A stretch of DNA of 64,000 nt. Origin: Chitinophaga sedimenti. GTDB lineage: Bacteria > Bacteroidota > Bacteroidia > Chitinophagales > Chitinophagaceae. Positions within the stretch are counted from its first letter, which is position 1; every line of letters starts with the position of its first letter. Location of the stretch: assembly GCF_023156195.1 (NCBI RefSeq), contig NZ_JAKUKA010000001.1, forward strand, positions 2,170,001 through 2,234,000. The letters are read 5' to 3'. Positions 1 to 64,000 of the stretch are shown here, piece after piece. The notes beneath the pieces are model-generated. The model was not told the origin of the DNA. It saw only the letters and a list, made by a program, of their open reading frames with translations, and made no database searches. The position numbers and the translations under genes are program-made.

Positions 1-1
1 G

Positions 2-2236
2 TTGATGGGCAATGCCATTCGTTTTATCACGTCAGCCGCTACCCCCACCGTGGGTAAAGTAGTGCTCAACATCGGCGACCAGGGTATTGCGGATGCGGGG
101 ATGAGAACGATCGGCTCCAGCAATACCGCGACCAATATCGTGGCGACCAACAGCAACTTTGCACAACCCGTTTTCTTCAATATTGAAGGAAGTGGCCAAT
201 TGAAAACAAGGGTCGCCAACAGTACGGTAACGTACCAGGTGGGCGCGGGGAACGTGTATAGCCCGGTTAGATTAACCAATGCGGGCACCGCCGATGTGAT
301 TGGCGTAGGGGTAAAAGCAGCCGTTGACTTACCGGTGACAGACAGCAGCAGGATCGTGAACAGACAATACAGCATTACGCCGGCAACAGCAGGCGTCACC
401 AATCTTACCGCCGCATTCGGCTGGTTGCCTGTTAGTCAGGCCACTAACTTCAGTATGGCGGGTACACTGGTACAGGGGCGCTACGACAATAACAGCTGGA
501 CAGAATCCTCCGCTACCATTTCGGGAGCAGGTACGCTGGCCAGTCCATACTACGCCACCGCGGCAGGGCATACCGCCTTCGGCAGCTTTGTAGTAGGCCA
601 ATCCGGCGCGGTGAAAGATATAGAACCACCTGTGGCTAAAGCAAAAGACGTAACGGTTACGCTGGGGCTGGACGGCACCGCGTCCATTACCGCAGAACAA
701 GTAAACGATGGTTCATCCGACAACAGCGGACAATTTACACTGGCCGTTACTCCGTCGCAGTTCACAATGGCTAATGTAGATACCGTTACCCTAACGGTGA
801 CAGATGCCACGGGCAATACCGCGATCGCGAAAGCCCCGGTTACCGTGAATAAACGGACCGCAACGATCAGGTACAGCGGCGACAGCACCGGACAATATTC
901 CCATCAGCAGGCGCTGGCTGCAATACTTACCGATAAAGAAACCGGCACCGTACTACCCGGCAAAACCATTCATTTCGACCTGGGCAACCAGGCCGTTCCT
1001 GCGATGACGGATGCCAGCGGCAAAGCGGCGGCAAGCCTTGCGATTAACCAGGCGCCGGGTGCTTATATCCTGAAGCCGGTATTCGACGGCGATGCATTGT
1101 TCCTTACCGCTGCCGACAGTACCGCGTTCACTATTCTGCCTGAAGATGCAAGAATACACTATACGGGCAGCACGTTCGCCAGCACAGGTACCGTTACCTT
1201 AAGCGCAACCGTCCGCGACTTTACACCGGGCGGTGATATAGCAAATGCCACCGTTACCTTTATTGACCGTACGACCAACACTGCGATCGCTACCGTGCCG
1301 GTTACACCAGCGGGTACCGCGACCTACAACTGGCCGGTGAACCTGGGCGCAGCAAGTGCGAAAGAATTCACGATTGGAATGATAGCAGGCGGTTACTACC
1401 AGCGTAACGCATCGGAAGAAAACACGATCGTTACCGTAGCGCAGTCCGTGAATGGCCTCGTGAGCGGCGGCGGTTACCTTGTTCTGAACCGTGCTGCGGG
1501 CACCAAAGCCGGCGATGCAGGCAGCACCAACAACTTTGGCTTCCATGTGAAATACAACACCCGCAGCAGAAGCCTCGAAGGCAGCTTTAATACGATTATC
1601 CGCAAAACGGAAGCGAACGGATTACGCGTGTACCAGGTGAAAGGCAACACGCCTACCCTGTTAACGGCCACCCCGGCCTTTGGCCCGATACCGGCGAAAT
1701 CGCTCTTTACCGGCAAGGCGAGCATCCATGACATCACCAACCCGGCGGCCCCGGTATTGGTAGAGGATAACGCCATTATGTTCGTGGAAATGAGCGATCG
1801 CGGTACAAGCGGCGACGCCATTGCGCTATCGGTACGGAACAGGTACGGGAGCTTATGGTTTGCGAGCAACTGGTACGCCATCCTGAATGTAGAACAGGCA
1901 CTCGCCGGCGGCAATGTAAGTGTGAACAGCAAACTTCCGTTACTGCTGGCAACATTGTCCGTAATTCCAGAGCAAACTGCTGTCAGCGGACAACTGAGCG
2001 TAACACTGGCGCCCAATCCAACGGTTAATCATACCAACGCCATCGTGAAGGCCGATCCTGCGAAGGGCGCCATCTACATTAACGTGTATGACATCACCGG
2101 CAACCTCGTGGAAACCAGGAGAGCGGAACCGACCAGTTCGAATATCGAGATCGGCAGGGCTTACAAAGCCGGGCTGTATATCGTGGTCGTAACCCAGGGC
2201 GGGGCACAGCAAACCGTGAAGTTGATCAAACAGTAA
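2..2236 (+). CDS. T9SS-exported protein with Ig-like repeats, C-terminal part (5' end outside window)
   Basis: The frame is open from the left window edge, so the true start lies upstream. The visible 744 residues hold beta-rich Ig-like modules. One is HYR-like (about residues 205-285, beginning DIEPPVAKAKDVTVTLG), followed by Big-type repeats near 285-480. The last 80 residues form a type A T9SS sorting domain (INVYDITGNLVE... GLYIVVVTQGG... VKLIKQ). By family knowledge such proteins are secreted through the Bacteroidota type IX system and attached to the cell surface or released. No catalytic domain is visible in this part. The substrate or ligand is unknown. Confidence 0.85.
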   Translation: MMGNAIRFITSAATPTVGKVVLNIGDQGIADAGMRTIGSSNTATNIVATNSNFAQPVFFNIEGSGQLKTRVANSTVTYQVGAGNVYSPVRLTNAGTADVIGVGVKAAVDLPVTDSSRIVNRQYSITPATAGVTNLTAAFGWLPVSQATNFSMAGTLVQGRYDNNSWTESSATISGAGTLASPYYATAAGHTAFGSFVVGQSGAVKDIEPPVAKAKDVTVTLGLDGTASITAEQVNDGSSDNSGQFTLAVTPSQFTMANVDTVTLTVTDATGNTAIAKAPVTVNKRTATIRYSGDSTGQYSHQQALAAILTDKETGTVLPGKTIHFDLGNQAVPAMTDASGKAAASLAINQAPGAYILKPVFDGDALFLTAADSTAFTILPEDARIHYTGSTFASTGTVTLSATVRDFTPGGDIANATVTFIDRTTNTAIATVPVTPAGTATYNWPVNLGAASAKEFTIGMIAGGYYQRNASEENTIVTVAQSVNGLVSGGGYLVLNRAAGTKAGDAGSTNNFGFHVKYNTRSRSLEGSFNTIIRKTEANGLRVYQVKGNTPTLLTATPAFGPIPAKSLFTGKASIHDITNPAAPVLVEDNAIMFVEMSDRGTSGDAIALSVRNRYGSLWFASNWYAILNVEQALAGGNVSVNSKLPLLLATLSVIPEQTAVSGQLSVTLAPNPTVNHTNAIVKADPAKGAIYINVYDITGNLVETRRAEPTSSNIEIGRAYKAGLYIVVVTQGGAQQTVKLIKQ

Positions 2237-2256
2237 AACCAGCAAACAGAAAACCA

Positions 2257-2284
2257 GCAGCCGCCTCCCACCAGGGGCGGCTGC
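2257..2284 (+). terminator. hairpin after the T9SS protein gene
   Basis: GCAGCCGCC (2257-2265) pairs with GGCGGCTGC (2276-2284), a 9-bp stem, 20 bases after the stop. The T tract downstream is weak, so termination is likely but not certain. Confidence 0.6.
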
Positions 2285-2310
2285 ACTCATTTAAGCACAT
2301 TCTGAATCAT

Positions 2311-2339
2311 TTGTTTCAAAATGCGTATATTTGCATTTT
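2311..2339 (+). promoter_or_regulatory. tetR promoter with -7 box and possible operator
   Basis: TATATTTG at 2326-2333 matches the Bacteroidota -7 consensus TAnnTTTG and lies 19 bases before the tetR ATG. AAAATGC (2318-2324) and GCATTTT (2333-2339) form an inverted repeat around the box. TTGTTTCAAAA (2311-2321) recurs inverted at 2946-2956 ahead of msrB, as expected if TetR controls both units. Confidence 0.55.
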
Positions 2340-2352
2340 AACGCAGATCACT

Positions 2353-2931
2353 ATGCCGCGGAACGTCGCATTTAACGAAGAGCAGGCTATTCAATATGCC
2401 ATGGAAGTATTCTGGGAGAAGGGTTACAACGGCACCTCGTTGCGCGACCTCACCGATGCCATGAAAATCAATAGCAGCAGCCTGTACAACACGATCGGCG
2501 ACAAACAGGAGCTATTTGTACGGTGCATCCGGCATTATACGGAACTCCGGAATAAAGACCTCCAGCGGCGTATTAAAAGCAATGCTTCTCCCCTCCAGAT
2601 ATTAATTCAGTATATAAACGATGCCGTAACACTCATCACCAGTAAGGCCAACAGCTGCATGGCGGTAAAAACGGCGTTCGAGGTTGCTAATAAAGATGTA
2701 AGGATCAAAGAAATACTCAAGCTGGATGGCGAAAATACCTACCGCTTTTTGTGCTTATTGATCAACAGCGCCATCCGCCAGAAAGAAATATCGGATACCG
2801 AAAACCCGGAGTTGCTGGCCGACTACCTCATGAGCATGCTCACCGGATGGTACGAATCTTATATCGTTCATAAGGATGCGGATAAGATCCGGAATATGGC
2901 ACAGTATTTTATCCATCAACTATCGAAGTAA
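2353..2931 (+). CDS. TetR/AcrR family transcriptional regulator
   Basis: The protein has 192 residues. I start it at ATG 2353 because an upstream in-frame ATG lies before the -7 box. The N-terminal helix-turn-helix is typical of TetR (QAIQYAMEVFWEKGYNGTSLRDL, then SSSLYNTIGDKQELF at about residues 12-50). The C-terminal all-helical ligand domain is unspecific. It lies upstream of msrB and the flavin monooxygenase in the same direction, and a shared 11-nt sequence in both promoter regions suggests it represses itself and that unit. The ligand is not predictable. Confidence 0.88.
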   Translation: MPRNVAFNEEQAIQYAMEVFWEKGYNGTSLRDLTDAMKINSSSLYNTIGDKQELFVRCIRHYTELRNKDLQRRIKSNASPLQILIQYINDAVTLITSKANSCMAVKTAFEVANKDVRIKEILKLDGENTYRFLCLLINSAIRQKEISDTENPELLADYLMSMLTGWYESYIVHKDADKIRNMAQYFIHQLSK

Positions 2932-2945
2932 AAAAATTTGACTCG

Positions 2946-2956
2946 TTTTGAAACAA
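2946..2956. promoter_or_regulatory. putative TetR operator ahead of msrB
   Basis: TTTTGAAACAA is the exact reverse complement of 2311-2321 in the tetR promoter. It lies about 40 bases before the msrB start, inside a wider TGAAA/TTTCA inverted repeat. Confidence 0.4.
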
Positions 2957-2994
2957 TCATTTCAGTATATAGTGATCACACAAAATAGTTTATC

Positions 2995-3440
2995 ATGTTA
3001 AAATGGACGGATGTTGTAGGGTTTGCCAGCAAAGGCAATCCGAAACCTGATAAAAAGGTGGTAAAAACAGCGGACGAGTGGCAGCAAGTGCTGACGCCCG
3101 ACCAATTCAAAATAACACGTTTGCATGGCACGGAAAGGGCGCACAGCTCCGATATGTGCTCCCGTTTCGAACCGGGAAAATATGCCTGCGTTTGTTGCGG
3201 CACCTTGCTGTTCGACGGCAGCGAGAAATATGAAAGCGGCACCGGCTGGCCTTCCTTCACGCAGCCTATCACCGAAAATGCAGTGGCTTATCATAAAGAC
3301 GAAAGCTACGGCATGGTGCGGATAGAAGCCCTCTGTAACACCTGCGATGCCCACCTGGGGCACGTGTTCCCGGACGGACCGGCGCCCAGTGGATTAAGAT
3401 ATTGTATGAACGCACTGGCGTTAAAAAAGAAGAGCACTAA
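2995..3440 (+). CDS. msrB: peptide-methionine (R)-S-oxide reductase MsrB
   Basis: It reduces methionine-R-sulfoxide in proteins in the cytoplasm. Diagnostic features are the zinc motifs CVCC and CNTC, the GTGWPSF block and the catalytic cysteine in RYCMNALALK near the C-terminus. As read, the frame runs on to 3525 through 85 bases of the next gene with an unrelated tail. Adding one A to the run 3422-3427 gives an end KKEEH and a stop at 3438-3440 that overlaps the next ATG as TAATG, so I give that end. The length is then about 148 residues, normal for the family. Confidence 0.88.
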
Positions 3441-4465
3441 TGGAAACAACGAAAAAGAACGTCGCCTGGTCACTCCTCGAACTGGCGACGATACCACAAG
3501 GCGTTACCATCGAGGAAACGCTTAAACATAGCGTAGACCTCGCGCAAAAAGCGGAGCAACTGGGCTACCGCCGCTTCTGGCTGGCGGAGCACCATAACTT
3601 CGTGCACATCGCCAGCGTGGCTACGCCGGTACTCATCGGCCACATCGCCGGCAATACGAAAAGCATCCGGGTAGGCTCCGGCGGCGTGATGCTGCCCAAT
3701 CACTCCCCGCTGATCGTGTCGGAGCAATTCGGCACACTCGGCCGGCTGTTCCCCAACCGGATAGACCTGGGACTAGGCAGGGCGCCCGGCACCGACCAGG
3801 TAACCGCGCACGCCATCCGCAGCGACCGGATGAAAGCCGTACACAATTTCCCCGGGGAGATTGAACAGATACAACAATACTTTTCAAAGGATAACAGCGC
3901 GTCGCAGGTACGGTCCGTGCTGTCCGAAGGCACCAACGTACCGCTGTACATTTTAGGCTCCAGCCTGGACAGTGCACACCTGGCGGCAAAGATGGGCCTC
4001 CCCTATGCCTTTGCCAGCCACTTCGCCACCGGCATGTTCCTGCAGGCCATCGATACCTACCGCAGAGAGTTCCGTCCGTCGGCCGCACTGGACAAACCAT
4101 ACATCATCGCCGGCGTGAACGTGATCGCCGCCGATACGGAGGAAGAGGCGCAGCACAACTTCACCTCACTGGTAAAGATGATGCTGGGCGTATTCACTGG
4201 CAAAAGCGAGCCATTGCAGCCCCCCGCCGAATTAACACCAGAGCTGCGCCGCGTGCTGCAGGACCCGATGTTCCGGGACCTGTTAAGGTATTGTTTCGTG
4301 GGCACTAAGGAGCAGGTAGCGGACAGTCTTGACAAGTTCCTCGAAGATACGGGTGTGGATGAATTGATGGTGGTGACAAACGCGTACGATCATCAGTTCA
4401 GGCTACGGTCTTTTGAGATATTGGCGGAAGTGATGAAGGAAAGACATGAACTGACGAAAGCCTGA
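3440..4465 (+). CDS. LLM-class flavin-dependent oxidoreductase (MsnO8-like)
   Basis: A 341-residue luciferase-like TIM barrel. The family signature is visible as LAEHHN (about residue 48), GSGGVMLPNHSPL (about 78-90) and DLGLGRAPGTDQ (about 110-121), with the C-terminal GTKEQVADSL helix region. It probably uses reduced FMN on an unknown organic substrate. Its ATG overlaps the inferred msrB stop (TAATG), which implies translational coupling in a TetR-linked oxidative-stress operon. A strong terminator follows. Confidence 0.88.
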   Translation: METTKKNVAWSLLELATIPQGVTIEETLKHSVDLAQKAEQLGYRRFWLAEHHNFVHIASVATPVLIGHIAGNTKSIRVGSGGVMLPNHSPLIVSEQFGTLGRLFPNRIDLGLGRAPGTDQVTAHAIRSDRMKAVHNFPGEIEQIQQYFSKDNSASQVRSVLSEGTNVPLYILGSSLDSAHLAAKMGLPYAFASHFATGMFLQAIDTYRREFRPSAALDKPYIIAGVNVIAADTEEEAQHNFTSLVKMMLGVFTGKSEPLQPPAELTPELRRVLQDPMFRDLLRYCFVGTKEQVADSLDKFLEDTGVDELMVVTNAYDHQFRLRSFEILAEVMKERHELTKA

Positions 4466-4484
4466 TCATAATATATTTATAAAG

Positions 4485-4520
4485 AGCAGCTGCACCGCTA
4501 TATGGTGCAGCTGCTTTTTT
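4485..4520 (+). terminator. intrinsic terminator after the flavin monooxygenase
   Basis: AGCAGCTGCACC (4485-4496) pairs perfectly with GGTGCAGCTGCT (4504-4515), followed by a T run to 4520. Confidence 0.9.
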
Positions 4521-4561
4521 ATGCACGGACCTTAAATATTTATTGTACTTTCGCCCCGCAA

Positions 4562-4745
4562 TTGGTTCCTAACACCATGTTCAATCGTGTTAGGAATAAT
4601 AGGGAATCAGGTGCAAATCCTGAGCAGACCCGCTACTGTAAGTTCTATACAACGCTTTAGCAATCTAATTGCCACTGTCCCGACGAAACAAGGGATGGGA
4701 AGGCAGCTAAAAGCGAGAACAAGCCAGGAGACCTGCCAATGCAGA
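4562..4745 (+). ncRNA. cobalamin riboswitch controlling the B12 uptake locus
   Basis: The conserved core is present in order: a GGGAATCAGGTG segment, GCAGACCCGCTACTGTAAG (about 4622-4641), GCCACTGTCCCG with GGGATGGGAAGGC, and the B12 box AGCCAGGAGACCTGCC at 4722-4737. A -7-like TACTTTCG sits at 4546-4553 just upstream. It lies 115 nt before the BtuB-like gene, so adenosylcobalamin should repress uptake. Boundaries are approximate. Confidence 0.93.
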
Positions 4746-4859
4746 TAGTTTTAAAGCTTTCGGGAATAAGGCTTTGAATAGACTTACACTGATTCATTTC
4801 AGGATTTATTTGTTTTTGGTAAAGACTTCCCGTCAGCTATCCGAGGAATTCAACTATTG

Positions 4860-6909
4860 ATGTTTATGTCCAACCCATTAAAGGCGTTACTGGTAACGTT
4901 TTTAACTTTTATTGCCCATCACCTGCACGCACAGGATACGGTCAGTAACGTGAAGACGCTTCGCGGTGTAACTATTTTTAAATCCGTTTATAAAGAAGTG
5001 ATCCCTTCGCAGAAGCTGTCCGGCGACAACCTGAAAAGTTTGAACAGCTTTTCAGTAGCCGATGCTATCCGTTATTTCGCGGGCGTACAGGTAAAGGATT
5101 ACGGCGGCATCGGCGGCCTTAAAACCGTGGACATGCGCAGTATGGGTACCAACCACATGGGCGTATTCTACGACGGCATCCAGCTCGGCAACGCACAAAA
5201 CGGACAAATAGACCTTGGTAAGTTTTCGATGGATAATATCGAATCTATCTCCGTCTATAACGGGCAGAAGAGTGAGATCTTCCAGCCCGCCAGGGATTAC
5301 GGCTCCTCCGGCACGATTTATCTGCGCAGCCGCAAACCGGTATTCGACTCTTTAAAAACCACCCACTTCAAAGGCGTCTTTAAAACCGGTTCGTTCGATC
5401 TGATCAACCCTTCTCTCCTGTTCGAGCAAAAGCTCACCAAGAATATCAACGCTTCCTTCAGCAGTGAATATGTAAAGTCTTCGGGCCGTTACCCGTTCCG
5501 TTACAAGCGCGTATTTCATGAATCCGGCAACACTGCCTGGGACACAACCGCCATCCGCAAGAACGGCGACATCAGCGGACTGCGACTTGAGGGCGGCCTA
5601 TACGGCAACATCGATCGTGGTGTATGGAACGCGAAAGCATACTTCTATGATTCAGAAAGAGGCATCCCCGGCGCCATCGTGAACAACGTATGGAAACGCT
5701 CGCAACGCCAGTGGGACCGCAACTTCTTTGTGCAGGGATCTTTCCAGAAAAATATCCTGACAGGCTACGATCTGCAGGTAAACGCCAAGTACGCCAACGA
5801 TTACATGCGTTACCTGAACCCGGACACCACGCTGATGTACATCGATAATAACTTCCATCAGCAGGAATGGTACGGATCTGTAGCGAACAAATACAGCATT
5901 ACTAAAAAGATCGACATTAACCTGTCTACCGACTTCCAATACAATACGCTTAGTTCCAACCTCGACGGCTTTGTGTTTCCTGAGCGCTTCACGTCACTGG
6001 TGGCATTGGCGGGCGCGGCAGACTTTGGCGCCATAAAAATGCAGGCCAGTGTGCTGGGCACTTTTATCAAAGAACGGGTGGCCAGGGGCAACACCGCTGC
6101 CGGAGATTCAGCGGTGGCGGCGCCAGCAAAAATGAACTGACGCCGGCATTCTTTTTCTCTTACAAACCGTTGCCTAAAGCGGACTTCAACCTGCGGGCTT
6201 TTTATAAGAACATCTTCCGGATGCCCACCTTTAACGACCTGTATTACACGGATATCGGGAACATCAGCCTGCAACCGGAATACACGCACCAATACAACGT
6301 AGGTTTCCAGTATAAAAAGCACATCCCAAAGGCATCTGGCGCGAGTGGCAACTGCAATCTGATTTTTACTTCAACCAGGTGACGAATAAAATCGTCGCCG
6401 TACCCAAAGGCAGCGGCATGTACCGCTGGATGATGATGAACATCGGCACCGTGGAGATCAAAGGTATGGATGTAGTGACCGATCATTCCTTTGTGCTGCC
6501 CGCCGATGTGATCGTGAATCTCCGCGCCGCTTACACTTACCAGCTCGCGCAGGACTTTACAACACGTAAAAACCCGGAGCTGCAAAAGATTACCTACGGC
6601 GGACAGATACCGTATATCCCCTGGCATAGCGGTTCTATCATCTCGGGCATCCTGTATAAATCCTGGCGGCTGAACTACAGCTTCATATATGTCGGCGAGC
6701 GGTATCATAACTCCGCTAACATCCCCGAAAACTATGAGCAGCCATGGTATACCACCGACTTGTCGGCCTCCAAAGAAATTCAACTTAAAAAATGCCGCTT
6801 TAAAATATCGGGAGAAGTGAATAATGTACTGGACCAGGATTACGAAGTGGTGCTAAACTACCCGATGCCCAAGCGAAATTATAAACTCATTTTATCCATT
6901 GAATTATGA
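4860..6909 (+). CDS. btuB: TonB-dependent vitamin B12 receptor, BtuB-like (two frameshifts as read)
   Basis: An outer-membrane receptor with signal peptide, plug (about residues 40-160: LSGDNLKSLNSFSVADAIRY, DMRSMGTNHMGVFYDGIQLG) and 22-strand barrel. The reading frame changes twice. Adding one A at 6128-6132 and one A at 6328-6330 restores a continuous protein through YKKHIPKGIWREWQLQ to the terminal YKLILSIEL, about 683 residues. The gene follows a cobalamin riboswitch and overlaps the next lipoprotein gene by 4 bases (ATGA), so import of cobalamin is the likely role. An ATG at 4866 is an alternative start. Confidence 0.85.
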
Positions 6910-8047
6910 GAAAGTACCTGACAGGCTTTTTAGTGCTGCTATTGTTCTCCTGCCGGAAAGATGTGGCGGTATTCATCAATGAAGATACTTCGCTGGACTC
7001 AGCCGCACAAAACGGTTACGCCGGCTTTTACCTGCTGAACGAAGGCAATATGGGCAGCAATAAAAGCACCCTTGACTATTTCGACTATACCAAAGGCGAA
7101 TACAAACGGAACATCTACGCGGCCTACAACCCCACCGTCCCCAAAGAGCTGGGCGACGTGGGCAACGATATCGCCATCTACGGCAGCAGGCTTTATGCCG
7201 TGATTAATGCATCGAATAAGGTAGAAGTAATGGATGCAAGAACGGCGAAAAGAATCGGCCAGGTCGAAATTCCCAACTGCCGGTATATTAAGTTCGATAA
7301 AGGATTTGCGTACATCACGTCTTACGCGGGGCCTATTGAAATCAACCCAAATTATGCGCAGAAAGGATATGTCGCGAAAGTGGACACCGCCACGCTGGCC
7401 ATTACAGATAAATGCATAGTAGGCTATCAACCCGACAATCTTGACATATCGAACGGCAACATCTATGTAGCCAACTCCGGCGGCTACATGGGCGCCGGCA
7501 ACACCGAAAAATACGAGCGTACCGTTTCGGTCATCAGCCTCGCCACTTTTAAAGAGAACAAACGGATCGACGTGGCCTATAACCTGCACCATGTAAAGGC
7601 AGATAAACGCGGTGATCTTTGGGTAACCTCCAGGGGGATTATAAACAACTTCCCTCCCGGCTTTACTTCATCGATAAAGACCTGCAGGCGGTAACGGACA
7701 CCCTGCCCATCGCCGTCAGCAATTATTACCTCGATGGCGACTCGCTTTACGTATACAGCACCGAATGGAGTTACATCACCTACTCCAATGTAATCAGCTA
7801 TGGCATTGTGAACACCCGCACACGTGAGATCGTGACCCGCGCCTTTATTACCGACGGAACCGACAAAGAGATCGAGATCCCATATGGAATTATGGTACAC
7901 CCCGTGACGAAGGATATTTATGTGACCGACGCAGGCAACTACGTGTCACCCGGCATGTTGTACTGCTTTTCCAAAGAAGGAAAAAAGAAATGGAGCGTCC
8001 GTACCGGCGACATACCCGCACATTTTGCATTATTACCCAAACTATAG
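6906..8047 (+). CDS. BtuG-like surface beta-propeller lipoprotein (DUF5074/YncE type; one frameshift)
   Basis: The N-terminus is a lipoprotein signal (LLLFSCRK). The body has YncE-like propeller repeats: FYLLNEGNMGSNKSTLDYFD, GNDIAIYGSRLYAVINASNKVEVMD, PDNLDISNGNIYVANSGGY. As read the frame breaks at the G run 7633-7637, and one added G joins TSRG to DYKQLPSRLYFIDKDLQ. In Bacteroides the BtuB partner BtuG is a surface B12-binding beta-propeller lipoprotein, and position right after the BtuB-like gene under a B12 riboswitch supports the same role here. The assignment is by architecture and context. Confidence 0.8.
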
Positions 8048-8068
8048 GACGATTCGAAAACAAACCAC

Positions 8069-9538
8069 ATGAAAAAATTCATCTTTCTGGCCCTGCTCGC
8101 CGGCGTTATTTTCGCTGCTTCCTCCTGCCGTAAAGAGCTGTACAATGCGCCCGACATTTCCGGTGTTGGAGAAGACACCGTTACCCTGAACATCGGTGAT
8201 AAACTGGTACTGGCGCCCAATGTGACCAACACGAAAGGCAACAGCTACTCCTGGTGGATCAATGGCAAAAAAGCCGCGGCAGGCCAGCTTAACTATACAT
8301 TTGAAGCTACCGAAGCCGGTAATTTCGATGTGGCGTTTAAAGTCAATAACAAAGGCGGCGCAGCCGAACAAACGTTCAAAATATTCGTGGAATCACCGAT
8401 CACCCTGGCCCTTGCCGATCAGCTGGCAGTGTCTATGTCGAACGTGCTGGATATTAAACCCACCATTACCGGCCCCGATCGTGACGACTACACCTATGTA
8501 TGGTCGCTCGGCGATTCGGTCATCGGCAAACAACGCGACCTCGCTTTCATTTACCCCGAAGCCGGCACTTTCCAGCTGACACTGCGTGCTGCCGCAGGCA
8601 AACAAACCACCACGATCACCCGGCCCATCACGGTAAATGCGGCCACCTATGTGAAGAACGCCTACACCCTGCTGGAATACCTGCCGGCGCCCTGTAAAGG
8701 CCATAACTGGTCCGTAATCGGCTATGCAGATTCCTGGAAATATGGTGTGGAGTTCCCGCTTTCTTACAATGATTACCTGGCTAAATCGACCCAATTACGT
8801 AAAGAGAACGCCGCTAACGGCCTCGTACTCGGTTCCTGGGGCGGATCAGCCACCTTTAAGTTTGATCATACGGTCGTAAATGCCGCCGGTAAACCCGACC
8901 TGGAAATGACCGCTATTTATTCCCGCCTCGATATTCCGGCCGTATATGTAGCCTATGACCGTAACAAAAACGGCAAACCGGATGCGGATGAATGGTACGA
9001 AATCAAAAACGAGGATTATGGCATCGAAGACTTACCGGATTACCAGGTCACTTACAGCGCCGGCAGACTGGAAACGGATGGCAGAAGGATCTACAACTAT
9101 TTCAACTGGGCAGATAACCAGGAAACCCCGGGGCAGGGCGAGGTACAATATGTTAAAGTGCTTACCAGCTCCATGACCATCGCCAATGTCATGTCTACCA
9201 AAGGCTTCTTTCCCGGTTACTACATGCCCGATACGGCCTCCAAAAAAATGGTGCTGATGGACGGATGGGCAAGCACTTTCACGCGTAAAGGAAAACGCAT
9301 CAGCAGGAACGTTTCCGGCGCGGTGCAGTTCCAGCAGAAATTGAATATTGATATCGATATGGCCGTAAATACCAAAGGTGAGTTCGTGCACTTACCGGGC
9401 ATCGATTTTATTAAAGTCCAGAAAGTAGTATATCCGTTCCAGCTGGATACCGGTGTAGGTATCGTAAAAGACTGGAACATGGAAGAAGGCAGGATCACGC
9501 AGGTATTCGGCATCCTGGACAGGCACTTAAAAAACTAA
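8069..9538 (+). CDS. PKD-domain surface lipoprotein in the B12 locus (paralogue 1)
   Basis: 489 residues, lipobox AASSC near residue 19. Two PKD-like beta-sandwiches follow (NSYSWWINGKK, DYTYVWSLGD; residues about 30-195). The second half shares blocks with the gene at 10551: YLPAP, G-WGG near residue 255, VAYDRNKNGKPDADEWYEIK, LPGIDFIKVQ. The DxNxNGxPDxDE loop resembles a calcium-binding site. I infer a surface cobalamin-binding or scaffold role from the locus. It is not assigned to a characterised protein. Confidence 0.75.
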   Translation: MKKFIFLALLAGVIFAASSCRKELYNAPDISGVGEDTVTLNIGDKLVLAPNVTNTKGNSYSWWINGKKAAAGQLNYTFEATEAGNFDVAFKVNNKGGAAEQTFKIFVESPITLALADQLAVSMSNVLDIKPTITGPDRDDYTYVWSLGDSVIGKQRDLAFIYPEAGTFQLTLRAAAGKQTTTITRPITVNAATYVKNAYTLLEYLPAPCKGHNWSVIGYADSWKYGVEFPLSYNDYLAKSTQLRKENAANGLVLGSWGGSATFKFDHTVVNAAGKPDLEMTAIYSRLDIPAVYVAYDRNKNGKPDADEWYEIKNEDYGIEDLPDYQVTYSAGRLETDGRRIYNYFNWADNQETPGQGEVQYVKVLTSSMTIANVMSTKGFFPGYYMPDTASKKMVLMDGWASTFTRKGKRISRNVSGAVQFQQKLNIDIDMAVNTKGEFVHLPGIDFIKVQKVVYPFQLDTGVGIVKDWNMEEGRITQVFGILDRHLKN

Positions 9539-9582
9539 AAGCCGGGCAACCCCAATATTTGTTTAACTCAAAACATGAACGC

Positions 9583-10508
9583 ATGAAAAACACATTTTTC
9601 CGTAAACCCCTGGTAGTAGCGATCACCTTTCTTGTTGCAGCAACAGCCTGTACCAAGCAGGGCGACGTACTGCCAGCAAAACTGAACAGCGAAGATGGAA
9701 AGAGTTCCGTCAACAAACTGTTATCGTCGTATACCATCGACTTTGAAGGAATCAGCAGCACGTACATGGCCGGCAACACCTCCTATGGCGACAACTGTTA
9801 TTCTACCTGGGGCGGCACCCAGATTGCGCCCTATGTACATACCCCAACCAACCTCCGGTTCGCCATCAAAGGCGCCGGTGGCAGTTCCCCGGTTGAATTC
9901 TGGGACGGTGGTTTTGTAGTGTCTGACTGGAACTATAAGGCCAATATTCCGGGCACCAGCGGTGACTGGTGGTACTCCTACTTGAACCAATGCAGCGTTT
10001 ATTCCGGCACCAGCGGCGCTAAAAACGGCGGTGCAGATGGCAGCAGCAACTTTGCCGTCATGTTTGGTTACGTAGATGACTACAACTACACCTATGCCAC
10101 CCGCCCAACACTTGATTTTACGTCGGGCAGCGGGGAGATCTCCGGTATGAAAGTATGCCTCTCTTCGTACACCTACGGGGTGATCATGAATGGTAACTCC
10201 TTCGGCAGTATCGGCAGCGGTACCCCATTGTCCGCCGTGCAGGGAGGAAACGGCTTCTTAACCTTACAGGCATATGGTTTCAACGGCAGCACGCCTACGA
10301 ATGGCGGTCTCCCCGTAGAAATCGACCTGGCCAGGTACCTTGGCGGCTCCGCAGTTGCGGGTCCTTTAACCTCTGGACTTATTTCGATTTATCTGCTTTA
10401 GGAACGGTTACCCGTGTTGAGTTCAACATCTCCGGTAACGACGCCGGCGACTACGGCCTTAATACACCCGCTTACGTGTGTATCGACGACGTGGAAGTAG
10501 CGTTATAG
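9583..10508 (+). CDS. DUF4465 lipoprotein (one frameshift near the 3' end)
   Basis: Signal lipoprotein (VAATACTKQ) followed by the DUF4465 fold: YTIDFEG, WDGGFVVSDWNYK, FAVMFGYVD. As read it stops at 10401. One extra base in the run 10363-10367 gives FNLWTYFDLSALGTVTRVEF and the typical ending VCIDDVEVAL with stop 10506-10508. DUF4465 proteins recur beside B12-type TonB receptors in Bacteroidota, so a surface role in cobalamin capture is inferred. The start at 9583 is chosen because a lipoprotein signal begins there. Confidence 0.78.
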
Positions 10509-10550
10509 TCAACATGCCCGGCTTTTTTAAAACATCATCAATCCGATAAA

Positions 10551-12068
10551 ATGAATATTTCATACAAACGCCTCGCTTACCTCACTTGTATAGCTCTATT
10601 GGTCACCGCCTGCGGAAAAAGGACGCCGAACTGCCGGAACCCGCACCTGTTATTGCCGGTGTTGAAGCCGAATATTATGTAGTGGTAAAAGAGGTCCTGC
10701 AACTGAAACCTGCTGTTGAAAATCGCGTAGACTCCATCGTATGGACACTGGACGGCAAAAGAGTAGCCAACGCCCCGGAATACGCCTTTGCCGCACCTGC
10801 CACGCCAGGCAGCTACCACCTCGTGATCTTGGCCTATAACAAAGGCAATATTGCTCAAAAAGTAATACAGATCACCACCGGTCAATACATCAACTGGTCG
10901 GCCACCACCAATACGGTCCTGAAGATTAACGCTTCATCGAAATTTGCGAATACCACCGGCATCAGTTGGGAAATGGTGTCGGCGCCATCTACGCTGTACC
11001 GGTTAGCGGATTCCAGTTCTTTCGCCCTGTTCACCACCGTAGAAAAAGGCACCTACAAACTGAAAGTCTACGCCGGCAACCTGGTAGATACGCTGCTGGT
11101 GACCGTGCGCCAGCCCGAAAAGGCCGCATCTCCTTACATCTCCCAGGTATTTGATTACCTGCCCGCCCCCGGCCAGTTTGTAAACGAACTGCCTAAGTAT
11201 GTGGCGGGAGATACCCGCGAAACCATGATCGCTAAAGTGACGAAAGACCTGGTAGGCGAAGACGCTAATACCATTACTTTAGGTGGATGGGGCGGCTACG
11301 TCGTGATCGGGTTCGATCACACCATCGCCAACATTGCCGGCCGCCGCGACTTCCGCATTCACGGCAACGCCTTTGGCGCAACCGCCAACCCACGCCCTAA
11401 TGCACCCTTTGGTGGCAGCTGTGAGCCTGGCATCGTGATGGTAGCGTACGATAAAAACAAAAACGGACAACCGGACGAAGATGAGTGGTATGAAATTAAA
11501 GGCAGCGCCAATTTCCGCAGAAGGCGAAGCCTGGTACGCGGCCGCTGTTGCCGTTAAAAACGATGTGCGCACGTTCCGTAATTACGAAATGACGTATCAC
11601 CGTCCCACAACGGAAACGCCAGACGGTACTCCTGAAAACAGTGTAAGCATTAAAGATTATATCAGGTGGAGCGACAACCAGGGGCAGGAAGGCTTTAAAA
11701 TGAAAAACACTTTCCACACGCAAACCTACTACCCTGCCTGGATCACCGATTCAAAAATCACCTATAAAGGCATCCGCCTCGCCAGGAATGGCATTGAAGA
11801 AAGCGGATCGGGTAGCTACTATGTACTGTACGGATTTAAATACGGGTATGTAGACAACTATCCTAACGCACACGACAACGCGGGCATCGACATCGACTGG
11901 GCGATCGATAAAAACGGTAATAAAGTTAACCTGCCCGGTATCGATTTTGTGAAAGTGTATAATGGCGTAGACCAGGAAAATGGCTGGCTGGGCGAAGCCT
12001 CCACAGAAATGAGTCGCGGCGAAGACCTGCACCTGCTTGGACTTAATATTCCGACGATCATTCCATAA
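10551..12068 (+). CDS. PKD-domain surface lipoprotein in the B12 locus (paralogue 2; two indels)
   Basis: It starts at ATG 10551 with signal peptide and lipobox (LLVTAC). One A must be added at 10616-10620 to give CGKKDAELPEPAP. Near 11505-11515 one base seems to be extra (EIKGSA then AEGEAWYAAAVAV), the opposite sign to almost every other indel here. It shares YLPAPGQ, GGWGGYVVIGFDHT, VAYDKNKNGQPDEDEWYEIKG and LPGIDFVKVYNG with the gene at 8069, so the two are paralogues. The function is inferred to be ligand capture at the surface within the B12 locus. Confidence 0.75.
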
Positions 12069-12098
12069 ATTCTTTTATAACCATCTCCCTGACCTGTT

Positions 12099-12127
12099 GG
12101 TTGCCCGGCATACGGGCAACCTTTTTT
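12099..12127 (+). terminator. intrinsic terminator ending the B12 operon
   Basis: GGTTGCCCG (12099-12107) pairs with CGGGCAACC (12113-12121), followed by six T. It closes the operon against the convergent Lrp gene. Confidence 0.92.
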
Positions 12128-12128
12128 A

Positions 12129-12593
12129 TTAAAAGTTGATGTTGTAAGTGTTCTTGTTCTCACACATCACGAATGTACTGTGCGTACTGCCAATACTCGT
12201 TACTGACCCCAGTTTATTGAATACAAAGTCCTGGTAATGCTTCATGTCTTTCGCATATACTTTCAGCAGAAAATCATAGTCCCCGGAAATATTGTAACAC
12301 TCCACTACCTCCGGCAGCTTCATAATATCCGTTACGAACTTATGCCCGATGCTTTTATCATGATGCTTCAATTTGATATTACAAAACACGATCAGCCCGT
12401 AATTCAGCTTCTCCGCATCGATGAGCGCAATGTACCCTTTGATGTAACCACCGGCCTCTAACCGTTTTATCCTTTCAAAAACCGGTGAGGGCGACAGGTT
12501 CACTTTGGCTGCGAGGTCTTTGGTGGTAATTTTTGCATCGGCCTTCAACAGCCTTAATAATTGTAGGTCCGTTTGGTCCAGTACGTCGTCCAT
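12129..12593 (-). CDS. Lrp/AsnC family transcriptional regulator
   Basis: 154 residues. The N-terminal winged helix reads LDQTDLQLLRLLKADAKITTKDLAAKVNLSPSPV (about 4-40, HTH with family-typical SxSPVxxRIKRLE). The C-terminal RAM domain holds VVECYNISGDYDFLLKV. It is transcribed away from metE and may sense an amino acid such as methionine, but no operator is identified here. The gene is intact. Confidence 0.92.
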   Translation of the reverse strand: MDDVLDQTDLQLLRLLKADAKITTKDLAAKVNLSPSPVFERIKRLEAGGYIKGYIALIDAEKLNYGLIVFCNIKLKHHDKSIGHKFVTDIMKLPEVVECYNISGDYDFLLKVYAKDMKHYQDFVFNKLGSVTSIGSTHSTFVMCENKNTYNINF

Positions 12594-12744
12594 AGAATAA
12601 TTTCCTTTTAAGCGGTCTTAATTCAACATAAAACCGCTGATTTATCTGCCAAATGTATTAAAAACATGTTTTCCAACCGAACTTTTGTTCTTTTTTAGCT
12701 AATTATATCCTATTTAATAGCTTTGTGCAGAATTTATACTTCGT

Positions 12745-12927
12745 TTAACCGGAAGCGGTTTTCCTGCCCTCAACAGGCGGGAGATTAAAAGGGAACCATG
12801 TGTGAATCGTGGACTGTCGCGCAACTGTAAGTAACATACCTGGGTTTTAGCTGGCGAATGCCCACTGCCCCGAGCAATCGGGATGGGAAGGGCGGCTGAA
12901 ACGTTACAAGTCAGGAGACCTGCCCCT
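12745..12927 (+). ncRNA. cobalamin riboswitch upstream of metE
   Basis: The conserved elements are GGGAACC... with GCGCAACTGTAAGT (about 12819-12832), GCCCACTGCCCCG... GGGATGGGAAGGGC (about 12859-12893), and the B12 box AGTCAGGAGACCTGCC at 12909-12924. It lies directly before the B12-independent methionine synthase, a classical regulatory pairing in which cobalamin turns the gene off. The ends are approximate. Confidence 0.93.
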
Positions 12928-12966
12928 CCCCGGAAAATCCCATTATTCATCAAATCAGTATCGAAG

Positions 12967-15269
12967 ATGCTTACACAAAACCTTGGCTACCCGCGAATTG
13001 GTGGTCAACGACAATTAAAGAAAGCCTGCGAATCCTATTGGGCAGGCACCATCAGCCTGGAAGACCTGCACCAGGCAGCCCGCAACATCCGGGAAGAAAA
13101 CTGGCAAACCCAACTGGATGCCGGCATTGACCTCATCCCCTGTAACGACTTCAGTTATTACGACCGGTACTGGATACCAGCCTGCTGCTGGGTGTTATCC
13201 CGCAACGGTATGCGCCGGTAGCCGGTGTAGAAGGCAATAGCGAAATAGACCTGTATTTTGCCATGGCAAGGGGTTATCAGCGGGATGGACTGGATATTAC
13301 CGCCATGGAAATGACCAAGTGGATGGATACCAACTACCACTACATTGTACCGGAATTTACCGCCAGGCAATCTTTTAAGATACAGTCAGAGAAAGTATTT
13401 AACGAATACACCGCCGCACGGAAAATCCTCGGCGAAAAAGCCAAACCGGTGCTGACAGGCCCGGTGAGCTACCTGCTGATCGGTAAAGAAAAGGAAGCCG
13501 GCTTCGACCGCATTGACCTCATCACTTCATTGGTGCCCGTATACGCAGACATCATTAAACGCCTGCAACAACAGGGCGCACAGTGGATACAGCTGGACGA
13601 ACCCTGCCTCGCGCTGGATTTGTCTGCCAAAGAAAAAGCAGCATTTGAATACGCCTACCGCGCTATCGCCGAACAGGTGAACGGGGTGAAACTGCTGGTG
13701 GCTACTTACTTCGAAGGCCTGCTGGACAATACGCAATTAGCGGTAAACCTGCCGGTAACTGCCCTGCATATCGACCTGGTGCGTGCGCCGGAACAGCTGG
13801 ACGAAGTACTCGCGCTCATGCCTGCTACCCTGCAGCTTTCACTGGGTGTCATCGACGGTCGTAATGTATGGAAAAACGATTATGAAAAATCGCTCGCCCA
13901 TATCCATAAAGCAGCAGCCAAGCTGGGCAGCGACCGCGTGATCATTGCCCCTTCCTGTTCGCTGTTGCACAGTCCTATCGACCTGGACGGCGAAACCGCC
14001 ATCGATCCCGAAATCAAAAACTGGATGGCCTTCGCCAAACAGAAACTACAGGAAGTAGCGGAACTGAAACAGATCGTTGCCGGCAACCAGGCATTACTGG
14101 ACGCCAACAAACAGGCGATCAACAGCAGGCGGACCTCGCAGAAAGTACACAAACAGGCGGTAAAAGACCGTGTAGCCGCTACCACCGATGCTGACGCGAC
14201 CCGTAAGAGCGCTTTCCCGGTACGCCAGCAACTGCACCGCGAGCGTTTTAACCTCCCTGCGTTCCCGACAACGACCATCGGTTCCTTCCCGCAGACAGAT
14301 GATATCCGCCAGCTGCGTGCAAAGTTCAAAAAAGGTGACCTCACACTTGCGCAATACGAAAAAGCCATCGAAGATGCTACCATTGAAGTAATCCGCTGGC
14401 AGGAGGAACTGGGTCTTGATGTACTGGTGCATGGCGAGTTTGAACGTAACGACATGGTGGAATACTTCGGCGAACAACTCGATGGTTTCCTGTTTACGAA
14501 AAACGGATGGGTACAGAGCTATGGCAGCCGCTGCGTGAAACCGCCGGTGATTTTTGGCGATGTAAGCCGTCCGCAGGACATGACCGTACGCTGGATCACT
14601 TTTGCTGCGCAGCAAACCAGGAAACAAATGAAAGGCATGCTCACCGGCCCGGTAACGATCCTGCAATGGTCGTTCGTGCGCGATGACCAGCCGCGTGATG
14701 TGACCACTAACCAGATTGCCCTCGCCATCCGTGATGAAGTGGTAGCCCTGGAAAAAGCCGGCATTGGCATCATACAGATTGATGAAGCGGCGATCCGGGA
14801 AGGGCTGCCCCTCCGTAAAGCCAAACGCGCGCACTACCCGGATTGGGCCGTAAAAGCCTTTCGTGTAACCGCCAGCGGGGTGCAGGACAACACACAGATC
14901 CACACACACATGTGTTACAGCGAGTTTAACGACATCATTGAACACATTGCCGCCATGGATGCCGATGTGATCACCATCGAAACCTCGCGTTCACAAATGG
15001 AGCTGCTGCATGCCTTTGCGCATTTCGACTACCCGAACGAGATCGGGCCCGGCGTGTATGACATTCACTCGCCACGCGTGCCCGGCAAGGACGAAATGGT
15101 ATCGCTGCTCACCAAAGCAGCCGACCTGTTACCCGCGCAAAACCTTTGGGTAAACCCGGATTGCGGCCTTAAAACCCGCAAATGGCCCGAAACCAAAGCT
15201 GCCCTGGAAAACATGGTGCAGGCCGCGAAAGCTGCACGTGAACTGATCAGCGTAGCCGGAATTGCATAA
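12967..15269 (+). CDS. metE: cobalamin-independent methionine synthase MetE (one frameshift)
   Basis: It transfers a methyl group from 5-methyl-tetrahydropteroyl-polyglutamate to homocysteine without B12. The length of about 767 residues matches the family. It begins TQNLGYPRIGGQRQLKKA (N-terminal barrel), with FPTTTIGSFPQT opening the catalytic barrel near residue 440, zinc-site regions HMCYSEF and the WVNPDCGLKTRKW end. As read the frame breaks near 13166, and adding a G to the GG pair 13166-13167 gives DRVLDTSLLLGVIPQRY. It is under a cobalamin riboswitch and ends in a strong terminator. Confidence 0.95.
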
Positions 15270-15286
15270 AAATCATACCCGATACT

Positions 15287-15319
15287 GGCTGCGGTCATAT
15301 TAAAGTCCGCAGCCTTTTT
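15287..15319 (+). terminator. intrinsic terminator after metE
   Basis: GGCTGCGG (15287-15294) pairs with CCGCAGCC (15307-15314), then TTTTT. Confidence 0.9.
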
Positions 15320-15320
15320 G

Positions 15321-15328
15321 TATACTTG
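15321..15328 (+). promoter_or_regulatory. -7 box of the methylenetetrahydrofolate reductase-like gene
   Basis: TATACTTG differs by one base from TAnnTTTG and starts right after the metE terminator, 37 bases before the ATG. It shows that the following genes have their own promoter outside the riboswitch. Confidence 0.55.
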
Positions 15329-15365
15329 CGCCGCCAATGATGGCGCCAACACTTTAAAACAGCTT

Positions 15366-16361
15366 ATGTTCCCGGAGAAAATCAGGTCCGGACAATCCGG
15401 GATTTTAACATACGGCATTACCCCTCCCAAGGCTACCACCATGCCTGAACGGGTAGCTGAAATTGCCGGAAGAACACTGCAACGGCTTGTGCCGCTCGAT
15501 ATAGATGCGCTGATCGTGTACGATGTGCAGGACGAATCTGCCCGCACCTCCGCCGAAAGGCCGTTCCCTTTTTTAAATGCCCCGGATCCTTACGAGTTCG
15601 CGAGCCAACACCTGCAGGCATTAGACATACCGAAAATCATTTACCGCCCTGCGGGAAAGTTTACCCAGGAAGAATTAGCGGCATGGTTACAAGGCGTGGC
15701 AGCGGCCAACTTTCACCCGGTGTTCGTTGGTATTCCCGCTCCCGATTACCCGGTAAAAACAAGTTTACCCGAGGCTTACCAACTCTGGAAAAAACATGAG
15801 GCAACTTCCGTAATGGGGGCTGTCACCATTCCTGAAAGACATGCGGTACTGCACGACGAAGACAAACGCATCCTGGACAAAGCGGCCAGCGGCGTTTCCT
15901 ATTTCGTATCGCAATGCGTGTTCAACCTGGATTACGCGAAGAAAGTGGTGGAAGACCTGTGCAATACCTGCCGGGAACAACAAATAACACCGCCTACTAT
16001 CATATTCACCCTCACCGCCTGCGGTTCGGAGAAGACATTACACTTCATGGAATGGCTGGGCATTCATATACCCGAAGCCATCAAAGCAGACCTGAAGAAC
16101 GCAGACAACATGCTGGACAGCTCCGTAAAACTGTGCCTCGACATCGCGGAGGAACTGGCCACCTTCTGTGCCGCGCAATGCATGCCGTTTGGTTTCAACA
16201 TCGAAAGTGTGGCCATCCGGAAAGATGAAATAGAAGCATCGATCTATATGGTAAATGAAATAAGCGATATGCTCGCAGCAAAAGGCATCAGGCAGGCAAT
16301 AGCTCTTAACGAAGATAAAACGAATCATGCTGACCTTTCTTACCCGCAAAGAACGATTTAA
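15366..16361 (+). CDS. methylenetetrahydrofolate reductase family protein
   Basis: About 331 residues with the MTHFR TIM-barrel blocks: GILTYGITPPKA (about residue 14), DALIVYDVQDES, MGAVTIPERH, GVSYFVSQCVFN. It would make 5-methyl-THF, the methyl donor used by the adjacent MetE, so the two form a methionine module. ATG 15366 is chosen because the frame further upstream contains the -7 box. The C-terminus overlaps the next gene by 35 bases. An extra A near 16317 would end it after NEDKNESC with only 7 bases of overlap. Confidence 0.75.
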   Translation: MFPEKIRSGQSGILTYGITPPKATTMPERVAEIAGRTLQRLVPLDIDALIVYDVQDESARTSAERPFPFLNAPDPYEFASQHLQALDIPKIIYRPAGKFTQEELAAWLQGVAAANFHPVFVGIPAPDYPVKTSLPEAYQLWKKHEATSVMGAVTIPERHAVLHDEDKRILDKAASGVSYFVSQCVFNLDYAKKVVEDLCNTCREQQITPPTIIFTLTACGSEKTLHFMEWLGIHIPEAIKADLKNADNMLDSSVKLCLDIAEELATFCAAQCMPFGFNIESVAIRKDEIEASIYMVNEISDMLAAKGIRQAIALNEDKTNHADLSYPQRTI

Positions 16362-16743
16362 CGCCGCACACCGGATGTACCGGCAGGACCTAACCGAAGC
16401 CGAAAACTTTGAACTGTTCGGCAAATGCGCCAATCCCAATTACCACGGCCACAACTACGAACTGTTTGTGACGGTAAAGGGCGAGGTGAACGACGACCGC
16501 CCATACATCATCGACCTCAAGCTGTTAAAGGTGATCATCAATGAGCTGATTATTGATAAACTGGACCACATGAATCTCAACCTGGACGTGGATTTCATGG
16601 CCGGTAAAATGGCTTCTACGGAACTGCTTTGCATCGAGATCTTCAAACAACTGAAAGGGCCGCTCGAGGCTTACGAGGGGGTAATTTTACATTCGGTACG
16701 GCTGGCGGAAACGGAGAACAACAGTGCGGAGTGCTTTGGATAA
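16327..16743 (+). CDS. 6-pyruvoyl-tetrahydropterin synthase / QueD-like protein
   Basis: 138 residues with the family's zinc histidines: FNAAHRMY, then NYHGHNYELFV. It also has the C-terminal DHMNLN and TELLCIEIF blocks and the final glutamate in LAETENNSAEC. It converts 7,8-dihydroneopterin triphosphate to a tetrahydropterin or, as QueD, to 6-carboxy-tetrahydropterin for queuosine. Sequence alone does not decide which. It overlaps the reductase gene and is probably cotranscribed with it. Confidence 0.85.
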   Translation: MLTFLTRKERFNAAHRMYRQDLTEAENFELFGKCANPNYHGHNYELFVTVKGEVNDDRPYIIDLKLLKVIINELIIDKLDHMNLNLDVDFMAGKMASTELLCIEIFKQLKGPLEAYEGVILHSVRLAETENNSAECFG

Positions 16744-16748
16744 ATGAC

Positions 16749-16773
16749 AAAACCTGCGACGGGCGCAGGTTTT
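16749..16773. terminator. bidirectional terminator between convergent genes
   Basis: AAAACCTGCG (16749-16758) pairs with CGCAGGTTTT (16764-16773). T-rich ends on both strands fit the convergent arrangement of the PTPS and DUF779 genes. Confidence 0.8.
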
Positions 16774-16798
16774 ATATTGATCCTCCGGATCCCTCCGT

Positions 16799-17191
16799 TC
16801 ACTCGTTCCTTTTTACAGGTTCCAGTTTCTCCAATTCCGCGTCCGTAAAAAGCCGGTAGTGCACTTTGAAGGTTTTGCCCAGCGGTGTTTCCAGCGAAAA
16901 ACCACCGGGGCCGAAGCCATCTACTACGTCGAGTGTAAAGTGCGCATACTTCCAGTACTCGAACAGGTCCCTGTCTATCCAGAACTCGAAGCCCCTGATG
17001 GTACCAATACAGGCATCATTCATCCGCGGAAAAAATCCGCCCTTTTCAAAACACTGCGGCTGCGTACCTTCACAACACCCGCCTGCCTGGTAAAACATCA
17101 GCTCACCATGTTGTTCTGAAAGCGTATCGATCACGGCCAGCGCTTCTTTCGTTGCATCCAATCTTTTTACGGCTGTCATTACTGCTATCAT
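16799..17191 (-). CDS. DUF779 protein linked to aldehyde dehydrogenase
   Basis: 130 residues with the DUF779 pattern of conserved cysteines: YQAGGCCEGTQPQCF, and WKYAHFTLDVV. DUF779 genes usually sit beside ExaC/AldB-type aldehyde dehydrogenases, as here, but their biochemical role is not established. The CC...C arrangement suggests metal binding or redox. ATG 17179 (MTAVKRLD) is an alternative start. A terminator separates it from the dehydrogenase, so it may be partly independent. Confidence 0.85.
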   Translation of the reverse strand: MIAVMTAVKRLDATKEALAVIDTLSEQHGELMFYQAGGCCEGTQPQCFEKGGFFPRMNDACIGTIRGFEFWIDRDLFEYWKYAHFTLDVVDGFGPGGFSLETPLGKTFKVHYRLFTDAELEKLEPVKRNE

Positions 17192-17210
17192 TAAGTGTCT
17201 ATAGTAAAAA

Positions 17211-17242
17211 CCGCAAAGACCGGCGACGCCGGGTCTTTGCGG
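17211..17242 (-). terminator. intrinsic terminator after aldehyde dehydrogenase
   Basis: On the minus strand CCGCAAAGACC (ending at 17232) and GGTCTTTGCGG (17221-17211) form an 11-bp stem with a GC-rich loop, followed by TTTTTAC. Confidence 0.88.
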
Positions 17243-17259
17243 CTCACCTGTGCTACCTG

Positions 17260-18809
17260 TTAGAAAAATCCGAGCTTTTGCTTACTATAGGATATGAGCA
17301 TGTTTTTCGTTTGACGATAATGCCCCAGCATCATCTTGTGATTTTCCCTGCCGATACCGGACTGTTTGTAGCCGCCAAATGGCGCGCCCGCCGGGTAAGC
17401 GTGGTAATTATTCACCCACACCCTGCCAGCCTGTATAGCACGCGGAACGCGGTACAGCTCATGCGCATCACGGGTCCATACGCCGGCGCCGAGGCCATAC
17501 ATCGTATCGTTCGCCAGCTCAATGGCTTCTTCCACGGTTTTGAAAGTAGTCACGGCCAGTACGGGGCCAAAGATCTCCTCTGGAAGATGCGCATTTTGTT
17601 GTGTCCCTTAAACAAAGTGGGTTGAATATAGTAGCCGGTTTCCAGGTCGCCTCCCAGGTGGTTCTCATCACCGCCTACAAGCACTTCCGCACCTTCTTCT
17701 TTACCCAGTTTCAGGTAAGACATGATCTTATCCTTCTGAATTTTAGAAGCCTGCGCGCCCATCATCACCGTTGGATCCAGCGGGTTGCCGGTTTTAATCT
17801 TCTTCACCCGGTCAATTACCTTCGCAATGAACTTTTCGTAAATATCTTCTGGATCAGCAAACGCGAAGGACAGGTGCAGATCTCACCCTGGTTAAGGGCA
17901 AATAATACCGCGCCTTCGATTGCTTTGTCCGGTATTCATCATCCGCATCCATGACCGAATTAAAGAAGATATTGGGCGACTTGCCGCCCAGCTCTAACGT
18001 AACCGGGATGATGTTTTCCGTAGCGTACTGCATCACCAGGCGGCCCGTAGCCGTAGACCCCGTAAACGCCGCTTTCGCTACTTTCGGATTGGTGACCAGT
18101 GCTCGCCCCACTTCTGCCCCAAAACCATTCACGATATTGATCACACCGGCAGGGATAAGATCTTCGATGAGTTCCATCAACACCATAATAGAAACCGGCG
18201 TGCTTTCTGCGGGTTTCAAGACTACCGTATTTCCGGCAGCCAGTGCCGGTGCGAGTTTCCATACCGCCATCAGGATCGGGAAGTTCCAGGGAATGATTTG
18301 CCCAATGACACCCGGGGTTCCTGGATGACCAGCGAAACCGTGTCTTTATCCAGTTCCGTGGCGCCGCCTTCTTCAGCTCTTATCACCCCTGCAAAATAGC
18401 GGAAGTGGTCGATGGCAAGTGGCAGGTCCGCGTTCAATGTTTCACGGATAGCCTTACCGTTATCAATCGTTTCCACCGTCGCCAGCTTTTGCAGGTTTTC
18501 CTCCAGCCGGTCCGCCACCTTATTTAATATGATACTGCGCTCTGTAGCAGAAGTGTGCTTCCATGTTTTGAAGGCTTCTGCCGCGGCGTCTACAGCCAGG
18601 GCAATATCCTCCTTACCGGAATGCGCCACTTTTGTAAAAACTTTTCCATCAATGGGAGAAACGACGTCGAAATATTTCCCTCCCGCAGGCCCTGTCCATT
18701 TACCACCGATGAAGTTGTCATACCTGTCTTTAAAAGACGGGCGGGCAAATCCATCATTTTTGGGTACTATTTTGTCACTTTTCTTAGCACTTGCTGATAT
18801 TTCTGCCAT
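17260..18809 (-). CDS. NAD-dependent aldehyde dehydrogenase, ExaC/AldB type (four frameshifts as read)
   Basis: Oxidises an aldehyde (often acetaldehyde) to the acid. Restored order: N-terminal [20 protein letters not shown] (nucleotide binding), [15 protein letters not shown], the glutamate in [12 protein letters not shown], the catalytic cysteine in GEICTCPSR, and C-terminal GPVLAVTTF and [16 protein letters not shown]. About 517 residues. One base is missing at each of 18311-18317, 17929-17930, 17859-17861 and about 17583-17586. CTCPSR is typical of the ExaC group that pairs with DUF779. A divergent AraC gene likely controls it. Confidence 0.92.
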
Positions 18810-18951
18810 AATTTTATGTTTTATTTCACATAAAGCTATCGTAATTTAGAAGAGAGGAATAGCAGGATAGTGCAGAAAAATAGCAGAATAATCGCATAGA
18901 AAAACTACTGATCGTTCCACGCATTCACCAAAACTTTTAAACCGGTGCGTT

Positions 18952-19880
18952 ATGAGAAAGAAGTCACTGTTGGCACCTTTGAAATTAAGGTCTATTAAAG
19001 ATTTGAATTCCCTGGTAGAAAATAAGAAGAGCTATACCTACAATAACTGCGAACTGGATATTTACGAAACACATACGGCCACCCAAAATGTTTCGCTGAA
19101 GTTTTCCAACTTCGCTTTTACCGGCATGATCCGCGGGAAGAAAGAATTGAGGATTGCCAACAAAACCGACAAATTCGAATACCTGCCTGGCGAAAGCCTG
19201 GTCATGTTGCCCGGCGAAGAAATGATCATCGATTTCCCGGAGGCCGACACCCATCCATCGCAGTGCATAGCCTTGTCGATCGATAACAGTTTTATCAAAA
19301 GCACGGTGGACTACCTCAATGGTAATTTCCCTAAAATAGATACCGATTCCGAGTGGAAATTCTCGGACGAGTGTTTTTCCTGTTCAACAGCCCTTCGCTG
19401 TCCGCGGCCACGAACAACATCCTGCGCATTGCCATAGAGAACAACAGCGCAAAAGACTACATGACCGATCTTGCCTTAAAAGAGTTGCTGATCCGGATCA
19501 TGCAAACACAGGCGCGGAAATACTTTGAAACGAATTTTTTGAAAGACAAAAGCGTTAACCGTTTTGCGGCGATCGTGGACTATATCAGGAACAACCTCCG
19601 GGAAAAAATATCCATGGAAGGTCTCGCCAAACAGGCGTACATGAGTAAATCCAATTTCTTCCGGGCGTTTAAACAGGAGTTTGGCATCTCGCCCAACAAC
19701 TTTATCCTGCAGGAAAGGATCGGGCAAGCCAAATCGCTGCTGCGCCACCAGTTACCCGTGACAGAAGCGGCCTACCAGACCGGCTTTTCAGACGCCAATT
19801 ACTTTATTAAGGCGTTTAAAGACGTGGAAGGCGTTACGCCGAAACACTACCAGCGGGAGTTGTTGCTGAAAAAGAATTAG
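18952..19880 (+). CDS. AraC-type regulator with AraC_N domain, divergent to aldehyde dehydrogenase (one frameshift)
   Basis: The N-terminal effector domain (FAFTGMIRGKKELRIANK..., residues 50-140) resembles the AraC_N cupin of alcohol/aldehyde-responsive regulators. The C-terminal double HTH reads ISMEGLAKQAYMSKSNFFRAFKQEFG and VTEAAYQTGFSDANYFIKAFKDVEGVTPKHY. As read the frame breaks in the T run 19374-19378, and one more T gives DECFFLFNSPSL. The 142-bp space to the divergent dehydrogenase gene should hold the shared operator. About 310 residues. Confidence 0.9.
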
Positions 19881-19922
19881 GCGCCGCCCCCTTATGACCG
19901 GATAATGAAACCATATATGGCT

Positions 19923-20849
19923 CTAAAACAAATAGGTTACATGCACCATTGCCCGGTTCCCGGCCTTCACCCGAAGGCCGGCCAGCTCCTGCGATAACAC
20001 CGGCTGAAAGTTGGCGCCCGCCGAGAAGGTAGCGAACGTAGCTTCCAGTCCCACGGTGCCCATCAGCGAATAACCACCCGACACATCTACCTTAAACCGC
20101 TCGTCTTCCCGGTCTTTCTCCGCCGCCTCGTATAACACACCGGCATTCGGCGCAAGACTTACCTGCGGGGCTACGCGGAACTTATAATAGCCGAGCAGGT
20201 TAGCGGTAAACTTATTGCCGTAACGATAATCATACTGATTTGCCGTATTGAGCTTGTAACTCACATTGGTGTTGATGCCGGCGTCCATCAGCCGCACGTC
20301 GTACATGGCGTTTAGTGTAAAGTCGAGACTGGCAGTACCCAGCTGGAAGTTGTTCGGCGTCTCCTCGTTCACTTTACGCTCGGCAGGTTCATATTTACCC
20401 GTAGGCAACTTAACGCCACCACCGATCCAGAGCGATTGTACCAGCAGTTTGCTATTGCGCGTGGTCAGTGAATTGTCCAGCAGCCGGTAATAACCAACTA
20501 CTGCCACGTCGCCGATACCGGCCTTCCGCATCGTTTCGCCCTGGTTTTCGCGGGCATTAAAATTGAAGGGAACAAAGCCCAGCACCCGGAAGCGCTTACC
20601 GATGTTCCAGCCGCCCCATGCTTCGGCAGTCTGGTAGGTTTCATCGGTGGTGAGGTACGAAGTAGTACCACCGGGACCCAGGTGTGAGCGCAGGGTTTTA
20701 TATTGATAACGAATACCGCCGAAGCGCTTTTTAAAGTCCGGCAGCAGGCCGATATAGTAGCTGCCCACACCGCAACCGCAAATATCGCAGGCACGCACTT
20801 CATAAAGGCCTGTCAGCAGGCAGATCAGCAGGATTACAATTTTCTTCAT
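19923..20849 (-). CDS. outer-membrane beta-barrel protein with N-terminal CDICGCG motif
   Basis: Signal peptide (IVILLICLLTGLYEVRA), then a cysteine cluster ACDICGCGVGSYYIGLLP directly at the mature N-terminus. The remaining 270 residues have alternating aromatic strands that end VHVTYLF, a typical barrel C-terminus. It is the last gene of an operon after the MbnP- and MbnH-like genes (10-bp gap). I infer an outer-membrane copper or metal-related channel. ATG 20849 is preferred over GTG 20852. Confidence 0.75.
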   Translation of the reverse strand: MKKIVILLICLLTGLYEVRACDICGCGVGSYYIGLLPDFKKRFGGIRYQYKTLRSHLGPGGTTSYLTTDETYQTAEAWGGWNIGKRFRVLGFVPFNFNARENQGETMRKAGIGDVAVVGYYRLLDNSLTTRNSKLLVQSLWIGGGVKLPTGKYEPAERKVNEETPNNFQLGTASLDFTLNAMYDVRLMDAGINTNVSYKLNTANQYDYRYGNKFTANLLGYYKFRVAPQVSLAPNAGVLYEAAEKDREDERFKVDVSGGYSLMGTVGLEATFATFSAGANFQPVLSQELAGLRVKAGNRAMVHVTYLF

Positions 20850-20859
20850 CACGTCACTT

Positions 20860-21885
20860 TTACTGCGCCTGTTCGGAAAAGCGCTTATCGGTTATAAAAT
20901 CTTTATCGTTCAGGGTGTTCAGGAAACGGAGCAGCTGGCCGCGTTCTATTGTACTTAACGCAATGCCATTGGGTCTTAGCAGCGGATCGAGCGTAGGCAT
21001 ATCCTGCACTCGCCGGTATAATGGTCCAGCACGGCATCCAGGTTCAGCAGGCGGCCATCGTGCATATAAGGAGCAGTGTACGCCAGGTTGCGCAGGCTTG
21101 GTACCTTAAACCGGTACTTGTCGGCCGGGTTCAGCGTAGCGGTGTAGCGGCCCTCGTCGCCATTGTAACCTATTCCGATGCCGTTGTTGCGGAACGAATG
21201 ATCGGTAAACAATGGCTCTGTATGGCAACTGCTGCATTTATTTTTGAAGATGACATAACCCGCCTGCTCATCGGCCGTAAACACCGGCCCTTGTTTCCGC
21301 ATCACGGAGTCGTATTTCGCATTCGCGCTTACCAACATTACCATGAACTGCGACAGGGCCTTCATCATACGCGGACCGGTGACTTCCGGCGTACCAAAGG
21401 CTTTCTTAAAAAGCCCGGGATACTGCGGATGGGCGCGCAGTTTAGCCAGCACGCCCTCCATCGTTTCGTCCATTTCTACCGGGTTGGTAATGGGCACAAT
21501 GGGTTGCAGTCGAGGTCGAACACCCCACCATCCCACATGAAAGTAGGGCTCCAGGCCAGGTTCATGATGGGGGCGAATTGCGGCTGCCCAGCCGGTCGTC
21601 GATGCCGTGGCTCACATCATGGCCATGGTGGGTGAATGCGGATGTTTGTATGTGGCAATCGCCGCAGGAAATCGTGTTGTTCCGCGACAAACGCGCTTCA
21701 TAAAACAACTTCCTTCCCAGCTCAAACCCGGCCTTTGTGATATCATTATTCTCCAGTTTGTATACCGGCGCAGGGAAGTTGTCCGTCTGCCGGAAGCCGA
21801 GAAAACCGATGATATCGTCCGCCTTACTGCAGCCATAAATGGCCACAGTAAGTATTGCGGTAACGAATAGGGTACGATGTTTCAT
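20860..21885 (-). CDS. di-haem cytochrome c peroxidase / MbnH-like lipoprotein (three frameshifts)
   Basis: Lipobox AIYGCSK, then two haem motifs, SCGDCH (about residue 75) and KCSSCH (about residue 205), with LAWSPTFMWDGG and FKVPSLRNLAYTAPYMHDGR blocks of the CCP/MauG family. One base is missing at 21569-21573, at about 21510 and at 21003-21008. The repaired protein ends at 20860 with RFSEQAQ, about 342 residues. MbnH-type enzymes oxidise a tryptophan in the partner MbnP to kynurenine to build a copper site, and the partner gene lies 5 bases upstream. Confidence 0.85.
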
Positions 21886-21890
21886 AAGCC

Positions 21891-22694
21891 TTAATTCTCG
21901 GTGTGATCGTGTGAAAACATTGCCATGTAATTTTTGCTGACCAGCGTACTGTAGTCGCTGAACATCACGGTAGGATTAGCGGCTATGCTCACCGTGGTGG
22001 CGCCGTTAAAGAGCTTCATCACATCGGTCATAATATGAATGTTCGCTTCCCTGCCGGTACGCACCCTGGCAATACCGCCGGCATTCAGGTCGATGCTGAT
22101 GGTTTTGATATTATTCAAGGTGGGTGCACTGTACCCGCCGAAGCCGCCAATGTGATAACGGTACTTATTTTGTCCGCTCGGGTCCGGTGGCGCGGCGGCA
22201 GACAAACCTTCCATCTTAAAGAAGATGTAACCGCTGTTCCAGCCCCAGTACATGCCATCGTCCATACCGGAAGAAGGATCCAGTACACCGGCACGTTTGC
22301 TGATGTCCATCGTGCTGCGCAAACTATCTACCCCCAGCACAAAAGTGAGGGTGGCATAATCACCTTCCGGCACGCGCATTTTAAGGAACTGCGAAGCAGG
22401 ATCGGCTTCGTTTACCAGGAAGTAACTACTATCCTGCGGCACGACAAACTCCACACCGGCAGTCGTTTTCACGCGGATGTTAGAAATGTAATATTGCAAC
22501 TTTGAAATACTGAATTGCTCGCCGGCTGCATTAGTGTAGGTGCCGGTATTCAGCTGGAGATTTTTATTCCCCACGATATTATCGAACTGGATAGATAAGG
22601 TGGCCTTTTCGCCGGATGGCGCGGGGTCTTCGTTCTTTGAACAAGCCATCAGCGTGGAGGTGATGGCGAACAACACAATAACTGCGTACTTCAT
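21891..22694 (-). CDS. MbnP-like copper-binding lipoprotein
   Basis: 267 residues, lipobox STLMACSK, then the MbnP fold: LSIQFDNIVGNKNLQL, FSISKLQYYISNIRV, a DDGMYWGWNSGYIFFKMEG block with candidate oxidisable tryptophans, and YHIGGFGGY. Family knowledge: MbnP is a periplasmic protein modified by the di-haem enzyme MbnH. ATG 22694 is chosen because the lipoprotein signal begins there. It is the first gene of a three-gene operon. Confidence 0.85.
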   Translation of the reverse strand: MKYAVIVLFAITSTLMACSKNEDPAPSGEKATLSIQFDNIVGNKNLQLNTGTYTNAAGEQFSISKLQYYISNIRVKTTAGVEFVVPQDSSYFLVNEADPASQFLKMRVPEGDYATLTFVLGVDSLRSTMDISKRAGVLDPSSGMDDGMYWGWNSGYIFFKMEGLSAAAPPDPSGQNKYRYHIGGFGGYSAPTLNNIKTISIDLNAGGIARVRTGREANIHIMTDVMKLFNGATTVSIAANPTVMFSDYSTLVSKNYMAMFSHDHTEN

Positions 22695-22888
22695 ATCTTT
22701 TGTCGTTAATAATGAAATGAGTGATAAGGGCAATAGCATGCCCGCCGCGTGCAGGGCACGCGAATAATGCAATGAATAAATGAAAGGTAAACGACTCCTC
22801 TTCGGGCCTAACAGCACCGTTCAGCGCAAAGCACGGCCTGTTCGTCCGGAAACGAAATCAAAAAAGAAAGAAATCAGTAGAGCAATAC

Positions 22889-23265
22889 TTACGCAGCGGG
22901 CGGGTGAAACACGGATTGTGCCTGGTCTACAGGCATGCCGATGGAAATGGGGAGGATATAATTTTTGTCTACTACCTTAAAGGCGGCAGCGATATGATTG
23001 GCAGCCGCGTGAGCGGGATAAAAGATCTCACTTTTGCTCTCCGCTTTACGTTCAGGATTTTCCTGTTCTTTACGCTGCTCGTCCTTCAGCTTTTAGAGAG
23101 CTGACAGTGGCCATTACACTGCAATTGCGGCTTATCCCTGTTTTCACAAAGATTTTGGGCGATGTAAGACTGATTGATGTAAAACGCCGCAGTGACCACA
23201 TAACGGCTGAACATCTGGGTGCACCAGATGAGCAGGAGAAATACCGTTATACATTGTCTGATCAT
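22889..23265 (-). CDS. small conserved protein with cysteine-pair motif (one frameshift)
   Basis: The repaired product of about 125 residues reads MIRQCITVFLLLIWCTQMFS (signal or membrane helix), then NQSYIAQNLCENRDKPQLQC, NGHCQLSKKLKDEQ and a charged linker ending near DQAQSVFHPPAA. One T is missing on the plus strand at 23091-23094. Short proteins with YIAxxLCENRDKPxLxCxGxC are common beside TonB receptors and metal genes in Bacteroidota, with unknown function. The three cysteines hint at metal binding. It is divergent to the receptor gene. Confidence 0.7.
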
Positions 23266-23394
23266 ATGTGATAGCGTTTCGGCAGCGAAATTACTGTAAA
23301 ATGTCAGTTTTAAACGGATGCAAGCAACAAATATTTACGGGGAAGTAAAATGATATAAGTCAGGTTCCTGCTTTTATTATCGTTTCCCGGTTGT

Positions 23395-23402
23395 TATATT
23401 TG
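23395..23402 (+). promoter_or_regulatory. -7 box of the TonB receptor gene
   Basis: TATATTTG is a perfect TAnnTTTG match 36 bases before the ATG at 23439. Confidence 0.7.
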
Positions 23403-23438
23403 CCGCCAGCGCAGAAACAACACTTCTATCAACAACTT

Positions 23439-25802
23439 ATGCGAATTTCATTTTTATTGCTCCTCCTGCTGAGCATCATGGCGCCATCGTTTGCCCAACA
23501 ACCAAACGGCGCGCTTACAGGAACTATCGTATCTTACCAGGAAGAGGCCCTTGCCGGCGTCACTGTACGACTGCAAAACACCAACCATGCTGCTGCCACT
23601 AATACGGCAGGACACTTCATCATCCGTAACATCCCGGCCGGCACGTACACCGTCATCGTATCCAGCGTGGGTTACTCCGCCCAACGACAAAATATCCGCA
23701 TCGAGGCCGGCAAAACCGCTTCGCTGAACGTACAGTTATCGGAGGACCAGCAACGCCTGGTAGACGTGGTGATTACCGGCAAACAAAATAACTACCGCCA
23801 GCCATTATCTTCCATTGGCACCCGTACCGATGCCCCGTTAATCGAAACGCCACAATCGGCGCAGGTGCTCGGTCAGCAGGTGATCAAAGACCGGCAGGCG
23901 GTTACGCTAAATGAGATGACGCCACTCATGACGGGTGTAAAGCCCAACAACGGCATGGGCGCTTACACCCTGCGCGGCTTTACCGGTTATAACCATTTCG
24001 ACGGCAGCTTTATCAGCTTTAACGGCATCCGCGGCAACCTGTACCAGTGGAGCCAGGCGCCGCTATTATACAATATCGAAAAGATAGAAGTATTGCGCGG
24101 TCCCGCATCTGTATTGTACAGCGAGGGTATCCCGGGTGGCATGATCAACTTTGTGACGCTGAAGCCGCTGGTCGAAAATCACTTCTCTTTTGACGCCAGT
24201 TACGGCAGCTGGAACTTCATGCGCTTTGCAGCAGATGCCACGGGCGCTATTACGAAAGATAAAAAGCTGTTATACCGCCTTATTGCCGGCTACGACCGCA
24301 GCAACAGCTTCCGTGACCAGCAGAAAACAGAAAACTTCTTCATCGCCCCTTCCCTCACCTACCGCTTTTCGCCTAAAACAGCACTGGCTTTGGAAGTGAA
24401 TTATGCGAAACAAAATACAGTGCACCAATACGACCGCGGCGCGTTTGTAAAAGCGCTGCCCGACGGCACGTACGATTTCGATTACTACCCCGATAACCTG
24501 ACGGTGCAAAGTCCGACCGACTTTGGCCACACCAACAATACTTCGGCCAGCCTGGTATTTAACCATCGCATAAATAATAACCTATCGTTCACGATCGCCC
24601 AACGCGCGATCGATAGCCGCATGCACTTCGCCGACCATGGCGTAAGCGGCGCGATCCGCAATGACTCTATCAGTCGCAGTTACCAAATATGGGACTATGC
24701 CCAATTCAGCTGGCAAACAACGGCATACGCGAATTACAAAATAAACACCGGCGGCATCAAACATAACATCCTTGCAGGTATCGACTATAACAATTACGGC
24801 TGGTCCAAAAACGACTACCGTAACTCACCGAGCACCCGTATCTATATACTGAAACCAGATTACAGTAATGATGTACCTGCTGCCGATCCGGCCGTTGATT
24901 ATTACGATGACAACAAGCAAAACAACCAGTTACTGGGCGGTTACCTCCAGGACCAGGTAAGCATCGGCGAAAAGCTGAAAGTGTTATTATCGATCCGTTA
25001 CGACGATTTCCGCATGAAGCAAACCCCTTTATCCGACCGCGACGACCTGCAGGGCGACACCTCCGATGCACATGCATGGATGCCGCGCGTAGGCGCCGTG
25101 TATATGATACAGCCGAACATCTCCGTGTATGGCACTTACAACAAATCGTTCAACCCGCAGCGCTCGAACTCCGCCGGTTCCGGTGGCCCTTTCCCGCCGC
25201 GGGCTTCCACGCAGTTTGAAGTGGGTTATAAAGGCGATTTCTTCCGGGAGGCGCTATCGACCACGGTAGCATTGTATACCATCAAATACAGTAACATCCT
25301 TGCGGCCGATCCTACGCCGGAAAACCCGAACAGGCAATCCGTGGTGGACGGCACCCGCAGCCGTGGCGTGGAACTTACCGTACAGGGTAACATTAAAGAC
25401 CTGAGCATTATTGCCGGTTATGCCTACAATGAACACCGGCTGACGTCCGACAATACGATCGGCAAAAAGAACTTCCGCTATGCCAATGCCCCCGATCACA
25501 TCGCGAATGCATGGTTGAAGTATAATTTCTCCCGCACGCGTTTAAAAGGGCTGGGTATCGGTTTTGGCGGCCGTTATGTAAGCGACCAGGTGGGCAATCT
25601 CGCCACACAAAATTTTGTGATCCCGGCATCCTTTGTACTGGACGCCGCCATCAATTACAAAATTGGCCGTTTTAACCTGCAGGCCAACATTAACAACATC
25701 ACTAACACCCGTTACTTTAACGGTGGCCTTTCGCGCGTAACCATCGCGTCACTGGGCAATCCGTTCAACTTCCGGACAGGCATCACTTACAGCATCAACT
25801 AA
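23439..25802 (+). CDS. TonB-dependent receptor, siderophore (FhuA/FhuE) type
   Basis: 787 residues and intact. A signal peptide is followed by a CarboxypepD_reg-like domain (GTIVSYQEEALAGVTVRLQNT... about 20-105) and a plug (VVITGKQNNYRQPLSSIGTRTDAPLIETPQS, ITPLMTG-like LMTGVKPNNGMGAYTLRGF, RGPASVLYSEGIPGGMINF). A barrel with FhuE-like RVGAVYMIQPNISVYGTYNKSF and the terminal NPFNFRTGITYSIN follows. It imports a metal chelate across the outer membrane. The DUF4198 gene 5 bases downstream and the MbnP/MbnH set upstream favour a metal other than, or besides, iron. Confidence 0.92.
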   Translation: MRISFLLLLLLSIMAPSFAQQPNGALTGTIVSYQEEALAGVTVRLQNTNHAAATNTAGHFIIRNIPAGTYTVIVSSVGYSAQRQNIRIEAGKTASLNVQLSEDQQRLVDVVITGKQNNYRQPLSSIGTRTDAPLIETPQSAQVLGQQVIKDRQAVTLNEMTPLMTGVKPNNGMGAYTLRGFTGYNHFDGSFISFNGIRGNLYQWSQAPLLYNIEKIEVLRGPASVLYSEGIPGGMINFVTLKPLVENHFSFDASYGSWNFMRFAADATGAITKDKKLLYRLIAGYDRSNSFRDQQKTENFFIAPSLTYRFSPKTALALEVNYAKQNTVHQYDRGAFVKALPDGTYDFDYYPDNLTVQSPTDFGHTNNTSASLVFNHRINNNLSFTIAQRAIDSRMHFADHGVSGAIRNDSISRSYQIWDYAQFSWQTTAYANYKINTGGIKHNILAGIDYNNYGWSKNDYRNSPSTRIYILKPDYSNDVPAADPAVDYYDDNKQNNQLLGGYLQDQVSIGEKLKVLLSIRYDDFRMKQTPLSDRDDLQGDTSDAHAWMPRVGAVYMIQPNISVYGTYNKSFNPQRSNSAGSGGPFPPRASTQFEVGYKGDFFREALSTTVALYTIKYSNILAADPTPENPNRQSVVDGTRSRGVELTVQGNIKDLSIIAGYAYNEHRLTSDNTIGKKNFRYANAPDHIANAWLKYNFSRTRLKGLGIGFGGRYVSDQVGNLATQNFVIPASFVLDAAINYKIGRFNLQANINNITNTRYFNGGLSRVTIASLGNPFNFRTGITYSIN

Positions 25803-25807
25803 CCAAT

Positions 25808-26604
25808 ATGAGAAAGATTACCTTACTGGCCGCCATCATCTGTATCAGCGCTGCGGCATTCGCGCACGAATTCTGGCTGCAGCCGCTGAAGTTCTGGCTG
25901 AAAACCAATGAAGCGACCAACATCAGCATCCTGGTGGGCGAAGATTACCAGGGCGAAAAGTCGGATTGGTCTAAATACAAGATCCAGCAACTGAAACACT
26001 ATTCCAAAACCGGTGTGGAAGACTATACCAGCCACCTTTCGGCTGCCGACAAATCCATTATTGAAGCGCGCTTTCCGAAAGCCGGCAATCACCTGATCGC
26101 CTTTAACAACTCGAACAAGTTTATTGAGCTGGAAGCGGCAAAATTCAACGAATACCTGGAAACCGAAGGACTGGGTTACATTGCAGCCCTTCGCAAAGAA
26201 AAAGGCATCAGCGACAAACCGGGTCGCGAAGTATATCAACGTTGCGTGAAAACATTGTTTAAAGTAGGCGGTAAAACGGACAGCACGTTTAAGATCAACA
26301 CCGGCATGCGCCTCGAACTGATTCCCCGGCAGAACCCCTATACCATTAAGGATGGCGAAACCATTACCATGCAGGTACTGTTCGACAACCAACCGGTCAA
26401 AGGCGCGCTGGTACTGGCCTGGAATGTGGTGAACGAAAAACAGCGGTAACGAAATATACCAGTAATGAGGCCGGCGAGGTCACATTCCCCGTTACATTAA
26501 CCGGCCGCTGGATGATCAGCAGCGTGCACATGGTACCCCATACTAACGCGGAAGAGGCTGACTGGCAGAGCTATTGGGGCAGTTATACCTTTGGATACTA
26601 TTAA
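25808..26604 (+). CDS. DUF4198 periplasmic protein (one frameshift)
   Basis: Signal peptide (ITLLAAIICISAAAFA), then the DUF4198 start HEFWLQPLKFWL, GEDYQGEKSDW, and an Ig-like C-terminal domain (PVKGALVLAWNVVNEK...). As read it stops at 26449. One A added at 26436-26440 gives EKTAVTKYTSNEAGEVTF... and the ending SYWGSYTFGYY. About 265 residues. DUF4198 resembles the nickel/cobalt-uptake periplasmic component NikM/CbiK and accompanies TonB receptors. It is presumably cotranscribed with the receptor. Confidence 0.85.
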
Positions 26605-26625
26605 ACGATTTGAAAGTTGCTACCA

Positions 26626-26657
26626 AAGCGGCGGTTGAAAAGACCCGCCGCTTTTTT
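26626..26657 (+). terminator. intrinsic terminator after DUF4198
   Basis: AAGCGGCGG (26626-26634) pairs with CCGCCGCTT (26645-26653), followed by a run of T to 26657. Confidence 0.9.
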
Positions 26658-26726
26658 ATGCCGGCAAATTCGCCTACCTTAGCGGCTGCTGGTCCGGGCG
26701 TATCCCGGACTTTTATAACCCCGCGT

Positions 26727-27977
26727 ATGAACGAAGAGATAGAAACAAACCTGGCCGCCGAGGTGGCCAGTGTGCAGGAAATTGACATTATACCGGCAAT
26801 ACTTGAAATAGTGTGCAAGGCCACGGGCCTGCGCTTTTCAGCAGTGGCCCGTGTTACGGAAGACCGCTGGATAGCCTGCGCCGTACGTGATGAAATAGCA
26901 TTTGGCCTGCTACCCGGCGGCGAACTGGAAATTCGCTCCACGATCTGTAACGAGATCCGCGACCACGGACAACCGGTTGTGATCGATAATGTTTCGGAGG
27001 ACGCCGATTTCTGCAACCACCATACGCCTAAACAATACGGCTTTCAAAGCTACATCTCCATTCCCATTTTCCGGAAGAACGGGGCTTTCTTTGGCACCCT
27101 TTGCGCGCTCGACCCGCTTCCCATGCCGTTGAAGTCCACGAAAATGGAAACGTTGTTCACACTGTTTGCCGACCTGATATCGTACCACACGGATACGCAG
27201 GATCGTGTACGACAGAAAAATGCCATGCTGCAAATCGTACAGCACAAACTGGACGATTCCCTGGATGATATCCGGCAACTGAACAAGATTAGCAACCACG
27301 CTTTGCAGGAGCCGTTGCGCAAGTTGATGTTTTATTCGGATATGTTACTCACCGATCAGTCGGCCTCCGAAGAAACCAGGCAGTTCGCCCGCAAAATCAA
27401 CTCGCTGGCTAACAACTTCGCCACCATGATCCGGGAGTTAGCACACTATTCAATGCTTGGCGGCACAATAACCGACTTTAACAGCGTAGACCTGAATACG
27501 GTACTTGCCGCCGCCTTACATCGTTTACAACCGAACATACAGGCGAAAAAAGCCATCATTTATACAGATGTGCTGCCTACCGTTCCCGGTATTGCGCCGC
27601 AGCTGAACCAGCTTTTTACTACCTGATCGATAACGCCATCCGTTTCTCCACCGCTGATCAGCCGCCGATCCTACATATCTCCGTTGAGGCGGTGACCGAA
27701 GCCGACAAGCTCCGCCCCGAGGCTCTACCCAACAGCTATTGTAAGATTAGTATACAGGATAACGGCATTGGCATGAATGCCAAATATCTTCACCAGATAT
27801 TCGACCTTTTTCTACCTTAAACCCGCGTGAACAGTTTCCCGGCATAGGCATGGGGCTGTCGCAGGCGGCGAAAAAAAGATCATGCGTAATCACAATGGTA
27901 TGATTACAGTAGTTTCTACGGAGGGTAAGGGATCCACCTTTTCTCTTATTTTCCCGGTAGATAGTTTACAGAACTAA
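26727..27977 (+). CDS. GAF-domain sensor histidine kinase (three frameshifts)
   Basis: A cytosolic kinase without membrane segments. A GAF domain (about residues 10-155: ICNEIRDHGQPVVIDNV, GFQSYISIPIF, FGTLCALDP) precedes a HisKA-like helix with SNHALQEPLRKL as H box. The ATPase domain has YYLIDNAIRFS (N box), IQDNGIGMN (G1), GIGMGLSQA and GKGSTFSLIFP. One base is missing at the T run 27613-27617, at the T run in CTTTTTC near 27810, and at the A run 27871-27877. No response regulator is adjacent. About 417 residues. Confidence 0.85.
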
Positions 27978-28051
27978 AATGTAGGTGGAGGGGCGTTGAG
28001 AGCTGCGTGCAGGGGTCGGTCAGCATGCATATAAGCCAGTTGTAGCCTCCA

Positions 28052-28177
28052 TCAAATGCCGCTACCCACTATTTCCACCAGATCCTTCGAGGTATCTATT
28101 TTGACAAACAAAGCCCAGGCATACTTTTTATCAACGATACAATACTCGCGCAACGATTCTATTGATGACAGATACAT
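28052..28177 (-). CDS. possible small protein or gene remnant, 41 residues
   Basis: On the minus strand a 41-codon frame begins MYLSSIESLREY and ends KDLVEIVGSGI. It can be read further upstream in frame to about 28235 without an ATG. It looks more protein-like than the overlapping plus-strand frame but I do not recognise it. It is the only coding candidate in the roughly 400-base gap 27978-28393, and may be a decayed gene. Confidence 0.25.
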   Translation of the reverse strand: MYLSSIESLREYCIVDKKYAWALFVKIDTSKDLVEIVGSGI

Positions 28178-28278
28178 TGCTTTCCTCAATGCGGGGAATT
28201 TACAATCATATACACGAAGGTTTCCGGTCGCCGGAACTTATTAAGTCGATTTTTTCCTTCCAATACATAGATGTAATT

Positions 28279-28317
28279 ATCCAGGTTTGAAATCCTTAAC
28301 CACCGATTTGACTATTT
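28279..28317 (+). repeat. intergenic repeat copy 1 (pairs with 45742-45780)
   Basis: A stretch beginning ATCCAGGTTTGAAATCCTTA is about 85% identical to one beginning ATCCAGGTTTGAAAACCTTA at 45742. Both lie in the same orientation about 60-115 bases ahead of a plus-strand gene start. Confidence 0.6.
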
Positions 28318-28362
28318 TCCCCCTTACTCCCGGTTGAAAACTTTTTTCAAAAAACTAACATC

Positions 28363-28381
28363 TTTAGCTAATATTGCTAAA
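28363..28381. promoter_or_regulatory. operator overlapping the umuDC -7 box
   Basis: TTTAGC (28363-28368) and GCTAAA (28376-28381) form a perfect inverted repeat around TAATATT. A -7-like TAATATTG (28369-28376) lies inside it, 17 bases before the umuD ATG, so a bound dimer would block transcription. It is a candidate SOS-type operator. Confidence 0.6.
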
Positions 28382-28393
28382 TAAATTAGTTTT

Positions 28394-28846
28394 ATGAGTG
28401 AGAATGAAAAAGTGCGTACTGTACATCTGTACAGCATAAAAGACACGCCCTGCACTGTAACCGCCCTTAACACAAAGGTAAAAGCCGGCTTCCCTTCACC
28501 GGCTGCTGACTACCTCGAAGAAGACATCAACCTTGCGGAGCATCTGCGCCTTACGTCACCCAATATGTACCTTATGCAGGTCGATGGGGACTCCATGGCG
28601 GACGCCTACCTGCCGCACGGTTCCTACATCGTGGTAGAAAGAGGACGAAAGGCGCATTCACAGGAAATAGTTGTTGCCGTGTACAATGGCGGCTTTACCG
28701 TAAAACGATTTGTGAAATCGGCCTCCGGTTACCTGCTGTACTCCGCAAATGCGATGTATGAACCCATTGTAGTGAAAGGAGATGACGAACTGGAAATATG
28801 GGGCGTTGTAACACGCGTCATCATTGACCCGAACCGTGGTGTATGA
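28394..28846 (+). CDS. umuD: UmuD-like S24 autoprotease subunit of DNA polymerase V
   Basis: 150 residues. The cleavage region [11 protein letters not shown] (A-G bond near residue 32) precedes the S24 catalytic serine in [10 protein letters not shown] (about residue 67) and the lysine in FTVKRF (about residue 105). RecA filaments are expected to trigger self-cleavage, and the processed form joins UmuC for lesion bypass. It ends four bases inside umuC (ATGA). There is no N-terminal DNA-binding domain, so this is UmuD rather than LexA. Confidence 0.92.
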
Positions 28847-30105
28847 TTGCCCTTGTAGACTGCAATAACTTCTACGCCAGTTGCGAACGACTGTTCGATC
28901 CACGCTTAAAAGGGAAACCAGTAGTGGTGCTCAGCAATAACGACGGATGTGTGATCGCACGGTCTGACGAAGCCAAAGCGCTCGGTATAGAAATGGGGAC
29001 ACCAGCATTCCAGGTGGAAACCTTACTCGTTACCCATGGCGTGGAGGTATTTTCCAGCAATTATACACTATACGGCAGCCTTTCTAACAGGGTGATGCGG
29101 GTGCTCGGGGAATTTACGCCATCTGTGGAACTCTACAGTATCGACGAAGCCTTCCTGGATTTCTCAGGATTTAGGCATTTCGATCTCTACCAGGTCGGGC
29201 AACAGATCAGGCATCGTGCAAAAGCCGTGGGTATCCCTGTATCCGTAGGCATGGCTCCTACCAAGACCCTTGCAAAGATGGCCAACCGTTATGCGAAAAA
29301 ACATCAACGGGAAATGGGCGTCCATGTACTGGACAGCCAGCTATTAGTGGATGAGGCATTACGGGCCACCGAGATTGGCGATGTGTGGGGCATTGGAAAA
29401 CAATACCGTCACCTCTTGTTTAAACAGGGAATTGCCACGGCATACGACTTCACCCGATTACCGGAGGCCTGGGTACTTAAGAATATGACCGTCGTCGGTC
29501 AGCGCATGTGGCGCGAGTTGCACGGGATTCCCTGCATCGACTTGGAAGAACTGCCAGCGGATAAGAAGAATATCAGCGTGTCCCGCTCGTTCCCAGAGCT
29601 ACTGACTGAAAAGTCAATCATCCGGGAAGCATTATCTAACTACACAGTAATGGCCGCTAAAAAACTGCGGGCGCAGGAAAGTTGCACACGCACCATGTCC
29701 GTCTTCCTTCAAACCAACAACTTCCGTACAAAGGATCCGCAGTATTTTAAGTCTGTGAACGTCCAACTACCAGTGCCTACCAGCAATACGGCGGAGCTGC
29801 TCCACTACGCCGCTTATGGGTTGGACAGGATATGGCGGGATGGATATCGCTTCAAAAAAGTGGGGGTTATTTTACACGACCTGCAACCGGGCAACCAGGT
29901 GCAGGCAGGATTGTTCGATAACGCGGACCGGCCTAAATCCGATACGTTGATGAAGGCCTTGGACCTGATCAATAGTAGATTTGGCGGAAAGCAGGTGGTA
30001 AAGTTTGCGGCCCAAGGCACCAGCAGAAAGTGGAAATTAAAGCAGGAACGCCTTTCGCCGTTTTATACTACGCGTATCAGCGACGTATTAAAAATTACGA
30101 TATAG
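28843..30105 (+). CDS. umuC: UmuC-type Y-family DNA polymerase (error-prone translesion)
   Basis: 420 residues and intact. Family motifs: [16 protein letters not shown] (first acidic residue), [26 protein letters not shown] (catalytic DE), [19 protein letters not shown], the helix-hairpin region [15 protein letters not shown], and a little-finger domain to the end. It forms polymerase V with the overlapping UmuD gene product. SOS control is inferred from the palindrome ahead of umuD. Confidence 0.95.
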
Positions 30106-30108
30106 TGG

Positions 30109-30880
30109 CTACTTCAGCGTGATCCATGCCGGTGCATGATCACTGGCCCCCTCCCATCCACGAACGTGCGCATCCACGCCCCCTTTCTTCAACCGCTCCA
30201 CCAAATGCGGACTCAATAAAAAATGATCGAGGCGAAGACCGGCATTGCGCTCATAAGCGTGCCGTAAATAGTCCCAAAAGGTATAAATGCGCTTATCCGG
30301 ATACAAATAGCGGAGCGCGTCTGTCCAGCCCTGTTTCAGCAGCCGTGCATACGCGCTCCGCGATTCCTTTCGAAAAAGCGCATTGTCAATATACTTTTCC
30401 GGTTTGTACACATCAAGCTCGGTAGGCATCACATTGAAGTCTCCCACCAGCATAACAGGCACATCGTAAGCCTGTAGCTTCTTTGCGTGCGCCGCCAACC
30501 TTTTAAACCATTTTAGTTTATACTGGAACTTATCACCGGGATAGGGATTTCCATTCGGCAGATATAAGCAGGCAACCACCATTTGCCCAACGATCGCTTC
30601 AATATAACGACTGTGCATATCACTAGGATCACCGGGTAAAGCGCGCCTCACTTCCGGATAGCTAAGCCACGGGAGAGGATAGCTACGCCATTCCAACTTT
30701 TCTGGCCATGCCAGATGGCGGAATAACCCGCCTCAGCAAGCGCCGACTCGGGAAAACGGGTGCCGGTGTTTTGATCTCTTGCAAACATACAATATCCGGC
30801 TTCGTGTCCTTCAGCCACTGCAACAATAACGGCAACCGGCCATTAATCCCATTTATGTTATACGTTGCTACTTTCAACAT
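30109..30880 (-). CDS. xth: exodeoxyribonuclease III / AP endonuclease (two frameshifts)
   Basis: About 257 residues after repair. It starts LKVATYNINGINGRL (metal-site Asn), DIVCLQEIKT (catalytic Glu), then SRYIEAIV, VGDFNVMPTELDVY and the closing GASDHAPAWITL (catalytic Asp-His). One base is missing at 30750-30752 and one at 30667-30668 (plus-strand coordinates). It acts on abasic sites and 3' ends. It is convergent with umuC, with a 3-base gap, giving a small DNA-repair group. Confidence 0.92.
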
Positions 30881-31097
30881 CAAGTATTGCTCTTTCTTGA
30901 TTAAGATCAAAATCTGCACCATTATCCTGCCGATTCGACGGCTGATAAAAGATGAAGGGCAGCCGCCGTCCTCCCTCCACACTCCGGAGTATGAAGAACA
31001 GGACTAGCGGCTCCCTTCTATATATTGAATAGAAAGACAACGCCCACTTTTTTAACCAATATGTCAAAGAACTAACTACAGTACGTTCAGGGATCTT

Positions 31098-32075
31098 TTA
31101 TCCCATCACATTAGCGCGTGAACGAACGTCCTGCTCCAACACAGCCTTTAAATCATCTTCCGACGGTAATACCAGACTGTAACTGGATGCGAATAAATGC
31201 TTACTTTCTTCCAGCACACTGTACTTTACAATGGTCTGGTCTTTTTCTTTACACAGGATGATGCCGATGGTCGGCTGATCATCCGGGCGTCGCTTTAAAT
31301 CCTCGAACATCCGCACATACATGTCCATCTGCCCGATATCCTGGTGCGTGAGTTCCGTTACTTTCAGATCGATGAGTACGAAACACTTCAGGATATAGTG
31401 ATAAAAAACGAGATCGATATAAAACTGTTTCGTTTCTGTTTTGATACGGTACTGGCGGGCCACGAAACAAAAGCCGGTACCGAGTTCGAGCAAAAAAGAC
31501 TGGATATTCGCAATGATAGCTGACTCGATATCGCTTTCTGAATAAATGGCGGGGTCGTCCAGCCCGAGAAATTCCAGTATATACGGATCTCTCACTATGT
31601 CTTCCGGCGCTCCTGGTTCGGCTGGCAAACTTCCAGCTACTAATAACCGCTCAAAATGCTTTGTGGAAATGTTTCTTTCCAGCTGCCTCGAGCTCCGGGA
31701 GTTATCTACGGCGGCACGCGCGTAATACGCACGTGCGGTACCATCGTCCACGCGAAGCAGTATACGGTAATGCGTCCAACTTAATTCGGGACGCAGTGCG
31801 TCCCGAAATGGAAACGCCTGATAAAACTGGCGGATACGGCGAAGCTCTCGTTCATCGAATCCTTTACCGAATGCTTTTGTCAGCTGTTCGGCGAGCTGCT
31901 GCAACAAGGCGGCTCCATAATCGGCCCGGTCTGCACCCTTCTGCTCCTCCTCCACTATCCGCTTGCCAATTCCCCAGTAGGCGTGCACCATGGCCACATT
32001 TACCGCGCGACACGCAGCGTTACGGGCAGTATGGAGCAGTTGCTTTATATCTGAAACAAATGTTTTACTGAGCAT
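31098..32075 (-). CDS. YhcG/DUF1016-type PD-(D/E)XK nuclease-domain protein
   Basis: About 325 residues and intact. N-terminal DUF1016_N (VNVAMVHAYWGIGKRIVEEEQKG, SWTHYRILLRV) and C-terminal nuclease domain (LGTGFCFVARQYRI, FYIDLVFYHYILKCFVLIDLKV with the D...D-x-K core, GQMDMYVRMFED, PTIGIILCKEKD). YhcG-like proteins often lie in accessory or restriction-type regions, and the biological substrate is unsettled. ATG 32075 is preferred over TTG 32081. Confidence 0.88.
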   Translation of the reverse strand: MLSKTFVSDIKQLLHTARNAACRAVNVAMVHAYWGIGKRIVEEEQKGADRADYGAALLQQLAEQLTKAFGKGFDERELRRIRQFYQAFPFRDALRPELSWTHYRILLRVDDGTARAYYARAAVDNSRSSRQLERNISTKHFERLLVAGSLPAEPGAPEDIVRDPYILEFLGLDDPAIYSESDIESAIIANIQSFLLELGTGFCFVARQYRIKTETKQFYIDLVFYHYILKCFVLIDLKVTELTHQDIGQMDMYVRMFEDLKRRPDDQPTIGIILCKEKDQTIVKYSVLEESKHLFASSYSLVLPSEDDLKAVLEQDVRSRANVMG

Positions 32076-32099
32076 AAACAAAGAGGTTGATAAAAAATA

Positions 32100-32121
32100 C
32101 CGGGGCGCATAAACGCCCCGG
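32100..32121 (-). terminator. terminator downstream of the 32.1-32.7 kb gene
   Basis: CCGGGGCG (32100-32107) pairs with CGCCCCGG (32114-32121). Read on the minus strand it is followed by TATTTTTTA. Confidence 0.85.
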
Positions 32122-32134
32122 CTGATGATTCCGA

Positions 32135-32701
32135 TTATTGCAGTACTACTTCCTGCGAAGTCTCATTGCCCGGCATATCGGTAGCCGTTGCTACGAGGCG
32201 ACAGCCTGCGGGAGTCGCGTTTGCCACGGTAGACACGTAGCGCCAGTTGCCAGCTTCGGCATCTTCCACAGCAGCGCCGCTTTCGATCACATCTCCGGCA
32301 GCACTGAAGATTTCTACCTGCACACTGGTTACACGGCCGTTGTCACGGGCATCCACAATAATGGGAGTTCCTACTTCGCCAGAGTAACCTGTCGTATCGA
32401 TTACGTCAATTTCCGGCGCCTTCATGTAATCGGCGTGCGCCATGTTATAGGCAGTATTGCCGCCAATCCTAATAGATTCATAAAATGGAAGAAGTGCCGC
32501 GTTTCTGATGGCCTTGTATCCATAGGCAGCTGCCGCTTTAAAACGGTTAATTGCTGCAAGCTGCTTCTCTGATGGCGGGCCACTCCTTTTAGGTGCGTTT
32601 TTACAGATTACTTCTTTACCATTAATGTTACGTACAGTCACCTGGTCGCTAAACTTACCACTGGTGCCTGAACTGATTGCATTGAAACCTTTTCTGATCA
32701 T
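32135..32701 (-). CDS. unknown protein, paralogous family member D (basic N-terminus, Ig-like C-terminus)
   Basis: 188 residues, not recognised with certainty. The N-terminal segment IRKGFNAISSGTSGKF...NGKEVICKNAPKRSG matches the member at 36465. A helical middle follows (AAINRFKAAAAYGYKAIRN), then ADYMKAPEIDVID and a beta-sandwich with VTSVQVEIF and ATDMPGNETSQEVVL. The overall plan recalls the DUF6266-type GxxGKxGxxV start, but I cannot confirm this. No signal peptide is seen. Its promoter carries the same direct repeats as the A-B-C operon at 37.1 kb. Confidence 0.7.
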   Translation of the reverse strand: MIRKGFNAISSGTSGKFSDQVTVRNINGKEVICKNAPKRSGPPSEKQLAAINRFKAAAAYGYKAIRNAALLPFYESIRIGGNTAYNMAHADYMKAPEIDVIDTTGYSGEVGTPIIVDARDNGRVTSVQVEIFSAAGDVIESGAAVEDAEAGNWRYVSTVANATPAGCRLVATATDMPGNETSQEVVLQ

Positions 32702-32734
32702 AGAATTTTACTTTTTGGGTGAATAATTATAATG

Positions 32735-32802
32735 CAAATATGGGGGTCAAAAATGCCGTTTGCCATATCATTTTGTCGCAAAAAGAGTCATTTTCTCGCA
32801 AA
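32735..32802 (-). promoter_or_regulatory. promoter of member D with AraC-style direct repeats
   Basis: On the plus strand TTTGTCGCAAA (32772-32782) and TTTCTCGCAAA (32792-32802) are direct repeats 20 bp apart. The minus-strand -7-like CATATTTG covers 32742-32735, leaving 29 nt to the nearer repeat. GCCATATCATTTTGTCGCAA (32762-32781) is identical to 37130-37149. Confidence 0.7.
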
Positions 32803-32878
32803 GTGATTTTGTTAATTTTTTGGTTAGACGCGGCCGCTTCGTTAATTTTAAAAGGCTAGGCCAATCAAATCATCGTCT

Positions 32879-34209
32879 ATGAACTATAAGAATGTTATCA
32901 GCCTAACTCAGTTATACTCAGAAAGTTTCGAAGAAATAAAAACTATCATCCAACAGGACAAAGACCAATTAATTGTGGGATCGAATGTGACTGAACTACT
33001 AGAGTATTATTCAGATCGAATTCCGTTTGAACCTGTTGAACTAGATCCTGTTAAAAGTCCCGAGATAGAATTTGACACGGAGACACGACTAATTCGCGCG
33101 GATCAAAGAGAATGGGGCTATCAAAATGAAGGAGATATCAATTATGAATATGAATTTGCCAAAGTGACTATTCCAATTAAGCGTTATGAAAAAATACATC
33201 AACTAATTAAATACCGTGGCTCGTCATTTTCCCTGAGTTGGTCGCCAAGTGAAGCCAATTGGACACCAACGAAGATCACTGTTAAAGTATATATCAAAGG
33301 TTATAATCTTCATAAAAGCGACGACCAGATTAAAAACGATATAGACTTCCAAATTCGCCAAGTCAAATTATGGATTGAGAATATAAATAATAGCATCTCG
33401 ATTGAAAATGAGAGAATACTTGCACAAATACACGAATTCATTGTCCACCGGCAGCAAAAACTTCAGAATGACAAATCGAAACACGCATCTCTTGCACGTC
33501 AAATAGATATCCCATTAAAAGTCCGAGAAGATGAAGCCACGAAGAGAATTCAACTAGATACGAAGCCGTTAGTAAAAAAATAAAGCCAACTCCCTCGGTT
33601 CGGGAGGACTATCAACTGGACAGAAAGAAAGTGCTGGATATTATACAACTATTGGATAACCAAGGACGGCAATTTGAGAAAACGCCAAAAACTTATCGTA
33701 GTTTTGGAGAGGAAGATCTAAGAAATGTGCTATTAGTATCTCTTAACGCAGTTTTTGAGGGAAAGGCTACGGGCGAGACATTTATACAAAAAGGAAAATC
33801 TGACATCTACTTGAACATAGACAAAGGCAATATACTTGTATGTGAATGTAAAATATGGGGTGGCGGAAAGAAATACGGAGAAACAATAGATCAACTTATA
33901 AGATATTTGACATGGAGACAAAACTATGGCATTATCATAACATTCATACAAAACAAAAGTTCAACCGCAATACTGAAAGCTACGGCAGATGCTATTAAGT
34001 CCCACCATAGTTACACGGGGAATTACACGTCGCTTAACCAAACTCACTTTAAATCGGATCACGTTTTACCAAATGACGACCAAAAATCAGTCGAATTCCA
34101 CCACCTTTTTATAATCTCTACTACGAATAGGGAGAAACATCAAGTTTTCTTCCATCTGGCGTCACTCAAAAACTGCGTATCGATTTTTGTTAATTTTTTG
34201 GTGAAGTGA
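32879..34209 (+). CDS. PD-(D/E)XK endonuclease-like protein, AT-rich (one frameshift)
   Basis: The repaired protein has about 443 residues. Residues 1-230 form an unrecognised alpha/beta domain. The C-terminal part carries a nuclease core: EEDLRNVLLVSL (helix with Glu), KGKSDIYLNI (Asp), LVCECKIW (E-x-K), then QLIRYLTWRQNYGIIITF. One A is missing in the run 33574-33580, and its addition gives VKKIKPTPSVREDYQL and joins the two parts. Base composition is clearly more AT-rich than its neighbours, which suggests transfer. No methylase is adjacent, so a stand-alone defence or recombination nuclease is possible. Confidence 0.7.
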
Positions 34210-34288
34210 ATATGCTTATCTAATTTTAGACTGCTTGCTTACACCGTTTATCGTCTCGGGATTTTTCCTAACCCGAAACGAATACACC

Positions 34289-35291
34289 ATGATTTTCGAA
34301 TTTTCCACGTCCCCGGAGACACCGACGGTTACCATTAATTATCCCGCTCGGCATGACTTTTCCCAGATGATTCATCTCAATCCTGTAAATGAAAGCCGGC
34401 AAGGGAACAATCGTCTTTTGCAGCAACAGGAATACGCCATTTACAGCACTATCACCAAACATCATTTTCTGATACAGCAGGACGCGAAACTCTGTATGCG
34501 TAGCGATGTTCCGCTCATCAACCTTTTTACACGCTTAAAGGGCGGGCCAGCGTTTACCATGAACAACTCGGCATTATCCACCTGGACGAAGGCTATTACT
34601 TTCTGTATTACTTACCGGCTGGTGAACACCCCGTTCAAATCACAACCAGCGACTGCGTTACGATGAAGGTGGAAATAGATATGAAGATGCTTGCTACCTT
34701 AAAAGACCAGCATCCTTACCTGGCTCAATTTCACAAACATTCGCAGCATACACCTACCGTTGGCTGGCGCCTGCCGCGGATGCCTACATGTGGCGAAGGA
34801 AAGAGATTGCTAAAGAACATCACGAATAGCAAACTAGAACATGTAAAACGCGCGATGTTCATGCACCGAAGCGTAGCCATGCTGCTGGCGCTTTACATCG
34901 ACGACCTGTCGCGAACCAACCAGGATGCTACCCCCGTTATATTTTCAATGAAGACGAAATGGCCCGGCTGAGGGCAATGGTCGAAGTGTTGGGCACTGCC
35001 AAATACCGTAAGTTCAGTGCCAGGAAGGTGGCCCGCATATTCGGTTTCTCTTATTGCAAGGCTGTAGAAGGAATAAGGTGGATATGCAATGGAAAGGATA
35101 TCCGAACCATCACAAATGAAAGAATTGCAGACGAAATAGCCCAAAGGTTGATAGAAACGAATGACACGCTGGAGCAAATTGCTGTTGATCTGGACCTGGG
35201 GGAAACATCTAACGTCCGGCGGTCTTTCCTTCGCGTAAAGGGTATTAGTCCAGCTGAATACAGAAAAAAAAATCGCCGGGACCAAAACTAG
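34289..35291 (+). CDS. AraC-family regulator embedded in the paralogous-gene cluster (two frameshifts)
   Basis: About 334 residues. Residues 1-140 look like an AraC-type sensor cupin (FLIQQDAKLCM, IIHLDEGYYFLYYLPAGEHPVQ). The C-terminal HTH pair is FSARKVARIFGFSYCKAVEGIRWIC and TLEQIAVDLDLGETSNVRRSFLRVKGISPAEYRKK. One base is missing at 34540-34542 and at the T run 34942-34945. It lies between gene D and the convergent A-B-C operon whose promoters share paired direct repeats about 21 bp apart, the usual spacing for AraC half-sites, so it is the likely regulator of both. Confidence 0.8.
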
Positions 35292-35298
35292 TCCCGGC
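35275..35298. terminator. bidirectional terminator between the AraC gene and member C
   Basis: GCCGGGAC (35275-35282) pairs with GTCCCGGC (35291-35298) and overlaps the AraC stop. On the minus strand a run of nine T follows. Confidence 0.85.
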
Positions 35299-35323
35299 TT
35301 GTTATTATTATACCAAAACAACG

Positions 35324-35851
35324 TTATGAAACAAAAACCTTACGCGTTACATTACCCGGCAGGTCGGCAGCCGTCACCACTGCCGTACACATTTTAAAAC
35401 CCGTATCGCGATTACTGAAGCGGTAGCGCCACCAGGGAAGATGATCGGCTATCACTGCCGGGCCGCCCTCCAACAAGCGCCCCTCTTTATCATATACCTG
35501 CACGTTCACGGCTACTACCATCACATCATCTTCTGCCCACACATGCAGGCTTGCGGGGCCTCCCTGTATTTTCCTAATAACCGGCGCGTGATAGAAATCT
35601 GATACTGCCTTTTTGTACGCAGACACCTTATTATTGCAAAGCCGCTGGTAGATGGCACGGATATCAAGATCCTGCAAGATTGTCTTAGCGAAGACAGCTG
35701 CTTTCGCGACAGTGCGAATCAGCAGAGGCTGGTCATCCACAAGGGGTAACACCGCATGCAGCGGTAGCTCGCATACCTCCAGTCTACCATTGGGTGTACG
35801 ACTTACACCTTTAATACTTTCATGTCGTGGGTCAGGAGCGGAAAACATCAT
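35324..35851 (-). CDS. unknown protein, paralogous family member C
   Basis: 175 residues. It lacks the FNAIS...GKF start but keeps the later blocks: helical KAAVFAKTILQDLDIRAIY, AVSDFYHAPVIRKIQ, VAVNVQVYDKEGRLLEGG and VTAADLPGNVTRKVFV. Its ATG overlaps the stop of member B by four bases (ATGA), so the two are translationally coupled. Function unknown. Confidence 0.7.
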   Translation of the reverse strand: MMFSAPDPRHESIKGVSRTPNGRLEVCELPLHAVLPLVDDQPLLIRTVAKAAVFAKTILQDLDIRAIYQRLCNNKVSAYKKAVSDFYHAPVIRKIQGGPASLHVWAEDDVMVVAVNVQVYDKEGRLLEGGPAVIADHLPWWRYRFSNRDTGFKMCTAVVTAADLPGNVTRKVFVS

Positions 35852-36434
35852 ACAGTAGTCTTTTGAGGGTCAGCAATAAGATGCATTTCAGCCCCCACCA
35901 TGTTACAGGCCATGTCTGCGGCATACACTTCTATACGCCCGCCCATCCACTTTACATTGCGGCGCTGAGTCGTATAAGTAAAAAACAAATCGTCCCCTAT
36001 TATTGATGCCTCACCTTTCTCTACCAGCCTGCCGCTTCCATTGTAGATGTGGACTAACACATGCTTTACAATAAAATCGTCCTCTACGTCTATCATAATC
36101 TTCTCCTCCATCTGACCGCTATAATCAGCGACGATATTATTAAATCTCGGGGTTGATTATAGTCTGCCACGATCCGGTCATATAGCGTACCTCCTGCGGG
36201 GACCGTAGCAAAATACAAACGGCTTAGTTCGCGGAAATCCGGTCGCAGCACCATGCGTGCATACAACGATGCCTTCTGGTAGCGGAAGTGAAGACGGGGT
36301 TTGCGTTCCCGCTTCAACAAATCTTCGCCGTGTGGCCGGAAATCCAATACTTGTAGCTGGCCGTCGGCTTTCTTAAAAAGTACCTTTTTGGAAACAATGT
36401 TCCTGGTAATAAAACTTGTAACAACAGTTCTCAT
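35848..36434 (-). CDS. unknown protein, paralogous family member B (one frameshift)
   Basis: About 195 residues after adding one base to the G run on the plus strand near 36149-36152. This changes a broken end into NQPPRFNNIVADYSGQMEEK and aligns it with the LQAPVIHNVEIGDSGI part of member A. It continues VKHVLVHIYNGSGRLVEKGEA and AADMACNMVGAEMHLI. The N-terminus (MRTVVTSFITRNIVSKKVLF) differs from A and D. It is the middle gene of the A-B-C operon. Confidence 0.68.
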
Positions 36435-36464
36435 AAACGAAAATTTAGGATATGGAAAAAGAAA

Positions 36465-37091
36465 CTATCCGTTGGGGAGGAAAGAACTTTCGCCAGCGAT
36501 CATATCGCTAACCGAATTAAAACTAACAGCAGGCGGGTACAATACACTTTCACCTTCCAGCACCACTTCTCTTACCGCTTCATTGCCCGGCTGATCTTTT
36601 GCAGACACTACTATCCGGCAGCCATCCAGCTGCTGCTTACCGGGTACGTATGACCAGGTTGAATCATCCTGCTGCGTAGCCTGTCCGCCTTCCACCAGCT
36701 CACCATTGCGTTTGTAGATTTGCACCTTTACACCTGCTACCTTAAAGTTGTCCGTAGCCGTTACCGTGATACCACTGTCCCCTATTTCCACATTGTGGAT
36801 CACGGGCGCCTGCAGGTAGTCGGCTATCGCGAGGTTATGTACGTTCAATGAGCCATGCAGCCCCGCCTTATAAATAGCATGCAAAGCAGGCGATTTACGC
36901 ACCTTCGCTGACCATAGCGCAGCATCCCGGAAGTTCGCTTTCGTACGCTCCTGGGCCTCCGTGCCCTTGCCAGGGCGTTTGCGTGGGGCCTTCGCGATAA
37001 TCTGCTTACCGTAGCGGAAATACACCACTACCTGTTTACCGAATTTGCCGCGGGCGCCGGTGGATATTGCGTTGAACGACTGCTGGATCAT
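36465..37091 (-). CDS. unknown protein, paralogous family member A
   Basis: 208 residues and intact. It starts IQQSFNAISTGARGKFGKQV with a basic stretch RYGKQIIAKAPRKRPGKG, helical middle (ERTKANFRDAALWSAKV), NLAIADYLQAPVIHNVE, then a beta-sandwich with VAGVKVQIYKRNGELVEGG and VVSAKDQPGNEAVREVVL, and a 28-residue tail absent from D. The start at 37091 is fixed by alignment with D and by the promoter at 37103-37171. No signal peptide or catalytic motif is visible. Confidence 0.7.
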   Translation of the reverse strand: MIQQSFNAISTGARGKFGKQVVVYFRYGKQIIAKAPRKRPGKGTEAQERTKANFRDAALWSAKVRKSPALHAIYKAGLHGSLNVHNLAIADYLQAPVIHNVEIGDSGITVTATDNFKVAGVKVQIYKRNGELVEGGQATQQDDSTWSYVPGKQQLDGCRIVVSAKDQPGNEAVREVVLEGESVLYPPAVSFNSVSDMIAGESSFLPNG

Positions 37092-37102
37092 TTGCTTTTT
37101 TA

Positions 37103-37171
37103 CAAAGATGAGGGGGCAATAGGCGTTTTGCCATATCATTTTGTCGCAAAAAAGAGTCAATTTGTCGCAAA
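37103..37171 (-). promoter_or_regulatory. promoter of the A-B-C operon with AraC-style direct repeats
   Basis: TTTGTCGCAAA occurs at 37140-37150 and again at 37161-37171, 21 bp apart. The minus-strand -7-like CATCTTTG lies at 37110-37103, leaving 29 nt to the nearer repeat, the same distance as upstream of member D. Confidence 0.75.
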
Positions 37172-37416
37172 CTGCGGTCTGGATGGTTCAGTGATGGTTC
37201 AGCGTGGGTTCGGTGATGGTAGGATACCGATAGCAGGCCCATAATTTATTGACATAAGTCAATGTTATTGTATTGAAAAAGTCTTTGATTTGCAAACAGA
37301 AAATATGATCCCCGATTGCTTAAGACATACCGCAGACAGTAAACGAATTACAAGCAAGCCCTGAATTTAGCCTTTCGATCAAGCAATGTTTATTACTAAC
37401 ACCAAAAATCCATCTT

Positions 37417-37593
37417 ATGGCAGACGATCTTAAAAACACCGGGAAACAAGACGATATCCGCATCAACGTAAACCAGTCGTGGGAATTGAAAGACTGGTGT
37501 CAGAAGCTAGGTGTAACGCCCGATCAATTGAGAGAGGCCGTGAAGGCCGTTGGGCCGTTGGCAAAGAATGTGAAGGCGTACTTTGCGCGTTGA
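37417..37593 (+). CDS. DUF3606 small protein
   Basis: A 58-residue protein starting MADDLKNTGKQDDIRINVNQ with WELKDWCQKLGVTPDQLREAV, the typical DUF3606 helical domain. Function is unknown; such proteins are frequent, short and often stress-associated. No partner gene is adjacent. The following stretch 37594-37883 shows no gene, only a small hairpin AGCCGGGTA/TACCTGGCT near 37764-37788. Confidence 0.85.
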   Translation: MADDLKNTGKQDDIRINVNQSWELKDWCQKLGVTPDQLREAVKAVGPLAKNVKAYFAR

Positions 37594-37883
37594 TCTGGCA
37601 CGTAAAGCTATCGGAATGAAGTCTTATCGGTATCGATGTACAGCATGTTAGAGCGGGGCCGTAGTACACCTGAAACTATCTTCCCGGCGGCCAGTACCGC
37701 GAATATTGTATAGGGGGTTGAAACGCCGGGGCGAATAAAAAAGGTGACAAATATCTATACTCAAGAGCCGGGTAGTCTTACCTGGCTAATCATTCACTTA
37801 CATCCGATAGTGCCGACTAAAAATAATTGGTTATTGGAGAAAAGATAAAAAGCCGGGTATTCCTGCCCGGTTATATACTTCGT

Positions 37884-38108
37884 TTAATAATCTACCAGTA
37901 CCTTCAGTTTAACCCCTAATGCAAAGGCTAACTTATTTAGCGTTGTATAAGACAGATTTATCTGCCCTTTTTCAATTTTACTGATATCGCTTTGATCAAT
38001 GCCGGAAAGCCTCGCCAAATGCCCCTGTGTCAAACCACTCTTCTTTCTGTGCGTTCGAATATTTTCACCCAATGGCGCTAAGATCTCTATGTCCGTTTTA
38101 TCAACCAT
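37884..38108 (-). CDS. XRE-type helix-turn-helix regulator
   Basis: 74 residues consisting almost only of an HTH_3 domain: ENIRTHRKKSGLTQGHLARL, GIDQSDISKIEKGQINLSYTTLNKLAFALGV. It is divergent to a small gene at 38211, with a perfect palindrome between them. The size and arrangement recall antitoxin-like or autoregulated switch proteins. Confidence 0.88.
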   Translation of the reverse strand: MVDKTDIEILAPLGENIRTHRKKSGLTQGHLARLSGIDQSDISKIEKGQINLSYTTLNKLAFALGVKLKVLVDY

Positions 38109-38137
38109 TTAAGACGAATTTTATAACAAAATAAATA

Positions 38138-38177
38138 GGGCTTAAAGCCCTTATTTTAGAAAATATCAGTAAATTTG
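38138..38177. promoter_or_regulatory. palindromic operator and -7 box between the XRE gene and the small gene
   Basis: GGGCTTAAAGCCC (38138-38150) is an inverted repeat with 6-bp arms, 30 bases from the XRE start. A perfect -7 box TAAATTTG for the plus-strand gene lies at 38170-38177. The XRE protein probably binds here and controls both directions. Confidence 0.65.
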
Positions 38178-38210
38178 AGTGTAATGTTTTTCTGACCAAA
38201 ACGCTCTACT

Positions 38211-38452
38211 ATGGCCAATTTCGTTAACCCGAAAACTGCTTCCAAAAACACTGCAGCATACATTGCAGATTTCTTTGAATGCTATCCTGCTCCACAACAT
38301 GCCAAGCATAAACTTTGGGAACTGCTGATCGCAGCAATGGGTAGTCAACATGCGGACATGTGGGATGGTGATCAACGAGCAGATATGCTTTTTTCATAGA
38401 ACAATGCAATAATATCTTCGATGCCGTCTATGAGGCTAATGGACGGCAATGA
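38211..38452 (+). CDS. small unknown protein paired with XRE regulator (one frameshift)
   Basis: About 80 residues after adding a T in the run 38389-38394, which turns the end MLFS into MLFFIEQCNNIFDAVYEANG. It starts ANFVNPKTASKNTAAYIADF and has FFECYPAPQHAKHKLWELL, with no known domain visible to me. It is divergent from the XRE gene across a palindrome. No toxin motif can be named. Confidence 0.55.
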
Positions 38453-38478
38453 GGGTTAAAAGTACAGAAATATTTGTA

Positions 38479-39045
38479 TTAAATATTGGATCGAATTCTG
38501 CTCAGCGTCTCCTCACTGATACCCAGGTACGAGGCAATGTGCTTCGCAGCAGCTCTATTAATGATTTCGGGCTGGCTATTTAACAAGAACAAATACCTGT
38601 CGCGCGCCTTTTCTTTTCGGAGGTTAAAAAGCCGTTCTTCGCTTAGTATGTAATACTTAGTGGTCAGGACACGCCCGATTATATTGAATTCCATGAAGTT
38701 ACGGTAGATAAACTGAAGTTCGTCATAGCTGATCCCATGAACAATGGTGTCTTCCAGCGCCACGATAGTATCCTGGCTAGGCACCTGTAGATAAAAGCTT
38801 TCCGCTGAAATTATCACATCATCCTCCTTCATAAACCAGGAAGTTACACTGCGTTCGTTTTTTTCATAATAGCAATGAAGCAGGCCCTTTTCTATGAAAT
38901 AAACATACCTGCATACCCGACCGCGTTGCAGCAACACGGATCTTTTTGGAAGCTGTTTAGTAACAAGTATTGATCGCAGGTGTTCCTCGAGCTCAGGGGA
39001 CATTGGGTGAATACTGTTCAACATACTGAATAGTCGGTCGCACAT
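38479..39045 (-). CDS. Crp/Fnr-family regulator
   Basis: 188 residues. A cyclic-nucleotide-like beta-roll (LPKRSVLLQRGRVCRYVYFIEKGLLHCYY) and the C-terminal HTH (AAAKHIASYLGISEETLSRIRSNI) are typical of the short Bacteroidota Crp/Fnr proteins. There are no Fe-S cysteines. The target is unknown, since neither neighbour is obviously linked and the TTGCC palindrome found near the other two Crp genes is not seen here. Confidence 0.88.
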   Translation of the reverse strand: MCDRLFSMLNSIHPMSPELEEHLRSILVTKQLPKRSVLLQRGRVCRYVYFIEKGLLHCYYEKNERSVTSWFMKEDDVIISAESFYLQVPSQDTIVALEDTIVHGISYDELQFIYRNFMEFNIIGRVLTTKYYILSEERLFNLRKEKARDRYLFLLNSQPEIINRAAAKHIASYLGISEETLSRIRSNI

Positions 39046-39878
39046 AATAAGGGGTTTAATTGATTGGGACTTTTAAATGATTTAAAATTGGACATGTGTT
39101 AACTGACTCAGAGGGCTATTGAAAAGAACTCGGCTCGCCACACATAAACGGACAATATATCTTCAGCCTTTCTACTGCGTCGGGTAGGTACATAGCGTAT
39201 GGTTTCGTGGAATTGCTGCAAGCCTATACTAGAGACTGTGCAAAAATTAAAGGCCGCAATATAAAGACAGAAAACATTTGAGGTGAGGGCGAATAACGTC
39301 ATTCACAATCAGTTAACAAATTTGCGCACTATGAGACGAGTGTTAATTTATAGACGTTAGAGGACAAGCATTACTATAAAGGCCGCAGTATACCACTGCG
39401 GCCTCGTCCTTTATTGTGCCGACATAGACCGGCGCAATAAACCACATTAGCTCCGTTGGCCTGGACATTCAAGAATAGAAGCTGCCACTACCATCCTTCC
39501 TGTAGATAAGGCAAACGGTTCAATTTCTACATGCAGAGATAAAAGAAAAAACAGTAATGACAAAGGCAAACTGATTCCTCATAAGCAAAAAAAAGAATGT
39601 AAAAATTGCAAATTTGAATGTTTGCTCTCATCCCAAGAAACGACTAAACGTATTAAATACATCTATAAATGTACCTACCACACGTTTTAGACAATATCAC
39701 TAAGCATTTTTAAAATTTCTTGATTTTTGTCAAAAAATGCTATTCATAAAAACAGTTGATTTGCATTCAGAACGAGCATAAAATTCATTTCCCCCAATTT
39801 CATAAGACATCCCTTCCGAAACGGTGAGAGCTCCATAAAAGAGGGAATTACCCTATAACTGATACCAAAAAGAACGAA
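39046..39878. other. AT-rich intergenic region, no supported gene
   Basis: I see no convincing coding frame in these 830 bases. It holds a strong hairpin, AGGCCGCAGT (39380-39389) with ACTGCGGCCT (39395-39404), without a clear T run. The minus-strand frame at 39108-39302 has no protein-like features. The region separates the Crp gene from the AT-rich lipoprotein pair and may be a junction of transferred DNA. Confidence 0.5.
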
Positions 39879-41413
39879 ATGAAGACAACTAAACACCGGG
39901 TGATAGTCAAACTGCTTGTTAGTATGCTTATACTCCTGACGGCGTGCTGGTCTTCCTGCCAAAAACAATCTAATGACAGCCCCGCCGAGTTACCAGGAAC
40001 GCTTTCCTTTGTTGATACCACCCAAATAACAGACGGCACTGTAAGGCAATTTGCACGAGCAATTCTAAAACAAAACCGTCAACTTAAATTCCTGGAATAC
40101 TTTGTTCAGGAAAATGGCGTACCGATATGGGAGCAGTCCATAAGAACTCAGAATAAGGACAAAGCAATGCTTTTCGTTCCTTTCGTTAAAAAGGGCAGTA
40201 GGTATATAACAGGTTTTATAAAAGGAGTAAAAGTACCGGACGGAAATTTTCACTTTGAAATTTACCGTGTGGACCTTATGACTGCTTACGTTAATTCACC
40301 GAAGAAGCGGGAATTGGAACCGGCGATGATCCGCGCACTATTCAACCATTTCAATAATGCAGTTTTCGAGCAGCCCATGCCCTTTTTAAAAAGATATCTG
40401 CACAGCAGGCATTTGCATACGACATAAAGCTCAACAACCCGATCCAACCTAACGCGAAGACAAATGGCAAGTTATACTTACAGTATAAAAAACCGCCAAT
40501 TATAAATGCGAGCATAGAATGCGTTGAAATTTACGAAGAATACGAGGTCTGGAACGATCCGGACGGCGATGAAGATCCGTGTGACTGCAGTGGAAATGAA
40601 GAATTTTGGTATATGGCCGTTGACATCAGGGTTCACTGCTACCAGACTGGCGGTGGCGGCGGTGGTGGAACTGGCGGCAATGATCCTTACGAATATTGGT
40701 ATGATTGGGAGTGCGAATGTAACAGGAGGTTCGGCGGAACCTGGTGGATTGGCGACGACCCGTCATATGAGGCCTATGATGTTTGGGTTGCCCCACCAGA
40801 GGACGGCCGAACATCTATCAACCTCAATAACTACCTGCAAAACTTCGACCATACCGCCGGCAGTACTTACAAAATCACCTTAGCCGTGGATCAGCCCACA
40901 CCGGGCAGCAGGACGGTGTACACCATTGAAACAAACCCTCTTGTACCTAGAGAAAGAAGCTCAAATTCAAGAGTAGATATAGGGCATGCATTTCTTACGA
41001 TAGAACAAACCAAGCCTAACGGGACAATTGTAAAGCGATCTTTAGGTTTTTACCCCGACGCCATTGTTTTTCCCAAAAAGCCGCAAGGTGACGGGGTATT
41101 CTATAATGACGAGCAGCAGTATTTTGACGTGAGTTTAACTACAACACTCAGCGAAAGCAATTTCTTCGCCGTCATCAACTATCTGAAATCGCATGCTACA
41201 GAGAAGTATAATCTTAATACTAAAAACTGTGTCTCGAAATGCGTGGAGGCGCTGAACTCGGTGGGGCTTAACATTCCGGAGACCGAAGGTGAATGGCCGT
41301 TCGGCGCTGGCATGAATCCTGGTGACCTGGGAGAAGATATAAGGGGAATGATATTAGGCCCCAGCCAAACCAGAAACCTTTCTGGCGGAACGGCACCGCC
41401 AAATCAAAACTAG
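39879..41413 (+). CDS. large lipoprotein with papain-like (NlpC/PPPDE-type) C-terminal domain (one frameshift)
   Basis: About 511 residues after adding an A near 40389-40393, giving PFLKKISAQQAFAYDIKLNN. The lipobox is LLTACWSSC. The N-terminal half is of unknown fold, then comes an acidic/cysteine segment (DEDPCDCSGNEE), a poly-Gly linker near residue 255 and CECNRRFGG. The C-terminal domain shows His in DIGHAFLTIEQ and Cys in NTKNCVSKCVEALNSVG, the order of permuted papain-like hydrolases. AT-rich. A small lipoprotein gene follows, so an effector/partner or envelope-hydrolase role is possible. Confidence 0.65.
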
Positions 41414-41454
41414 CACGACATTGATAAATTCCTTAAATTGAATAAATAACTGTT

Positions 41455-41873
41455 ATGAGAAATCTTCTATTTTCAATGAGCGCAGCCGCTATTGTAATAT
41501 TTACATTTATTTCCTGCGCTCAGCCAGCTAAAAAGCTGAAGTCTATAATGCTGTACAATACTACCCCGTTAAACAAGCATGCCAGAGACGTTAAAAAAGT
41601 GAATTAGCGGTATATCCGAAAAAGGAGATAACTGATACAGCTATACTTAACGTAGTGGGTAACGCGGAGGCGGCGAAGGAAATGGTGATTTGGAAAGGGT
41701 ATTTGATTGCCGAGTTCTTTTATAGCGACGGGAGTTCTAAGCTGGTGGAAGTTAGTAGGTTTGGGGGATTTTATTATATGGATGGGGAGACATATGTTCC
41801 TGTCGATGGGGATGCAAACAGTAGTTGGAAGCTAGAAGTAGGTGACCTTATTAATAACCATCCGTATAAATAG
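41455..41873 (+). CDS. small lipoprotein, partner of the papain-like lipoprotein (one frameshift)
   Basis: About 139 residues after adding an A near 41595-41600, which gives DVKKSELAVYPKKEITDTA. The lipobox is FTFISCAQ. The second half is beta-rich (MVIWKGYLIAEFFYSDGSSKLVEV, GGFYYMDGETYVPV). It starts 41 bases after the preceding gene and is probably cotranscribed. I do not recognise the family. An immunity-like or chaperone-like role for its neighbour is speculation. Confidence 0.6.
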
Positions 41874-41927
41874 TACAAACTAATTTTTGTATCCATACTT
41901 TTATGCAAGGATCCGATGTAAATAATT

Positions 41928-41962
41928 AAGGCCATTCAGATCGGCAAGATCCGAATGGCCTT
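41928..41962 (+). terminator. terminator after the lipoprotein pair
   Basis: AAGGCCATTC (41928-41937) pairs with GAATGGCCTT (41953-41962), with an inner GATC/GATC stem, ending in TTT. It probably serves the plus-strand pair. From 41963 to 42111 I see nothing else. Confidence 0.75.
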
Positions 41963-42111
41963 TGGTAATATCGAAACTGACTATTTGCTAGGCAGCAGAT
42001 CGTGCAAGATCACAGTAGCAAGATTTTAATCCTCACGCCGAAATCTCATCATCCCTAGTATATACTTATGGTGTTAGAACCACTCAACATTTAATCAATA
42101 CTGCCTCTGTG

Positions 42112-45100
42112 CTAGCTCGTCTTCTTTACCAGAGAGGTGGAACCGATAGCTCTTTGCTCTTGGATTTTTATATTGAGAAGCGCGCAAATTTGTTGCTTCC
42201 TCTCGATCGCGACATCGTACATATGTAGATAATCAACCACGAGATTTTGTATTGTTGCAAAAGCTAGAGGATTTTTCTCGTTTTGAATCTTTAACTGTTC
42301 TAGCTGTTGATATGGAAAGCCGTCAAAATGAGCCAATTCAATCCCTAACTTAGCCAACTTATAAGAATTATTTGGATATCGTTCTATCAATTCTTGGAAA
42401 GTTTTAGACAACTTCTCACTGCCAATTGAATTAATTATATTCTTTAAAACTCCGAAAGTTGATGTAGCGCAAAGCGTGAAAATAAAATTTTTAGTAATGT
42501 TTTGTATATCTAATTTATTCAGTTTCTCGCGTATGAAACGTTTATGAATGAGTGACTTAACATGATCAACAATATCCAGTTCACTGTTCTTCACCATTTT
42601 GAAATGATGGCCCAAGGTTCTTAAGCCGAGACCAAAGGTTTCTTCAGCAAGGCGTAATTTATCCTTCCCGACGATTTCTCCCCAATTTTTCTTGGTTATC
42701 AGACCGATTATAGATATCGTCCTCATCGCTTTGGTTAGCAAAGCAAGAGTATTTATTGAGTTAACATCCTCATTTAAATCATAATCCACATCTTCTTTAC
42801 GATTTGTCTCAAACTCACGCTCAATTTTATCCAATGCCTCCTGTTCCAGGAGATCCTCATCACGTGCTTCATCAACATCAATGTTCTGATAAACCAATTC
42901 CGGCAGGGTCGATTGTAAATCATTTATAAAGTTTACATCATCTTCCAGTAGTGCCATATCATCCTCGGAAAAAATCAACTTAGCTTTCTCAAGTAGCTTC
43001 TCAATTATGTAAGGATTCTTTGACTGGTGTGTTAAAAAAAGGATTATGTTTGAATATTCATCTCTATACATTCGCTCAGCCATTCGATCTATCAACTCTT
43101 TAACGTGTGCATCGTCAATATTATCTGAAAAATACTTCGCTACAAAAAAATAGTAAATGTACTTATACGTTACCGATATGCTCCGCTCCTTTGATGGCTT
43201 GAAGATACGCCCCTTCACAAGTACATCAAAAACTGTAACAGGATTTAATTTACCAAGTGAATATTTTTCTTCGTGGTGAGCAAGAAATTTCTTAAACCCT
43301 TCAAATTCGACTGGTTGAAATCTTATCTTTTCCGAGAACAGAAAATAGCAATATTCCTTACACAAGCCCAAATAGAATCCCAAATCCTCCGGATCAGATA
43401 AGGACTTTTTCAGATAGCTCTTTATCAGCATTTCGTAATAATACGCGTGCAGATTATTTTGCGTCGATTCCTGCTGTCCTGTTTCCATAGCCTGCAGTAT
43501 CGAAAGAATATAAATCGGATAGGCAGGAATCAAGTTCTTTCCAATAATAGAAGATATGTTTTCAGAAGCGATATCAACTGCACGCAAGAACTCATTCTTC
43601 TCCCCATTATCTAAATACTCTTTGCCCAACCGGTACCATTTTATAATCATATCATTACGAAGCTTCGGGCCAAATTCAGTTAGCAAATATCTATCAAACA
43701 ATTCAAATGGATCCACTATCCGATTATGCGAGTCCGTAAAAGAATCAAACTGCATAAGCTCATCGCCACATATGATAATATATTCAAACAACTTCGCGAG
43801 ATTATGGATTAATGCTGGCTTTCCAGTGGTGTATTTAAACTTATGTAAGTCGTCAACCAAAAGAACAATCTTAGTGAAATCGATTTGATCAAAGCGACCG
43901 TCAAGCTCGTCATATTGAGCTGAGAATTGCTTTATTATAAGATGCTTCAGTTTTTCCAAAGTAACGTCTGATATTTGCGCCCCTGATATATATACAGGAA
44001 AATATCCATTATTATAGAACTTCTTATAGGCTGATTTTATAAGGGCTGTTTTGCCTGAACTATCTGCTCCATAAATAACCTTTTTTAATGATTGGACTCC
44101 ATCATCTATATGCAGCACTTCAGCCGAGTTTACATACTTGTGAAATTTTTGCTTTTTTTTTCGTTACGTATCGTAATGTCGTTTAATGTAGGCGGTATAT
44201 ATATGTCGGAAAGAAGAATTTCATCGATACTACTGTGTATGAAAGTTGCTCCAGGATTCTCCAAGTCATTCCAAAAGTCTCTTTTAACCTGAAAAAGCTT
44301 TGTTTTCAACTTCTTATTCTTTTCGATTAATTTATCCATTTGGGATTTCCTGACGTAAACACCATCATGATTGTAGCCATAATTTTGAATCGACAACTCT
44401 AAAGAATTGAGATTAACATTTATGACATTAAAGTTGCTGGCATGCATCAAATTTGAATCTTGCAGTACTCCGGCTTCAATATGAACAGTTTCATAATCCT
44501 TTCCAAGATCGGAGAATACAGAAACTCGCTCTTGGTGTTCATGGCCCGTTATTACGACATCGGACATCTTGGTAAGCGCTTCCCGGAAGACTTTAGAGTT
44601 TTCGGGGTTTGCCAATTAAAAGGGTGATGTACGATCGAAAAACTCAAAACATTATCAACATTTGGCACTGAGTCCTCAAGGTAATCAATAGGAAAACCCA
44701 TAGTACCTATGTTTTCGTGAAGCGCTGAATGCCATGCGGAATTGAAACAATTAAATTTTATGACTTTTTCACCAACCTTGAACGTTTCAATCTTGAGTAG
44801 TTTATTGTCAAAAACAATATCGCTACGATTTTTCTTAGGCTTGATAAAATCAAAAAGTTCGTCAGGGGTTCACAACATATTTCGATTGAATTTTCATCTA
44901 AATCACCGAACCCGTTCTGGGAGAAGTTACGAAGAAGAACAGACCTTATTTTCTCCTTCGACTGATCGAAATAGCAGTCATGATTTCCAGGAACGAACAC
45001 AAAAAGGGTTGCTGTTTGCAGTAATCCTCGATTAGCTTGTACAATTCGTTAAAAATTTTCTTAGCTACACTGTACTCCTCAACTTTTCCTGAAAAGGCGA

Positions 45101-45283
45101 TATCGCCGCTGACCAGTATGAAAATCGCCTCCTTCCCTATCAACTCATTTTTTACAGCTTCAAAAAGTTTGGGAATCCTACTTGAAATTACATTTTTGCG
45201 ACTTTGAGGTGTATGTCGCTGAGGTGCAGAATTGAAATTTCCATTACGTGTTTAACAAAAGGTTTATTAACAATAGTTGTCAT
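42112..45283 (-). CDS. metallophosphoesterase fused to P-loop (STAND-like) NTPase, defence candidate (five frameshifts)
   Basis: The repaired protein has about 1,058 residues. Residues 1-370 are a calcineurin-like phosphoesterase with every metal-site motif: LHLSDIHLK, LVSGDIAFSGK, VPGNHDCYFD, SIVHHPFNW, VITGHEHQE. A P-loop ATPase follows, with Walker A YGADSSGKTAL and Walker B KIVLLVDDLHKF, then a winged-helix-like and long helical C-terminus (about 600 residues). One base is missing at 45203-45205, 45001-45005, 44865-44868, 44604-44607 and in the T run 44154-44161. AT-rich and stand-alone. The layout of effector, NTPase and helical sensor matches NTPase-based phage-defence proteins. ATG 45244 is an alternative start. 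Confidence 0.75.
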
Positions 45284-45840
45284 TAAAGTTACTTCGATGG
45301 CAGGCAGACCTGATCCAAATAACTATAGGGATAGTGGTTTACTTAAGATGGTTAAAACTAATTGGAGAGACGCCATTCTAACATTAGGCAGCTTAATCGA
45401 ACAAACGTAATTAAGCAAAATAAGATTTTTTATCGACATTTCATTACAGAATTTGCATTCCAGCCGCTTTTCCGCCAGCGCCATCATTTTTGCTCATTTA
45501 CGCTATAAATAGTTTTTGATTGCGTTTTTCGATGAAAGCAATTGATAAACAACAACCATATAAAGTAAACAAATACAAATGCAACTATTAGTCAGCGTTT
45601 TATATTATAGCTAACGCCATTGTAACTTATACATTTCCCTGTGGCAATCAATAACCTGAACCTGAATTTTCGCCGCTACCGCAATAAGAAAAATGCAAAT
45701 GGCGGTTCGCGAAAAGTCCCTTCTCTTATTTTTTTCAGATCATCCAGGTTTGAAAACCTTAACCATCCGTTTGATTATCGTTAACACCCCCCTCCTCCCC
45801 CACCCGACCTTTGTACCAGCCAAAAAACAATACTTCAGTC
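45284..45840. other. AT-rich intergenic region with repeat copy 2
   Basis: No gene is supported. Positions 45742-45780 repeat the element at 28279-28317 and contain a near-palindrome GGTTTGAAAACC. A -7-like ACCTTTG near 45808-45814 may serve the hydrolase gene at 45841. The left half (45284-45600) should carry the promoter of the phosphoesterase-NTPase gene, but I see no clear box. Confidence 0.5.
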
Positions 45841-46849
45841 ATGAAAAGACTAATCACTTACATCGCCGCGTCCCTGCTACTCCTCGGACACGCCAATGCA
45901 CAAAAACCAACAGATATGGAATATTACACCTTCCAGCTAAGCGATAAAGTCACCCGCCAGAAAGTAACCTTCACCAACCGTTACGGCATTACGCTATCCG
46001 GCGACCTGTACCTCCCCAAAAACAAAGGCACACAACTCCTAGAAGCCACGGCGATCAGCGGCCCATTCGGCGCCGTAAAAGAGCAATCCTCCGGCCTGTA
46101 CGCACAGCAAATGGCGGAACGCGGCTTTGCCACCCTCGCCTTCGACCCCTCCTTCACCGGCGAAAGTGGTGGAACGCCCCGTAATGTAGCCTCCCCGATA
46201 TCAACACGGAAGATTTCAGTGCGGCGGTTGACTTCACGGGCTTACAGGCAGCGGTAGACAGAAACCACATCGGCATTATCGGCATCTGCGGTTACGGCGG
46301 CATGGGCTTAAACGCCGCAGCCGTAGACAAACGCGTGAAAGCCGTGGCCACAACCAGCATGTACGATATGTCCCGCGTAATGGCGAAAGGACTGAACGAC
46401 AGCCAAACGCCGGAACAACGGCAGGCAGCACTGCAACAGATGAGCGAGCAGCGTTGGAAAGATGCCGCGGCTCCCGGCCCCCGCATTCTGCCCCAAACGC
46501 TCGAGGGCAATACCAACCCAGTTACAGCGGAGTTTTTCGACTATTACCGTACGCCGCGTGGCTTTCATAAAAACTCACCTAATTCAACCGGTTCTGGACA
46601 GCCACCATGCCCTTGTCTTTTATGAACATGCCCTTGCTGAGCTACATTAAGGAGATTGCCCCGAGGCCAATATTGCTGATTGCCGGGGAAGACGCGCACT
46701 CCCGCTACTTCAGCGAAGACATCTATAAAGCAGCGGCCGAACCAAAGGAGCTCATGATCATTCCAAACGCGAATCACGTGGATTTATACGACAGGATGAA
46801 CATCATTGCTTTCGATAAGCTGGAAGCGTTCTTCAGGAAGAATTTATAA
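45841..46849 (+). CDS. alpha/beta hydrolase, secreted (two frameshifts)
   Basis: Signal peptide (LITYIAASLLLLGHANAQ), then a dienelactone-hydrolase-like alpha/beta fold: ITLSGDLYLPKNKG, AISGPFGAVKEQSSGLYAQQMAERGF, LAFDPSFTGESGGTPR, nucleophile-elbow region GIIGICGYGGMGLNAA (Cys at the usual Ser position), and C-terminal RPILLIAGEDAHSR and NANHVDLYDR with Asp and His. One base is missing at the C run near 46195-46198 and in the AA near 46586. About 336 residues. The substrate is unknown. Confidence 0.85.
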
Positions 46850-46892
46850 AAAAGAGGCGCATCCTCCGCATTGATTTCCTTAACTTTAGTAT

Positions 46893-47764
46893 ATGAACCG
46901 CAACAACACCTCCCGGTCAGTTTCCGAATACAACAACAACCTTAAGCTAAAGGGTTTCAACGCCTTTCAGATCGAGGGCGACGGCCAGGCGACGAGGATA
47001 TATAGCCGGAAAGATTTTTATAAGATCTGCCTCACAACCGGGAAAAGCAGGATCCATTATGCCGACCGGAGTTATGAAATGGACGGCACCATCCTGTTCT
47101 TCGGCAACCCGCATATTCCCTACTCCTGGGAAACGATATCTTCCAGTTATGTAGGGTACACCTGCCTGTTTTCGGAGGAATTTTTTAAACAGTCGGAGCG
47201 GTCAGAAAGCCTGCAGCAATCGCCGTTCTTCAAGATCGGCGGCACACCTATTCTGCATATCGATGAAACACAACGGGCATTCCTCAACTCGTTGTTCATT
47301 AAAATGATAGAGGAACAGCAAACAGATTATACGTATAAGGACGAATTGATCCACAACTATATTAACCTGATCATTCACGAATCGCTGAAACTGCAGCCCT
47401 CCGAGCACTACGACAAACACACCAACGCATCGTCGCGCATCACCGCCGTATTCCTGGAATTGCTGGAACGCCAGTTCCCCATCGAAACGGCAGATCATCC
47501 GCTGACGCTGAGAAGTGCACAGGACTATGCGCGGGAGTTGTCCGTACACGTAAACTACTTAAACCGCGCGGTAAAGGATACCACCGGCAAATCCACCACC
47601 GCACACATTTCGGAGCGCATCATTGCGGAGGCTAAAGCATTGCTGCACCATACGGAATGGAACATTGCGGACATAGCCTATGCGCTCGGTTATGAGTATC
47701 CGACCTATTTCAACAACTTCTTCAAAAGATAACGGGTACCAATCCCAAATCGCTGCGGGCTTAA
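46893..47764 (+). CDS. AraC-family regulator (one frameshift at the end)
   Basis: About 290 residues. The N-terminal cupin-like sensor (FQIEGDGQATRIYSRKDFYK, MDGTILFFGNPHIPYSWE) precedes the HTH pair (ARELSVHVNYLNRAVKDTTGKST, WNIADIAYALGYEYPTYFNNFFKR). As read it stops at 47732. One A added in the run 47724-47727 gives the normal AraC end KKITGTNPKSLRA. It sits between the hydrolase and cupin genes in the same direction and may control one or both. Confidence 0.9.
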
Positions 47765-47774
47765 ATCATCACAT

Positions 47775-48185
47775 ATGGAAATTACAAGAACAGGCACCAA
47801 ACCCTCCGTAAAAGGACCAGCCGACTGGTTCACCGGCAACGTACGCATCGACACTTTATTCGATCCCAATGGCACCCGACGTGCCGCGGCCGCCAGCGTC
47901 ACGTTTGAACCGGGAGCACGCACCGCCTGGCATACGCATCCGCTCGGACAAACGATCATCATCACCGCGGGTTGTGGATTGGTACAACGCGAAGGCGGCC
48001 CGGTAGAAAAGGTGTATCCCGGCGATATCGTCTGGTTCGAGGCCAATGAAAAACACTGGCACGGCGCCACGCCCACGAACGGCATGACGCATATTGCCAC
48101 ACAGGAAAACCTCAACGGCAAAGTGGTAGACTGGCTGGAACAGGTGAGTGAGGAGGAATACGGGGCCGTTCTTCTTGCCAAATGA
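47775..48185 (+). CDS. cupin-domain protein
   Basis: 136 residues with a complete cupin: RTAWHTHPLGQTIIITAGCGL (motif 1, metal His residues) and VYPGDIVWFEANEKHWHGA (motif 2). Similar small cupins are annotated as (R)-mandelonitrile lyase or as quercetinase-like proteins. The actual substrate is not predictable. It follows the AraC gene by 10 bases. Its stop codon lies inside the palindrome of the next promoter. Confidence 0.88.
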   Translation: MEITRTGTKPSVKGPADWFTGNVRIDTLFDPNGTRRAAAASVTFEPGARTAWHTHPLGQTIIITAGCGLVQREGGPVEKVYPGDIVWFEANEKHWHGATPTNGMTHIATQENLNGKVVDWLEQVSEEEYGAVLLAK

Positions 48186-48218
48186 CAAGCCCACTTCCGC
48201 CAGATCTCCCTACCTTCG
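48175..48218 (+). promoter_or_regulatory. Crp/Fnr-type promoter of the crp gene at 48223 (site 1)
   Basis: TTGCCAAATGACAA (48175-48188) is a near-perfect palindrome, followed after exactly 22 nt by the -7-like TACCTTCG (48211-48218). Its match to sites at 48801 and 57347 suggests autoregulation by the following gene. Confidence 0.65.
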
Positions 48219-48222
48219 CCCC

Positions 48223-48792
48223 ATGAATGACCTGATCCAATACCTCCGGCAGTACGGTCGCCTCACGCAGGAACAATGCGGCTTGATCATTGCAAAGGCC
48301 CAACCCGCCAATGTAAAGAAAGGCGCCTACTTCTCCGAAGCCGGCAGGGTATCCCGCCGTATCGGGTTCGTAACGGACGGGGTATTCAGGGTCTGTTATT
48401 ATGACCGGCACGGCGCCGACTTCACCCGCTACTTTATTTACGAACACCGCTTCGTCGCCGATATGAGCAGCTTTATGGACGAGCTGCCCTCTGCGGAGTA
48501 CATAGAAGCCGTAACAGACGCCACCGTGCTGGAATTTTCCCGGGAAGACTTTACGGCACTGGCCAACGACATTCCCGAGTGGACAGACATCTTCGCTAAA
48601 ATCACTTCCTCCGTACTCGAAAACAAAATGAAAGCCGCCGGAAATATGCTGGTACAGGATGCGCAAAGCCGTTACCTGCATTTCCTCGAGCATTACCCCG
48701 GCCTGGCGAACCGCATTCCGCAAACCATGCTGGCCTCCTACCTGGGCATTACCGCCACTTCCCTCAGCCGCATCCGCAAATCCATCCGTTAA
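48223..48792 (+). CDS. Crp/Fnr-family regulator
   Basis: 189 residues, intact. A cNMP-binding-like beta-roll (VKKGAYFSEAGRVSRRIGFVTDGVFRVCYYD, FTRYFIYEHRFVADMSSF) and the HTH ending TMLASYLGITATSLSRIRKSI. It is close in pattern to the gene at 57371 (ITRYFIDENHLV, SYIASYLGITQSSLSRIRKNI). I place the start at 48223 because the promoter at 48175-48218 lies immediately before it. Confidence 0.92.
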   Translation: MNDLIQYLRQYGRLTQEQCGLIIAKAQPANVKKGAYFSEAGRVSRRIGFVTDGVFRVCYYDRHGADFTRYFIYEHRFVADMSSFMDELPSAEYIEAVTDATVLEFSREDFTALANDIPEWTDIFAKITSSVLENKMKAAGNMLVQDAQSRYLHFLEHYPGLANRIPQTMLASYLGITATSLSRIRKSIR

Positions 48793-48800
48793 ATCGTTTC

Positions 48801-48844
48801 TTGCCATTTGGCAACTGGTATTCCATCCACCTGGAAGAAATTTG
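48801..48844 (+). promoter_or_regulatory. Crp/Fnr-type promoter ahead of purA (site 2)
   Basis: Perfect palindrome TTGCCATTTGGCAA (48801-48814), 22 nt gap, then the -7-like GAAATTTG (48837-48844). It starts 9 bases after the crp stop and ends 21 bases before the purA ATG. Confidence 0.7.
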
Positions 48845-48865
48845 CAGTACAGAACAAAAACAAAC

Positions 48866-50079
48866 ATGGCTGCAGATATTTTATTGGGCCTCCAGTGGGG
48901 CGACGAAGGAAAAGGAAAAATAGTAGATGTACTCAGCGCCAACTACGACCTCATTGCGCGTTTCCAGGGCGGCCCTAACGCCGGGCACACACTCGTGTTC
49001 GAAGGACAAAAATTCGTACTCAATACCTTACCATCGGGTATTTTTTTAGAGGGGGTGATGAACCTTATCGGCAACGGCGTAGTGATTGATCCTATCGCGC
49101 TAAAGGGAGAAATTATCCGGCTGCGCGATGCCGGTTACGACCTGTTGGCAAAAGGTAACCTGCTGATCGCGAAACGCGCACACCTTATTCTACCCACGCA
49201 TAAACTGCTGGATGCGGCGATGGAAAACGCTATGGGCGACGATAAGATAGGCACCACCGGTAAGGGCATTGGCCCGGCTTATACCGATAAGGTAGGCAGA
49301 AAAGGGCTGCGGATGGGCGACAAAGACCTGTCCGACAAATACCGCAAGCTGACAGATGAACACATCGACCAGTTGCAAAAGCAATACGGCATCACAGCAA
49401 CGCCGGATGATGATGCTTTTTCGAAGCCATTGCCTTCCTGCATCAATTCCCTTTGGTAGATGCGGAACTTGTAGTGAACGACTACCTGCAAAAAGGTAAA
49501 AAGGTATTGGCAGAAGGCGCCCAGGGCTCACTGCTCGACGTTGATTTCGGCTCCTATCCTTTTGTAACATCGTCCAATACGACTTCCGCAGGCGCCTGTA
49601 GCGGCTTAGGCATCGCCCCGCAACAGATCGGCGAGGTAATTGGCATCATGAAGGCCTATTGCACCCGCGTGGGCGGTGGCCCTTTCCCGACGGAACAGGA
49701 GAACGAGATGGGCGAATTGCTGCGCCGGAAAGGACAAGAATTTGGCGCGGTAAGCGGCCGGCCGCGACGTACCGGCTGGCTGGATTTACCCGCCTTAAAA
49801 TATGCGATGATGCTGAACGGCGTTACGCAACTGGTCATCACCAAGGCGGACGTGCTGGCCGGGATCGATAAGTTACTGGTCTGCACCCATTATGAAGAAG
49901 GAGATTACCTGCCCTACGATCACACCGGCACACCGGTGTATAAAGAGTTTGAGGGATGGCAGGATGAGCAGGAAGAAAACCTGTGGGCATATGTCCGCTT
50001 CATAGAAGCCGCCTTGGGCGTACCGGTGAAGTACTTGTCGGTAGGGCCGGACAGGAAACAAACGATTTTTCTTAATTAA
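48866..50079 (+). CDS. purA: adenylosuccinate synthetase PurA (one frameshift)
   Basis: It makes adenylosuccinate from IMP, aspartate and GTP in AMP synthesis. The repaired length of about 404 residues is close to the family norm of about 430. Signature regions: LGLQWGDEGKGKIVD (residues 7-21, catalytic Asp), QGGPNAGHT, GTTGKGIGPAYTDK, EGAQGSLLDVDFGSYPFVTSSN and RPRRTGWLDL. One T is missing in the run 49417-49421, and its addition gives DDAFFEAIAFLHQFPLVDAE. As an essential single-copy gene it shows that the shift is a sequence error rather than a mutation. Confidence 0.95.
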
Positions 50080-50086
50080 GCAAGAA

Positions 50087-50108
50087 AGGCCGGATCGTGA
50101 TCCGGCCT
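50087..50108 (-). terminator. terminator for the TolC gene / purA end
   Basis: AGGCCGGATC (50087-50096) pairs with GATCCGGCCT (50099-50108). The T-rich flank TTTCTTG lies on the minus strand, so it serves the export operon. Confidence 0.75.
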
Positions 50109-50118
50109 CCCATTCGTC

Positions 50119-51540
50119 TTACATTCTTGTTCCTGCCTTATAATAGAGCTCAGCTAACGCTTTTTGATATCCCGAAATCATCTCTTCCCGTTTAATCTTC
50201 ATATCGATCAACTTCGATTCGCGGGTGTTGATGAGAAACAACGTACTCTCTCCCAGGTCGAATTTTGCGGCTTCACCGTTTAACAACAACTCCTGGTTAG
50301 CGATACTTTTCACCTGCACCGACAGCTGCCGGGCATAAGCATCCGGTGGTTGTAACTCGCCATTACGGCCGTTCTGATCTCCCGGTTCGATTGCTGCAGA
50401 TCGTATTGTTGTTCCAGCTGTTTGATCTTTACTTCTTTTAATTTCCCCCGTTCTGCCCGCAGGAAAATCGGGAGGGCGAATTCAATCCCCACTTTATAAT
50501 TATCCATCCCTAAATCGTAGTAGGGCGGTACGTAGCCGCTGAAATCGCGGCGGGTCGTGAGTAAGGATCCACCTACGTTTAACTTGGGCTTCAGCATCTC
50601 CGCCCGGTAAGCACGCTCTATCGCCAGCTGCTCCCCTTTCGTACGCAGCTTCAGGATTTCCGGATGATGCTCGTTCGCGAAAATCAGCAGTGTGTCCAGC
50701 ACCTGCTGCGAAGGCTTTTCCTGCAACTGTGCGGTGGGCTGCGGACGCGCCGTTTCCGGCAGTTCCAGCGGTTGCTGCTTATCGTTCCACAAATGGTTGG
50801 ATAAGGTTAACCGCGCATTCTGCAAATCCATTTTCATTTTATCGTACTGGATCAACCTGTCCTGCACCGTGATGGCCGCTTCTACCGAATCGATCGTAGC
50901 CTTATCGCCCAGGAGGGTTTGCCGGCTGATGGCCTTGAAGCGGGTTTGCGCCAGCTCCACCCCTTCGCTGATCAGCTGAAACTGGTGGTACGCGAAATAC
51001 CAGTTCCAGTAATCTTTTGCAATACCATACCAGATGGCGTTGATTTCCTTCACCCGTTCCGCTTCGGCATAGTTCACCATTACTTTCGCCTGCATTAATG
51101 TATTACGGCGCGAATCGATGAAGAAGCCCTGCCCGAGCGGAATGCTGATGCCGATACCAGATACGCCTACACTTGGTGTATATTTTTCCGGGTTGAGGTA
51201 ATCCCCCGCGCCCCGGTCGTGCGTTACTTTAAGGTCGGCGCCGGCCACCCATATGGGCACCTTCAGTTCGCTGGTCCACCGGTTATAGTAATCCGTACCG
51301 CCGAATACCTTCTGATCAAAGCCCGCTTTCAGCGAGGGATCAAAATAGCCGAGCGATTGCATCACGTTGGCCCTGGCCGATTCGCTGAGTAAGGCAGCCT
51401 GTTTCACCACCGGGTGATTGCGGAAAACGATTTCCTGCAAATCGCGTAAGAAAAAGTAATCGGCCGTATCTTCCCCCGGTTGCGCATAGCTATATTGCAA
51501 ACCGGTGAGACATATAATTAATGATGATGAGTCGTTTCAT
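50119..51540 (-). CDS. TolC-family outer-membrane efflux protein (two indels)
   Basis: About 473 residues. ATG 51540 is preceded by a strong AAGGAGG ribosome site. The signal peptide region carries an apparent extra base near 51505, then AQPGEDTADYFFLRDLQEIVFRNHP begins the mature protein. Two long coiled-coil repeats (MVNYAEAERVKEINAIWYG... and AELYYKAGTRM at the end) define the OEP fold. One G is missing on the minus strand at 50343-50344, and its addition joins DAYARQLSVQVKSIANQE. It forms the exit duct of the export operon with the two genes upstream. Confidence 0.88.
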
Positions 51541-51548
51541 GGTCCTCC

Positions 51549-52909
51549 TTATTTAGCCTTGCCTGCATCCCCTTTAGGTTCCCTTTCCAGGCTAGGCGGG
51601 AACCCGTTCAATTGTCGCCATATTTCGTACCATACCGGCACGGAGTTCAGGATCACGCGGCCGTGTACACCCGACCCCTGCCGGAGCTGTATCGGCCATG
51701 GTTCGTCGTTGGCGGGCACTGGCGTCATTTGCTTCACCAGTACGCGGTAAGTGCCGTTGGCGCTCGCCATGCGGTCGATCGAAAACACTTTACCGGCAAA
51801 GGTGCCTACCGCTACCGATGGCCAGCCGGAGAACTGCACCGATGGCCAGCCCTCGAACTGCAGGCGCACCTCGCTCTGGTCAAGGATCAGCGGCACATCC
51901 ATCGCGTCTACATAAATTTCGGCGGCTACCAATGGGTCTTTCGGTTGCAGGGTGGCTACGGACTCCCCATCTTTAATATTTTCACCGATACCGGCTTTCA
52001 GTGTTTTCACCACGTACCCGTCCTGCGGTGCGCGCACGATATATAATCCACGGCGCACATCAATGTTCGCGATCTCGTTACGCAGCTTGGCGATATCGCC
52101 CTGCGCAGATGCCTGTCCCGATAAGGCAGAGCCCATCTCCGACTGTGCTTTCGCCAGTGACTCACGGTATTTGGCGCGGATGTTATCCAGCTCGATCTGC
52201 GCATTCAGCAAGGCCTGTCTTGCGTTGTTCAGTTTATTCTCCTGCGCGATCAGCTTCGCATGATCGTTCTGCACGTTCAGGCGGCGGGTCTCGATATCTG
52301 TCAGTGAAAACAGCCCATCTTTGAAACCCTGCTCGTAACGCTCCAGGCGCGCCTGGCTAACGCGGTAGAACTGTTGCACCGCCACCAGGTCGGCGCTGTC
52401 GCTTTGCACGTAGTTAACGCTCTGTTTTACCTTATTCTCTGCTGCGATCAGCTGGAAGTTCAGTCCGCGGTTCATCGCTTCGATCTGGGCCTGGGTAGCG
52501 CGCATCTTCTGGCGGGCGGCCGCTTCACTCCCCTGTTTGGCCGATAACTGCTCCTGCAAACGCATCGGCAGTTCCGGATCAAAATACGACTGGCTGATTT
52601 CAGAAATGACAAGGATGGTATCCCCCTTTTTCACTTCCTGTCCCTCGCTCACATACCAGCGCTCTATGCGCCCGCCGATCTGGTTCTGCACCGTTTGCGG
52701 GCGGTCTTGCGGACGAAGCGCCGTTACCGTACCTCTGCCGGGAATGGTTTGCCGCCAGGGCATAAACAGCACGCCGAGCGAAAACACGAACACCATTAGC
52801 ATGATGCGTTCGAACAGCAACACTTTCCGCACCCGCAACAGGGAGGTGCTGGTTTTTCGCCAAGATGCTCCCAGTTTGCCTGGTGATTGATCTCATGATG
52901 ATTAGCCAT
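51549..52909 (-). CDS. HlyD-family periplasmic adaptor (one frameshift)
   Basis: About 453 residues. An N-terminal cytoplasmic stretch (MANHHEINHQANWEHLGEK), one membrane helix (IMLMVFVFSLGVLFM) and a lipoyl half (GRGTVTALRP..., GGRIERWYVSEGQEVKKGD) come first. A long coiled-coil hairpin (about 115-270), the returning half (IVRAPQDGYVVKTLKAGIGENIKDGE) and a beta-barrel domain follow. One A is missing on the minus strand at 52853-52857. It overlaps the ABC gene by 8 bases and precedes TolC, a type I secretion-like arrangement. Confidence 0.9.
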
Positions 52910-53908
52910 GGTGTACCTCCTCTTCTTCCTGTAAATCCATATCGGTTACTACCGCCAGCTTTTCGGCACTGGTCACCATATCGAAAATGGTACCCATACC
53001 CGTCATCAGTTTCTCCACCGCGTAGCTGATCTGCACCACGATTACTTCCGCCGCCACGAACTGACCGAAGGTCATCTGGCGATCGATTACGAAGAAAGCG
53101 CCCATTACCAGCAGTGCCCCCATCAGGATGGCGCGGATCACGATGGCGCTGGCGAAAAGTTTTCTCAGCACGCGGAAGTGATTTGTTCTTGCCTGTACGT
53201 ATTTAGCGGCAATTTCGTCGGTCATGCTCATGGCTTCCGCCATTTTCTCTTTATTCCCCGGTACTCGTCCAGGTTCGCCGCCACATTCTCCAGGTACGCT
53301 ACCACACGGTATTTTTGCCCGGACTCCGCGATGCTCGTTTTAACGCCTTCCTTATAATACAACGCTACGATCAGCGTGAGTACGATCACGATGAAAATCC
53401 CGAAAGCGATATACACCGGGTGGTAAAAGGACAATAAGATCGCACTGAAAAAGATCAATACCGCGGCCGAAACGATTTCCACCACCAGTTTGGTCAGTCC
53501 TTTCTGGATGGTCAGAATATCGAAGAAACGGTTCACCAGTTCCGGCGGATACTCGCCGGTGAGCGCCGACTTCTTGATACGTGGCAAGCGGTAGGCAAAC
53601 TCCAGCGAGGTACGGGCGAAGATCTTCTGCTCCACCAGCTCTACCAGCGTTAACTGCCCGATGAGCAGGAGTCCGCCGATAACGATAGCGAACAACACTA
53701 CGGCAATAAGAATATAAGTGGAGCTATACATGGAACCATTGCTCAACAGGTTGAAAATGGCCGTTGTACCTAAAGGCAGTGTAAGCCCCAGTAAACCGAT
53801 CAAAAAAGCGTAAAGAAAAATATAATTAATAGTGGCCCGTTCGTAATGAAGAATGCCCACCAATCGCTGCCAGGGACGCAATGCCGGCGTACCATGTGTT
53901 ACTCCCAT
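52902..53908 (-). CDS. ABC exporter transmembrane domain without ATPase domain (one frameshift)
   Basis: About 336 residues. Six predicted membrane helices of the ABC exporter type (YIFLYAFLIGLLGLTLPLG, LIAVVLFAIVIGGLLL, VVEIVSAAVLIFFSAILLS, YIAFGIFIVIVLTLIVAL, IVIRAILMGALLVMGAF, FVAAEVIVVQI) end at AEKLAVVTDMDLQEEEE, exactly where an ATP-binding domain normally begins. One base is missing in the C run 53256-53259. The stop lies inside the HlyD start, so the missing ATPase is not a local artefact. It must be supplied elsewhere or the protein acts differently. Confidence 0.82.
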
Positions 53909-53983
53909 GATTTCACATTAAATGAATACTGCAATAAATTTTTAAACGAAACGCGCACCGGGACAATTTACCGGGCATAAGGC

Positions 53984-54319
53984 TCAGGCGAATTCAGGCG
54001 GTTCTATAGGAACAGGAATCAGCGGCGCGGTAATAATGGCTAAAAGATACACCCTGTTGTGGGCTTCTGTGGCCGTTCGCAGATGAGAGAATGGATGTGC
54101 GCCGGGCACATCGTAATACATCATTTTTTTATCTGGTCTTCCGGATTTGTCTTCTTTAGCGCTCTTATCCTTTTCAGCAGCAAACTTATCTTCCATTTCG
54201 ATGGACGCCATACACCATTTGCCCGCAACGCATAACCCTGCCCTTAAGCCGAAGCCCGCGCACAGTGCGATACTGAACAAATAAACAATAATGCTATGTC
54301 TGAAAAATGCTGTTTTCAC
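53984..54319 (-). CDS. small secreted or membrane protein of unknown function
   Basis: 111 residues from GTG 54319. An N-terminal hydrophobic segment (SIIVYLFSIALCAGFGLRAG) resembles a signal peptide. Then come GLCVAGKWCMASIEMED, a lysine/aspartate-rich stretch and a hydrophobic end (YLLAIITAPLIPVPIEPP). Three cysteines lie near the N-terminus. It is not recognised. Its promoter region holds five 11-bp-spaced repeats, so it is probably under a response regulator. Confidence 0.6.
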   Translation of the reverse strand: MKTAFFRHSIIVYLFSIALCAGFGLRAGLCVAGKWCMASIEMEDKFAAEKDKSAKEDKSGRPDKKMMYYDVPGAHPFSHLRTATEAHNRVYLLAIITAPLIPVPIEPPEFA

Positions 54320-54368
54320 GTTACAAAGATGTAACGCTCAGGTTAGAAAGGTGTAAGAATGCAGTAAG
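54320..54368 (-). promoter_or_regulatory. five tandem repeats at 11-bp spacing upstream of the 53984-54319 gene
   Basis: Plus-strand pentamers GTTAC, GTAAC, GTTAG, GTAAG and GTAAG start at 54320, 54331, 54342, 54353 and 54364, each exactly 11 bp apart. On the minus strand three read as TTCTTAC, TTCTTAC and TTCTAAC. This spacing is typical for OmpR/PhoB-family response regulators. A -7-like CATCTTTG overlaps the two nearest repeats. Confidence 0.6.
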
Positions 54369-54389
54369 AATGCGGATAAAATTGCAAAT

Positions 54390-56240
54390 TTACTCGGTCG
54401 CCGAATATTCCTGCATCAGCAAACGGTATTCCGTCAGGATGTCCGACTTGGACAGGAAGCCCATCATACGCCCTTCTTTGACCACGGGCAAATGCCAGGA
54501 CTGGGTTTCATCGAACTTGCGCACCACATCTGTGATGCTATCGCTCATATTGATTTCCCCTATGGGCGCTTTCATAATTTGCTGCGCAGTGATCGTATCA
54601 TACATTTCGGTATCGAACATTACGGGGCGCAGCTCGTCGAGCGAAATCAGTCCTTTTAATTCCTTTTCGGTGGACATAACCGCCAACCGGTCGAACGGCG
54701 CTGTCCTTACCAGGTGTACCAGCTTGCGCAGCGACGTATCCGGCGTAACATGCGCAAATTCCAGGTCTATCAGCTTTTCGAACTGCACGGCCGACAGGAT
54801 GTTCTTATCCGTTTCGCGGGTAAAGATCTTCCCCTCATCTGCCATGTGCTTGATTTCCGGCCAGATCGGCGAAAACCACTTGGCCATCAGGAACGAAGCG
54901 CTTGACACGATCATCAGCGGGATGAAGAGGTCGTACCCGGAGCTGGATTCTGCGATCAGGAAAATAGCGGTCAGCGGCGCATACATTACACCGCTCATCA
55001 CGCCCGCCATACCCACAATTACCAGGTTGGTCACCGGCACATGCAGACCTATCAAGTTACAAATGGCCGCGAAAAAATACCCGAGGAACGCACCCGCGAA
55101 CAGTGAAGGAGCAAAGTTACCGCCGTTACCGCCACTCTGTATGGTAATAGAGGTCGCCAGCGCTTTAAGCAGCAACACGCAACCGACAAAGATCATGACC
55201 ATCCACTCCTCCAGCCTGAAGTAAGCGAGGAAGCTCCCCTGGATCATACGCTCCACATGCCCTTCAGCCAATTGTTTAATATTAGTATACCCTTCTCCAT
55301 ACAACGGTGGCATCAGCACACACAGTACCGAAACGATGGCGCCGCCCAATATCGCTTTACGCAACAGCGACCATTTTCGCTTTTTAAAGAAATGCTCGAT
55401 ACGGCCGGAAATTACCACGAAGTACCGGGCGTACAGGCCGCTGAGGATACCCAGCGCCAGGTAGTAAGGCACATTCCTGTAATTAAATGGCGTTTGTGAC
55501 TGGAAATGAAATAATACTTCTTCCTGTAAGATGATTTTAGAAATAAGACTCCCGCACACCGCCGCGATGATCAGGGGCAGAAAATCGGAGAAAATGACAC
55601 CGGTAAGCAGTATTTCGAAGGCGAACATCATACCCGCGATCGGGGCGTTGAAGGCAGACGCAATGCCCGCGGTAGCACCGGCGGCCAGCAGTAATGTGCG
55701 CTCTTTATAGTGCAGCTCATACACTTGCGCGTAATTAGAGCCGATAGCGGCGCCGGTAACGGCGATGGGGCTCTCCAACCCGGCAGAACCACCAAGCCCC
55801 ACCGTAATGGCGCTCTGGATGATCTGCGAATACATTTTCACCTTGGGCACCAGGCTGCTGTTCTGGGCGATCTCGTATAAAATAGCCGGAATGCCTTTGC
55901 GTGATTGCCCCTGGAAGAAGGTGACCACCACGACAGTGGTCAGCACGATGCCCAGGAACGGGAACAGTGCGAGGAAAATCAGCTGGGTGCTGATATGCAC
56001 CTTATGCGTAATAAAAAAGTGGATATAATGGACCAGCATTTTGAGCAACACGCCAGCCAGGCCGGCGCCACAGCCGACCAGGATACCGGACAGCATCAAG
56101 AACTGGGTACGGGTTAATTTACTGTGTAACCAGTGGATCACCAGTTCATAACTCCGCACCTTTCTGAAACTGAAATCGCGGAAAGCACGGCTGAATTTGT
56201 AAAAAGCCCGGCGTTTCCTGATTTTGTTAAAATCGCCCAT
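54390..56240 (-). CDS. ClC-type chloride channel/transporter with CBS pair
   Basis: 616 residues, intact. The ClC core spans about residues 30-440 with the selectivity and gate segments GSAGLESPIAVTGAAIGS (gate Glu in GLESP), FAFEILLTG and GGNGGNFAPSLFAGA. Two CBS domains follow (FDRLAVMSTEKELKGLISLDEL and THE matching IGEINMSDSITDVVRKF... WHLPVVKEGRMMGFLSKSDIL). It is an inner-membrane anion channel or proton-coupled exchanger whose CBS pair probably senses nucleotides. It is transcribed towards the small envelope gene. Confidence 0.94.
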   Translation of the reverse strand: MGDFNKIRKRRAFYKFSRAFRDFSFRKVRSYELVIHWLHSKLTRTQFLMLSGILVGCGAGLAGVLLKMLVHYIHFFITHKVHISTQLIFLALFPFLGIVLTTVVVVTFFQGQSRKGIPAILYEIAQNSSLVPKVKMYSQIIQSAITVGLGGSAGLESPIAVTGAAIGSNYAQVYELHYKERTLLLAAGATAGIASAFNAPIAGMMFAFEILLTGVIFSDFLPLIIAAVCGSLISKIILQEEVLFHFQSQTPFNYRNVPYYLALGILSGLYARYFVVISGRIEHFFKKRKWSLLRKAILGGAIVSVLCVLMPPLYGEGYTNIKQLAEGHVERMIQGSFLAYFRLEEWMVMIFVGCVLLLKALATSITIQSGGNGGNFAPSLFAGAFLGYFFAAICNLIGLHVPVTNLVIVGMAGVMSGVMYAPLTAIFLIAESSSGYDLFIPLMIVSSASFLMAKWFSPIWPEIKHMADEGKIFTRETDKNILSAVQFEKLIDLEFAHVTPDTSLRKLVHLVRTAPFDRLAVMSTEKELKGLISLDELRPVMFDTEMYDTITAQQIMKAPIGEINMSDSITDVVRKFDETQSWHLPVVKEGRMMGFLSKSDILTEYRLLMQEYSATE

Positions 56241-56316
56241 CCGGTAAAAATAAGGGATAATGCGGCCACGAACAAACTTTACAATGGATGAGCGGTAGCA
56301 GTTGCCGTTCTATATC

Positions 56317-57307
<991 letters not shown>

Positions 57308-57316
57308 TTATTGGAA

Positions 57317-57360
57317 CAAAGTTGGCCCAATAAAAAATGAAATCATTTGCCAAATGGCAA
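57317..57360 (-). promoter_or_regulatory. Crp/Fnr-type promoter of the aldo/keto reductase (site 3)
   Basis: The palindrome TTGCCAAATGGCAA (57347-57360) is the exact complement form of site 2. The minus-strand -7-like CAACTTTG lies at 57324-57317, with a 22-nt gap identical to sites 1 and 2. It starts 11 bases after the crp stop. Confidence 0.72.
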
Positions 57361-57370
57361 AAAAGCTATG

Positions 57371-57940
57371 TTAGCGTATATTTTTCCTGATCCTGCTTAA
57401 TGAAGATTGGGTAATTCCCAGGTAGGAAGCGATATATGACAGGGGAACACGGTTGACCAAAGTGGGAAATTTCCGGATAAAATCGAGGTAACGTTCGGTG
57501 CCGTCTTGCGAAACTAATTCGCTTCTCCTCGAAACTTTTTCACTGTGGTGTGTAGCCACCACCTTTTGAACGAGATGATCCCATCCAGTAATGGTGTCCG
57601 AAATTTCTTTCCAATCCTGTTTCGTAAAAGTCACCAATTTACAATCCGTTACTGCACACAAATATTCGGAAGGCGTATACGCTTCATCAACTGTACTTCC
57701 CGATAAAACCAGGTGATTTTCGTCGATGAAATACCTTGTAATTTCTTCACCTTTGTTGTTGTGGTAAAACACACGAATCACGCCCGCTATAAGAAAACCG
57801 ATCTGCTTCACCGGCTTTCCCGCTTCCCAGTAAAAGTCATCTTTGCAAAGTTCCAGTTCTTCGCCCTTGCTGCTGATGAGCGCAATTTGAGGTTCGTTTA
57901 AATTGCCAAACTGTAAGAGGTATTTAATAAATTGGTCCAT
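57371..57940 (-). CDS. Crp/Fnr-family regulator
   Basis: 189 residues, intact. Beta-roll (LCKDDFYWEAGKPVKQIGFLIAGVIRVFYHNNKGEEITRYF) and HTH (PLSYIASYLGITQSSLSRIRKNI). A good -7 box, TAACTTTG on the minus strand (57952-57945), precedes it without the palindrome, so it does not seem autoregulated. The palindrome lies just downstream, ahead of the aldo/keto reductase, which is its likely target. Confidence 0.92.
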   Translation of the reverse strand: MDQFIKYLLQFGNLNEPQIALISSKGEELELCKDDFYWEAGKPVKQIGFLIAGVIRVFYHNNKGEEITRYFIDENHLVLSGSTVDEAYTPSEYLCAVTDCKLVTFTKQDWKEISDTITGWDHLVQKVVATHHSEKVSRRSELVSQDGTERYLDFIRKFPTLVNRVPLSYIASYLGITQSSLSRIRKNIR

Positions 57941-58041
57941 TTTGCAAAGTTAAAAATTATCGTTGGGTTCGAAGGACCCCGGATTTCTCAACCGGAAATA
58001 ACATTGGGTTAATACGGCATGCAAGCACGGCATTTCTACCG

Positions 58042-58049
58042 TATATTTG
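58042..58049 (+). promoter_or_regulatory. -7 box of the 58077 gene
   Basis: TATATTTG, a perfect TAnnTTTG match, lies 27 bases before ATG 58077. Confidence 0.65.
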
Positions 58050-58076
58050 GTAACCATTCACTTAAAAATGCATTGT

Positions 58077-58914
58077 ATGAAACGTTTGATGACGACCCTG
58101 ATCTTTATGATTTGCGCCCTTCCCCTCTTTTCCCAGGACAAGTCCGATGTTATCCTCAAACTCAATGGCGACCAGCTAAAGGGTAAAGTATTGGAAATGA
58201 ATGAAGACGCGGTTAAATTCACCTACACCGGCGAAACGCTGGTCTATAACATTAAAAAGTCGGAAATCCTGAAAATTACCTTTGCCTCCGGTCGGGAGGA
58301 AGTGATTACCAAACCGGGGCGCACCGATGCTGCCGTTCCGGCTGCGGCCCCCGGCGCTGTTGCTATTGCCCCGGAAGATCACCGCAATAAGATCGGCATC
58401 CTGCCATTCTCGTTCATCCGCGACGGACAAGCAACCGCTGATCCGCTGGCAGACCGGGCACAGGCGGAGTGTTACGCGCAACTGAGCAAACATGCGGGAC
58501 TAAACACCATTCTCGATCCCCGCACCACCAATGCCCTGTTATTAAAGGCCGGTGTGAACAAAGACAATATCAAGAGCTTTAGCATGGATGACATCTGTAA
58601 CATCATGGGCGTGGAATACGTGGTAGATGCACTGGTAACGGTAGATAAAACCACGCAGACCTACCAGTCAAACACTTATGGCAACAATACTACTAAGACA
58701 GATCCGAAAAACCCGAATAAAACCACCGACCGCGGAAGCAGTTCTACCTATTCGACCAACACACAGGCTTATAAAAGCGTGGTATTGCTGAATGTGTACA
58801 ACGATAAAGGCGCCAGTGTTTTTCACAGGAACGGCAATCGTTCTTTAATACAGATGATGCCTATAAGAATGCATTGGAGTATTTACTGAAGCGAACCCCA
58901 TCTATCATAAATAG
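58077..58914 (+). CDS. secreted protein with CsgG/GNA-like domain (two frameshifts)
   Basis: About 279 residues after repair. Signal peptide (LMTTLIFMICALPLFSQ), then a small SH3-like segment (VILKLNGDQLKGKVLEMNEDAVKFTY) and a CsgG-type alpha/beta domain (HRNKIGILPFSFIRDGQATADPLADRAQAECYAQL, NALLLKAGV, ICNIMGVEYVVDALV). One T is missing near 58845 and one C near 58896-58899, giving the ending LKRTPIYHK. It may be a periplasmic or outer-membrane-associated stress lipoprotein-like factor. The function is uncertain. Confidence 0.7.
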
Positions 58915-58923
58915 GCGGCATGC

Positions 58924-59349
58924 CTACACCAATTGTGCTTTTCGGGTAGACACAAAATCTACGAACTGCTGCAGACTTTCGGCGGAAAAACCATCCTTGC
59001 TGCCGATAGCGAAATCCTTTTTCCCCGGGGCGCTGATCCTGATCATGGACAAGGACGAGGCGCCATGATCAAGCGCCTTCACGTGCTGCAGTACCAGGTC
59101 GTTCAGGGGATAATCAGATTCGGATTTGAACAACCAGCGATAGCGGGTAACCACCAGCAGGTCGCCGTGTACATCAATACGTTCCGTGTAGGGCTGCGCG
59201 ATGATGATACACCAGATTGCCGGGACAATCGCCGTGGTGTAAACAACACCTTCTTGCAGGGTTATGAGCGATAACGCCGCACAGGCAGCGAGCAACAGGG
59301 TGTACCGGGTGATGTGGCCGGTATAACTTCTTTCGTTCTTCAGATACAT
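58924..59349 (-). CDS. small membrane protein with PH-like domain
   Basis: 141 residues. Two membrane segments (YTLLLAACAALSLITL, YTTAIVPAIWCIIIAQPY) are followed by a beta-rich C-terminal domain (RIDVHGDLLVVTRYRWLFKSESDYPLNDL...), the plan of bacterial PH or YdbT-like proteins. It is convergent with the preceding gene. Not further recognised. Confidence 0.65.
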   Translation of the reverse strand: MYLKNERSYTGHITRYTLLLAACAALSLITLQEGVVYTTAIVPAIWCIIIAQPYTERIDVHGDLLVVTRYRWLFKSESDYPLNDLVLQHVKALDHGASSLSMIRISAPGKKDFAIGSKDGFSAESLQQFVDFVSTRKAQLV

Positions 59350-59434
59350 ACTTTGGGTCTGCTAATAATCAACGCCTGTGTTGGGGCAAACGTCGCTGCG
59401 GTTCCAAAATAGTAATTGTTTGGCGATATTCCAA

Positions 59435-59932
59435 TCATACCTCCCGCCACCAGCAGGCGGCTACCATCAGCAATAACACCACGAACGCGGCCACCGTGCG
59501 TACCTGGTTAAAACGGTTCCAGCTGGCTTCGAAGTGGCGGCGAAAAGTGGCAAGGTCTTCCGAAGCAGCGCCGGCTAACTGAAACTTATCAAGCGACTCA
59601 TTTAAGGGCACATTCCCCGCGGCGGTTACGCCGAACACGCCGACCAGGTAAACCGCTGCAGCCGCGAGCACCAGCATGAACCGCAGCGATACCGGACGGT
59701 TGAAAGAGAGCCACGCGGAGGCAGGCAGCAGGAACACGCAGCCAATGAACGCGATGAAGAACACCGGGTTCAGGATAGCCCTGTTCATACCCTGCATGGC
59801 TTCTATAAAAGCCCGGTCGGATATGCGGGCCAGCCCCGGCATCACGGAAATGGACCATGCATAAAACAGGCCGGCCATGAGGGCACTTAAGATAGTAGTG
59901 ATGAATAGTACAATGTTGGAGAAGGTAGGCAT
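59435..59932 (-). CDS. DUF1772 membrane protein (anthrone-oxygenase-like)
   Basis: 165 residues with four membrane helices: IVLFITTILSALMAGLFYAWSI, FIAFIGCVFLLPASAWLSF, FMLVLAAAAVYLVGVFGVTAAGN and VRTVAAFVVLLLMVAACW. The DUF1772 signature NVPLN is present. The family includes fungal anthrone oxygenases, and the bacterial role is unknown. It lies 9 bases after the cytochrome c gene and may be cotranscribed. Confidence 0.88.
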   Translation of the reverse strand: MPTFSNIVLFITTILSALMAGLFYAWSISVMPGLARISDRAFIEAMQGMNRAILNPVFFIAFIGCVFLLPASAWLSFNRPVSLRFMLVLAAAAVYLVGVFGVTAAGNVPLNESLDKFQLAGAASEDLATFRRHFEASWNRFNQVRTVAAFVVLLLMVAACWWREV

Positions 59933-59941
59933 AACATAAAT

Positions 59942-60228
59942 TTAACTGTTCCGTAAAGTTTTAATGTAGTTCATAAGGGTATTGATATCGCCGGCGCTGA
60001 GCCGCCTGGCAAATGCAGGCATGACACCTTTTCCGCGGGTGATTTGCCGGATAATTAAGGTATCGGCTAACCCGCTGCGTTGCAGGTCGCTCGCGCCAAA
60101 ACGTCTGCGTGCGCCGTTGTCGCCATGACACACGGCGCAATGTTTGCTGTAGAGGAGCCTGCCCGGTTCTGGCTGCGGGCAATGGCCGGCAGCAGTACGA
60201 TGAACAGGCTGTATAGATACTTTTTCAT
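59942..60228 (-). CDS. small periplasmic cytochrome c (one frameshift)
   Basis: About 95 residues. The true start at 60228 gives the signal peptide MKKYLYSLFIVLLPAIARSQ. One C is missing on the minus strand near 60165-60166, and its addition gives SQNPGRLLYSKHCAVCHGD. Class I cytochrome features: CAVCH haem motif, GSDL-like GASDLQRSGLADTLI, and the distal methionine in GVMPAFARRL. It probably carries electrons in the periplasm. Confidence 0.85.
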
Positions 60229-60342
60229 TGTTCAGCATTTAACACAAAGTAACAGCTGCCGCAGCGGGACAAATAGAACGAAACCGACAATTTGTGCTAC
60301 CTTAGACCGATTGTATAACCCGGTAAACCATATGTAACGGAA

Positions 60343-60477
60343 ATGGATGCACTATTGAATGCCTTAAAGACCAATAAGATAAATTATTTTCCATTTAATG
60401 CGATCCCGGTCATCATCATGGCCGGGATTCTTTTGCTTAACAATATCATAATACACTGCTTCATGATCCGCGTATAA
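60343..60477 (+). CDS. possible small membrane peptide, 44 residues
   Basis: A frame from ATG 60343 encodes a peptide beginning MDALLNALKTNKINYF with one hydrophobic helix (IPVIIMAGILLLNNIIIHCF). It ends inside the -7 box of the alkaline phosphatase gene. A hairpin ATCCCGG/CCGGGAT (60403-60428) with TCTTTT lies within it, which argues that this stretch is instead untranslated. Low confidence. Confidence 0.2.
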   Translation: MDALLNALKTNKINYFPFNAIPVIIMAGILLLNNIIIHCFMIRV

Positions 60478-60482
60478 TTTTG
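60475..60482 (+). promoter_or_regulatory. -7 box of alkaline phosphatase
   Basis: TAATTTTG fits TAnnTTTG and lies 24 bases before ATG 60507. Confidence 0.65.
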
Positions 60483-60506
60483 CAGCAACATTTCAACATC
60501 AGACAC

Positions 60507-61908
60507 ATGAGAAGAAAAGTTTTCCGTAACGGTGGGCTGGGCCTCTTTGCAGCTCCTTTCCTGGGACCGCTGGGCGCCATGGCTGCCGCTACCGGCGAAA
60601 AAAAAAAAGCTAAAGGCGGTTCCGCTAAGAATATCATTTTTATGGTGAGCGACGGCATGAGCACCGGTACATTAAACATGGCCGACATGCTGCTGCAACG
60701 CAAAGAAGGCCGCCGTACCAACTGGTTATCATTATACGAAACCGGCCAGGGCACCCGCGCGCTGATGGACACTGCATCAGCCAGTTCACTGGTAACCGAT
60801 TCTGCCGCGGCCAGCTCCTCCTGGGGCGGTGGTGTAAGGGTGCCGAACGGCAGCATTAACGTGGGCGCCAATGGACAAGCCTACCAGCCTATTCTTCAGA
60901 AGTTTAAAGCCGCGGGCAAATCCGTCGGCTGCGTAACAACAGTGCCCATCACGCACGCCACTCCCGCAGGCTTTTGTGTAAACAGCCGATCCCGCGGCGA
61001 CCAGGAAGAAATTGCCGTGCAATACACGGAGCTGAAGTTCGATGTGATGATGGGTGGCGGTAACGAGTTTTTCGACGCCGCCAAAAGAAAGGACAAACGC
61101 GACGTATACGCCGATTTCGTGTCGGCCGGGTACGAAGTAGTTAAGACAGGCACCGCGATGGAGCAGGTATCCGCATCTTCCCAAAAACCTTTACTGGCCG
61201 TATTCAGCGACAATGGTCTGCCCTACACCCCGGACGCTAACAATGATAAAAAGACATTCCTTCCCTGGCGCAGATGACCAGCAAGGCCATTGCACAACTG
61301 AACCGCAATAAAAGAGGGTTCGTGATGCAGGTAGAAGGTGGTAAGGTCGACTGGGCCGCACATTCCAACGATGCGGGCGCCCTGTTGTACGACCAGCTGG
61401 CGTTCGATGAAGCAGTAGGGGTAGCGCTGGAATTCGCGAAGAAAGACGGCAGCACCCTGGTGATCATCACCACGGACCACGGCAACGCCAATCCGGGCCT
61501 TTTTACAGCAATAAAGCCAATGCAGGTTTTGATAAAATACAGGCGTTTAAACACACGAACGAGTGGATCCTGTCTGGCATGAAAGGCAATATGAGCGCCG
61601 CGCAGGTGATCGAGCGCATGGAAGCGGCGCATGGCTACGCAATTAAAAGCGAGGAAGCCACATCGTTGCTGGAGCATTTCCGCAAAACGGACGAAGGTGG
61701 ATTGTACAATACGACGAACCTCCCGTACCGGCAGCTGGCTATGATCCAGCAAAATTATGTACCTATTGGCTGGGGGAGCATGGACCACTCCGGGGACTAC
61801 GTAGAGCTGGCCATGTTTGGACCGGGATCGGGGCTTTTAAAGCCGTTCGTGAAGAACTTTGAGTTACACAACCTGATGCTGAAAGCAGCGGGCGTAACGG
61901 TGAAATAA
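60507..61908 (+). CDS. alkaline phosphatase, PhoA superfamily (two frameshifts)
   Basis: About 468 residues. The twin-arginine-like start [19 protein letters not shown] suggests Tat export. Catalytic features: MVSDGMSTG (metal Asp), LVTDSAAAS (nucleophile Ser), [40 protein letters not shown] and the last His in [16 protein letters not shown]. One base is missing near 61255 (restoring [11 protein letters not shown]) and in the T run 61500-61504 (restoring [11 protein letters not shown]). It hydrolyses phosphomonoesters in the periplasm. No Pho-type operator is identified. Confidence 0.93.
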
Positions 61909-61919
61909 ATATGAACACG

Positions 61920-61945
61920 GAACCGGTTGCGGGAGCAGCCGGTTC
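61920..61945. terminator. hairpin between convergent genes
   Basis: GAACCGG (61920-61926) pairs with CCGGTTC (61939-61945), followed on the plus strand by TACTTTTCC. It probably ends alkaline phosphatase transcription. Confidence 0.55.
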
Positions 61946-63335
61946 TACTTTTCCGGGGTCTTGTATACTCCGTCGTATCACCAGTTAGTGTCGGCACGTT
62001 GTATCCCCCTGTGTCAATGGTCGCTTTCGGAAAGGCCGCTTTTAACGTGGCATAGGAATTTTTATCAACGGCAGATTGATAAATATAAACGTCCTGTAAC
62101 GTCTTAATATCCTTCAATTGCAGCAACCCTTTGGCCGTAACCGGTGTGCCAACCAGGTGAAGTGTTTGCAGGTTGGGCAGTTGCTTCAGCTGGGCCAACC
62201 CTTCATCGGTGATCTTCGTGTTGCTCAGGTCGAGCCGGGTAATCGTTTTGCATTGGGCAATAGTGGCCAACATAGCATCATTCACCGGTTGGTTCCTGAG
62301 TTTTAACCACACCAGCTGTTTTTTAACGGGCAGCAGCAATTCCATATCTGCTGCTTTCAAATCCTGTACGGTCACAAAATTCGCCATCAGGTAATGGCTG
62401 TTTTGTGCCACGGGCAATACCACCACTCCTCTATCGCTTAACTTTTCTACTGCGCCTGCATCTGCCTTTGTAACAGCATCTTCAGGGAGCTGTGGTTTTG
62501 CTTTTGGTGCACCGGGCGCTGCTGACTGCAGGCTCAATAATACCGGCTTTATTTTCTCTGTTGGGCTCAGGTCTTTTACCTTTTTATCGTACGACAAACC
62601 TGCATTGATCCACCAATGCAGCAGGGCCACTTCTTTCTCCGTCAGCTGCGGCTTTTCCTTTGGCGGCATGTGGTCTTCATGCTGTTTGGGCAGTAGTACC
62701 CTTTTGATCAACTCACTTTCCTCCGCATTACCCGTGACTACCACGGCCCCCTGCTTTCCCCCTTTGCCGATCCATTCGGCCCCGTCGAGCCGCAGCCCGC
62801 CTTTTTGTTTGGCCGCATTGTGGCAACTGTAGCATTTCTCCTCCAGGATCGGCTGAACAACATCGGTATACAACACAGCTTCCTGCACATTGGCGATGGG
62901 CTTGCGCTCCTTTTTTTCTACAGTAGCCGAAACAGACTTAGTAAGATAATCAGCACCGTGCGTCAGTGAACCGCCGGAGTGCCCGGTGATGAAAAGTAAC
63001 ATTGTCATTAACCCCATCACCCACTTCACGGCGTTGCTTTTTCTCGTATGAAGAAAGTAAGCCACGATGGCCACGGCAGCTACTGCAAAGCCCATCCACT
63101 TATGCGTGCTCACCATATCGGTGTCATAGTCTCCGCTGATCGATAACAAATAACCCGTAACGCAGGAAGCGACCGCGCTCAACATGCCGAGTAACAAGGC
63201 GATAGAGACAGCCTGCTGTGTTGCTTTGTATTTTTCACGCAGCGATAGTACGTAGAACACTGCTGCAATTAACAGGATACCGATGGGCAGGTGCACCAGC
63301 ACGGGATGGAAACGACCCAAAAACGTCAATAACAT
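61945..63335 (-). CDS. membrane protein with DUF2231, cytochrome c and leucine-rich-repeat domains (one frameshift)
   Basis: About 464 residues. Four membrane helices form DUF2231 (FHPVLVHLPIGILLIAAVFYVL ... LMTMLLFITGHSGG, residues 8-120). A planctomycete-type cytochrome c domain with EEKCYSCHNAAKQKGGLRLD and HMPPKEKPQLTEKE follows (150-240). LRR repeats end it (LVWLKLRNQPVNDAML, ITRLDLSNTKITDEGL, LQTLHLVGTPVTAKGL). As read the frame runs on to 61797 inside the phosphatase gene. One base in the run near 61954-61957 gives TRPPEK and a stop at 61945. The role is unknown; the domains suggest an envelope electron-transfer or scaffold protein. Confidence 0.85.
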
Positions 63336-63353
63336 AACTATTTAACTATCTGT

Positions 63354-64000
63354 TTATTCATATCGTTTCCTCAGCATGTTCATCATGTGCACATTAATGG
63401 CCCACTGGTCGGCCAGCGGCTGGCGGGTATAGGGCAACGTGGGCATGTAATTCGGCGGACCAAACTCCGTTAAGATGGTCAGTTGTTCCCCGTTTTTCTT
63501 TTTCGTTCCACCACCTTATCCCACCACGCCAGGTGTTGCTTCACGGCATTATCCCATTCCGGTGCACGCGGGTCATTTACCTGCGGCCCCTGCTCATGGC
63601 CTACGCGGGAGTGTATGTGCCCTACTCTTGCCAGGGCCAGATCCACCGTTTCCTTTTGATCGCCCAGCAGACTCTCATGCACATTACACCAATGCGATAT
63701 ATCGAGTGTTAAACGCAGTTCCGGGTTCTTTTCCATAAACTGCCGGGCGATATGGGCGGCGAACAACATTCTGCCGCGATGTGTTTCATGATACACCGGG
63801 ATGCCGGTTTCCCGGCGCTTCTGCGTGGTATAGGCGATGAACTGCTGGTTCTGCTCAAACGTAAAATAATCCTTTCCGGAATGACAATTGATGTACAGGG
63901 GCTTCTGAATCGTATTGCCGGCGGCCGCATCCAGGTTCTTTTTAAACGTGGCAAGATGCTCCTGCCAGTTACTTTGTGATCCACCACATAAAAACCCTAC
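63354..64000 (-). CDS. sugar phosphate isomerase/epimerase-family TIM barrel, C-terminal part (cut by window end; one frameshift)
   Basis: About 215 residues are visible, and the N-terminus lies beyond 64000. The xylose-isomerase-like barrel is shown by YINCHSGKDYFTFEQ, VYHETHRGRMLFAA (metal Glu), LTLDISHWCNVHES (metal Asp/His) and GHIHSRVGHEQGPQVNDPRAPEW. One A is missing on the minus strand near 63496-63500, giving ERKKKNGEQLTILTEFGP and the end MLRKRYE. It lies 18 bases upstream of the DUF2231 gene's start region in the same direction. The substrate is unknown. Confidence 0.85.

What the first reader, a model, noticed from the sequence alone, without database searches (positions are those of the whole stretch)
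42112..45283. Metallophosphoesterase fused to a STAND-like NTPase: candidate single-gene defence protein
Read in corrected frame, one gene of about 1,058 residues joins a complete calcineurin-like phosphoesterase (SDIH, GDIAFSG, GNHD, HH, GHEH motifs) to a P-loop ATPase (Walker A GADSSGKT, Walker B LLVDD) and a 600-residue helical tail. The order of effector, NTPase and sensor is that of known NTPase-based anti-phage proteins. It is AT-rich, has no operon partner, and shares an accessory region with a YhcG nuclease and a PD-(D/E)XK protein. A phosphoesterase as the N-terminal effector is unusual. As deposited it would be annotated as several broken fragments and missed.
Basis: partly seen in the sequence, partly recalled or inferred. 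Interest (0 to 1): 0.78.

Follow-up and report, generated by a model that had tools for sequence, protein, structure and literature searches.

The report
Broken copy of DS-8 phage-defence gene
This stretch carries one copy of a known single-gene bacterial phage-defence protein (DS-8 type), split into six reading-frame pieces in this assembly, most likely by sequencing errors; a phosphate-cutting enzyme at its front end is predicted to be switched on by an immune-receptor-like module behind it, so the find is an ordinary member of a family already shown to stop phages.

Summary
A gene on the minus strand (about 45244 to 42112) encodes, in six colinear reading-frame pieces, a calcineurin-like phosphoesterase, a P-loop NTPase and a long helical tail. 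All 20 conserved residues checked are present. It is not a new kind of protein: NCBIfam (NF053861, DS8_antiphage) and PADLOC (PDC-S60) already model it, and the closest full-length intact relative passes the DS-8 cut-off (917 against 790 bits). DS-8 was published and tested in 2026: phosphoesterase and NACHT mutants both lose phage defence. The breaks are probably assembly errors: 5 of 12 conserved genes compared in this genome (11 of the 12 from one stretch) are frame-broken, and so is the neighbouring hydrolase; a dead gene is not excluded. Two observations on relatives may be worth following. The same NTPase-plus-tail core carries at least five interchangeable front-end modules (phosphoesterase, TIR, DUF4062, Mrr-like nuclease, nucleotidyltransferase). 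And cores with three different front ends sit between hsdS and hsdR of type I restriction operons, the slot that PrrC occupies. The window's gene has no such partner. Verdict: new member of a known kind, low to moderate interest.

The parts
42112..45244 (-). whole gene by homology: DS-8-type metallophosphoesterase-NACHT/STAND protein, broken into six frame segments in this assembly
   Evidence: tblastn with P0003, P0004, P0013; NF053861 own-genome search
44148..45244 (-). N-terminal part: calcineurin-like phosphoesterase and the first linker, in five of the six frame segments; all ten phosphoesterase positions checked are kept
42112..44118 (-). intact 668-codon open frame: P-loop NTPase (Walker A about 44070-44050, Walker B about 43854) and helical C-terminal tail (putative sensor)
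   Evidence: AlphaFold model pLDDT 85.3, pTM 0.81
31098..32081 (-). neighbouring YhcG-type gene (PADLOC PDC-S02, PD_DExK), candidate defence gene; not a partner
32879..34209 (+). neighbouring PDC-S54 candidate defence gene, in two pieces; not a partner

Best explanation
This is a DS-8-type defence gene, broken into six frame segments most likely by assembly errors, whose protein would sense phage infection through its helical tail and NACHT-like NTPase and thereby likely switch on an N-terminal metallophosphoesterase. Shown here: the architecture, the conserved catalytic and Walker residues, family membership of the nearest intact relatives, and exchange of the N-terminal domain among relatives. 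Shown by others for DS-8: defence needs both phosphoesterase and NTPase residues. Inferred: the tail binds a phage-made or phage-altered ligand; the NTPase then oligomerises as in NLRs; the phosphoesterase hydrolyses a nucleotide (a nucleoside triphosphate or cyclic nucleotide) rather than phage DNA; infection is aborted. The confidence below is for the family and the effector order; for nucleotide hydrolysis as the killing step alone I would give about 0.5.
Confidence: 0.8

Rival explanations
1. The gene is genuinely dead: a decaying DS-8 copy whose N-terminal effector has been lost while the NTPase and tail are still open.
For: Five frame changes cluster in the phosphoesterase part and none falls in the 668-codon core. 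Relatives with core only or little N-terminus exist (P0023, P0033; these may also be gene fragments). Runs of six or more equal bases are not denser in the broken part.
Against: 10 of 10 phosphoesterase positions checked are intact, identity in the broken segments (42-56%) is like that in the core (52%), and frame breaks are common in conserved genes of the same assembly (5 of 12; hydrolase).
Confidence: 0.2
2. The phosphoesterase acts as a nuclease of the SbcD/Mre11 kind that cuts phage or host DNA once the NTPase is activated.
Confidence: 0.25
3. The phosphoesterase degrades a cyclic-nucleotide signal, so the protein switches a separate signalling defence off or on rather than killing the cell directly (the SMPDL3A analogy of the DS-8 paper).
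Confidence: 0.2
4. The protein is a housekeeping phosphoesterase unrelated to defence.
For: None found beyond the general name metallophosphoesterase in databases.
Against: None of the 9 other genomes of the same genus listed matches, and matches are rare (4 of 394 genomes of the family at E up to 1e-100, own genome included); AT-rich gene; restriction neighbours of relatives; DS-8 experiments.
Confidence: 0.03

Closest known systems
DS-8 (NCBIfam NF053861, DS8_antiphage; DeWeirdt, Mahoney and Laub, Science 2026, PMC13092281)
   Same: Single protein; N-terminal metallophosphatase, NACHT/STAND NTPase, further C-terminal part; colinear over the whole profile; five of nine intact relatives scanned pass the curated cut-off.
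PADLOC PDC-S60 (phage defence candidate)
   Same: The 668-aa core matches residues 252-904 of 906 at 5.5e-160; P0003 matches two PDC-S60 models.
   Different: The better-matching PDC-S60 model (906 positions) aligns to P0003 only from residue 315 on, that is without the phosphoesterase; the second one aligns from residue 3 but weakly (1e-43).
Swarozyc (DUF4062 NADase, PMC13174449 preprint) and TIR-STAND proteins
   Same: In relatives of this gene the same core carries DUF4062 or TIR at the N-terminus.
   Different: Different enzyme. Whether the published Swarozyc proteins have this core was not checked; the passages seen describe an auxiliary domain.
PrrC, the type I restriction guardian (PMC3014915, PMC12707154; passages)
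   Same: Gene slot: hsdM-hsdS-prrC-hsdR; three relatives of this gene occupy the same slot (L011, L103, L106).
   Different: PrrC is a tRNA anticodon nuclease with an ABC-like NTPase; no homology claimed. No HSDR_N match in the window's genome.
SMPDL3A / purple acid phosphatase / Rv0805 (fold level)
   Same: Metallophosphoesterase fold over residues 1-318.
   Different: These chains align to the phosphoesterase part only; they lack the NTPase and tail.

Membership tests
DS-8 | N-terminal metallophosphoesterase with metal-binding motifs | tested here: met
   10 of 10 phosphoesterase positions present in the window pieces; Pfam Metallophos on intact P0003. The separate short pieces themselves gave no Metallophos match
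DS-8 | NACHT/STAND NTPase with Walker A and B in the same gene | tested here: met
   GADSSGKT and LLVDD in the 668-codon frame; G396, G401, K402, D468 kept; nSTAND_NTPase4 match below its curated cut-off in the window piece, above it in P0003
DS-8 | score over the curated NF053861 cut-off (790 bits) as one protein | tested here: inconclusive
   No single piece passes (best 528 bits) because the frame is broken; five slightly overlapping pieces sum to 808.8; nearest full-length intact relative P0003 scores 917
DS-8 | single-gene system | tested here: met
   Neighbouring larger ORFs are on the other strand
DS-8 | anti-phage activity that needs the phosphoesterase and NTPase | not testable with these tools
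   Known for E. coli DS-8 only
Avs / AVAST | match to an Avs model of PADLOC | tested here: not met
   Only PDC-S60, AbiLi, PDC-S10 and PDC-M16A appear at E up to 1 for the four pieces scanned
RM guardian (PrrC-like role) | encoded within a type I restriction operon | tested here: not met
   The adjacent ORFs lie on the other strand and the window ORFs scanned (10, 9, partly the same) gave no type I restriction match; no HSDR_N match in the whole own genome, 80% complete (other HsdR types were not searched). Met for relatives L011, L103, L106

The most novel reading that the evidence does not exclude
The DS-8 core is a general-purpose bacterial NLR: one NTPase-plus-tail receptor onto which at least five different killing enzymes are plugged at one fixed joint, and which began, or still often works, as a guard of type I restriction enzymes in the PrrC slot between hsdS and hsdR, with free-standing copies such as this one having moved to other triggers.
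Probability: 0.25. Interest if true: 0.6.

Novelty: new member of a known kind. Interest (0 to 1): 0.3.

Why it matters
By itself the gene adds one more, probably functional, DS-8 copy, likely from a bacterium outside the group where DS-8 was found, and shows how a frame-error-rich assembly hides defence genes. The wider family gives a testable idea: if cores with phosphoesterase, TIR and DUF4062 front ends all sit in the hsdS-hsdR slot, the receptor may watch the restriction enzyme itself, which would tell experimenters what trigger to look for.

Tried and rejected
A new protein class: rejected, since NCBIfam and PADLOC already model it and DS-8 is published. AVAST membership: no model match. 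Module exchange as a wholly new idea: rejected, since a 2021 paper lists nearly the same set of front ends (TIR, nuclease, calcineurin-like phosphoesterase, nucleotidyltransferase and others) for bacterial TRADD-N proteins (PMC8195603, passages); whether those are this family was not checked. Synteny with the closest relative G1123: of 67 ORFs in 80 kb of its contig, only the 616-aa gene had a close match in the window, so the insertion site could not be defined that way. Carriage by phages: no match in 50,697 phage records at E up to 1e-10; plasmids gave 7 records at E up to 1e-20, of which 2 match the phosphoesterase part (one of them over the whole length) and 5 are TIR versions. Literature: PDC-S60 by name, calcineurin-CE with STAND and phosphoesterase, metallophosphoesterase with NACHT, phage and effector, and PADLOC with phage defence candidate and embedded all found 0 papers; two searches gave lists (20 titles shown of 88 and of 26) with nothing on this family by title; one search added only the DS-8 paper and PMC4140839 as relevant. 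A solved structure of the family: none at the sequence level; only distant phosphoesterases and P-loop proteins. Structural absence of other families is not evidence.

Control for the restriction neighbourhood: 0 of 52 control stretches (989 kb, three genomes of the window's genus) against 8 of 17 family loci with a hit. This comparison is weak: the query restriction proteins came from the family loci themselves, one control genome is the window's own with no HSDR_N match, family loci differ in length (3 to 22 kb), and the hit in L105 belongs to a type IV enzyme about 5 kb away. A second control, 64 of 104 ORFs from 8 stretches of G1117, was not clean either: it contains Cas genes; no type I restriction family was among the 25 of 57 families shown, while 64 neighbours of five DS-8 loci gave 123 families, 25 shown, headed by type I restriction.

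Tree: quick method, 95 of 106 proteins (11 with incomplete cores dropped), several long branches; the one phosphoesterase row in the TIR half (P0085) is a long branch and not relied on.

Full report
What is there. On the minus strand from about 45244 to 42112 the window encodes, in order, a calcineurin-like phosphoesterase, a P-loop NTPase and a long helical tail. The gene is split over six segments in three frames, with five junctions; each segment aligns colinearly to the intact relative P0003 at 42-56% identity. The last segment is one open frame of 668 codons. All 20 conserved positions I asked for are present, including ten phosphoesterase positions and both Walker motifs. The gene is AT-rich (36.4% GC against 48.8%), and the larger ORFs around it run on the other strand.

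Why it is broken. The genome that holds the window is a 6.42 Mb, three-contig assembly scored only 80.5% complete. Comparing ORFs of two relatives with 20 stretches of this genome plus the window, 12 genes met at least 60% identity and 80% coverage; 5 of the 12 change frame, 8 times in 14.3 kb, even in two genes over 90% identical. Eleven of those 12 genes lie in one stretch (L077), so the estimate is local. Mean ORF length is also shorter (239 aa in the 20 stretches, 198 aa in the first 60 kb of the window) than in the relatives (298 and 287 aa). The alpha/beta hydrolase beside our gene is split in three frames against intact relatives. Runs of five or more equal bases are denser in the broken part, but runs of six or more are not. 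Assembly error is the likelier cause; but the five breaks cluster in the first third of the gene and no reads were available, so a dead gene stays possible.

What family. The 668-aa piece matches PADLOC PDC-S60 at 5.5e-160 and NCBIfam NF053861, DS8_antiphage, at 6.1e-158. A search of the own genome with NF053861 places five pieces over profile positions 9-994. Of nine relatives scanned, five pass the curated cut-off of 790 bits, among them the nearest full-length one, P0003 (917 bits); P0020, P0034, P0029 and P0021 do not. DS-8 was found by a machine-learning screen in E. coli and tested: changing either of two phosphoesterase residues or one NACHT residue abolishes defence (PMC13092281; outline, passages and section 7 read). 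A phosphoesterase as N-terminal effector of STAND proteins had been proposed in 2021 (PMC8195603, passages).

How rare. In 394 genomes of the same family (own included), 4 match at E up to 1e-100 and 1 passes the cut-off; of the other three, one is the window's own and two carry DUF4062 or TIR instead. None of the 9 other genomes of the genus listed there matches. In 395 genomes of the class 6 match at 1e-100 and 2 pass; in 395 of the phylum 6 match at 1e-60 and 4 pass; G000, G620 and G631 are in both. Patchy presence fits a mobile defence gene (inference).

Modular front ends. The protein search listed 106 proteins, one of them the window's own piece, and scored only the 7996 candidates sharing most words. 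Among them the core carries different N-terminal domains: phosphoesterase, TIR, DUF4062, Mrr-like nuclease, and the NTase-conflict nucleotidyltransferase (Pfam, 9 proteins; my own profiles). On a quick tree of 95 cores (44 phosphoesterase, 30 TIR, 11 DUF4062, 3 nucleotidyltransferase, 2 Mrr, 4 unassigned, 1 window) the five labels need at least 6 changes; the DUF4062 rows lie inside a supported fork (99) of otherwise mostly phosphoesterase rows that also holds the window. The exchange point is visible: a loosely shared stretch just before the NTPase, ending in a pattern like [IV]xLxx[IV][FY][VI]xPxx, occurs in rows of all five modules (17 of 18 representatives aligned; P0024 dropped for lack of the Walker pattern used). 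So the front end behaves as a plug-in effector (inference). The 2021 paper lists a similar set of front ends for bacterial TRADD-N proteins, so exchange of this kind is not new in itself.

Neighbourhoods. In the window, PADLOC candidates PDC-S02 (YhcG type) and PDC-S54 lie 8-11 kb away. Of 17 family loci, 8 show restriction genes by tblastn: type I in L011, L014, L054, L056, L103 and L106, type III in L012, and a type IV enzyme in L105; 9 show none (L013, L015, L016, L053, L055, L057, L102, L104, L107), some of them short. In L011 (phosphoesterase), L103 (DUF4062) and L106 (TIR) the core gene lies between hsdS and hsdR. [quoted passage not shown] I found no paper on this slot for the DS-8 core in one search, of which I saw the 12 listed titles and passages of these two; a preprint on defence genes embedded in other immune systems, and the origin of the PDC names, are recalled and not checked. 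The window's genome has no HSDR_N match, so this copy has no such partner unless it is of another type or missed by the assembly. Controls and their weaknesses are told under Tried and rejected.

Mechanism. Best supported: tail senses, NTPase oligomerises, phosphoesterase hydrolyses a nucleotide, infection is aborted. Shown: parts and residues. Shown elsewhere: need for both enzymes in DS-8. Inferred: ligand, oligomer, substrate, abortive outcome. Nucleotide hydrolysis is preferred over DNA cleavage because of the fold ranking, because an acid-sphingomyelinase-like enzyme turns ATP and ADP into AMP (PMC4140839, abstract), and because DUF4062, another enzyme found on the same core, is reported to consume NAD (PMC13174449, passages); TIR domains doing so is general knowledge.

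Verdict. A real, correctly spotted gene of a known and validated family; new member of a known kind, interest 0.3. The modular core and the PrrC-like slot are the points worth following.

Noticed in passing
window 45841-46846 (+): Alpha/beta-hydrolase-like gene split over three frames against intact relatives L099 and L100 (the hydrolase label is my reading of the sequence).
   Followed up: yes
window 32879-34209 (+): PADLOC PDC-S54 candidate defence gene in two pieces, probably another frame break.
   Followed up: no
window 31098-32081 (-): YhcG-type gene, PADLOC PDC-S02 and PD_DExK.
   Followed up: no
window 28843-30105 (+): Looks like a UmuC-type DNA polymerase gene (recalled from the sequence); 10 of 39 other genomes of the genus have a match at E up to 1e-100.
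   Followed up: partly
L011 3071-6136; L103 7176-9896; L106 8308-10860: Cores with phosphoesterase, DUF4062 and TIR front ends all between hsdS and hsdR of type I restriction operons.
   Followed up: partly
L015, about 10001-11860: A core relative (28% identity) in a locus whose longest open frame is 1349 aa; that frame's start matched none of my five module profiles. Whether that frame is the core gene was not checked.
   Followed up: no
[not shown]
   Followed up: no
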